Shown here: positions 1 through 64,000 of the stretch, piece after piece | Layout: every line of letters starts with the position of its first letter | Numbering within the stretch: the first letter of the stretch is position 1 | Origin: Paratrimastix pyriformis | Lineage: Eukaryota > Preaxostyla > Paratrimastigidae | Length of the DNA stretch: 64,000 nt | Reading direction: 5' to 3' | Assembly: GCA_027972325.1 (NCBI GenBank) | Contig: JAPMOS010000008.1 | Coordinates: 490,001-554,000, forward strand | Notes under the pieces: generated by a model | The model's database searches: none | Told to the model about the DNA's origin: nothing | What the model saw: only the letters and a program-made list of their open reading frames with translations | Made by a program: the position numbers and the translations under genes

Positions 1-2776
1 CGGCGAGGGCGGCACCGAGATGGGCGCAGGAACGGGCGCCCCCGCGACAGCAGCAGCCGTGGCCGGGAGGGGCGGCGTGCTGGCGGGCGGGGCAGGGGTC
101 AGGCCGGGCGGGGCGCTGGTTGCCGCCGAGGAGGCCGAGGCCGGGGCGGAGGCGGACAGGGGCGCCGAGGTGCGGCCCATGAAGGCGTCCAGCCCGGGCA
201 GGGCCGAGGGAGAGCGCTGGTGGGCCAGGGCCGCGTCGAGGGCCGCCACGACGACCGGGTCGGCGCTCATCTGGCGGCCGAGGGCCGCCTGGGAGGCCGC
301 CCGCAGCTCCTCCTCGAGCTCGGGGCTCTGCTCGCCCGAGCTGTCCACCAGGATGCGCGACTGGGCCAGGGCCAGGCTCCCCAGGGCGCTCGGCAGGCCC
401 AGGGCGGGCGGGGACAGGGGCCGCCCGGGGCTCGATGGGGTCTCGGGCGACGCGGTGATCCCCGAGGGCCACGAGGTCAGGGGCGGCAGCGAGGGGAACG
501 AATCTGGGCGCGCGAAGGCAGGGCGCATCGGTACAGCAAGGGAGACGGAGCATGAGCGCGTTGATCTGAGTCGGTGCAGCAGCAGCAAGGGAGTGGAGAG
601 CACCCGGGCGGGCGGACCGGTGGGCCCGGTGGCGGCGGTGGGGGTGGCGTCGGGCCCGCGGAAGAGGGAGCAGTAGCCGAGGCCCTGGCCCAGCGAGAGC
701 AGCTTGGCCCGGGCCGAGAGGTACATGTCGCCCCGCGCGCAGAGGGCGAACGTCTCCGCCGGGTCGGGCGAGCTGGGCATGGTCACACGCACCTGCCCCA
801 CCCCACGAGCCCAACGAGAAGGCACGGGCGACGCGGGGTGTGGGAGCCACTTCCCTCCCTCCCCACACACACACACACACACAGCCACACAGCACAGGAG
901 ACATCACAGCACAGGAGACATCACAGCACAGGAGACATCACAGCACAGGAGACATCACAGCACAGGAGACATCACAGCACAGCACAGCACAGCACAGCAC
1001 AGCACAGCACAGCACAGCACAGCACAGCACAGCACAGCACAGCACAGCACAGCACATCACATCACAGTGCAGCAGCCCAAAGGTAGCAGGGGGGACGGGG
1101 CGGACCTGGTCGAGGTGCCTGGCCACGTCGATGCAGGCCGAGTAGACCCAGGCGTCTCGGAAGGACCAGCGCAACTGCAGCCGCCCAGGCGTCCACACCA
1201 CGGCCCCAGGGAGTGCGGGGTGACCCCGCGGGTGAGGTGGCCACCGAGGAGATTGAGCGGCGGAGGGCAGAGGCAGAGGCAGAGGCAGAGGCAGAGGCAG
1301 AGGCAGAGGCAGAGGCAGAGGCAGAGGCAGAGGCAGAGGCAGAGGCAGAGGCAGAGGCAGAGGCAGAGGCAGAGGCAGAGGAGGGGCGGTGGCTGGCGAC
1401 CTTGTTCTTGGTCAGGTCCTGGGCGAACGAGCGGATGAACTGCCGGGCCGCCTTGGCCAGCTCCGCGTAGGAGCGCGTCCGCTCGTGCAGCTGCCCAGGA
1501 AGCAAAAGGGGAGGATGGGGCGTGGGGTGCGAGGGTGGGATGGGTGGTGAATGAACGGAACGAGACTGCAAAGACGGGGGCTGATGGGGGGATGGGGGTG
1601 GTGGATGCGGGATGGTGGATGGTGGATGGCGGATGGTGCCAGGGGTATGCGGGCGGGCCTCGACGATGCGGCCGAAGATATACTGGCGGAAGTCGAACTC
1701 GGTGATGGAGGCCCGCACGATCATGTCCCTGCCCCAACCAGCGCAGCGCAGGCGGACCAGAGATGGGGCAGAGAGGCCGTGGATGAGCAGGGGACGGGCG
1801 CGAATGGCGCGCGAGGGTGGGGAAGGATGGGTGGGGGACGGGCGGATGTGGGCGAAGGGGGGTGGGGGGTGAGGGGTGAGGGGATGGCCGACCGGAATGG
1901 CTTGCGGCTTGTCTGCAGGGGCGACCCACTGTCGTCGCCCTCCTGGTTGCCGCCGAAGGGCATCTCCCCGCCGTGCGAGGGAGGAGCGATCCCGGGGGTG
2001 AGCCGACACGCGACGCTCGAGAGGGAAAGGCGGGGGAGGCGGGGGAGGCGGGCGGGGAGGCGGGCGGGGATGCGGGCGGGGGATGCGGGCGGGGATGCGG
2101 GCGGGGATGCGGGCGGGGATGCGGGCGGGGATGCGGGCGGGGATGCGGGCGGGGATGCGGGCGGGGGATGCGGGCGGGGATGCGGGCGGGGATGCGGGCG
2201 GGGATGCGGGCGGGGATGCGGGCGGGGATGCGGGCGGGGAAGCGGGGGAGGCGGGGGAGGGCGGGGGGTGGCAGCCACCTTTGGGGAAGAGCCGCTGGAG
2301 GTCTGTGTACCGCAGGAGGGCGCTCGGGAAGAGGCCGCACTGCTGCTGCAGCATCGCCAGGCCCTCCTGCACAGCCAGCGCGACGCAGATGAGCGGTCGT
2401 CCCGTGCGAAGGTACGAAGGGGTGGCAGAGGCGAGGTGGTGGCGCGTGGCGGGGCGGACCGAGTTGGCGAAGTAGAGGCAGAAGCCCTGCTGGGCCAGCG
2501 AGGCGATGTGCCGCAGTTCCTCCTGCCGCCCCCGCGAGCACACGAACGCACAGTCAGCGGGATTGCGGGATCGACAGGGATGGCCCTACCGGCTCGGTGG
2601 GCAGGGGTGGGGTGGGGTGGGTCTGGCAGACCTCGTACAGCGAGCAGCGGGCCTCGTAGACGGGGACGATGTGCTCCTTCAGGCGGGTCGCAAACTCGGC
2701 CCACTGAGCGTCCATGGCGCCCGTGCTGGCGTCCGAGTGCAGCTCCAGCTTGGCCACCCTGCTCCGCCGCCGCCAC

Positions 2777-2811
<35 letters not shown>

Positions 2812-3783
2812 CACGAGGATCTCGGTGACTCTGATGTACTACGTTGCCCTGATGCCTGACTTCTGGTACCAGACTGCCTCCGGGAGACTGGCCGACACCC
2901 GCAACCCGTTTGCCATCAACCCAGGCCCGCCGTGCGTGGCCAAGACCGACTGCGACAAGAAGCTGCTGCTTCCTGGTGCCGCCTGAGGGCTCGACGAGCT
3001 ACGGGCTGAGCACTGAGTGGGACGGAGTCAACCAGTTGGTATTTTAAGTGATTTCTTTTCTCTCTTTGTTCCCCTTTTACGGGCCCTGGTGGCTCGGTTT
3101 TCCGGAATATGAGAGAGAGGGGGGCAAGAGGCCGGCGTCAGGGAAGATGCCTCCCGACCGGAGCGGGGGCGAGGCCTGGCGGGACCGTTCGCGCTTGCCC
3201 GTGTTGAAGTCCGAGCGGAGCTTCTCGAAGGTCTTCTTGTAGGACTTGGACAAGTTCTCGGCCCGCTCGCTGCTCCGGTTTCTGGTGAAGGGGCATGATG
3301 ACGATCAGCGCTCGGGAGGTTGTGGACAGACCCCAGGGGCAGGTAGAGCAGCATCCAATCTTGGTTGATCTTCTCGCAGGACTCGATGAACCGCTTGATG
3401 ACCGGCAGCACGTCGCGCTTGTAGGTGCTCGAGTCCTGGGGTGTCGCCGGGGGGGACGCCGATAGAAATGAGCACGCGGGGATACGACCGACAGACCTCA
3501 CATTTGACCAAGTACATTGCCAGATAGGGTTGGGCGAACTTCTCGGAGATATCGTAAAGGCGCACCAGCCGTTTATTGGGTTGGACGAAGTTCGGAACGA
3601 TGGCATCCACTTGTTGAAGCATTCCCTGGCCATTTCTGAACTGGGTCCCACGGAGAATGTAGTTCTTGCCGAGACTAGGAGCCAGGTACCGCCACAGATC
3701 GTGTTCGTCGTGAACGACTAAAGGAGAGGTGGTGAGAGAAGTTCAATACAAAACGGCAGACCGATTGTGAGCTGGTTGATCAT
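1..3783 (-). CDS. TRAPPC10: TRAPPC10/Trs130-like TRAPP-II complex subunit (3' end off the window)
   Basis: This is a multi-exon gene read leftward. TRAPP-II subunits tether vesicles at the Golgi and help activate Rab11/Rab1-type GTPases. Exons matching the N-terminal TRAPPC10 domain include 'HDEHDLWRYLAPSLG' (about 3710-3665), 'PYLAMYLVKCE' (about 3530-3490), 'YKRDVLPVIKRFIESCEKI' (about 3420-3365), 'KTFEKLRSDFNTGKRER' (about 3240-3186), 'WAEFATRLKEHIVPVYEARC' (about 2705-2645), then 'QEELRHIASLAQQGFCLYFA' and 'ICVALAVQEGLAMLQQQCGL'. Later exons read 'FRDAWVYSACIDVARHLDQV' (about 1175-1115) and a helix-rich segment near 300. An intron of about 427 nt (2759-3185) keeps frame (GKRER|VAKLELH). 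The proposed start at 3783 gives a 34-nt first exon followed by a 32-nt intron (3718-3749), which is short and tentative. Several introns are filled with tandem repeats. The family call is good; distinguishing TRAPPC10 from other large TRAPP subunits rests on the 'YLVKCE...YK..V..I' block. Confidence 0.72.
868..1070. repeat. tandem repeats: 17-bp unit x5 then (CACAG)n, preceded by (AC)n
   Basis: A short (AC)n run leads into five copies of a 17-bp unit (AGCACAGGAGACATCAC, about 891-975), then about 18 copies of the pentamer CACAG to about 1063. The block lies in an intron of the leftward TRAPPC10-like gene. It generates Gln/His/Ser-rich phantom frames. Confidence 0.9.
1264..1381. repeat. hexanucleotide (GGCAGA)n microsatellite
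   Basis: Nearly perfect (GGCAGA)n, about 19 units, open in all frames (Glu-Ala or Arg-Gln on +, Ser-Ala or Leu-Cys on -). By position it lies in an intron just 3' of the TRAPPC10 exon 'RQFIRSFAQDLTKNK'. Confidence 0.9.
2035..2255. repeat. 12-bp GC minisatellite (GGATGCGGGCGG)n
   Basis: About 17 copies of GGATGCGGGCGG with occasional one-base slips, flanked by GGGGAGGCGG-like degenerate units. It occupies an intron of the TRAPPC10-like gene, between the exons encoding 'QCGLFPSALLRYTDLQRL' and 'RDMIVRASITEFDFRQYI'. Confidence 0.9.
2781..2809. repeat. (GA)n dinucleotide run
   Basis: A pure GA run inside the 427-nt TRAPPC10 intron (2759-3185), next to its 3' end in gene orientation, where it reads as a CT-rich polypyrimidine stretch about 20 nt before the acceptor. 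Confidence 0.85.
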
Positions 3784-3885
3784 GACGGCACCCGACGGAG
3801 GAGGGGGCAAGAAAGAAGACAGGCCGAAAATGCAAAAAAGAGTGGAAAGAGCCGCACCGGTGATTCCCCTTCGACGGAAAACCAG
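3784..3885. promoter_or_regulatory. shared divergent promoter, TRAPPC10-like / ATE1
   Basis: Only 102 bases separate the proposed start codons of two divergently read genes, so their promoters must overlap. The stretch is purine-rich and AT-richer than its flanks. No TATA box or other recognisable element was seen. Confidence 0.45.
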
Positions 3886-6047
3886 ATGAAGCAGCCAAAA
3901 GAGTCACCCCAGCACTTGCGGAGTCTTGCGATCGAGTGCGGTGATGACATTTCCTCACACTGTGGGTATTGTAAAAATCCCGACGCTGTGTGGGCCACAC
4001 ATGGTCCTTCATTCTGCTTTTTTCGCGCCAATTCGACCTGTTTTGTAGGTCTCTCGCTTGAACGCCTCTCTCCATACGATTATCAAAATCTGATGGACCG
4101 TGGCTTCCGACGCTCGGGATCATATGTCTATCGACCCAATCCCGAGCTCTCATGCTGCCCTTGCTATACCATCCGCCTGCCTGTGGCACAGTTCACAATC
4201 AGTGATTCTCAGCACACAATCATCAAGCGGTTTTTCCGCTTCATCGACGGAACTTGGCCTCCTGTCAAGGGAGGACAACCCACGGCAGGGGCAGCCGCAC
4301 CCGTGGAGGCGGGTAGAGGACCCATCGAACTCGAGTCAGCGGGCGCACCATTGGCGGACGCTCCGGGGGCCGCTGCAGATCCTCCCACAACCGCGAACCG
4401 CCAGCATGCTCGACCGGCGGAGCATCCCTCCCAACCCCGGCGCGCGCGCCATTTGGCCCGGAAGGCCCACAAGGTCCGGCCACGTCGTTTCCGTTCGCAT
4501 CACTTGCCTCTGGACCTAGCTCTCCCTTGCCTCCGCCACCTCTGTCACCATCGCCGCAGCCACGGTGCCTCCCGTAGTTCCGCCGGCGCAAGCAGGCGCC
4601 CCTGCTCCCGCGCCCGCCGCCACTCGTCGCTGGAGCCTCCGCAATGAAGGCGCCCGCTTCCCCCGTGGCTGGCCTGTCCCCCAGCCAGTGGAGCTGGTCC
4701 ACATCCAGGGCAAGCAGCACACATTCACGGTCCGCCTCACACACACCCCGCCGACCGGCCGGCTCATCATCCGCTCGCGGCAGGTCACGATGAAACCGGC
4801 TGGCTTCACCCCCGAGGCGCATGCCCTGTACCGGCGCTATCAGCAAACCGTTCACGGCGATGGACCCGAGGAGGCCACTGAGAAGCAGTACACCAACTTC
4901 CTGTGCAAGAGCAACCTCGAGGTCCGCATCATCGCATGTGCCGCTGCGCCCTGCCCGTGACGCTCCATCCACCATTCGCCGTTTGTCGGTCTGCCTTTCC
5001 TCACGCGCGCAGTTCGAGCGGGACGACGAGTGCGGTATTGTCTACGGCCCCTACCACCAGGAGGTCTGCAGTCCCCCCCCCCCCCTCCTCAGACGCCCAG
5101 AGATGAATCACTGCTGGTGGCGTGCGTGCGTGCGACAGTACCGGCTGGATGGACGTCTGGTGGCGGTGGGCGTGGTGGATCTGTGCCCCCGCTGCCTGAG
5201 CTCGGTGTACTTCTTCTACGACCCCGATCTCCGGTCCGGCCCCCTGCCCGCCGCCTTTCCCACAGCACACAGCGCGCCCTTCCAGGACCTGGGGATGGGA
5301 TGTCTGTTTTGAATGGAAAGTCATCCTCCTGCCGGTCCCGTGTACCCTTGGGTGGTGGTTGCGGCGACGGCGGTGATGGCGGTGGGCAGCCGGCTGACGA
5401 TGGGCACCCTGAGCGCGCTCTTCGAGATCGACTACGTCCGGTCGCTGGCCCCCGCGAGCCCCCAGCTGGCCCACGAGTACCTGGGATTCTACATCCACAG
5501 CTGCCCCAAGATGCGCTACAAGGGCCAGTACCGGCCCTCGGAGCTGCTGTGCCCCGTGACGGGGGCCTGGGTCCCGCTGGCCCTGTGCCAGCCCCTCCTC
5601 GACCGGCACAAGTACGCCCCGCTCCACCAGGCCCTGCCCGACCCGGCGGCCGTCCCCGCCACCCCGCTGGTGCCCCCGGCGGCCGACCAGGTGGCCGTCG
5701 ACGCGCTGCTGCCCGACCATGGCGAGCTGATCCCCCTGCGGGTGCGCGGGGCCGACGTGCCCTTCGTGGGCGAGTACGTGCGGGCCGTGGGGGAGGCCTT
5801 AGCCCGGTCCATGATCCTGATCATCGTCCCCGCCAACCTCGGCCAGGAGGATGACGAGGGCGAGGGCGAGGGCGAGGGCGAGGGCGAGGGCGAGGGCGAG
5901 GGCGAGGGCGAGGGCGAGGGCGACGAGGAGGGCGATGACGCTGAAGGTGGCCTGGCGGACGGCAAGAAGGGCAGCCATGGCGAGGGCGAAGGTGAGGGCG
6001 AGGCCAGAGCAGCGGCGAGCGGCGGCGACCATCAGCCGACGAAGTAG
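3886..6047 (+). CDS. ATE1: arginyl-tRNA--protein transferase (ATE1)
   Basis: Transfers arginine from Arg-tRNA to acidic or oxidised-Cys N-termini, making them N-degrons. The N-terminal ATE domain shows CGYC (C26, C29), 'LSPYDYQNLMDRGFRRSGSY' (about residues 61-80) and SCCPC (C90, C91). These four cysteines match the pair-plus-pair that binds a metal or Fe-S centre in the family. The C-terminal domain shows 'ALYRRYQQTVHGDGPEE', 'QYRLDGRLVAVGVVDLCPRC', 'SSVYFFYDPD' and 'EYLGFYIHSCPKMRYKGQYR'. Introns placed by frame and homology are 4474-4519, 4922-5012, one from 5064, and one from about 5236 to 5389. The start is the first ATG in frame upstream of CGYC. The tail after 'ANLGQED' is an acidic Glu-Gly hexanucleotide-repeat extension not typical of the family. 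Very secure call. Confidence 0.93.
5855..5930. repeat. (GAGGGC)n, coding, in the ATE1 C-terminus
   Basis: About 11 copies of GAGGGC encode an alternating Glu-Gly tail in the ATE1 frame. The reverse strand gives Pro-Ser or Ala-Leu phantom frames. A second short GAGGGCGA-like cluster lies at 5983-6003. Confidence 0.9.
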
Positions 6048-6242
6048 GCAGGGCACTTCCCTCAAGTGTACGTACATCACCCCTCTCCCCTCCCTCCCTT
6101 CCCCTTCCCCTTCCCCCTTTGGTCCGGACCGCAAACGCCCGGAAGCGCCATCCCATTCGAAAGGAAGACGGGGCATGCAGGCCCAGAGAAGCACGCAAGA
6201 CAAATAACGGAAAGAAGGGGGGACGGACAAGGAGGGCGAGGC

Positions 6243-6300
6243 AGAAGGAGGAGGAGGAGGAGGAGGAGGAGGAGTGGGGGGGGGGGGGGGGCGCCTCAGG
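6243..6300. repeat. (GGA)n and poly-G tract near the ATAT1 3' end
   Basis: A (GGA)n run is followed by about 18 G. Read on the minus strand this is poly-C then CTC repeats, the arrangement seen at other intron ends here, so it may mark a last intron or 3' UTR of the acetyltransferase gene. Confidence 0.7.
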
Positions 6301-8143
6301 GCCGACCGGCGGGCGAAGCGGGGCTCCTCGGGCCGGGGTGGCTGGGGCTCCGCCGCGGAGGCCTCCTGGCGGTCCTTGGCCAGGCTGCGCAGCATCTCGG
6401 CCCGCATCTGCAGCCGCGTGGGCGGCTGGGCCACCGGCCGGGCGGAATCGCGCAGCGAGGGCCGCGTCTGCGTCTGCTGGAGCTGTGGGCCCCCAACCCG
6501 GGCCGCGGGTCCCTCCGGGGGTCGGGGCGGCTCGTGGGCCGGTTGGCTCGGCTCGATTGACACCCAGCGATCATGTGGCTGCTGTTCGGGCGCTGGGGGG
6601 GCGTACGGCTGGGGGTCGGGCTGGGCCTGTGCAGCCGGGTGGGGCTCGGGGGGCGCCCGGAATGGCGACGAAAACTCCACCGAGGTGGCGAACGGGCTCT
6701 GCATGTGGAAGGGCTGGCCGGCCGGGTCGCAGGATGGCGTTCGGGGCTCGAGGGCGCTACAAAAGGGGGCACAGGTGTGCCGAGGTGAGGTCGAGCGCAC
6801 AAGGAGCAGAGGCGGGATGGCCAGCGTCACCCCCATGTCGCCGGACCTGTGACTTGGGTGCGTTGGTGTCTGCGGTGAGGCGCCGCCACGAGAAAAGCGG
6901 ATGCGCACCCGGACATGAACGAGCCGGTCAGTCGGTGAATCGGCGAGTGCGCATGGAGTGTCGCCAGAGTGTGGCAGCGGCGAGCGGGGATCGGCGGAGG
7001 GCAGGGGGCGGACGGACCACGATCGCAATGGCTTGGGCCGAACGGCGGCCGCCGCGGCGAGGGTGGGTGTCCTCATCCGCGGAGGACTGGACAAGGGGCT
7101 GGTCAGCAAGCATGAGGCTGAGATGGTCCTGGTGGGCCGCCCGCGCCACGGCCCGAGCCGTTTCGGCCGAGGAGGGCAGCCCATCATCGGGTGGCAGCAG
7201 GGGCGTCCGGGTGGCGGGCTGGGCCTGTGCCGGCGGGGAGGGGGTGCGGGGGGGAGGGGGGAGATGGTGTGTCGGGAGGAGGGCCGGGCGGCCGGAGCCT
7301 CGTCCTGGGCGGCGGCGGCGGCGGCGGGCGGGAGGGCCGGCCGGCCGTAGGCGGCGGGGGCAGGGGACTCGAAGTACTGCGAGAACACCACAAAGTTATT
7401 GGCCTGGGGGACGTATCGGCTCAAGCCATAGTGGCGCCGCAGGAACCTAAAGATGGCAGATGAGGATCAGGGTGAGTGCGCCGGGGTAACAAAGGTGGCT
7501 GCCGAGACCCGATGAGCTTGGGGGACGGGCGATCGTAGCCCATCTTCTCGGGGGGCACCCGCTCCACCTGGAGCATCTCCTCGAACAAGAGCCGGCCGAC
7601 TCCCTGACGTTGGTACCCCTCGCAGACATAAAAGTCCAGGCAACAAAGAGGGTTAATCTCGTGGATGGTCCCCAGGACATCCTGCAAAAAAACAAAAACA
7701 ACAACAAAAAAAAAAACCCGGCCAGTGGAGCCAGATGAGCGGACGACGCGGGACAAGCAGACCCGAATGAAAAGGTGCTTGGGTCCCATCTTGAGCAAGC
7801 CAACCACTTTTTTGCAGTCTTCAACATACCTAGATCCCGATCGAACGGTCATCACAGGTCTTCATTCCATGGGGGCCAGACAGATACAAATGATGATCAC
7901 TCGCCATCATGCGACCGAGCGTTGTGATAATTTGAGGAAGAGCTTGAGCCTACATACACAAAATGATGGACCACTCCAAGCAGAGCAACCACCGACTTTG
8001 GCCGAGCCGGCGCCCATTCGATCAATAATTGTTCCAAGTTGCTGCTTGATCTGGGGCTTCAAACTGCCAATACGATTCGCATCCCAGATTGTGATAGGCG
8101 ACTCCCTCCCAAAGATCGGAAAGAGAGGGAACTCAAATTCCAT
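6280..8143 (-). CDS. ATAT1: alpha-tubulin N-acetyltransferase (ATAT1/MEC-17 family)
   Basis: Acetylates a lumenal lysine of alpha-tubulin (K40 in model species), a mark of stable axonemal microtubules. Exon 1 (7997-8143, 49 codons) begins MEFEFPLFPIFGRE and ends in 'IIDRMGAGSAK'. After a 47-nt intron (7950-7996) come 'AQALPQIITTLGRMMASDHH', then LYVEDCKKVVGLLKMG, KHLFIR, then 'DVLGTIHEINPLCCLDFYVC', 'EGYQRQGVGRLLFEEMLQVE' (acetyl-CoA pyrophosphate loop QxxGxG) and YDRPSPKLI, then 'FLRRHYGLSRYVPQANNFVV'. All are signature blocks of the family and join in frame across short introns. Downstream is a long Pro/Ala/Gln-rich, probably disordered C-terminus with at least one more intron. The stop is not certain: the low-complexity region 6060-6300 is open in more than one frame, so the 6280 edge is approximate. 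The gene is convergent with ATE1. Confidence 0.9.
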
Positions 8144-9179
8144 GACCGTCTTTCAAATCCAGAGAGAGCCTGATTAACTTAAGGGGATCAAGAGGCCGAC
8201 GGAATTCGGCGACCGATGGACATCAAGGGCCAAAGATCTTTTCCTTCGCTTTCTTCTGAGGGTTTTTGGGGAAGGGAGCGAAAATGTCCGGAAATGAATA
8301 AAACAGAGGGACGATGGAACGTCATCTGGCTGGGGAGGGAGATGATGCAAGGAGCTGCGCCATCTCGCGAAATCCTCGCGTCATTGTTCTGCCGCGATGC
8401 TCTCCGGGGATGTAGTGTGTACGATCCGTCACGTGCAGCTCATCAGAAATGGGACGTGGCTTCTTTTTGATGCAGAGCCGTGGGTTTTCCCCCGTTCCTC
8501 GACAGCGGGTCTGGTGCTGCCTCTTGGTGTTGAGGGCGGATGGTAAGAGGTCTTCCAAAATGGTGCCATAGAGCAGAAAAACTTTGTGCCATTGTTCGGC
8601 GTGTTTCCGAGCCATCCAAGGCATCAATGGACCCTATCACACCAAATCATCAGCCCTTGAACCAAAAGAAGACGAATTGAGACGGCAGACTGTATTCCGC
8701 ATCTCCTTGTGTCGATCCCAAGACCAGTCTCTGCGGAAGATGAAAAGACCGGAAAAGTGCGCGTCAGACCTTGCAATCTTATCTCGGTAAGCAACTTTTC
8801 TTTTCCGGTTCGTAGTGTTATCTCGAAGTACGATTACATGTTTGAGCCGTTGATATGCTCCCGGCTCTCGTGATTCTGTATACAACTCCGTTAGGCGAGG
8901 ACGCTGCCTCCCAATGCGGCAATCCCATCGCCTTTCGGAGGCAATTCGTTGTTCCCGAAAGAGAAGACGGCCGTAGCGGTGCCTTTGCTTGGCGCGGCCC
9001 GTCAGCCGGTGATGGAGTTGCTTCTCCCTGAAAGGGGTCTGTTGTCTGACCTTCCCCGCTCGGCACAAAGAGCCATAGCGCCCCATGGCGTGGGCGAACG
9101 GTGCGGCAGCCCCAAGAAGCGAGCCTCCAACTCCAATCGGTCATTCCAGCCTTTTCTCGAAATTGGGCGAAAGGATTCG
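8144..9179. other. about 1-kb stretch without an assignable gene
   Basis: This AT-richer stretch lies between the divergent acetyltransferase and YTH starts. Two minus-strand open frames stand out: 8322-8627, with a low-complexity-free protein (includes MARKHAEQWHKVFLLYG and DELHVTDRTHYIPGEH), and 8637-9086, Arg-rich. Neither matches a family I know and no intron joins them convincingly. A small unrecognised gene is possible, but so is a long bidirectional promoter/5' UTR region. I saw no tRNA-like structure by eye. Confidence 0.3.
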
Positions 9180-9923
9180 ATGGACCAGGAACAGGAACAC
9201 GAAGAATCCAATGAATCAGCACAGACAACTGCTGCTCCACTTGTAACCGAAGATGATGAAGGATGGCACCGAGTCGATGATGATGACAATCCGCCCCCAC
9301 CCCCGCCCCCTTCGTCTCCTCCTCTTTCTCCTGCTAACAAGGGTACTGCTCCTCTTCTCCCGCCACCTTCGTCCTCACCCCCTGCTGGCACTCGCATCAA
9401 CCGAGCCGTCCCCCCATCGGGCAACAAAGCACCCGCCGAGTCCTACCAGGGCGCGCCCGTCTCAGCTCCAGTCTCGGCGGGAGCATCCATCGACGTTGCG
9501 GGTTATGACAGAGTCCGGAATGCCCTCCCTGTCCTCCTCGCTCTGGACCGTTTTGTTTGTGTTTCCTTTGTGGCTGCTTTCCGTCCGTCCTTCCCCCCGT
9601 GATCTCGCTTTTCGTGCCCTTTCGTGTCTTTCTGTGGTTGCCTCCCGATGGATTGGAGATGGAGAGTCCTTTCTGTTCGCACTTCGTCCACGCCTTCCAT
9701 GAAACCTCTCTCTCCCCTCCCTCCCTCCCTCCCTCCCTCCTCCCTCCCCTCCATCCCCTCCATCCCTCCATCCCCCTCTATCCCCGACCTTCCCTTCACT
9801 GCTTCATCCCCTCTGCCTCCCTCCTCCTCCTCCCCCCCATCCTCTCTTTCTGGGCCACGGGTGGGGCACCGTCCACGGCGGTGATCACCGAGACGACTCG
9901 ATTGGTTTCGAACCTTCCGCTTC

Positions 9924-9989
<66 letters not shown>

Positions 9990-12191
9990 GCGCCTCCTCC
10001 TTTGCGAGGGCGGCCTTCGCGCTGGGCTCACCCTCCCCTCTTCCGCTCCCGCCCTGTCCCGCCTGGTCGGTGTTCCCCACCTTCCTCCCCTATGCGTCTC
10101 CTCGACCCCGTGGCCCTTCTTTGTTTCCGACCCGCTGCAGGGTGTTCACTATCGCCCTGGCGCCCCGGTCTGCTCCCCTCCCGCTCCTCCCGGTTCCAGA
10201 CTGCTCCCCCTCCTCTTCTCCTTCCCTTCCCTTCCCCTTCCCTTCCCCTTCCCCCTCTCACCTCCTTGATTCCCCAACGGCCTTCGACTTCTTTTTTCTG
10301 CGTCCCACCGCCTCACTTTGTGTCCGCCGGGTTCATCCGCTCGTCCCCCGCGGCCCGAGACAGGCGCGGTACTTCGTCATGAAGAGCCCCTCCAAGGAGA
10401 ACATCGACACGGCCTTCCGGGAGCGCGTCTGGGCCACGACCCAGCCCGCCATCGAGCGGCGCCTCGACGAGGCTTTCAGGGTCCTTTTCGCCCTCCCCCT
10501 CCATTCCCTCTGCCCTCCGGCAGTCTCTCCTCCTCCACGGCGCTCATCCGTTCCCACGTGGGTCTGTGACCGGTGCGCAGACCTGCGACCAGGTGCTGCT
10601 CGTGATCAGCCTCAACGGGAGCGGCCACTTCCAGGGCTTCTGCCAGATGGCCGGCCCCGTGGGGCCCCCCCAGCCGCTCCTCTGGGCGACCCCGGGGGGC
10701 GAGACGTACGGGGGCACCATCCCCATCAAGTGGCTCCAGGTGTGCGCCATGCCCTTCGGCCAGAGCCTCCACCTCCGCAACCCGCTCAACGAGAACTCCC
10801 CCGTCAAGGCCAGCCGCGACGGCCAGGTCCGCGCCCCCGCCCCCTCAGCCCGCTCAGCACCCAGGCTAGACCTTGCCCCGCTTCCCCTCGGGTGGTCGAC
10901 CTGTCGGGGTGAGAGGCTTGTCGGCTGGCGTCATGACCCCATTCCGCCCCGGTCCTTGGCCGGCCCCACCAGGAATTGGCCCCGCCTGTGGGCCGGGCCC
11001 TGTGCCGCCTGATCGACCAGTACGCAACCAACCCCGTCGCGACCCTGCCCCAAGTGGCCCTCGCTCGGTCCGCCTGCCACCTCCCTTCCCGGTCTGCTCA
11101 GCGTTCGTCCGCGGATGGGTTGGGTCCAGGGTCGACCGGAAGCGCCCCGCATCGCCCCGCGGCCATGGCGGCTCCAAGCGGGACCGGATCGGTCTGCCGC
11201 TTCCCCCCACCCACCCTCCCTTGCCCCGCGCAACCCCTTGTCTCGCTTCGGCCCTCTTGGCCTCTGTTTCGTTGGCGCTCACGTGGGGTCCCTGTTTGGC
11301 CTTGGCAGACCCGCAGGACAACGGGCTCCTCCCGACTCCCGTCCCGCCGCCTCAGACGCCCCGGTTTGGTGGGCTCCAGGGCGCCCCTGGCCTGGGGGGC
11401 AGGCCTGCGCCTTTCGGGGGCGTTCCCCCGGCCCCGCTGGTCCCGCAGTCGCAGCAATTCCTGGCCAGCGCGGCCGCTGAGCAGAAGAAGCAGCTGGCCT
11501 TCGCTCAGGCCAAGGCGGCCGCCCAGCAGGCCCTCGCCAAGGCGGCCATCCGCGCCGCCAAGCCGCCCCAGCCCGCCGCACAGACCCTCGCCGCACAGAC
11601 CCTCTCCATGCAGCAGCTGCAGCAGCTGCAGGCCGCCCCGAATCCGTACCAGCTGGCAGCGGCCCAACCTCAGCAGCAGCTGCAGCAGCTTTCCCAGGCT
11701 GCTCAGCTGAACTTCCCCGCCTCGCTCTCGTTGGCGGCCCTCCTGTCGGGTGCCGCTCCTGCGGTCGCCCCCGCCGCTCCGCCCGCCGCGGCCGCGCTCG
11801 GCCTGCCCTCTGTCCTGCAGACCGCCCTGACGGGCGACCCCACAACGGCGGCCCTGCTGGCCCTGTTTGGCCAGTCCCCCCAGGCAGCCCTGGCCCAGGC
11901 ACCCCTCGCCCGCGCCGTTCCGACCCCATCGCTCCCAACGGCCGTCCCGTCTGTCTCACTGACCCCCGCGGCAGCTTCGCAGTCCAACCCGCAGCAGGCT
12001 TTGTTGGACTCGCTCACCCAGGCGGCCCAGCAGGCGGCCCTCTGGCAGCTTCTCCTTGCTCAGTCCGTGTCTCCGGCGGCCACAGCATCCACGATATTGC
12101 CCAGCGTGTCTGCCGCCTCTCCCGTCTCCGCCCCGGCCGCTTCTGAGGATCCCAATGCACTTGTGCTCTCCCTCTACCAAGCCCTTGCCCA

Positions 12192-12257
<66 letters not shown>

Positions 12258-12531
12258 GCAGCAGCAGCAACAACAACAAACACAGCAGCAGCAGAAACAC
12301 CACCACCACCAGCAGCAACCGCAGCAACAGCAACAACAACAACAACAGCAGCAGCAACAGAAACAACTCCAGCAGCAGAAACAACAAGATGAGCTCTTGC
12401 GCCAGCAACTTCAGCAGCAGCAATTGCAACAACATCTCGCTCTGCTCGCCCTTTTTGGCGCTGGCGAACAGCAGACACCCACCACCCTTCCAGAGCAAAA
12501 ACCTGTTCCAGATCAAAAAACCCGAAGATGA
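9180..12531 (+). CDS. YTH-domain m6A RNA reader with polyQ C-terminus
   Basis: YTH domains bind N6-methyladenosine in RNA through an aromatic cage. The domain starts after an intron at 10364: ARYFVMKSPSKENIDTAF, then VWATTQPAIERRLDEAF, with the Trp of 'VWAT' as the first cage residue. After an intron (10481-10580) follows CDQVLLVISLNGSGHFQGF, then 'LLWATPGG', the second cage Trp, and HLRNPLNENSPVKASRDGQ. After a further intron (10827-10972) comes 'ELAPPVGRALCRLIDQYATN'. The order resembles YTHDC1-type domains ('GRDGQE', 'NEHKPVK'). The N-terminus (from ATG 9180) is disordered with a polyproline stretch. The C-terminal half is Ala/Gln/Leu-rich, then a long polyQ/Gln-His tract. Nuclear mRNA processing is the likely role, by family. 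The exon structure between 9510 and 10363 is unclear. Confidence 0.88.
9712..9850. repeat. (CCCT)n and CT-rich low complexity in the YTH first intron region
   Basis: A CCCT tetranucleotide run (about 9712-9745) followed by degenerate CCAT/CCTC. It lies between the disordered first exon and the YTH exon. Open frames across it are Pro/Ser artefacts. Confidence 0.75.
9925..9990. repeat. (GGTGTC)n hexanucleotide microsatellite
   Basis: About 10 copies of GGTGTC, open as Val-Gly or Val-Ser on + and Pro-Thr on -. It is probably intronic in the YTH gene: it begins GTGTCGG right after a plausible exon-like stretch (TETTRLVSNLPLLG), but whether that stretch is an exon is not settled. Confidence 0.85.
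12185..12425. repeat. CAG/CAA repeat encoding polyglutamine (YTH gene)
   Basis: Mixed CAG and CAA codons give about 30 uninterrupted Gln followed by a Gln/His/Lys-rich stretch. The codon mixing implies selection for, or age of, the amino-acid run rather than a fresh triplet expansion. Confidence 0.9.
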
Positions 12532-12579
12532 TGATGGGGGCGGAGCTCATGTAAAAAATTCTCTTGCTCTTCTCCCCGT

Positions 12580-12998
12580 TTATCCGAGTGGATGCAAACC
12601 CGGAGCCGCGTTCTTCGCCTGCTTTTTTGCTTGCGCGCGCTTCTTCTTGAGGGAAACGGAGAGAGGCTGCTGGGCCTTCACAAACTGGGAAGGCATTTGT
12701 CGAAATTGGGAGGGACGCCAGACCACTGGCCGGTTGAGCTTCTTCTCGATCCGTTGGTCCTAGAAAGAAGTTGAATGATTCTCTATGTCGAATCAAAACA
12801 TCCGACCCTGCTTCGAAGGTCGTACATTCGGTCGACTTCTGGGGCTCTCTTCTTGGTCATGAAGGGTCCTGTTGGAGTGTAGTTTGTTGGTTGTTGTTGG
12901 CTTTGATACTGCCTGCGCGAGTGTTGAAGACCGGGTGAGGGAGGCTGAGCAACCAGCTCGGACACCACATCGTTTCGGTCGATGACTGATGCCGGCAA
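12580..12998 (-). CDS. small uncharacterised basic protein, two exons
   Basis: I do not recognise this protein. Exon 1 (12807-12998, 64 codons) ends in 'APEVDRMYDLRSR'. A 47-nt intron (12760-12806, starting GTCGG and ending TTTCTAG) joins it in frame to exon 2, beginning 'DQRIEKKLNRPVVWRPSQFR' and ending in a Lys/Arg-rich tail (LKKKRAQAKKQAKNAA). Total is 123 residues, with no signal peptide or membrane segment. It is convergent with the YTH gene (49 bases between stops). Its first ATG overlaps the first ATG of the rightward gene at 12982. The internal ATG starting MTKKRAPEVDRMYDL would avoid the overlap and is an alternative start. Clean splice phase and an interpretable second exon support a real gene. 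Confidence 0.6.
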
Positions 12999-15900
12999 GA
13001 ATCCGAGTCCTCCGTCAGCGCCCTGGTTGATGGAAATTCAATATCAAGAGCCGCTCGAAGAGCACTCCGACAACATCTCCTCTACCGATGATTCGCCCGG
13101 TCATCCACTCCCGGCTCCAGTTGTTCTTCCCTCGCCGGATGTCCCGTCGTTTATCCTTTCTTCCAATTTTTCATGTCAGTTGCCAGCTCTCATGGCACAT
13201 CGTTCCAAGTCAATCACCGACTCGTCAGTCCACCCGGAGCAGCTTGCCGATCGTGGTCCTTTGGGCAGTTCTTCTCCGGATCCACCGGTTTCGATATCAC
13301 ATCCCACTCTTCGAGCTTCTGTGCAATCTCCGGGCCTATCCAGGGCGTTCGCCCCCGCCGCTACCTCTACTTCCGCCCCCGCTGCTACTTCCGCCCCCGC
13401 CGTTTCAGTCCCCTCCGCACCCACACCCGCCGCAGTTTTAACTATCTCCACAACTGCCACCGCCACTCTCATGACTACTCCTACCACTCCGACCGCGACC
13501 ACAACGACCACGACCACCGCCACCGCCACTGCGCCCACAGGAGCGCCTGCCTCCATCAAAGCAGCGGCTGTTCCCACCACACTGCCTGTCCTCACCCCGG
13601 AATCAGCGACTCCGAATGCCCGTGCCTTGGCGCCCATGGATCAGACGCCGCATCACCCAGTTCCCGCGCCTTCGCACCAGACCCGGCGGACTCCCCCACT
13701 CCCATGGCGGCGCGGTGCCACGTCATCCACGCCCTGCTCTGCGGAGCCCTGGAACCGCCGGTCCACGGAGACTCCCCTGGCCCTCACCGAAATTCCACGG
13801 CCTTCCACTGCGCCGAGACCCGCGGGACCCCTGTGGGTGGTCCAGCGAGGCGCCCAGGCCCCGCCCAGCCGCGCCGGGACTGCCATTGGGCCCCGACGAC
13901 ATCTCTCGCTCTCCCCTCCCCGCAACATGCGCGCCTCGCACGCCCTGATCATGGGGCGCCCCCTGAGCAGCACGCTGCTGGTGCCAAGCCACGTGCGGGT
14001 GATGGCCTCGATCGGGGTCAGCTGCCCCCCGGCCGGGGGCGCCCCCATGTCTGTTGGGACCCAGGCGGACTCTCCGCTGCCCCCCAGGGGGAAGCCGCGG
14101 GGCCCCACGCCCCACCAGCTGGCGCAGGAAGTCCTCCGGGCCGAAGCGACTGGCTTCCGCAAAGGTTTGTCGCGCGGCGTTCGCTCCGTGGGACCTTCAC
14201 CTTCACACGTGCCCCTCGCGTGCAGGCGACTTCCTACACCAGGCCCAGCAGCTGCTGGCCTCGGTGGGCATCACGGACTCCTCGGTGAGCACAGGCGCCC
14301 TGACCGCCGACCAGCGGGCAGTCCTCGAGCGGCTCCGGGGCGAACTGGCCGCCACCCAGCAGCAGCTGATGGCCCACAACATGGCCCTCCACCAGGGTCC
14401 GTCCGCCTGCTGCTGCGCCTGCGCGACCTGGGGCCCGCGGTGTCCCTGCGCAGCGCACCCATTTCTTGGATTGTGTCCACCCCCGCCAACTACCACCCTC
14501 CAGCCATGGCGCGGGCCAAGGAGCGTCAGGTCCAGCGCCACATCGAGCGCGTCCAACGCAAGGCGGCCGTGGGCCTGACGGCAGCCATCAAAGCTCTCGG
14601 TCTGTCGCCCCACCCCTTCGATCGTGGGGGCCCGGAGCCGTGTCTCTCCCGTTCCTCATTCCACCCTCCTCGCCCGCCGCCGCTCAGGCAAGAGCCAGTC
14701 TCCCGTGGTGCGCAGCCCGGGCGAGCAAGACGACCTGGATGAGTGGCGCGCGAAAGACGCCCGCGCCCGGGAGCGTCTCCGAGCTGCGCACAGTCCGCGA
14801 GACCCATGCTGCCCTGCCCCCATCGCCAGCCCCAGCGCCCTTGGCTGACGAACTTCCCTCCCTCCGCATCGTCTCCATGTGGGCAGCCCACCTGGCCGAC
14901 GTGACCATCCGGAGGCGACTGCTGGACCCGGGCTCGTGCCCCCTCGAGGCGGCCCCGGCCCTGCAGGCCCGGGTGATGGCCACCTACCAGCACTCCCTGG
15001 CCCGCACCCGCCAGCTGGAGCGGACCCTGCTCGCCCAGCCGGCAGCCGCCGTCCTCGCCGCGGCTTCTCCGGGCAACCCGCTCGCCGCCCTGGCCCTGGC
15101 CCTGACCATGACGCCCGCGATGGCGGCGCCACCACCGGAGGTCTCCCAAGCAACCCCGGCCACTCAGCAGACTCCAGCCCCGCACCCTTCAGCCGGCGCC
15201 CCATGCGGCGCCCTGGCCACGCCCAGCCCCCCCGCTGCCCATTTGGATGAGTCCGGGCGGGGGCGCGTCGGGGAGGCCGTGCCGCCTCGCCCCCTCGTCG
15301 TCGCATTCGCGCCCTGTCCCAGCTCGGCGCCCCCGCTCCCCTCGCCCAAGACGGTCCGCCGGCACCCGGGCAGCTCCACCTCGCCAACCCCCTCGGCCGA
15401 GGCCACGGCCCCCGACGACCAGCAAGGCGCCTTCCTGCCCCCACTGGCCGCTATCGTGGAGGCTGCCGCAGCCACCGCCACGGGTGCCGCTCCCTCGCAG
15501 CCCCCCGCCCAGGCCCCGGCGCGCCTTCCCGCCTCCCCCGACCAGCCGCCGGCCGCAGCCGCCTCGCCCCTCCCAACGGCGCTTGTGGGGAGCCCTTCCC
15601 CGGCCTGCGGCAGCTGCGCACCCGCCCGGATGCAGACCCGTGAGCCCGGAGAGGATGAGGGCACGCCGGCCGGCCCGGTCCTGCTGACGCCCACCCTGCA
15701 GCTCCTCGACGGGGCCGACGGCGCCCCCGCGGGTCTCCAGGCGAATCTCCGGCGCGGGATTTTGCCGGCCCCGGCACTGGCGCTCTCGCCACGGCCCGCC
15801 TCGACGACGCCACCAGCGTCCCATTCTGTGCCCCCCGTTCCCGCTGCCCCGGTTGGTCAGGACCACCTCCATGCCCAGGGCCATGACCAGCCAGCCGGCA

Positions 15901-17894
15901 CCCAGTCGGACAAGGAGGGTTCCCGCCAAACCCAGCGGCCCCCTCCGAACACGCCGACAGAGGGAGACTTCGCAAAAGGTGCTGCAGCCCTGATGCCCTC
16001 GCCAGCCCGATTGCCTCTGGTCCCCCTGATGCTTGCGCCCCCCTCGACCGTCGCGGGAGGTGACGATGGTCCGGCAGCATCCGGCAGCGGCAGCCCGAGG
16101 TCCCCTTGCGTAGCCCCCGTGGGCCACTCGGCCTCCGTCCCACCGACGCCCATCTCGCCGGCGGCCTCGTCCCTGGCCGCCCAGGCCCCGTCGGCCCTCT
16201 CGGACTTGCTCGTCCGCGCCTCGTCGGAAGCGGACGAGGACCGGCACCAGCAGCGGCACGACGAAACACAACAACCGCCCCCCACCCAGCAGCCTGGCCA
16301 GGCGCCGCCTGCCGCCCCCGCCCCCGCCCCCGCCCCCGCCCCCGCCCCCGCCCCCGCCCCTGGGCCGGACAAGCCGCACGGTCTCCATGATGAGCCCGCG
16401 GATCGTAAGGCGATCCCGGCCGCCAGTGCCGCTCTGGCAGCATCCCAGCCCTCGTCATCCCCCGTTGCCCCCGCTCCAGCCGAGATCTCGGCCGCTGGAG
16501 CCGCATCCTCCTCCGCCGCAGAAAACTGCACGGCCGCAATGCCGGCACCAGCACCAACACCGCCAACTGACCTTGCCGGTGCTTGTCCTCCAGTCGCTCC
16601 GGCCGCCCCTCCCGCGACCCCAACCGGTCTGGCCGCCGGCCAACCATGCACCTCGTCCCACTGGCCCGAGTGCCCCGCCATCCCTGACGGGGAGCATCCC
16701 ACGGCGCCCGAGGCCGAGGCCAGCGGTAACAGTCCCGCCGCGCTCGCCCCGTTGCCCCTGAGGGCCAACCAGCCGACCTCCCCGGGCACCCCAGCCACCC
16801 CGTCCAAGGCCTCACTCCCACCCACCCCGCCCAGCCGGGGCCGGTCCCGGGGCGGGCCGACCTACAGCGGGATCTACTCGGCGCGCCTGAGCCGCTCTCG
16901 CAGCCGCAGCCGCAGCGCCGAACCACCCAGCCAGCGAGCGTCCGACCCCGCCCACTGGTCCGCCGGGGCGCCCTCCTCGTCCATGACCGTCCAACCCGCA
17001 CCCAGCGGCGCCGGCTCCCTGGAGGCTCCTCCGCCGAGGCCATCCACGCCACCAGCGTCTCTGGCGACACCGCCCCGCCCCGCCCTCGAAATCAGCACCA
17101 ACAATAACAATACCGAACCCCTGACCGCGTCCTCCAGTCCGGCCCGCCCCCACAGTGCCGAGCGGGCCCGGCCGACACCCGTCTCTCCCACATGGACCGA
17201 CGCGGCGGCGGCGGCCCCGCGGCAGCCCGCGCTCCGCTTCATGCCCTCGCCGCCCACGCCCACAGCCACCAGCCTGCTGCCCGTCCTGACCACCCGCCCG
17301 CTGCAGGCCCCGCCAGGGTCTCCCACCCGGCGCCGGTCACCGAGCCGGTTCCCCATGCCCCACGAAAAGACCCCCGCCCGCGATGAGGAGGCGTCCCGTC
17401 GGGAGGCACAGGCCCGCCCGGCCCCGCCGCCGCCTGGGCAGCGGGCTCCCCAACGAGTCCAAGCACCTTTCTCCTCCCTCCGTGGCGCCACTGCCGGTGC
17501 CACCGGATCTTCCGTCTCTGCAGCCGCGTCCCCGGAGGCCCACCGCTCCCCTCAGCCGCCGCGGCCCCAGCTCCCGCATCCCCATCCTCAGCACAAGACG
17601 GCACCAAAAGTGGTGCGCCGGCACTCCTCCAACTCGCCTCAGCCTCCAATCGCCAATGAGGTCTTTCAAGAAGAGGAGGTTCCGCCCGTTGTCATCACGC
17701 TCTTCCCCCCAGGGGGCGGTCCACCCCCCGTCGTGGCCCCCGCTCTCCCTGTTCCTCGGGGACCACGTGCAGCCATCCCTCCTCTTCCTGTGCCAACCCC
17801 GAATCCTCTTTTCGCAATGCGCCGACCTCGTGTGGCGGGCGGAACCAGGCGCCCCGGGGTGGTGACTGGCGATGATCTCTATACGCCGCCCTGA
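12982..17894 (+). CDS. large Pro/Ala/Ser-rich protein of unknown function
   Basis: I cannot assign a family. The N-terminus (to about 13700) is Ser/Thr/Pro-rich with Ala-Pro and Thr runs. A more ordered part follows across several short introns: 'PTPHQLAQEVLRAEATGFRK' (about 14108-14165), DFLHQAQQLLASVGITDSS (about 14230-14290), 'QRAVLERLRGELAATQQQLM', 'KERQVQRHIERVQRKAAVGL' (about 14520-14580), 'DDLDEWRAKDARARERLR', then WAAHLADVTIRRRLLDPGS and 'ARTRQLERTLLAQPAAAVLA', all predicted helical. From about 15060 to 17894 one long exon encodes about 900 residues of Pro/Ala-rich disorder with an (AP)n block and an Arg-Ser-rich patch (SRSRSRSRSAEP, about 16890-16925). The stop follows 'VVTGDDLYTPP'. 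The start could be 12982 or 13030. A scaffold or nuclear protein is possible, but that is a guess. Confidence 0.65.
16313..16365. repeat. (CCCCCG)n, coding for Ala-Pro
   Basis: About 8 copies of CCCCCG within the Pro/Ala-rich gene. The reverse strand reads as Gly-rich phantom frames. Confidence 0.85.
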
Positions 17895-18089
17895 GCGTGT
17901 AATACTACCCCTCAACCATTTATATGTCGTTTGAGAGTTCGTCATTTTTTCTCCGGTTTTTCTTTGTGCAAGAATATCGAGCAAGAGTGTAAATCAAAAC
18001 GGGTGCAAAAAATTGAAATTTGTTTCTGGATCATTACCTCCCAGATCAACGAAGCTCGCATTCGATTCAAATTCGCCCCGAGCCCCTCA
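17895..18089. promoter_or_regulatory. intergenic AT-rich region upstream of the TBC1D31 homologue
   Basis: This 195-base AT-rich stretch lies between a stop codon and the next start codon on the same strand. It probably holds both the 3' UTR of the upstream gene and the promoter of the next. No TATA box or polyadenylation hexamer was confidently placed. Confidence 0.4.
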
Positions 18090-21000
18090 ATGAACGAAAC
18101 CTCGTTGAGCGGCTCCAGATTCGTTTGTACAGCAATCCGCAGTGATGGAGCCTATTTTGCGGCTGTCGATCATTACGGACAAGCTTTTTTATTCACTATC
18201 ACAAAGGACGGGTTCGTCTGAGTGCTGTTCTCCGCACGATTAAATATTGTTTTCGCAGCGTGACCCAATCGCTTTTGGGGGGTCAATTATTACCGAGTGT
18301 CCCTTCTTCGGCGAATCGGTCGGGAACTGCCATTCAATTCGGGATGCATCACGCGAAATCCATGGTCGCTCTTGCACTCGGCACCGGTGAAATCCGTGCA
18401 TTTGACGTCGTTTGTCTGTTATCTTTTGTCTGTGTCTTTCCGGAACCCGCTCGCCACTTCAGCCAACAAGCTGCTGGCCTCGTACACGGCTCATAAGAGC
18501 GCCGTTCATTCGATTGCCTTCCACCCGACTGGCCGGCTGTGTGCCACGGCATCGTCGGACGTCTGCCTGCAACCTTCCTGCCCCCTTGCAGGTTTTCATT
18601 TGCCGTCTTCCAGGTTGTGACTCTGTGGGACCCCCGCACATGGGCCAAGAAGCGCGTGCTGGCCGTCCAGACGCCCCTTGTCCATGTCTGACCTGCTGTC
18701 CAGATGCGTTGCATCCTCACGCAAGAATTCCTCTCCCAGGTGGCGTACTCACCGTCTGGTCGATTCTTGGTGACGACATTCAACGACTCGACGGTGTGGC
18801 TCTGGGAGAGCAGCACCCTGGCTCTGAACAAGAAGGCCATCCTGCCCATCCTTGCCCTGCCCCATGACGGGTCTGTCCTTGTGGAATAAACGCAAAGGGT
18901 GCACGCGGGGTGTGCGCGTGTGTCTGCGCGGGGGGGGGGGGGGGGGGGGCATCAACCAGTGCCTCATTCCATTGCCCCACAGCCCTGACGGAGACGCGGC
19001 CACGCCGCTCCCGCAACGCCACCAGAGCGTCAGTTGCTGTGCTATGTCTGGCGACGAGTCTCTGTTGGTGGTTGGCGAAAGCCAGGCCAACCGGCTCCTG
19101 TTCTGCCACGTCCCGCAAGCCGCCGCCCACCCTCTGCCCCCGACCCCCGCCACACTGCGGCCCGGCCAAGACTGGTGCCTGGAATTGCCTTTCTCTCGAG
19201 CCTCGGCCCAGGCCTACCAAGCCGTCCCGGCGCCCTCGGTGGCTCCTCCCTCGGGCAGCGGTCCCGTCCCCGTCCCCGGCCCCACCGCCGACCAGGCGGC
19301 CCTGCGGCCCCGGGTTGTTCAGGTGGAGTTCCTCAGGTGCCCCTTCGCCCCCGGTGCCAGTCCCGCTGCTCTGGCCGGCTCGGCTCCATTCCCGGGGGAG
19401 CAGCCGACCCCACCCCGTCCCTCCGTGCCCGGTGGTGGGGAGGAGACGCCGCGCTCCGAGCCCGACGAGGGGCCTGCAGCGGCCACCGGGCCATCGGGCG
19501 CTCCGCCGGGGGACGAGGAGGATCGCAAACGGAAAAACAATGTCCGTTTCATGTGCACATTGGCCAATCGGACCCCCGAAGTGCCACTCCCCCATCACCC
19601 TCCTCCATCTCTTGTCCGCGGCGATGGGGCGGGCGCAGTTCTTGGCGGTCCTTTCGTCCGACGGCATCATCCGGTTCATCTCGCTGCCCCAGTGCATCAT
19701 CCACTACCGGTTCGCCATCCCGGGCATGGTCCGTGGCGCCACCACCACCCCGGAATGTGGTCCTGCCATCGCCTCCCCTGTCGGCCGAAACCTCATTTTC
19801 CCCTTTCCTTTCTGGTTGTGCTCTCCCTCCACCATCCATTCTTCCCTTCCCTCCCTTTTCCTGGTTTGTCGCCGGCGCAGCGGGTGACCCACTTCTCAGT
19901 GGAGCGCCGTTCGCGGTGGCTGATCTGCGCCGCCCAGAACGCCTTGGGCGAGTCCATCGTGCGACGGGTTTCCCTGCTGTCCTTCTACTCGGAGGCCGTC
20001 CGTAGGCCCTGCCCCTCTCGCCCCGGGGTCGACCCTGCTCACCTCTTCCTCGGTTGGGTTTCCCCCTCTGGTGGTGTGTCGGCAGAACAAGCTGATCCCC
20101 GTCCGACAAGAGGCTCGCGCCCGTGGGGGGGCGGCCGGCATGGTGACGCCCGAGGAGGCCGAGGAGTTGCAGGAGCTGGACAGGCCCCTCCCCCTGCGCG
20201 AGGTCTGGGTCTCGGGATCTCGCGCCCGCCCTCTCGGTTGCCTCGGTCGTTTGCCACTCACAGTCTCGCCGCCTTCCTTCTCTCGCTGCCCCTGGTGGCG
20301 CCAGATCGGGGTGGACTGGTCCTCGAACCCCTACCAGCACCGGCCACCCTCGGCCAGCACCCAACACGAGCGCTTCCACGCCGAGAAGTCGGGCTTGGCC
20401 GTGGCTCCGCCGCCCCCGCCCCCGCCCCCGCAGCGGACCCAGCAACCGCAGCAGCCCCAGCAGCCCATGGACCAAGGCGCCCCCAACGAGCGCATGCAAC
20501 TCCCGATGGGCCAGCGGGCCAGCAGTGGCGGGGCCGGGCAGGTGACCAACGCGCAGCCCCGTGACGCCTGGGGGATGGAGGCCCCCCCCGGCGGGGTGGC
20601 ATTCGCGCCCCATCGCCCGGGGCAACCACTCGGACCGGCCGGTGGGGAGCCGGCGGTCCCTGGGGCGGACGGGGTGCCCCCCGTGAGCACCTTCAACGCC
20701 GAGCTGGAGAGCCGCATGGCCCTGCGCCAGCAGGAGGCCGCCGCCAAGCTGGGCTACTTGCTCGAGGCCCCCGCCCGGCCCCGGGCCTTCTCCCAGCCCC
20801 CCCCGGCCGGCCAGTCCGCCGAGTTGCAGCAACCGGAGGAGGGCGGCGGCCGGGTGGGCGAGGGTGGCGAGGAGCCTGCCGGGGGCAATCTGACGGGCTG
20901 GGTGGAAGGCGCCACGCCCAATCAGCGGGGCCGCTTCGTGGCCACCTACACGGGTGCCCAGATGAACAACGGGGCCGTCGCTGCCAAGCGTCCCCCGGCA

Positions 21001-24000
21001 CGCCTGCAACAGCGCCTCGCCGCCAGTGGTCACCCGGCGGCGCCGCCCCGCGGCCGGCCGGCCTCGAAGCAGTGGCGGCCGGGCGGGCAGGCCCCGCCAC
21101 CCCGGGGCTCGTCCAAGCAGGGCCAGGTGCACATCGAGACGGGCAGGCCCCTGCTGGCCTCGGCCGCCCCGGGGGCCAGCGGGGTGCCCCAGGTGCTGGA
21201 GGTCCCCCCGGCCCCGCGCATCCTGTCGGCCGAGAAGCTCATCGCCATGCTCGAGCAGTTCGGGGTCCGCCCCGCCGCCTTTCCTCTCCCTCTCCGCTCT
21301 GCGGGTCCCCCGCCGCTGGTCCCCCCTCATCTGGATCGGCGTCACCACCCCCTGGTCGCGCAGGAGTACCCGGCCAAGTACCGGGTGGCCATCTGGTCGC
21401 AGGTGCTGCGGCTGCCCCGCAATGTGGAGACATTCCGTGAGCTGCTCGCGCGAGGCCCGCACCCCGGCCTGGACCACTTCGAGCGCGTCTACCCGCTCAA
21501 GTCCGCAGCCCATCCATAGCCTCCACCAGCATCGCATAGATCCTTGCAGGGGAACGATGGGATGGTTCGGATCGCATCGGGGGGGATGGGGGAAACGCAT
21601 CAATGCACACGCTCCCCCATCACCACCCCTGCCCCCTGCTGACTTCTGCTGTCTGCTGTCTGCTCCAGGGACGGGCGCCTGGCCCGCCGGACCCACCGGC
21701 TGCTGTCCTGCCTGGCCCATTGGTCGCCCGTCTGCGCGGACATCGGGCCCGACATGGCCCCGGGCTGCTTGGACCCCGCCCCGCCCACGGCCGCAAGTTC
21801 GGCAGGGGCTCCCTCCTCGGCGGCCAACCCGGCCGGGATGGGGGCCCGCCAGACGGGCTGGGTGCCGGCCCTGGTGTTCCCCTTCGTGCGGCTGGTGGGC
21901 GACGACGTGGCCTGCTTCGAAATCCTCTGTACCTCATCAGTCCGCACCCCCCCCCCCCCCTCCCCCCCCCTCCCCCCTTCAGCAGCTCTTCAACCCCCCG
22001 CCCGCACAATCCCGCCCTCCCCGCCCACGGTGGTCTTGCTCACTTACCCCCCGCGCGGCGCGCTCCCCCGTCTCATTGACCCGCAGCGAACTGGTGCCGG
22101 GACTGGTTCGACTACCTGCCGCACCCCCCGCTGGCCGTGCTGAGCCGGCTGGAGGCCCTGCTGGAGCACCACGACCCGGCCCTCCTCGGCCACTTCGTCC
22201 GCCAGCAGATCACAGTCGAGGTCTGCGCCCCTGCCCGCCTGCCCGCCGCCCGTCCGCTGTCCCCCTCCCACCGCGCTTCCCTACCCGCCGCCCGTCCTCA
22301 CGCCTTGCGCTGCTCGGGCGGGGCAGGTGTACGGCTGGTCGCTGCTTGCGAACCTGTTCAGCGAGGTTCTCTCGGGGCCCGAGTGGGCCGCCGTCATGGA
22401 CCACCTGTTCACCTTCCCCAACCGGGGCGGCGGCGTGGAGCTGGTCCTCTGCCTGGCCGTGGCCTACGTCATGTACCACCGCAAGGCCCTCATGGCCATG
22501 CGCGCCCTGCCCGACTTCATCGTCCGTGGCCGCCTGCGCCCTCCCCCCGGCCCGCGGGAAGTGAGCGAGGAGAAGGGTACTGGGTTTGGGGGACGACATT
22601 GCTCATGTTGGCTTTCCCCTTGATCCCGTCGGCATCACCTTGGCCGGGCGGGCAGCGGTTCTTCCACAACCCCAACCCGATCGACGTGCACCGGCTGGTG
22701 GCCCACGCGCACAGCCTCCTTGAGGGCACCGCCCCCGAGATGCGGACGCGCCTCTTCGCCACGGTGGCCCCCTTCACGCCCCTCCCCCGCGGCTCGTACC
22801 CCGTCTTCGACCGGTCCGCCCAACGCCCACGCCCCATCTCCGGCTTCTTGCCCGTCCGTTGGGGAGCAGCGCACCTGCCCAACTTGTTTTTCACCACCGC
22901 CGACCGGGTGGGGGGGCCGGGGCGGCGCAGGTACCCGGTGTACTTCGTGGACTGGGAGCTCCAGGAGCGCCAGCGCATCCGCAAGGAGGAGGAGGAGTAC
23001 CTCAGGAAACAGTCTGTGTGACGCCTCGCAGCTGCCCGCTCGCCCGCCTGCCAGCCAGGCCCCTTTTCCTGCCCTCCTCCTCACGTGGCCCTTCTCGGTC
23101 CCTTCTTCTGTCCTCTGCCGCAGGCGCGTCCTTGCCGAGCTGCAGAAGCGCTGCGACCAGATGGAGAACGAGGAGCGCGCTTGGACGGAGCAGGTCCGGC
23201 TGCCCCCCACCCACCCCCGCCCCCATCGCACCACCTACCCCCGGCCCTGACGCTCCGACATGGCGGCGATGGTCTGCTGACCCGGTCGTGCGTGGCGTGG
23301 CGTGGCTCCCAGCAAACGGCCCTGCGCAAGGCCGAGGAAGCCCGACGGCAGGCCGCCCAGGCGCGGGCCGCGGCCCAGGCCTCCGACGTCGACAGGTCGG
23401 CCGCGCCCCAGCAGCAGCACCTCCCTCGCCCCTTGCCCTGCGACCCACCATCGTCATCATCCCCGGGGGGATGTGGGTCGGGTGTGCTGCTGCAGGCTGA
23501 GCGACGAGCAGCTGGAGGTGCGGCTGCGGCAGGTGCACCTGACGGAGGAGCGCCAGCGGGCCCGCATGCGCAACCTGCTCGAGACCCAGCAGGCCGAGGC
23601 GGCCGCACTCGAGGAGGAGGCCCACCAGCTCGCCCGCCAGCAGGGTATCGCCGCAAAGTCCGCCCCGCATCCACCTTCTCGGGCCCTCTCGCCTGCCCCA
23701 ATGAACCCCCAGACCCCCTTGGACAAGTTGCCCGTGCGAGCCACCCCTCACCCTGCGGCGGCGACCGTGGTGTGGTGTGGATGTGGGGCGGGCCACCAGG
23801 AAGCGTGTGCAAGAGGAGGCGCTGCGGAACCTGGAGTTCGAGGCGCAGGCCCGCATGGACCACGTCGACCTGGAGGAGCAGACCCGCGGGGCGGCGGCCC
23901 ACCTGCGGGCCCACCAGGAGCACCTCCAGCGGGAACACCTGGCCGAGCACCGCCTCAAGGAGGAGCAATGGAAGCGCGAGGTCCGCCCCGCCCCTGCCGT

Positions 24001-26541
24001 GCCAGTTGCCCCACCCACCCAACCAGAGACCTCGCCCGCACCCGCACCCCCGTTCGTATCACTCTGGGCGTCGTACCCTTGCGATGGGCGCCTGGCGTAA
24101 GGCCGAACGCAGATCAACCCCATGCCCCCACCCGCCCCGCCTCCGCGGCTCCTCATCTCATGCGTCGAGCGCCGGCGGTGGTGGTGGCGGCGCTCTGCCG
24201 TTGCTGCTGCTGCTGCTGTGCTGCTTGGCGTGTGGGGCGGGGGGGGCCTGGAGGGCCGGGGATGGGGAGGGCATCCCTTGTGTTTATGGATGGGCCATCC
24301 GCCCGTGGCGCTGGCAGGCCCATCAAAGGCCTCGGGAGACATATGCACACACACAGACACACAGACGCTTCCTCAACTCCTCGGCACCGCCACGCGACAT
24401 GACACTCACTCATTCCCATCCTGGTCCCCCCCCCCCCCCCCCCAGGACGAGGAGCGGACCCTGCGGGCGCGCCTGCAGGCCCAGCGGCGGGACCAGGTTG
24501 CGGTGCGTGTCGAGGCGGAGCACCAGCGGCGGGCCCTGGAGGACCGCACCACCGAGACCGAGCTGGTGCACCGGCTCAAGATGGCCGAGATCGACCGGGA
24601 GCGCCGCCTGCGCCACCTGGCCGAGGACGCCCACACCCGCAGCCAGGAGGAGCTCCTCGAGCAGCGCCACAGGGAGGCCTTCATGGAGGACCAGCAGAAC
24701 CTCGTCCGCAGCCGCAGCCGCCACCACCACCCCCGCCCCCCCTCCTGCCCGACCGCATCTGCGAATATCACCCTGCGGCTTCACCCCAGGCAGCTGATGC
24801 CTGCATGCTCGAGTGTCCATCCTGACCATTGCCCATCCGTCCCCTCCCCTCCCCTCGCATCCCCTCTCTCTCCTCGCCAACAGGAGCAACGGCAGCTCGT
24901 GGTCGAGCAGGAGCGGGCCCACGATGCCCTGCTGCGGCAGTACACCGAGCAGCTGGAGGCGGCCAAGGAGCAGCTGGCCCTCGAGGCCGAGCAGCGCGCC
25001 CAGCGGCTCCGCCAGGCCGAGGCCGACCGGAAGCGGATCGAGCTGGACCTCGCCGCCCACCGCATCCAGGCGGCTCACTCCCAGGACATGTCCGCGGCCG
25101 GTAACCCCCCCCCCCCCCCCTATTTTCCGCCCCGGATCACCTTCTGTCCTGTTGCTCCAACCCGATCACCACCTCACACCTCACGACGCCTTGGTGGTGG
25201 GCGGTTGTGTTTCCGGCTTCTCTGGGCAGCGCCGAGCAAGAGCGCTTCCTGCAGCGCGCCATGGCCGACCTGCAGCGCTCCCGGGCGCGGGACGAGGCCA
25301 TGCAAGAGGAGCTGGTCGGCCGGGAGCGCCTCCTCCAGCAGCTGCTGGCCGAACAGGGCGCCCGCTACCGGGAGATCGGCACCAGCTTCCACAAGGCCAT
25401 CCACCTGCCCGTGCCCGAGCCGGCCGGGCCGGGCAGCCCCGGGGTGCTCTTCCCCATCCACGAGCAGCAGGCGCCCCCAGTCTTCGAGGGCAACCGCTCC
25501 CCGCCCCCGCCCCGTTCCTACCCATCACCGCCCCCGCCCCCACCCACCCAACCCGCCCGGCCGCCCTCGCCGCCCCGGGTCAACACGAGCACCTCATCCC
25601 CCCACCACATGGCCCCCGCGCCCCGGGGCCAGAGCCGCGTACCCCGGTCGACATCCCCCAACAAGGCCGCCGAAGAACCCTTCCCCACCGTACCCCCGTC
25701 GGCGCCCCTGTTCTCCGAGACCGCCGCCCCCGGCAGGCGGCCCCTGCCCCAGGGCCCACCCCCACCCATGTACGGGCACCCGATGGGCCAGTCGGGTCGG
25801 TCGCAATCCCCCCCGGTCTTCCCCACGGTTCCCGGAGCCGCCCTCTTCGTCCCCATGGCCGCCCCGGCGCCCATGGCGCCTCCTCCGCCCGCCCCCGGGA
25901 TGCCCGGCGGCGCGGCCTCCTTCCCCGCCTCCAAGGCTCCCTCGCCCGCCTCCACGGCCCCCCTCCCCAGGCCCACATCACCCTCCCGGGCCGGCACCGG
26001 CGTGGGCGACTCGGCCCCGTCGCCCACCCCGTCACCTCAACCCACACCGCCCCTCTCTGCCTCTGGGCCTGCACGGCCCCCGCTGGAGCCCACCCCGGCT
26101 TACATCACCGCGCCCAGCGTCTTCCCTCCATCGCCTCCCCGCTCGCCCCAGCCACCACCCCACCGGCCTTGGAGCGGAGGCCCTCCGTTCGGGGGTCCCA
26201 GACCCGATGCCCCCGGCCCGATCGCCCCAGGGCCCCCCGCCGAACAGTCATCTTCGTCGTCCCCGGGGTACCCCATGGGCACCACCACCACCACCATGGG
26301 CCCATCCACCAGTGCCGAAGCCCCGACCCCAAGCTCGGACTACCTACCCGCAGAGGGCGAGGGCGAGGAGGCCGTCCCCGACGAGGAGTGGGGCGAGGAA
26401 GGCGAGAGCGTGAGCAGCGAGGGGAGCGGAAGCGTCATCAGCAACGGCAGCACGGGCGGCGACCGGCCTGGGGAAGTCACTTCGACCTCTTATGCTGCCT
26501 CTCACGGGGCAGCGGGGCAGTACTCCGACGCTCCGAGGTAG
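18090..26541 (+). CDS. TBC1D31: TBC1D31 (WDR67) homologue: WD40 repeats, TBC domain, coiled coils
   Basis: In animals TBC1D31 is a centriolar-satellite/pericentriolar scaffold for ciliogenesis. Order here: WD40 blades (SGSRFVCTAIRSDGAYFAAV at about 18108; 'SYTAHKSAVHSIAFHPTGRL'; 'VTLWDPRTWAKKRVL'; 'SGRFLVTTFNDSTVWLWESS'), a spacer, a TBC domain ('EYPAKYRVAIWSQVLRLPRN' at about 21365; LELVPGLVRL-like blocks; 'GWSLLANLFSEVLSGPEWAA' at about 22335), then 'FFHNPNPIDVHRLVAHAHSL', VYFVDWELQERQRIRKEEE and a long Arg/Glu/Gln coiled coil over many exons to about 25400, then a Pro-rich acidic tail. This matches the human order, including 'YP.KYR.FIW' and 'QERERIR..E'. The TBC catalytic Arg and Gln finger motifs are not apparent, as in the family, so Rab-GAP activity is doubtful. 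ATG 18090 is preferred; an in-frame ATG at 17931 lies in AT-rich, probably non-coding sequence. One intron (23981-24445) carries the duplicated element. Confidence 0.87.
18932..18950. repeat. poly-G run
   Basis: A homopolymeric G tract of about 19 in an intron of the TBC1D31 homologue. It is a polymerase-slippage-prone site whose length may vary between reads. Confidence 0.8.
24038..24364 (+). repeat. intronic duplicated element, copy 1
   Basis: This 327-bp segment lies inside the intron 23981-24445 of the TBC1D31 homologue. It matches 48504-48826 with one substitution (T/C near 24161) and a 4-nt length difference in the terminal CA run. It begins GCACCCGCACCCCCGTTCG, contains a GGTGGTGGTGGCGGC stretch and (GCT)n, and ends ATATGCACACACACAGACAC-ACAG. 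Flanking intron bases on both sides are unrelated between the two sites. No open frame resembles a known protein, no terminal inverted repeat was found, and no clear target duplication was seen. Confidence 0.92.
24426..24445 (+). other. poly-C tract forming a 3' splice site
   Basis: Eighteen C followed directly by AG, then the coiled-coil exon 'DEERTLRARLQAQRRD'. Here the polypyrimidine tract is pure cytosine. Confidence 0.75.
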
Positions 26542-27044
26542 TGGCTTTGTTAGAGCACTTCCACTTACTGCCACAAATAGAAGCAGCGAGAAGTTAACCG
26601 GTGCCAACACTAGAGTTGCTCGAAAGTGACGCTAGCATTTGCTAGCGGCTCAAGCGGATTTCTTCTTTCTCTTGCACACTTCTTCTTTCCGCTTCCTTCT
26701 TTTCCTCTTGACGCGAAAGGCCAAAACCAAAAAAACCGTGCGCGTTTCCTTTCTTATTCTTTCTTCTTCTTCTTTCTTCTTCTTCCAAGAGCCAGCCAAG
26801 AAAGAAGAAAACGGCGGAAGAAGCGCCGCTTTCGAGCAACTCGACTGTGCTGAGATGCACGATTTGGAATGGGAGTTCTCCATTTTGATAAATCCTCTCT
26901 TTAGTAAATCGCTCCCCAAGAGGCGTACGGACGAACGCGAGCCTGTTCTCGGCTTGTTAGAGCCTGTTCTCGGCTTGTCAAAAAAAATGGGGGTCTGCGG
27001 CTGTTGCGGCTCGGAATTATCCACTGTTCGCCTAGAAGACTGTT
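26542..27044. other. intergenic, AT-richer, no gene seen
   Basis: It holds the 3' end of the TBC1D31 homologue and the upstream region of the next gene. There is a long T/C-rich stretch (about 26655-26790, TTCTTCTTT-like) and a direct repeat of GAGCCTGTTCTCGGCTTG (about 26940-26978, two copies six bases apart). The open frames across it are Phe/Ser or Lys/Glu artefacts of the TTC/GAA repeats. Confidence 0.6.
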
Positions 27045-30000
27045 ATGTCACACCACTCGGGCGGGAGCCGATATAACGTCTCCTTAGCCACCGCTTCACT
27101 GAAATCTATGGACAGAAATGCAGGGTCCAGCCTCCTGCAACGGATGGAGAAGGTTCGAAGAATCTTGAGGAAGGCTGACCGAGCGTCGTTGTTTTTGTCG
27201 TAGGGGTATTGGGACAGTTCGACGCTCATGTTGAAGGGGAATACCACGTTCCGCTACATGACGACCCTCTTCACTTACATTGAAGTCTTTCAGCTCTTCA
27301 GTTTTGTCTTCTTCGGCGCTTTTGAGTGGGATTGGTATATTGATGCGTTTAATTCGTACTTTCTGTCATTTTTGGTCTGTCCCTTCTGCATCCATCCTCC
27401 CCTGCATCCCCCCTGCATCCCACATCCCTCCTGCCCCCTTGCATCCCTGCATCACTCGCTTGATTCATCATTGTCTCAATAGGGAATACGCAAACTACTT
27501 TATATCAACCTCTTGTCCTGGTTGATTCTCTACTGTGTCAGCATTACCATTGTGCTGGCTGTCGTGGCCACCACATCTTATCTTGCGCACATCCTCCAAA
27601 AGGGCGAGATCATCAAGCGCATGTGGATTGTCAGCTTCCTGCGTGGCGCCGTGCTGTACACCATCACCATCGGGAACATCCCGGTATTCACCAGTCTGTG
27701 CTGCTGGTGGTTGTGTTTCCCTCACCTCGGATTCTTCGGTCCCGTCCGCCAGTCCTCGGTGGCACCTTGTCTGCGCTGTGGGAGCCGGTCTGGACCCAAT
27801 CCCGCGCCCTTCCCTGACCACCCGGTGCCTCTCCCCGCAGACCCCTCTGGATGGCGTTTCTCTCACGGTGCGGGTGGCTCTGGCGGCAGTCGCGGCACCC
27901 TTCCTGATCATGCACGTGGTCTTTGCCATCGTGATGTGCTTCGCCCTGGTCCGAGACGCCCCCGCCTCTCCGCCCAGCCGCCCGGTCGCCCCCTCCCTGG
28001 CTTTCAACGCGGCTCCCTGTTTTTGACCGCAGAACGAGTCGAGCCTCTCGTCGGATAGCCCCTTCTGCCGGCTCCACTCGCGGACGCATGCCCACAACCT
28101 GATCATCCGCATGGTGATGGTCACCTGCTTCGTGGTGGCTCCCACCCAGGTGCTCTTCCTCAAGGTCTCGACGCTCATTCTCCTCGCTTCATCTCACTCC
28201 GCCCTCCCATCCTCCCGTCCGGCGCACGCCGTTCTGCGCGCATCGACCCCCGACAACCCGCGTCACGCTCGCTAGATCGTTGTCCTCGTCACGGGAGTCT
28301 GCCTGACGGCCAATTGGCTGCTGAACCAGCCTTTCTATAGTGTCTGTGCCCTCCTCGTGTTCGCTTTCGCGGGGCATTTCCTGTGTCCCTTTCTCACCAC
28401 TTCCCACTCCTGACGGGCGGACTGCCACACGACCCCCACCACGGGCAGCGGATGCTGAACATGTACTGGTCGGGGGCCTTCCTCTCGTTCACCTGGGCGG
28501 CGGTCGTCCTCCAATTCCTGCACATGAGCCCGCGCACGCTGAGCCTGGTCTGCGTGGTGGGCATGGGGCCCGTCTACCTGCTGGGCATGGCCGGGTCGGC
28601 CTTCCGGCTCCACTGGCTGCAGCCGTACGCCCTGCAGCCCCGCTGCTTCCTGCTGCCCTTCCGGATCTACGTCACCCAGCTGCGCAAGGCCGAGCTGACC
28701 CGGGCCGTGCCCCCCAGCGGCACGGTGGCCTCGTTCTCGTCCCTCTCGGCCGCGGCCACGGGGGGCGTCGTCCAGCGGGCCATCCACGCGGCCCAGGCCC
28801 TCTCGGCCGCCCCCCGGAAGGGCATCAACGCCACCGAGCCGGGCTTCCCCTTCCCGCGCCTCCGGTGGCCCTACCAGGCCGAGATGCTCTTGCGGACGCT
28901 GGTCCAGTACCGGATGGCCCTGGTCAAGCAGGACAAGGTGCTGCTCTTCTCCAAGCGCTACCCGGCGGGCTCCTCCCTGCAGGGCAACGTCTCCCGGCAG
29001 CAGCTCAAGGCGGGCATCCGCCCGGGCAACCCGAGCTCCTTCGCCCCTGCGGTGGTCGCGGGCGGGTACGGCGATGGTCCGTCCGGCTGGCAGGCCTCAC
29101 CCCACCGCCCCCTCTGGCTCCTGCCCACCCGCCCGCCCTCCCGCCTGTCTGTTGGCGACTCTGCGAGCTTTCTGACGGGCGGTGGGTTGCCCTCTGACCG
29201 GGCGGTGGGTTGCCCCTCGGCGGTGGGTTGCCGCTTGGCAGACGGCTCGGCCATGCCCAGCCCCTCGGGGACCCCGCCTCCGCCCGGCCCCGAGGACCCC
29301 GGCTCATCGGCAGGCACGGCCATCGTCCGGTCGGGCAGCCTCACCTCGCCGCCCAGCCTCACCCCGCTGGCCCCGCCCGCTGGCTCGGCGCCCGCACTGA
29401 GTCTGCTTCCCCTCCAGGGCCCAGTGGGGGGATGGAGACACGTGGGCCGAGGGAGCGCTTCGTCATCCTCCCTCCCTCCCTCCCCCCCCCTGGTCCCCCC
29501 CCCCCCCCCCCCGGTCCCCCTGGTCCCCCTGGTCCCCCTGGTCCCCCAGCCCTGGGCGGCTCGGTGGCCATGGATCCGTCCCCCTCGGCCAGCAGCGGGG
29601 CGGCGGACGGGCCGGGCCCGATCGAGCAAGAGGTGACCGCTGTCGAGGCCATGATCGAGTACTTCTTCAGCTACATCTCGTTCTGCTTCCCCCAGGTCGC
29701 TCGCCCCTTGCTCGCTGCCCCCCCATGGCTCCACGTCCCGTCGCCCCTCTCGCATCCTCCACGTGCTGACCTCCGCCTTGCCTCTGCATTCCTGGTGGGG
29801 TGGCCTTCGCCCCGTCGTCAGAACCCGCTGGTTGTGCTGATGCGGACCAACTACCTGCTGACCATCCAGGGCAACCTCAGCGAGGCCACCATCACCCATC
29901 GGCAGCTCGAGGGGGTCACGATCCCCTTCCACCTGCGGCCCCTCTCCAGCCGGCTCAACACCACCCTCCGCAGCGCCCAGTCCACGTCCGTCCGGCGCAC

Positions 30001-33000
30001 CCGCGAGGGGCGAGGGAATGGCCGTCCCCACCCTCACACAGGCTCCCGACTGTGCTCCCTCCCTCCTGCCCCTGACACTCCGGCTCACCCCCCGGGGGGC
30101 GGGTCTCCTCTCGTTGGTTGGTTTGGGGGCAGCGACACCAACAACATGTCCTTCCTGCAGGGGGTCGCCTTCGAGCAGGACTACAGGCTCGGTCCGCCCC
30201 TCCTCACCCCCCTCTCCTCAGGCCTCCCCTCCTTCCTTCCTTCCCTTCTTCACCTTGCCTCCTTTCCTTCCTTCCTGTCTGCTTGGCTGCGGGGGCCCGT
30301 CATCCTCTTCCTGGCCGGCCGTCGGGCAGCCGAGCGGTCGCGGGACATCATCCGCCAGGAGCTGACCCAGTTCTGGAAGCTCATCAGGCGGGTGGTCAAG
30401 CAGGGCGACACCACCGGTCAGCCCCGCCCCAGCCCCCCCCGCCCCGCCAACGCCTGACCGCCTCGTTTGTTCGGCTGCTGCTGCGCTGGGTGGGTGGTGG
30501 TGTGTGTGTGGGGTGTCAAGTCGGCCCGGGAGGAGGACGCCGCCCCGGAGGTCTCTCGTTCCCCCGGCCCGCCGGACTCCTCGGGCCCCGCCACCGCCGG
30601 CAAGGCGAACCCGCCCGCTGCGCAGACCTTGTCGCGCCACTTGTCCGACGAGGCGCCCCCGCCGCTGGGTGTCAAGGCAGCCCCAGAGGGCGAGGCCCAG
30701 CAAGACGGGGGCCGTGAGGGGGGCCGCTCCTCCAAGCACACCACATCCGTGCTCCGCCTGCTGCCCCAGGTCCGCCCCCTCCCATCCTGCCATCCGCCCC
30801 GCCCGATCCGGTCATGGCGCGTGGTCTGTGCGGGGGCGGCATCGACATCACCTCCGCCGTCGCGGTGCGGGTGGACTCGCAGGTCCAACCGACCCTGGTG
30901 GGCCACCTGGACGCCATTATCGTCTGTCCTCAGCGCCCCACCCATATGCCCATATGCCCAGATGCCCATATGCCCAGATGCCCAGATGCCCAGATGCCCA
31001 GATGCCCAGATGCCCAGATGCCCTCTCCGATCAGCCACCGCTCACTGCTTTCGCTTTCCGCGCTGCTGCTTGCCCCCGCCGCCGCCCCCAGGCCCACACC
31101 GAGCAGGCCAACCTCCGCTACGGGAAGCTCCTCCAGCGGGCCACCCCCCGCGTCCTTCGGAGCTACTCGGTCTTCCTGGAGGTCGGCATCCCACACCCCT
31201 GGCGGCATTTCGCCCCACCCGCACACCGCCTTGGTTCGGCTTCATCATCTGGGGCGGTGGACGGCGGTGGCGGGTGTGCGGGGGCTGGGCGGGCGTGGTG
31301 TGTGTGTGTGCGCGCGCAGCTGGTCTACCGGGCCCCCGAGCAGGCCCGGGACTACATCGAGCTGGCCGAGGAGCTCGAGCAGGACCAGAACTCCAAGCCG
31401 CTTGCCGTCATCCCCTACGAGCCGTCCCGCTCGAGCCGCTCCAACGGGGTCTCCCTCTCCCGGGTGGGGGCCGTCCCGCTGGTCGACGTGGCCGCCATGC
31501 AGCGCCGCAGCGTCCGCCAGCTGGGGGCCCTGACCACCGACGACGAGGCCGGCCGGCCCCCGGCCGCCGGGACGGACGGCGAGGAGGATCCCCAGCAAGG
31601 GCAGGCCGGCTCGTCGGGCGACGAGAAGGCCGCCGCCGACCCGCAGCAGCAGCAGCAGCAGCAGCGCATCGACCGGGCCGCCGAGGCCCACCACCACTCG
31701 CGGGCCTGGTGGCTCAAGTGGATCCTCGCATGCGTGGCGGCCGCCCTGCTGCTCGTGGTCCGCCCCCCTCCCTCTTCCTCTCTCCCACTCCACTCCCCCC
31801 GACGCGGAGTGCATTGCGCCCCCCCCCCCCCCCCCCCCCGCCCTTCTCATGTCGTCCCTGCCCTCTCCCTTGCCGGCAGGCCCTCCTGGTGGGCCCGATC
31901 AGCGTGGTCTTCCTGAACACCATCAACTCCGAGGCGCTGCTGGTCAACGTGGCGGGCGACGTGCGCAAGTACTCGGTGAACGCCATCATGGGCTGCCTGG
32001 ACATGGTCGAGGGCAACGCGTCCGACACCCACGTCCTCGACATCAACCTCGGTTCGCCCGCCCGCCCCGCCCGCCTGCCCCGCCCGCCTGCCCCGCCCGC
32101 CTGCCCCGCCATTGGGCGCTCACAGTGCGTCGGCGGTGGTTATGATTGTGGGGGACGCAGCCTGGCTGAGCAAGTCGGTGCAGATCCTGCTGTTCAAGCT
32201 GCAGGAGGAGGTGCTGCCCTACTACAACGCCCAGAACGAGGCCCTCCACCGGGCCCTGGCGGGCCTCTCCAACGCGAGCCTCTCGTCCTCCGTCAGCTTC
32301 ACGGCCACCCCCAACAGCCTCTTCGCAGACCGTCCGCCCGCCTGCCGCCTCCTGGTTGGGCGCACGGTGCCCACCGCCCGCCCACCCGGAGATCACACCC
32401 GGGGATCACACCCGGAGATCACACCCGGAGATCACACCCGGAGATCACACCCGGAGATCACACCCGGGGATCACACCCGGGGATCACACCCGGAGATCAC
32501 ACCCGGGGATCACACCCGCCCGCCCACCCGGAGATCACAGAATGCCCGGCTGTGTCGAATATTGTCAGCCATCTGGCGTCTGCTCAGCCGCAAATACGTC
32601 TTCTGTGGTGGTGGGTTGCGGGGCGGCGCAGTGAAGATGCAGATGCTGCTGGACGGGGAGACGGTGACCCTGACGGCCAAGGAGGCCCTGGACAAGTTCC
32701 TCTTCGCCCTGCGGCGGCTGCCCATCCTGGTGGAGGAGTACCCCGATGTGCCCATCACCCGCCAGGCGGAGTGGCAGGTGGTCATGCAGAACGCGGCCGC
32801 CATCGACGCCACCCTGGAGAAGGTCCACATGACCTGGGCCACCCTGCTGGCCGAGGGCATGCAGCTGGTCGGGTGGATGTTCACCCTGGCCTTCGTGGCC
32901 CTGACCGGCCTCGCCCTGGCCTTCGTCCAGGTCTCCCGCATGATCCGCCTCGAGGCCGACAAGTCCGTCCCCCCGCGCCTACCCGCATCCCTCCGTCGAG

Positions 33001-34617
33001 CAAGAGAAGCCCTCGCCCGGGTCCTCATCATCGCACGCTCCCACCCCCCGCGCACCACCCACAGGAACCTGCTGCGGCACCTGGTGCACCTGGTGGCCGT
33101 CAAGGTGGGCAACGAGGCCGCCCCGACCCTGCCCAATGCCTCCTCGTCGGGTGGCGGCGCCCCCACGCGGTCCGGCGGCGACTCGGGCTCGGTCCTCGGG
33201 GGCGGGAGCCCCTCGGTGCCGGGGTCCCCGCGGACGGTCAACTGGGCCTCCACCGCCAAGATGCCCTCCGTCAGCGAGGCCTGCCTCGAGACGCCCTCCG
33301 ACCTGCCCATCGCCGCCACCAGCGCAGCCGGCCCCGCCGCGGCACCGCCCGCCTCCGCGCTGCCGACGACGGCTGTGGTCAGCTCGATGTCGCTGGCGGA
33401 CCTCCTCAAGGGGACCGTCTTCTCGGCGGCCGCGGCGGGCGAGACGGTGGCCCTGCCGCCAGGGTCGCCCGACGGAGGCGCCTCCTTCTGCTCGGCCCCC
33501 GACGGACCCCCGGCCCTGGGCCACGCCCCCAGCGACGGGAGCCTGCTGCCGCCCTTCTCGGTGGTCGAGCAGGTCGACGGGCCGCGGCCCCTCTCCGAGG
33601 TCACCTTCGGCGACCGGGACGGGGCGCCCCCGGTGGGCACCCCGACCCTGCCGCGCCTCTCGAGCTGCTACGAGCCGATGACCGAGCGGGCCATGATGCC
33701 CGTGCCCGACTCGGACAGCGAGCTGCAGTCGGTCTCCCAGCCGGTGCTGCCCCGGGTCCGCCGGATGAAGCCCAGTCGCAGCGGGGCCTCGCTGGCGCCG
33801 CCCCCGCAGCGGTACCGGGCGCCCTCGTCGATCCTGCTCTCGGCCCCGATGTCCTCCTCGGAGGCCGAGGGCGAGGAGGACGAGGAGGAGACCACCATCC
33901 GCCACCGCACCTCCCGCGCCGTCGTCCCGTCCGTCGCCACACCCGCCCCCTTCGTCCCCTGTTGCCTGCCTCGTCGCCCCCACCGCCATCCCCCGCCATG
34001 AACGAGCCTCCCCAATGGCCTCCGCGGGGGACCCATTGGCCCACGGGTGCCCTGCCACCCGCGCCGCCTCCTCCCCACCGCGCGGCTTTTTCTTCTCCGA
34101 CCGGCTTCTCCCCCTCCATCGGGGCGCACCACCAGATGGGAAGATGTGACGACCAGCGACCGCCTCATCGGTCCTCATCGGCCCTCATCGTCATCCCCCA
34201 TCTCTCTCCCCCCGGCCCCCCAGGAGCTCGAACGGGACTGCCATGGCGCGGCAGCGGTCGCGGGGCCAGCTGCGGGTGCCCAACGGGACGGTGATGGGGG
34301 AGCTGCGCTCGATGGACCGCAAGCTGAAGACCCAGTCGCTGAACAAGTGCTCCCGGCGGGAGCTGCTCTACCAGGTGCTCCTCAACGGGATCATCGTGCT
34401 CTTCTACGTGCTGCCCCCCTACTGGATGGTCACCCAGATCTTCGTCGACAAGGTCCCGCCCCCCACCGCCGCTCCTCCACCACCAGCGCCACCCGGCATC
34501 ACCACCGTCGGGGCCACCAGCGCCACACCCCCGGCCCCAGGCGCGCTCACCGCGACCCTCTCCCTTTGCCCTCCCATCTGTGGTTCTCATCATTTTGGGG
34601 ACCTCATTTTGGTGGGG

Positions 34618-34698
<81 letters not shown>

Positions 34699-35974
34699 CC
34701 GTCTGCGGGGAGCAGGATCTGATTGTGGTGCAGGCCCTGAGCGACGTGCGGCTGAACCGGGTCTCGGACATCACCCTGCTGGCCCGCCAGATGGCCCACA
34801 CGGCCCTCTACGAGCAGCCCCCCAACGTGACGGCCTACCTGGAGCGCCAGGCCCAGGCCAGGCAGCAGGCCGAGAGCCTGACGGCCATCCACGAGGAGAT
34901 CCTCTACGGCGGCACACGCACCCGGTACTCCGTCTACAAGTCCAACCAGGTCGAGCCCCCCCACACACACACACACACACCTGAGCCTGCAGCCCGGATT
35001 CTGACTGATGTTGGTCCGCGGTTGGCGTGGTGCATGGCGGTGGGGGACGGGGCGGGACGGGGGTGCATGGCGGCAGGTTCTCTACGACGCGCACTACCTG
35101 CCGACCTGCCTGAAGGTGCTGCCCGAGATGTGCGGCTGGGGCAACCACAGCAAGCTCACCGGGCAGGGCTACAACTTCGCCGTGCAGGAGTTCGTCCGCC
35201 GGGCGGCCCGGCTGGCCCAGTCGGACCCGCTGGCCCCCGACCCGGCCGACCTGGAGTTCATCTTCGAGGTCCCCCGGAACGCCCCATCGCCGGCCGCCCC
35301 CATGCCGAACGACGGGCGGGAGAGAACTCACGGTCGCTTGGCTCGGGGCCGGGGTCCGTGGTGGTGCATGGGGGCGGTGGGGCAGACGGCCTGGTGGGAC
35401 CTGGAGGGCAACGGGCTGAAGATCAAGAGCTACATCCGCAACGAGGTCGTCAACGCCATGACCTGGACCATGGCCCTGGTCCGCCTGCTGCCCGCCTGCT
35501 GCCCGCCCTGGGGAGGGAGGGGTGGGGGGGGGGGGGGTGGGGGCCTCCTCACTGCCCCCTGTAATGCGCGAACGCTGCCCTCCCCACTCACGCTCCCCCC
35601 TTCAGAGCGCGGTCACCCCGTGGTGGTCTTCATCCTGCCCTTCAGCCTGCTGAGCATCTGGGCGCTGCTCCGCGAGCGGAAGGAGAACAAGCGCATCAGC
35701 CAGCTCCGCTTCCTCACCGCCCAGGTCCGCCCGCCGGCCCCCGCCCTTCCTCGTCCCGTGCCCTCGGGCCCGATCGTTGCCCATTCTCCTCCGCTGGGTC
35801 TGCCTGTTGGGTGGCCGCTGCTGCTGCTGGAAGGCTGGCCTGCTGCCCAACGCCGTGGGGCCCAAGCAGCAGCAGCAGCAGCGTGGACGACCCGCCAAGG
35901 GCACCGTCGCCCGCATGATGCCCGCCCCCTCGGGGGGCGCCACCAGCCGGAGTAACCTGATGTCCGCCTGCTGA
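27045..35974 (+). CDS. tiny macrocysts (TmcB)-like large multi-pass membrane protein
   Basis: Tmc-type proteins are large multi-pass membrane proteins of protists. The best-studied members act in Dictyostelium macrocyst development; biochemical function is unknown. ATG 27045 begins MSHHSGGSRYNVSLATAS. A 53-nt intron (GTTCG...GTAG) joins 'SSLLQRMEK' to 'GYWDSSTLMLKGNTTFRYMT', then TLFTYIEVFQLFSFVFFGA. Hydrophobic exons follow: 'LSWLILYCVSITIVLAVVAT', 'GVSLTVRVALAAVAAPFLIM', IVVLVTGVCLTANWLLNQP, 'MLNMYWSGAFLSFTWAAVVL'. A long soluble loop region precedes further membrane segments (AWWLKWILACVAAALLLV about 31703; 'MQLVGWMFTLAFVALTGLAL' about 32860; LLYQVLLNGIIVLFYVLPP about 34362; 'VVVFILPFSLLSIWALLRER' about 35620). 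The tail ends 'ATSRSNLMSAC'. Many introns are loaded with satellites. The family call rests on the overall block order; individual exon borders in 29100-31300 are uncertain. Confidence 0.72.
30940..31024. repeat. 10-bp minisatellite (CAGATGCCCA)n
   Basis: About 8 copies of CAGATGCCCA with CATATGCCCA variants, in an intron of the Tmc-like gene. A related degenerate ATGCCCAT/ATGCCCAG stretch occurs far away at 49180-49300 in the CHD gene. Confidence 0.88.
31821..31842. repeat. poly-C tract in a Tmc-like intron
   Basis: Twenty or so C, about 35 nt upstream of the acceptor preceding the exon 'ALLVGPISVVFLNTINSEAL'. Confidence 0.8.
32386..32540. repeat. 13-bp minisatellite (GGAGATCACACCC)n
   Basis: Eleven or so copies of GGAGATCACACCC or GGGGATCACACCC in mixed order, followed by a CGCCCACCC-flanked half unit. 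It sits in an intron of the Tmc-like gene, immediately after the exon 'ASLSSSVSFTATPNSLF'. The A/G variant order could be informative for strain typing. Confidence 0.9.
34618..34698. repeat. (CTGT)n tetranucleotide microsatellite
   Basis: About 20 perfect CTGT units ending just upstream of a 3' splice site in the Tmc-like gene; the next exon starts about 'DLIVVQALSDVRLNRVSDIT'. In gene sense it would serve as a pyrimidine-rich tract. Confidence 0.92.
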
Positions 35975-36809
35975 GCGCCCAAGCCCGGCAGCCCCACGTT
36001 CCGTGTCCCCAAATCCGCTGCCATCCCCACCCTACCCCCACCCTCCACCACCACCACATCACCCTGCTTTGGACTTTGGACTTTCGTTTGTTCCTTTCGT
36101 TTGTGTCTTTCGTTGTGTGTCTCTTTCGTTGTGGTCTCTTTCGTTGCGCCGCACTTTGCCTTGATTTTCTCCTTCGGGCCGCTTTGATCGTGCCCTCCCC
36201 GCCCCCCTCCTGCCCCCCCCCCCCCCTGCCGACCGACCGACCGACCTGACTTCCCGCCTGCCTGTTGCCTTGTTTGTCCCCGTCCGCCCATGAGGCACGC
36301 GGGCTGCTGCTTGTCTCGTCCCCCTCCCTCCCTTCCTCCCTCCTCCTCCCTCCTCCCTCCCTTCCCCTCCCTCACCGGCTCCCCATGGCCACTGCCGCTG
36401 TCCCTGGCCGGCCGCAGAGGCGGCCCGTGGGGCCGTTGTGGGGCGTCCTTGACGCCCCGGACACCCGCACTGACGAGTTTGCCCACCTCCCTCCCCCCCC
36501 CCCCCCCCCCCCCATCCTGCCATCCTGGCTGCTGCCCTGTTTGTTCGGTTGATGCGCCTCGGCGCCTGGCCCGTTGCGGTGCAGACGCTCATCGGAGCAG
36601 ATGCCGCCCGCCCTCACCATCATCGGGGCTGGCCTCGGTCCGATCGCCCCGCCCCCGCATGCGTCTGCGTCTTTGGTAATTTGTTTCTGGTGCAGTCAGT
36701 CCCACCCCCGGAGTAATTTGCGTTGGCATCATCATTCGCGTGGGGACAGAATAATATTGTGCCTTCCTCCCGCCCATCCTCTCCCTCGCCCACAGGAAGC
36801 GCTCGGTGC
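35975..36809. other. intergenic region between convergent Tmc-like and SR-protein genes
   Basis: Two 3' ends meet here. The stretch contains an imperfect TTTCGTTTG/CTTTCGTTGTG repeat (36083-36150), CCGACCGACCGAC (about 36230-36245), a CCTCCCTCC-rich block (36315-36375) and two poly-C runs (about 36213-36227, 36494-36512). No gene was recognised; open frames are Ser/Pro or Gly/Arg artefacts. It presumably holds the 3' UTRs. Confidence 0.6.
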
Positions 36810-39476
36810 TCACAGGAAGAGCTCGGGCGGCTCCATGTCGGGCAGCCCCTCGTCGTCTCCGTCGCCCGGTCCCGGCTGAGCCTCGGGCTGCGGGGGCGTT
36901 GCTGGGCCTGCTGGGGCCGAGACGACGACGGGGACGGGGGGCGGGGGCAGGTCGGCAGCCGCGGCCTGGGCGACTTGGGGGATGGCGACCTGGGGGAGGG
37001 GGGCCACGGGGAGGGGGGTCTGGGTCCGGGGGTCGGGTGAGGTCGAGGAGGAGCTGCTCGACCCGCTGGGGCTGCGCTCGCGCCGTCGGCCCCGGGGCCG
37101 CTGCGGCTGCTCGATGGGGCCCTTCCGAGGTTGCGGCTGGGGCTGGGGCTGCGGCTGCGGCTGCGGCGAGGCGGGGGCGGGCCGCTTCCGGGTGGTGGCG
37201 GATGGGGCGGGAGGGGGGGGCCTGGGGGCGGCCGCGGGCTCCTCCTCGCCGAAGGGCAGGGCCTCCTTGGAGCGGGCCTCGGCCAGCCGGCGGCGGGCCC
37301 GCTTGGCCAACAGCGCCGCCTGATCGACCACGGGGACGGTCGGCGGAGGTGGGTGGGCGGGGGCTGCCGGCGCGGCGGGGGCGGGGGCGGGCGGCCGCTG
37401 GGCCGGGCTGCCCTCGGGCGGGCCGGGGGCTGGCGGAGTGGGCAGCGGGGGCGAGGCGAGCAGCCGACTGACGGGGGGGAGGTCAGGGGCGCCGGGGAAG
37501 GCTGGCGATGCGGGGAACAAGGAGGCCGCCGGGTGCATGTTGAGACTTTCCAGGTAGGCCTCCGTCGGGTCCGTGGGGGCCGGGGGCGGGGGTGGTGGGG
37601 GCGGCCAGCCCTCCCAGGGGGCCGTATCGGCCGTGGAAAGGGTAGGGGTAGGGACTCGCTGCCCCTTCCCTGGGGTAGGCGAGTGCTGCTCGTGGTGGGA
37701 GCCCGCAGGCTGCGGCTGGGAGCGGGGCGGGGAGGGCGACCGGGACCGGGACCCGGATCGCGAGCGGGATGGCCGAGACGGGCGCCGCCCGGGGAGAGGA
37801 GAAGTGGCGGGGTTCAGGGAGCGGGGGGCCTGCCGGGAGGGGGCGGGTCGTGGGGACAAGTGGCGGGACGAGGGCCGCCGAGGGGCGGGGAGCGCGATCG
37901 GGACGACCGCGGGGCGGCTGGCGGCCCGGGCGGGGCGGCCCGGGAGCAGGGCGCCGCCCGCGGGGCGGCTGGGAGAGGCGGCCCGAGCGTGGTCGGGGGT
38001 GAGGGCGATCGGCGCCCTGCGGGCCGATGAGGAGGGGACCGGCGCCATGATGACGCTGATGACGGTGAGGGCCCGGATGGGCCCGAGGGGCGGTGAGGAG
38101 GGGGCGGGGGGGACCTGGGGCCCCGACGATGCCGGGGCGAGGCTCGACTGGGCATGGGCGGGCCGCGGCGGCCGGGCGACGGGGAGCGGCGGCGCCGAGG
38201 TGATGGGCGGTCCGGCTGGGGAGATGGGCGGCGGCGCTCCGACTGGGGGGAGGGGCGTCCCGTGGGCGGGCGGGGCGGGGAGCTCCTCGCTGGGGCTGCG
38301 GGAGAGCTGAACTGCGGTTGGGGCTGGTGGTCGAGCGCAGGCACGGGTGCCGGTGCGGGTGCAGCCTGGGGTGGGACATCCCCCGGGATGGTGTCGGCCG
38401 CGGGCGGTGGTGGAGGCGGCTCGGTGGCCGAGTACGAGGAGTACGATGAGCACGAGGAGACCGAGGCAGAGCGGGCCGGTCCCTGCGGCTCCGGCTCCTC
38501 GATACCCGGGGGTGTCGGAGGCCGTGAGGCGCGGTCGCCCGAGGGGGTGGGAGGAGAGGGGGCTGGAGGGGGGGCGGGGGCGGCAGGCGGCGGATGGGGA
38601 TCAGGGGGATGGCGCGATGAAGGGGAGGCCGCCCGCGGGTGGGACGGGGACCGCGAGGGGCGCGAGGAGGAGCGCGAGGATGGCCGCCCATCGCGACGGC
38701 TTCCATCGCCCGACCGGGGCGTCCCAGGGCCAGAACCGGGGCGGGAGTGGGGCGAGGAAGAGCGGGCACGCGAACGGCGACGGGGGCTGCGGGGGCTGCG
38801 GGCAAGGGGGGTCAGCCAGCCGGGGGAAACGAGCCAACGGACGGGGAGTCGCGAGGGGAGTGGTGCCGATGGTGTCCGTGCGATCGTGAAGGTGGGTCGA
38901 GGCGCTGCTGGCCATGGCTGTGGCACGTTGAGTACCCGTACCCGGGGGCAGAACGACGGACAGACCGTGAGGTCTCCCGATGGCGCATTTCGCCGGGAGT
39001 TTTCCGAGCTCCTTCCTATGAAACAGGAGACGACGCCACATTTTCTACCTAAAGCACACCGATTCCTCCAGACCGCATAGAGTACAGCGAGTTCCCGTCC
39101 GTCGAAGTTGTACCGGTCCATCTTGGCCATTGCAGCGTCAGCGTCTTGCTTCAGCGCAAATTCAATGTAACAAAACTAAAAATGTATGAGTGTATTATCG
39201 GGAGAAGAAAGAATTCCGACATTGCGAGGCTCACGCGAACGATAGTACCGCGGGATATATACATCAAGAACCTACAGAGGTGGAAGTCTGCCAACAGGAA
39301 GGAAACCCAACAAACCTGCCCGAACTTTTTAAAAAGCTGCCGAATTTCTCCCTCGCTGCAAAAGAAAGAAATGATGAAAATTCGAAGAAGGCAAAAACCG
39401 ACTTTGTAGTGGGGGGAATATTCCGGACATGTAACGAGTATCCCCCAGCTTTTGGGCGATGATCTCGATCACCCAT
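36810..39476 (-). CDS. SR-type splicing factor: RRM plus long RS/Pro-rich tail
   Basis: SR proteins bind pre-mRNA exons and recruit the spliceosome. ATG 39476 starts MGDRDHRPKAGGYSLHVRN. Short introns then join 'IPPTTNEGEIRQLFKKFGQ' (RNP2 side), VLDVYIPRYYRSREPRN and 'FCYIEFALKQDADAAMAKMD', RYNFDGRELAVLYA, then EGARKTPGEMRHRETSR. This is the canonical single RRM of SR proteins with the family's 'RKTP.EMR.RE' linker. RNP1 reads N-FCYIEF where GFGFVQF is usual, so one aromatic contact is altered. The remainder, to the stop at 36810, is Pro/Ala/Ser/Arg-rich with SRSRSR and RSPSP-like patches, much longer than the usual RS domain. Exon 1 is 39403-39476 with donor GTCGGT. Exon borders in the GC-rich 3' part are not resolved. 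Divergent with the RPEL gene. Confidence 0.85.
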
Positions 39477-39579
39477 GTAACGAAAGAGAGGAGGGCCGGA
39501 CTTCAAAAAGAAAAATATGGCCGGCTACGCCTGTGGTTCTCTCGACTACCTCTCGTCTCAATCAGCCTGACGACGAGCG
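39477..39579. promoter_or_regulatory. shared divergent promoter, SR protein / RPEL protein
   Basis: 103 bases lie between the two start codons, AT-richer than the surroundings, with a purine-rich part on the left and a CTCTCG-rich part on the right. No classical core element was recognised. Confidence 0.45.
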
Positions 39580-40816
39580 ATGGCGGCCGAGCCGCAGCAA
39601 TGTTGTGCCGTCCTTTTTAGTGATGTCACTGCGTTACCAGGGTTTCATGTTCGGATGCCACGCACGATAGCCACGGATTCTCGAGAATTGTACCATCAGA
39701 TCATTCGCGAGGTCCCTTGCCCAAAGACCGGTCCATCGGCTCATGTTCGTGTAGGTTGACCATATTGTTCATGTCAATCCATTGCTATCCTCTGCTTCAC
39801 TGGAATATGAGGTGGTCCCGGTCAATGGGACTTATCAGGAAGACGAGCTGAGTCGCGTACCTCTAGAACAATTTGTTCGGGAAGGTGGTTACTTTGCCGT
39901 CCAGTTCACAGAGAAAGGCGAATCAAAGCCGGCTTTTACGCAGGCTTACAGAAAACTCTCGATTGCTCGTGGGGTCATTACCTCCCTGCGATCGGATGTG
40001 GTCTGCGGCAGAGAAAATTCCCTCTTTGATTTCGGTTGCCTTCCTTGTCTACTGTGCCTCCAGACCCGGTTGGACCAGCAGCTCTCGAAGTCCATGGCAG
40101 AGACCGTTGCCGCCAAACAGGAGCAGGAGCACCTGCGGGACCAGCAGAGCCGCCAGATCACCTCACTCCAGCAAAAGCTCGCAACCGCACAACAGCGCAT
40201 TAACGAGCTCCAGGTCGGCTACCCGATACCTTCGCCAACCTCACCCCGGGTGACCTCCTCGCCCCTTCCTCTCGCAGTCGGCTGTGGCGCTCTTCCGCGG
40301 CCGGGCCCACGAGGCCACCGTCCGGGCGGACGCCCTCGCAGCCAGGTTGGCGACGTTACAAGGGGTTTGTGCCGCACGCTCCGCACGTGGGTTTTGTTGA
40401 GCCTCTTGCGATAGGAACCGGCCCCCGCACCCTCGGCGTCCGACGACATGGCCGAGTCGCACCGGCCCTCGCCCGCCATGCAGCAGCTTCGCAGCCAGGT
40501 GGAGGAGGGGCTCTCGAAGCGTCCTCCCCTGGACGACCTCAGGGCCCGGGGCATTGTTCAGGGTCTGTCTCGGGCCTCATTTCCCCCTGGGCGTCACCTC
40601 ACCGCTGCCTCGGCCAGCCTCCCTCTCCCAGCAGGCCTTCCGCTCGAGCGCCTCGGCCCTGGAGGAGAGCATCTCCAAGAGGCCCCCTCGCGACGCCCTC
40701 CGGCGCACGAACATCATCCACGGTCCGCTCGCCTGCCATTTTTTCAGCCTCGGCTCGGCTCGGCTTCGGCGCGTGCTCGCCTCCATCCTCCTCGTCCTCG
40801 TCCTCGTTCAACCCCC

Positions 40817-40851
<35 letters not shown>

Positions 40852-41258
40852 AGACGGCCCCGATTCGTTCCAAGCGCGGCAGCACGAGCTCAGCCTGGCC
40901 ATGACCAAGAGCAAAATCCAGAAGTCCCTTCGCCAGCGGCCCCCCCGGGCCGAGTTGGTCCGGCAGGGCGTCATCCAAGAGGGTCCGCCAGCGCCACAGG
41001 GGTCGCTCCTGCTCAATAATGATGGGTTTCCTTGGAGGAGGGTGGGCGGTCGTGGACTCACACGGGTGTCGCTTTTGGCTGTGCGCCAGTGGGGCTGTCT
41101 CGGGTTGAGGTGGCTCGGCAGGCCCTGTCCCAGTCGGCCCGCGAGATCGCCGCCCGTCACAAGGACGACCCCGTCGGTGTCAGTGAGGCCGCCACCCAGG
41201 GGTCCCCCGCGGCTCCGCCGGCAGCTCCCACAGCCGAGCAGCCGCGCCTTGTGCAGCA

Positions 41259-41304
<46 letters not shown>

Positions 41305-42937
41305 CGACCGCAGGAGCAGGAGCAGGAAAAACGACAATCCGCCACGGGTTCGACTGCTGCCGGCACGGCCCACCCCACCCCTCGTCCCCCGCACCCGCAG
41401 GTCCGTCGTCAATGACCCGGCCATTCCTGCTCCCCTTCCGTGTGTCGCTCCTCGCCCAATCAATGGTCGTCACCATCTCATCCCGGCGGGGCGGCAGGTG
41501 CAATGCTTCCGCTTCCTGGACTCCGAGCTGCGGGTCTCCTCAAACTACGCGCCGCCTCCAAAGCGCTCGTCCCCGCCCACCCCCTCTTCCCCCGCGGCTG
41601 CCCCCCCGCGGCCTGCCGCCCGACCGGCGCCCATCCGCATCCTCAACACACCGTGGGGGCACCGACCCTCCGTCGGCGGCCTGCCGCCATCGCCATCCTA
41701 CACCCCGACCGGCAGCAGCCCCAGCGCCTCGCCTCCAACCCGTCCATCTGTGCCGCCCTCCCCGGTCGCAGCTGGTGTCATTGCGTCCTTGGAACTGCCT
41801 GTCCGGGACCCGGCCTCGCGGCCGCTCTTCTCGCCTTCAGCGAGTGCAGCCGCTGCCCCGGCATCTGTTCCCGCGCCTGCACCCGCGCCTGCACCCGCGC
41901 CTGCACCCGCGCCTGCACCCGCGCCTGCACCCGCGCCTGCACCCGCGCCTGCACCCGCGCCTGCACCCGCGCCTGCACCACCGGACGCGGGACGACAGGC
42001 CGAGTCTCCTGCACCACCATCAACCTCTGGGGCTGTGCCCATGATCTCTTCCATCCCGGCCGTTGCTCCGCGTGATTCGGTCGCTACAAGCCCCCTTGCA
42101 GGGCCCTTGCCTGCTGGCCGCCAGATTGCCACGCCCGCAATCGTAGCCCTCACAGCCTCGGCCACAACTGCCGCCACAACCGTCACAACCATAACCGCCA
42201 CAACCGCCGCCACAACCGCCACAACCGCCGCCGCAACCGTCACAACCACAGCCGTTCATCCCCCAGTGGCTGTCCCAGCTGCCTTTGGCGTCCCGGCCCC
42301 ATCAGTACCGGCTGCTGGCGCAGCCAATTCCCTCTTTGCCGCCCCGGCGGGTGCGACTTGGTCATCCGCCCAGTGGACGGTCTTCCCCGGACCTGCGGGG
42401 GCCCTGGTGGTGGCCTTTTCGATTCCCGCCACCGCGGCTCCCGATAGCCTGGTCCTCCAAGCCGCCCTCAGCGCTCCCGCCGTCGGCAAGGTCCTGGACC
42501 CCCCGCAAGCAGCAGCACCCAGTGCCGCGCCCGCCCCGCCCCCACCTGCCCCGGGCTTGGCGCCCTCCGGCAACACCTCCGTCCCCGCGGATGGGGACGG
42601 GGAGGCCAGCGAATGGGAGGAGGTGAGCGAATGGGAGGAGGAGGAGGAGGCGCCTGCAACTTTGACCACACCTGCGCCTGCACCTGCACCTGCACCTGCA
42701 CCTGCACCTGCACCTGCACCTGCACCTGCACCTGCACCTGCACCTGCACCTGCGCCCACGCCAGCGCCTGTGCCCACTGTGCCCACTGTGCCCACGCCAG
42801 CGCCAGCGCCAACTCAGCGCTCCGCGGCACCGCCACCATTGCCACCGCCCATTCCGCCGCCGCCGCCTCCTGGACCACTTCCGCACAAATTGAGTTGGGC
42901 GGACCTGAATGAGGAAGAGGAGTCTGCGCATCTCTAA
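39580..42937 (+). CDS. RPEL-repeat (G-actin-binding) protein with coiled coil
   Basis: RPEL motifs bind monomeric actin. Start 39580 (MAAEPQQCCAVLFSDVTALP). A 43-nt intron (39712-39754) joins 'ELYHQIIRE' to VDHIVHVNPLLSSASLEYE, giving a globular N-terminal region I cannot name. A coiled coil follows: 'DQQLSKSMAETVAAKQEQEH', 'SLQQKLATAQQRINELQ'. Three RPEL-like motifs are visible: VEEGLSKRPPLDDLRARGIV (about 40500), LEESISKRPPRDALRRTNII (about 40660) and IQKSLRQRPPRAELVRQGVI (about 40920). Then come polyQ, a Pro/Ala-rich region with two (AP)n satellites, and a C-terminal 'LPHKLSWADLNEEEESAHL', an acidic tail after polyproline. Intron 40723-40853 ends in 33 C then AG. The combination suggests an actin-sensing or actin-assembly scaffold (inference). 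Confidence 0.78.
40819..40853 (+). other. 33-nt poly-C tract plus AG: 3' splice site
   Basis: Thirty-three C run straight into AG. The frame across intron 40723-40853 is exact (IIH-D-GPDSFQARQ) and the third RPEL motif follows. Confidence 0.82.
41258..41312. repeat. (CAG/CAA)n, polyglutamine in the RPEL gene
   Basis: About 17 Gln codons in the frame of the preceding exon ('LSQSAREIAARHKDDP'). The same bases read as polySer or Leu in other frames. Confidence 0.8.
41868..41985. repeat. 12-bp coding minisatellite (GCGCCTGCACCC)n
   Basis: About 10 nearly perfect copies encode Ala-Pro-Ala-Pro. A second, hexamer-based (CACCTG)n Ala-Pro array lies at 42663-42757. Both are in frame with the RPEL protein. 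Confidence 0.9.
42663..42757. repeat. (CACCTG)n hexanucleotide, coding Ala-Pro
   Basis: About 15 copies of CACCTG within the RPEL protein tail. The reverse strand reads QVQVQV or GAGAGA phantom frames. Confidence 0.9.
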
Positions 42938-43213
42938 TTTATTCATATTCAATGATTTGTTTTTTTGATCGAAAATTCGAATTCAAAAAATCCGGCGGGA
43001 GATACCTTTGGGTAATATTCGCTCTCTGGCTGTCTAACCTGTGGATGAGTCGACCGAGAAGGGTGAGTGGCGGCACAAAGGAAGTAGAAGAGGTCTGCGT
43101 TTGGGGTGGTGGGTGCGCTCGATTTTACCGCGATCTGCATACAACACAGGTGCCCCCACCCCCCTCATCATCTCACAACAGGAAAAGCCAAAAATCTGTG
43201 CCGAGTATGGACG
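42938..43213. promoter_or_regulatory. intergenic/5' region of the CHD gene
   Basis: AT-rich between 42940 and 43010, then mixed. A start at 43041 (MDESTEKGEWRHKG) could form a leader exon spliced at about 43150, but this is not compelling. No core promoter motif was recognised. Confidence 0.4.
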
Positions 43214-57556
<14,343 letters not shown>

Positions 57557-58526
57557 CGAATCGCACCCTCCCTCCCCTCTCCCCCTCCCCTCTCCCCCTC
57601 CCCACGGGCGCATGTCCATGCGCATCCACGGACTCCTCCTCCCCACTCCCTTCTCTTCCCCCGCGCGAGCCATCAGGCTCCATCTTTGCCCTCTTCTCAA
57701 CTTATGTTCACCGAGTGAAAACGCTCGTCGCGCAGCCTTTGGCAACAGTTGTCCGGGCCCCGGGGGCCCAGACCCGGCCTGCCACGTGTGATCGGGTGGC
57801 GCGTCGAGCCCTCGCGGGCTCTTGCGGCGCGCCCCTTCATGGTGTGGGAGGTCGCTGGTGTAGGCCAGCAACAAGCGATACGATCGACCTGCGCCTAACG
57901 GAGTCAACCCGTCAGGCGCTACCTGCCTCATCCACCCGCAGGCCCGCAGGCTGGCGTGGGCTGCTGCCGGATCTGACCCATGTCACCCCATCGGCGGGGT
58001 GGAGCTGCTGGTCTCCCCCCTGCAGGAGCGGCAGGAGCCGCAGGAGCGGCACCGCCCCATTGCGTTGGTGCGGGTGCTGCCAAAATAGGCATGATTAAAA
58101 GAGAGTGAGGGATGTTGCTGTGCCAGACCGGAGTAAAGGATATCAGCTTGCCATGGGAAAATAGTAGATACGTAGTACCAAACCCAATCCACACCTTTTC
58201 TGCACATGATGCAGCGATTGTAAAAATCCGTTCAGAGCATGACTCATTCCAAAAATACAGACGCTACTGCTCTTCCAACTCGAAGGTGGAGAGGAACGTT
58301 CCCTCTCACAACGCCATCGCGAAGATACATTTTCCCGGCAGACACGTCGAAACTCCAAAAGAGTGGACTTCACCTGGGGTTCTTGGTATAAAACCAGTTG
58401 GGAGTTGGACTTTGTTCCCAGCGTTATGTCAGATTTTAACCTTCTCGGGTCTGCGGTCTCGTTTTCGATGCGTTCTAATTTTTCCCTTGATGTTCCTCCT
58501 TCCTCCGATCTTCTACCTCCAGCTTC
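57557..58526. other. region between the CHD gene and the coiled-coil gene
   Basis: Left part is CT-rich 3' UTR-like sequence (57560-57660). From 57942 to 58088 an exon-like frame with host-type codon use reads 'ARRLAWAAAGSDPCHPIGGV', ELLVSPLQERQEPQERHRP, 'IALVRVLPK' then TAG, directly after an acceptor-like CACCCGCAG. I cannot link it to a start codon or family. From 58090 onward the sequence is AT-rich and promoter-like. On the minus strand 57700-57930 is also open. Confidence 0.35.
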
Positions 58527-60613
58527 TTGAATGTTACTGTGCCAGCCGTTCCGAGCAGTCCTGCGCCCACCTCCAGGATGAGCCCTGTTACCAATGTGCC
58601 GTCGCCTCGTGTTTTGACTGTCTGCATTTTTCCGGCCCACGGATCTACATTCTTCTTCATCGTTTTTCCCCAGCCCCAATCCAAGCCCACTCCTAACATG
58701 CGGTCTCCTGCCGCTCTTGCGTCGCCGAATCGCCCGAGCACCGCTCGGGGGACGACGCCAAACCGCCCGTCCTCCTCGCCTCGCATCAGCATGTTTACCA
58801 CCCATTATCAGGAGCAGTATTCGTCCCCCACATCTCCGCTCAAATCTCCCGCCCCCGGTCCGATCTCTTTTTTTTGTAATTCTGCATATCTCCGCAGTAG
58901 CCGTCCCGAACAGGGAGGCTCCCCAGCCCCAGCCCCCCACCCCGACCACTGCCGCCCCTGCTGCCCCCGCCCCCCTGCCTGCTCCCCTCCCGGCTCCCGC
59001 TTCCCCCGCTCCGGCCGCCGAAGCCTTTGCCATGCCTTCGCCTGCTCCGGTTGCCGCGGCTCCCTCCCCTGCGCCAATCGCCCAGGCCATCCAGGCCCAG
59101 TATGTCCCGGCCCCGGCCCCGGCCCCCGCACCGTCAGCCGTTGAGCAGGCGCTACCCGAGGAGAACCACTCGTGCTCATGCAGCAGCACGACCTCGCTGA
59201 CCACCCTTTACGGCCCTCAGTGCGGTCGGCATGCCATCCCCTGCCCCACGGCTGGCATCCCCTGCCCCACGGCTGGGTCCTGGCATCTGCTCCCACTCCT
59301 CACCTCCCTCCCTCCCTCCCTCCCTCCTCCCTCCCTCCCTCCCTCCCTCCCTCCTCCCTCCATCCCTCCATCCCTCCCTCCCTCCATCCCCCCCCCCCAC
59401 CCCCACCCCCACCCCCACCCCCACCCCCCCTCGGACAGACCTCTGCTCCAACGCTGCCCTCATTCGCGAGAAGACGGAGGCACTCCGGGCCCAACGCGAG
59501 TCCGAGAAGCAGGCTGTCCGTCTGCCCGTCCCCCGTGCTCATGCCCGTTCCTCCTGCCCTGTCCTCGTCCTCCCCCTCCCTGCTCACACGCTCTGGCCCT
59601 TTCCCCGTGGGGTGGACTTCCGGTGGCGGGGGCACAGTTCCAGGAGCAGCAGACGCGGGCCGAGCGCGAGTGGGCCGAGGGCCAGAAGCGGTCCGCCTTG
59701 CTCCCCCTCCCCAATCCCCCCATTCTCACCGCCGGACGGCAGGCTGAACGAGCTGCGCCAGCAGCGCATCGACCAGGCCACCAAGGACCTGGCCGAGCAC
59801 CAAGCCGAGGTGGCCGCCCGGCGGTCCCAGCAGCAGGCCGAGGACGAGGCCTACCTGCGGGCGGCCGCCCAGAGGCCCGACACCTCGGCCGCCGAGGCCG
59901 ACCAGCAGGCCGCCCAGCAGCGCTACAAGGACGAGCTCGTCCAGCAGCTGGAGGAGAACCGCATCCGCCGCCAGCGGGAGCGCGACGAGGAGCGCAGCCC
60001 GAGCGGCCTCTCGCCGGCCGTCGGGTCGCCCACCATGAACCCCGAGGCCCTCAAGCAGCGCCAGGAGGAGTACCGCCGCGAGCTCGACGCCCAGGTGGCC
60101 CAGGCCGCCCAGGACCGGGCCGCCCAGCGCGATCAGGACCGCGCGTTCGAGCAGCAGCAGGTCTGCCCACCAGCCACCACTCGTGCGTACTTCACCCCCC
60201 CGGGCCGCCCTCTTCTCCTCCGTTTGCTGTGCCAGTTCGAGCTGGCCCGCCAGCAGGCCGCCGCCGAGCAGGCCAAGATGGCCCAGAACCAGCAGGCCGC
60301 CCAGCAGGCCCAGTGGAGCGACCACCAGCGCCAGCTGGCCGAGCGGGCCGCCAAGGCCAAGGAGGAGGCCGCCAAGGCGCGCGAAGAGGCCCTCCACACC
60401 CAGGAGCGGCTCGACAAGCAGTCCGTGCCGGCCCCGCCGCCCGCCCCACGGCCGCATGCTCACCTGCCATCCCCTTCCTTCTCATTGGGCAGGGAGGAGG
60501 CCCTGCGCGCCCAGTACGCCGAGATGAAGCTCTCTCGCGAGCAGGCCACCCGCGAGGCCCTCGCCCAGCAAGTGGCCATGCATCAGATCCAGGCTCAGCG
60601 CGAGAAGGTCCGC

Positions 60614-60655
<42 letters not shown>

Positions 60656-61212
60656 TGTCGGTCTCTCATGCCGGTGGTGCGACCTGAACGTCTGGGCGCT
60701 GCTCTGGGCCCCAGGAGTACGACCGCCAGTTCGTCCCCGTGCTGGCCCCGCCCCCGCGCCTGCTGGTCGAGTGCCGCACATGCCACGTCCGCCCCCCGGC
60801 CCCTCCCTGGCCTGCCTGCCCCTGGCCTGCCTGCCCCTGGCCTGCCTGCCCTGGCCTGCCTGCCCCTGGCCTGCCTGCCCCTGGCCTGCCTGCCCCTGGC
60901 CTGCCTGCCCCTGGCCTGCCTGCCCCTGGCCTGCCCTCCCCGGTGTTTCACCACCGCTGCTTTGTCCACCCCCAGCGGATGCTGCCGACGACTCGTTTCA
61001 CGGGCTACAGCGAGACCCCGCGCCGCCGCCAGCAGCGCCACTCGCCGCACCACCACCACCAGCAGAACGTGCGCGCCAGCCCCCAGTCCTCGTCGCCCAT
61101 CGCCCTCCCCCTGGCGGCCGTCTCGCCCTCGGCCCCCGCCCCCGCCGAGCCCGCCGCCCCCACCCCGGTTGCAGCCGCGGCCAGCCCCGCCGGCTCGTGG
61201 CTCGATGTGTAG
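58527..61212 (+). CDS. coiled-coil protein of unknown function
   Basis: I do not recognise a family. ATG 58527 leads a Ser/Pro-rich start ('VPAVPSSPAPTSRMSPVTNV'). A 54-nt intron joins RVLT to PQSKPTPNMRSPAALASPNRP, and a second (GTCCG...CGCAG) joins SPTSPLKSPAP to 'VAVPNREAPQPQPPTPTTAA'. After Pro/Ala disorder come charged heptad-type segments split by introns: 'AALIREKTEALRAQRESEKQ' (about 59455), 'EQQTRAEREWAEGQKR', 'QRIDQATKDLAEHQAEVAAR' (about 59760), 'ALKQRQEEYRRELDAQVAQA' (about 60050), 'FELARQQAAAEQAKMAQNQQ' (about 60240) and 'EALRAQYAEMKLSREQATRE' (about 60500). The tail reads YDRQFVPVLAPPPRLLVEC, 'RMLPTTRFTGYSETPRRRQQ', a His run and an Ala/Pro end (GSWLDV). The architecture resembles ciliary or centrosomal coiled-coil proteins, without specific homology. 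The true start may lie in an upstream exon (another ATG at about 58427). Confidence 0.7.
59295..59425. repeat. (CCCT)n, CCATCCCT and (CCCCCA)n in the coiled-coil gene
   Basis: A pyrimidine-rich compound repeat fills the intron before the exon 'TDLCSNAALIREKTEALRAQ'. Confidence 0.8.
60617..60652. repeat. poly-C tract (about 36)
   Basis: The longest C homopolymer in the window, near the 5' end of an intron in the coiled-coil gene (after 'AMHQIQAQREK'). Confidence 0.88.
60800..60945. repeat. 15-bp minisatellite (CTGGCCTGCCTGCCC)n
   Basis: About 9 copies with one shortened unit, in an intron of the coiled-coil gene just after 'LLVECRTCH'. All frames are open (Ala-Cys-Pro-Trp or Gly-Arg-Gln phantoms). 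Confidence 0.9.
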
Positions 61213-61497
61213 ATTCGGGTCGGGGTCGACCTGTATTTCGCATCCCTCCCACCCACCTTCCCATCCACCTTTTCTCTCTCGAGCGGTTGTGCCGTCGCTG
61301 TGTATGTAATCGAAGTGAAGTGGATCCGAATCGAAGTGGATCCGAGAGGAGCCTGCTGCTCCCACGTTCGGTTTGAACCCAGGGGGTGGTGGTGATATTC
61401 TACACAAGATATTTCGGCCGACCCGCAGAACCCGGAGAGGCGAGCCGGGGAACGCGAGGAACAAACAAAATTAACGGGTGGGAGGGGAGGAGGGGCT
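61213..61497. other. intergenic region between convergent coiled-coil and uridine phosphorylase genes
   Basis: 285 bases with no gene. It contains a short direct repeat AATCGAAGTG(AAG)TGGATCCGA at about 61308-61347. It should hold two 3' UTRs; no clear AATAAA was seen. Confidence 0.5.
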
Positions 61498-62812
61498 TTA
61501 GTTGGCCTTGTTCCAGCAGCACTCGGGGCCGTGCATCTCCTCCTATCACAGAGCGATGGCAGGCGGTGAGCAGACAATTTGGGGGGGCGAGCAGGCGACG
61601 GACCTCATGGGGGATGGGGATGGCGGCGATGGCGTCGAGGAGGGGGATGCCCCAGGCCGTGACGAGGCGCTCCTTCTCGGCGGGGGTGACGAAGTTCTTG
61701 TTGGACCGCTCGGCGATGATCATGGCGCAGCCGAAGGCGTGGACGGAGTGGCCCACGGAGACGTCGGCCAGGTCGTACAGGTGGAAGGTCTCCATCTCGA
61801 TCGAGACCGTGTGGGGCATCTCGGTGGTGATCCGGGTCAGCATGGACTCGTTGTGGTCCGTGAAGTGGCTGTCCGGGCGCCCCTGCGAGCTGAAGAAGGA
61901 GCAGCCGCTGAGGGCGGTGCCCTCCCGAATGCGGGGAACGACATCGGGATGGTTGGCGCGCAGGTGGGCGAGCATCTAAACGGGCAAGATGAGTGAGTGC
62001 GCGGTTGGACGGAAAAAAGCAGACGTGGTTGTAGAGGGTCTGGTCGGCAGGGACGGGCAGGGTAATGTGATAGTAGGCACGGGGATCTATGCGTCCAGAA
62101 CATGAGAGCGGGATTGGCGAGAAAAATGACATACCAGCTTGAGGAGCCCGGAAAGCGTCAGGATTCCGAATGATACCGGCTGCATCACGGCCAACAGCGA
62201 GATCGCCAATGCGGAGGTTGGGATCGGGGGTGCCGCAAGTGCCGAACCTGCGCGAGTTGAAAACGGAGAGAAAATGGTGAATAAGCGGAAAAGTTACAAA
62301 AAATAAAAGAGTTTGTCCAGAAAAGGCACGACCGGTGTTGATGGTGAAAAATCAAACCAAACCCCCTCCAAAATGGGCGCACTCGCTGCCACCTGATTGC
62401 TGAACAGACCGAATGAAATAGAGAGGGCCGTCAGTCACAGCACGGAACTCACGAACAACAAAATCAGTGTTGGGGTAGCCCTAAAGACGAATGAAATCCA
62501 GTCTCTTCCGGGTGAATCGTACAAACCATCAGAGAGGCAACGATGGTCAGAGGGGTCTACAGGAGGAAATTGTAAATGTGAAGCAGAAAATAAGAGAGAA
62601 CGAACGCCATGATAATGGCCCGTGTAGGTGATGAAATGGCGAGATGCTTCCACCTTGTGGACATTCTCGAGGTACTTGGCGAGGGCCGTGGCACGATGAG
62701 TATCGCCGACAGTGAGAATACGATTGGCAACATCACCGCGCTTCACCATCAGGTGATAGGTGCGGCCTTGGTCGTCCATAGGGAAATCGGCATTGTGGAA
62801 ACCGCCAGACAT
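61498..62812 (-). CDS. uridine phosphorylase
   Basis: Phosphorolyses uridine to uracil and ribose-1-phosphate (pyrimidine salvage, cytosol). ATG 62812 begins MSGGFHNADFPMDDQGRTY. Blocks in order: 'ILTVGDTHRATALAKYLENV' (phosphate-binding Arg in GDTHR), 'HFITYTGHYHG|TPLTIVAS', 'LMGYPNTDFVVREFRAV', FIRFGTCGTPDPNLRIGDLA (RxGT phosphate motif), 'PRAYYHITLPVPADQTLYNH', 'MLAHLRANHPDVVPRIREGT', 'SGCSFFSSQGRPDSHFTDHN' (QxR uracil-recognition pair) and 'TVSIEMETFHLYDLADVSVG' (EME ribose-binding motif). Catalytic residues of the family are present. The last exon reads EEMHGPECCWNKAN and stops at 61498. Introns are short (about 45-180 nt) and join blocks in frame. An ATG at 62887 would add 25 residues but would overlap the divergent RING-CH gene. 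Confidence 0.9.
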
Positions 62813-62819
62813 TTTGCAG

Positions 62820-63722
62820 ATGGAGTTCGGCTGGGACCTGTTGTGACGCGACTGAGGATGCTGCCCACGACGGGGAAAGATATTCAAACTTTATGACAGG
62901 CCGCCGGAATCGATTCACACTTGGAGGCTCCCGAAGAAACACAGACTGGCCGAGCCGTGTTGCCGAATATGCTTGCAAAATGCACAAGAAGCCCCAAATT
63001 TACATTTAGTTCACACACCCTGTGCATGTCGGGGCACGCTCAGTCCCATTCACAAGGAGTGTCTTGAGCAGTGGATTCGGTCGCGCCCTCACGTGGACTT
63101 TCAAGATTCTTTGCGTTGTGATATCTGCCACCAGCAATTTCGGGTGCTTTGGGGCCTGCCACGTTGGAGAGACTGCAGGTTTGTCGCTCTCTTGCGGCGC
63201 CCCCGGGCTTCCTCCTCCCTCAGTTGCCTCAAATGCCAAGATTGTTGCGCAGATTACGTCGATTGTTGTCTGTATGCTTCAACCCGCGCTCCAGTATCTC
63301 TCGAGAGGTAGTCTGTTACATATTTCCCATGGCCTTCGTGTGCGCGATGATGGGGTTCGTGCTCCTCCCTGCAGTGTGGGCATCTTGGGATGGAGGTAAC
63401 AAAAAAGAGTCACTCACATACTTCGTGTCGTTTCTTTTTGTGACCGGTTTAAGGTCTCTTCTTCTAATCTTCCTCTAGCGACTGTTGCCTTCCTTCTAGC
63501 GCGACTGCCACCCTCCTAAAGTCAATCGAGTGCGTTCGTGCAGTCTATCGGCGTTGGAAACGTCGCAACATCACCCTTCAGATCCCCGACGACGCATTGA
63601 CTCCTCTTTTGGCAACCTTGGCCTCGCCCCCTGCGACCCCCCCCTCGCCCATCAGTCTCCTTCGCTCACCCCTTCTTGGCACACCACACTCCGGCGAGTC
63701 GGCACATCATGGCTCGATGTAA
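62820..63722 (+). CDS. RING-CH (MARCH-type) membrane E3 ubiquitin ligase
   Basis: RING-CH proteins ubiquitinate membrane cargo. The C4HC3 domain reads CRIC, CACRGTLSPIHKECLEQWI and RCDICHQQF, with all eight ligands in order (about 62955-63140). Proposed exon 1 is MEFGWDLL (62820-62842), joined over a 57-nt intron (62843-62899, GTGACG...GACAG) to 'PPESIHTWRLPKKHRLAEPC'. After a second intron come two hydrophobic segments (VCYIFPMAFVCAMMGFVLLP; TYFVSFLFVTGLRSLLLIFL), as in two-pass MARCH proteins. The last exon reads LLKSIECVRAVYRRWKRRN, 'ITLQIPDDALTPLLATLASP' and ends HHGSM at 63722. The first exon is inferred from frame only. If right, the start codon lies 7 bases from that of the divergent uridine phosphorylase gene. 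Confidence 0.78.
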
Positions 63723-63797
63723 TCTTGGGGGAATGGAGAAAAAAAGAAACATTTCCACAATACACAGTTCACTGACGAAGAAGTCACAGGCAGTCGC

Positions 63798-64000
63798 TCA
63801 GATCGCACTTTCCGCCGGTGCCGCAGCAGCAGGAGTGGCTGTGGGGGCAGGAGGAGGGGTCGGCGTTGCGGAGACGGGGGTGGCCGCGGGGCCTTCCTCG
63901 ACGCCGATCTTCAGGCTGACCTCGCGGGCCCGGCTCCCGCCGGTCGTGTGGGGAGGCCGGTGCTGCAGCTTGCGGAGCTGGGAGCCCTTGACCTCCCGCT
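63798..64000 (-). CDS. 3' end of an unidentified gene
   Basis: Read leftward from the window edge, the frame with host-like codon use gives 'REVKGSQLRKLQHRPPHTTG', 'GSRAREVSLKIGVEEGPAAT', then a Pro/Ala/Thr-rich tail ending PAESAI at a TGA (63798-63800). A second frame over the same bases ends in a Cys-rich stretch and cannot be excluded. No family can be named from about 67 residues. Confidence 0.45.
   Translation of the reverse strand, partial: REVKGSQLRKLQHRPPHTTGGSRAREVSLKIGVEEGPAATPVSATPTPPPAPTATPAAAAPAESAI

Follow-up and report, generated by a model that had tools for sequence, protein, structure and literature searches.

In the 64,000-nt stretch of Paratrimastix pyriformis DNA analyzed here (the window), two genes each carry, within one intron, a copy of the same sequence. 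Positions 24038–24364 and 48504–48826 differ at one base (T/C) and by a 4-nt gap within a CA run, both on global alignment and by blastn, and coincidence cannot explain the 322 identical bases between them. An earlier examination of the letters alone (the sequence-only reading) had described this near-perfect duplicate, and had placed both copies wholly within introns and on the same strand as their hosts; the GT-AG introns between coding frames bear this out. It had also taken the two hosts to be unrelated, and Pfam searches of exon-joined pieces agree, with a RabGAP-TBC domain in the first (E = 8.6e-8) and an SNF2 domain in the second (E = 1.6e-48). These searches confirmed the domains behind the names TBC1D31 and CHD, although the gene names themselves are those of the sequence-only reading. 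In the SNF2/CHD gene, we also noted a 45-nt unit that is tandemly duplicated at 49091–49135 and 49137–49181 (93% alike); the unit covers the exon end LQNNIQ and the following GT, and the 5' splice site seems to be duplicated.

The duplicate is not confined to the window. We searched the assembly (56.06 Mb in 495 contigs; the counts of relatives are lower bounds) with the whole stretch, and found four full-length copies plus a short match at a fifth locus (91% over query positions 12–77). Two shorter queries cut from the stretch, its first 83 nt and its last 130 nt, gave 5 and 4 matches and no additional locus in the assembly. A pattern for the 5' hairpin, allowing up to three mismatches, matched the five relatives without mismatch and five further places at three mismatches; the latter look like chance because a control pattern gave 4. 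Two further patterns, one built on the other arm of the 5' hairpin (3 mismatches) and one a spaced exact match to the 3' hairpin, returned the five relatives and nothing else, and their controls returned zero. At the sensitivity used, the family consists of four near-identical copies (c1–c4) and one diverged paralogue (c5), so the original count of two has to be corrected to five.

All five relatives are intronic and sense-oriented, each in a different gene, the orientation being based for c4 on same-strand coding frames on both sides and for c5 on a reading of the frames. Four of the five fall in a span of ~153 kb on a single contig. The host of c3 was recognized as RBMX2 by its homologues (1393 proteins at E ≤ 0.001; fungal and animal proteins head the best 120, none of which is near-identical), and the host of c5 by its UBR box (Pfam, E = 3.5e-12). 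BRE1/RNF20 had been suspected by eye for the host of c4, and was dropped on the Pfam result given in Table 1. The exons of this gene are flanked by long (GAT)n and ATTGGATGATG arrays (C46:80000–89000).

Table 1. The five relatives, the two host introns of the window, and the parts of the candidate RNA; positions are those of the window unless a contig is named.
Feature	Position	Strand	Remarks
c1	window 24049	+	in TBC-domain gene
c2	window 48515	+	in SNF2/CHD gene
c3	C474, 466 kb		in RBMX2 gene intron
c4	C46	minus	in coiled-coil gene; Pfam gave coiled-coil matches below cut-off only
c5	C474, 386 kb	minus	in UBR-box gene
Host intron 1, TBC-domain gene	23981..24445	+	465 nt, GT-AG, phase 0
Host intron 2, SNF2/CHD gene	48444..48904	+	461 nt, GT-AG, phase 1, by reading of frames
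c1, candidate box H/ACA-like guide RNA	24049..24344	+	296 nt; ends deduced from the ACA box and from alignment with c5
c1, 5' hairpin block	24049..24116	+	H box AGATCA at 24111-24116
c1, 5' pocket arms	TATCAC 24057-24062, GTAAGG 24097-24102	+	predicted pairing with U5 around U46
c1, middle domain	24117..24269	+	predicted long GC-rich hairpin; sole part varying among c1-c4
c1, 3' hairpin block	24270..24344	+	upper stem 24289-24296 / 24317-24324
c1, 3' block, arm AAAGGCC and ACA box	24325-24331, 24339-24341	+	
c2, same candidate RNA as c1	48515..48810	+	H box 48577-48582, ACA 48805-48807

Within the repeat, we delimited a putative RNA of ~296 nt in which a 5' hairpin with a pocket, an H box, a long middle hairpin, a 3' hairpin with a pocket, and an ACA box follow one another. 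The two-hairpin structure was drawn by eye. The 5' block comprises a lower stem (CGUUCG/CGAACG), the pocket, an upper stem (CUGGGCG/CGCCUGG) and a small apical stem, and then AGAUCA; c5 has CC in place in the upper stem, which turns G-U into G-C. The H box reads AGATCA in c1–c4 and AGATTG, which departs from AnAnnA, in c5. In the 3' block, the upper stem GAUGGGCC/GGCCCAUC is followed by the pocket and the ACA box, and its eighth pair is C-G in c1–c4 and G-C in c5 (with one alignment gap moved by hand). The ACA box, 3 nt from the inferred 3' end, reads ACATAT in c1–c4 and ACAATC in c5. H/ACA RNAs place the target uridine 14–16 nt upstream of the H or ACA box; under the pairing that we propose, each half has 14 nt between its box and the first base that pairs with the target, the 5' register having been picked on the U5 match.

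The distribution of differences follows this anatomy. Among c1–c4, no column varies in the 5' block (0/68) or the 3' block (0/75), and 9/153 vary in the middle (seven substitution and two gap columns); the comparison of 9/153 with 0/143 gave a Fisher p = 0.0036. Against c5, only the two blocks can be aligned: 62/68 positions of c1 are kept in the 5' block and 51/75 in the 3' block, the middle is unalignable, and the 5' pocket is identical in all five relatives. Within the middle of c5 (L005 1364–1498, minus strand), ACGCCCATCAAAAACGCC resembles that copy's own 3' pocket side GCGCCCATCAAAGGCC, either as a copied arm or by chance.

Folding energy does not prove the drawn structure. The 327-nt stretch is unremarkable as a whole (z = -1.57; 8/100 shuffles as good), and the 5' and 3' hairpins of c1–c4 folded alone lie in the ordinary range (z from about -0.3 to about -0.5, the 3' hairpin at about -0.5). 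Of the c5 hairpins folded alone, the 5' one scored z = -1.4 and the 3' one z = -4.0, the latter alone in standing out; it is also the only part whose minimum-energy fold shows the full H/ACA form. The minimum-energy fold of the whole c1 element pairs the halves differently from our drawing. The middle domain folds strongly in each of the copies tested, c1, c4, and c5, with 0/200 mononucleotide shuffles as good.

On anatomy and conservation together, the repeat very probably specifies an RNA of the H/ACA type. Rfam at the gathering score found no match in the window, and at E ≤ 10 the five 3-kb loci gave 81 matches and no H/ACA family; those listed were C/D and microRNA models, which fall mostly in the GAT repeats of locus L004. 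A match to an Rfam family is not required of an H/ACA RNA, the families being lineage-bound. A C/D or composite (U85-like) RNA was considered and rejected, as neither [AG]TGATGA nor CTGA occurs in c1, c3, c4, or c5. U17/snR30 is presumably not the class concerned, judging by its characteristic motifs, and telomerase RNA is presumably not either. The mark of a scaRNA is a CAB box (UGAG) in the hairpin loops; because no TGAG occurs in c1, c3, or c4 and the one in c5 sits just after the H box, outside the loops, we do not claim scaRNA membership for an RNA that is predicted to work like an snRNA guide.

Potential targets were sought among the organism's own RNAs, whose snRNA genes over the cut-off number nine for U2, seven for U5, and four for U6. 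A first scan (partial SSU, ITS-5.8S-LSU 5', and U2) gave nothing above the best of 30 shuffles. The full scan covered U2, U5, and U6 (one copy each), the SSU without its first ~420 positions, 5.8S, and ~560 nt of LSU; the rest of LSU, U1, and U4 lay outside it. A diverged 18S rRNA fragment was also seen near position 114100 of C245 (L028), inside a 358-kb contig, with no Rfam match at the gathering score.

We scored 612 uridines, holding the target at a distance of 14 nt from the box in each half. The best site for the 5' pocket was U46 of U5, CCUUUUAC[UA]GUGAU, at 22.6 (next 14.8), and the best for the 3' pocket of c5 was U43 of U5, GCCUUU[UA]CUAG, at 22.8 (next 13.4). Shuffled guides reached these scores within U5 in 0.45% (5') and 0.4% (c5 3') of 2000 trials; counting a hit in any scanned RNA, the rates over 200 trials were 6% and 10.5%. 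The 5' register, which starts one base inward of the stem, was set after the U5 match had been noticed. When nine registers were allowed, U5 stayed at the top for both pockets, and shuffled guides reached the score within U5 in 9 and 12 of 300 trials and had U5 as their top target in 11 and 23 of 300. They reached it somewhere in the scanned RNAs in 154 and 151 of 300 trials, so with a free register the U5 scores by themselves are not significant. Ranking by energy alone discriminates poorly: in an unanchored scan (602 uridines), the 5' pocket had U43 of U5 first, a 5.8S site second, and U46 of U5 third, all within 0.2 kcal, and U5 was absent from the top six for the 3' pocket of c5, whose upstream arm pairs weakly. 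The 3' pocket of c1–c4, which like the lower stem below it is weaker than that of c5, fails the fixed register (10.6, a score that shuffles reach in 39%); with shifts it scored 20.8 on U5, second to an SSU site at 21.4.

The loop-1 pseudouridines of human U5 are at 43 (guide ACA57) and 46 (guide U85/SCARNA10), and the single one of yeast U5 is at the first of these two positions (PMC7960923). The uridines picked by the two pockets are the two human positions. Loop 1 and its closing stem do not vary among the six U5 loci displayed (L046–L051), where the closing stem reads AGUG against AaAg in the Rfam consensus; two of the U5 bases that the 5' pocket would pair with depart from that consensus. 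We weighed the U5 fit against the reading in which the repeat is a box H/ACA guide whose real targets lie in LSU, the 5' part of the SSU, or another RNA outside the scan, and the match to U5 is coincidental. The extent of rRNA and snRNA outside the scan and the high scores of free-register shuffled guides leave room for it. However, both pockets independently had U5 on top, at different uridines that are both modified in human, and the fit takes in lineage-specific U5 bases; we consider a coincidental fit unlikely. Given an H/ACA-type RNA, U5 is quite likely its target: we assign U46 to the 5' pocket of all copies with moderate confidence, and U43 to the 3' pocket of c5 with less.

Upon closer inspection of the flanks, c3 shares 38/39 nt with c1 just upstream, of which c2 shares only the nearest 11, and it shares 24/26 aligned columns with c2 downstream, beyond the CA run that is also in c1. 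The sharp boundaries seen by the sequence-only reading are thus not the edges of the unit. Since c3 shares extra flank with each window copy, the RBMX2-intron copy is the likely, and the simplest, common source of both, with tracts that would have ended at different points. Recent movement, as originally proposed, gains support from the near identity of c1–c4, each in a gene of its own, and gene conversion between copies may have contributed. With at least 150 RVT_1 stretches, the genome is rich in reverse transcriptases, so copying may have gone through RNA; copying of DNA or gene conversion would be an equally good fit.

Near-identical copies in introns of unrelated genes, together with so many reverse transcriptases, could also be expected of a mobile DNA or RNA element (an introner, or SINE- or MITE-like) that prefers introns and whose hairpins are incidental. 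Introner elements have many copies, each forming a whole intron. The family resembles them in its near-identical sequence within introns of unrelated genes, but it has few members, RNA-like conservation with both hairpin blocks free of differences, and ~296 nt inside introns of 439–465 nt (c1–c3), about two thirds and never the whole. In the 60 nt downstream of each of the five copies, A never occurs five or more times in a row, and in four of the five the words shared between flanks do not exceed the length seen in shuffles; in c4, an 11-nt word common to both flanks falls within its GAT array. Of the three candidates in the sequence-only reading, the introner-like element and the short non-autonomous transposon fit poorly on these grounds, and we regard a mobile element as very improbable. 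The third, an intron-carried functional RNA, is favored by the H/ACA-like anatomy, the conservation pattern, and pockets that fit U5.

It is similarly hard to credit that c1–c4 are largely inert duplicates of a working guide such as c5, their constant hairpins reflecting youth or gene conversion. The 3' lower stem and pocket of c1–c4, weaker than those of c5, would suit such pseudogenes; the confinement of all nine variable columns to the middle (p = 0.0036) and the intact 5' pocket in every copy argue against them. An assembly artefact, which the near identity of c1 and c2 might suggest and which the sequence-only reading had named, beside there being only two copies, as its possible undoing, has a negligible chance given five relatives on two contigs, private differences in c2, c3, and c4, and separate flanks and a separate host for each copy.

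Collectively, our results suggest that the repeat is probably an intron-encoded box H/ACA guide RNA with pockets for U5 loop 1 that has been copied from intron to intron. The RNA would be trimmed out after splicing of the host introns and bound by a dyskerin RNP, and its pockets would present loop 1 of U5 snRNA for pseudouridylation. The 5' pocket, identical in the five relatives, would direct modification of U46, and the 3' pocket, well formed in c5 and weakened in c1–c4, that of U43. The four young copies would have spread between introns, and both window copies probably derive from c3.

Such an RNA would share its two predicted uridines with human ACA57 (Psi43) and U85/SCARNA10 (Psi46) (PMC7960923). 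Unlike in human, the two pockets would sit together in a single RNA, most clearly in c5, and there is no sequence-family match; unlike U85, whose C/D part is listed there for Cm45 (PMC7960923), the repeat has no C/D boxes. The copying of guide RNAs into new host introns is described as trans-duplication (PMC2653536). The relatives resemble trans-duplicated intronic H/ACA RNAs in occupying introns of new host genes, and differ in that four copies are nearly identical, the middle hairpin is long, and the organism is a microbial eukaryote. Poly-A and target-site duplication are the marks of snoRNA retroposons (snoRTs) (PMC2730528). The family is like snoRTs in having near-identical guide-RNA copies at new loci in a genome with reverse transcriptases, but it lacks poly-A and a convincing target-site duplication, and its copied tracts reach beyond one end of the RNA or the other. 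Copies of snoRNAs are also treated in sponge and mammal papers (PMC3412847, PMC8178906). In the open-licence literature, judged by titles and the starts of abstracts, we found no single H/ACA RNA whose pockets serve the two loop-1 sites of U5.

One further idea, which we hold to be quite a long shot, is that spliceosomal introns carry and spread a guide RNA that modifies the spliceosome's own exon-aligning loop: the copy in RBMX2, a splicing-factor gene, would seed further introns, and copy number would set the pseudouridine occupancy of U5 loop 1, linking splicing output and U5 modification.

The family is probably known in kind, and what is unusual would be the presence of both loop-1 sites in one RNA and its being caught soon after copying. 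Through the analysis, a repeat in introns that had lacked an explanation becomes a candidate family of RNA genes that can be tested. If our reading is right, one RNA has pockets for both U5 loop-1 pseudouridines, for which human uses two RNAs, and four copies young enough that the spacer hairpin alone has drifted would show the movement of guide RNAs between introns outside mammals.
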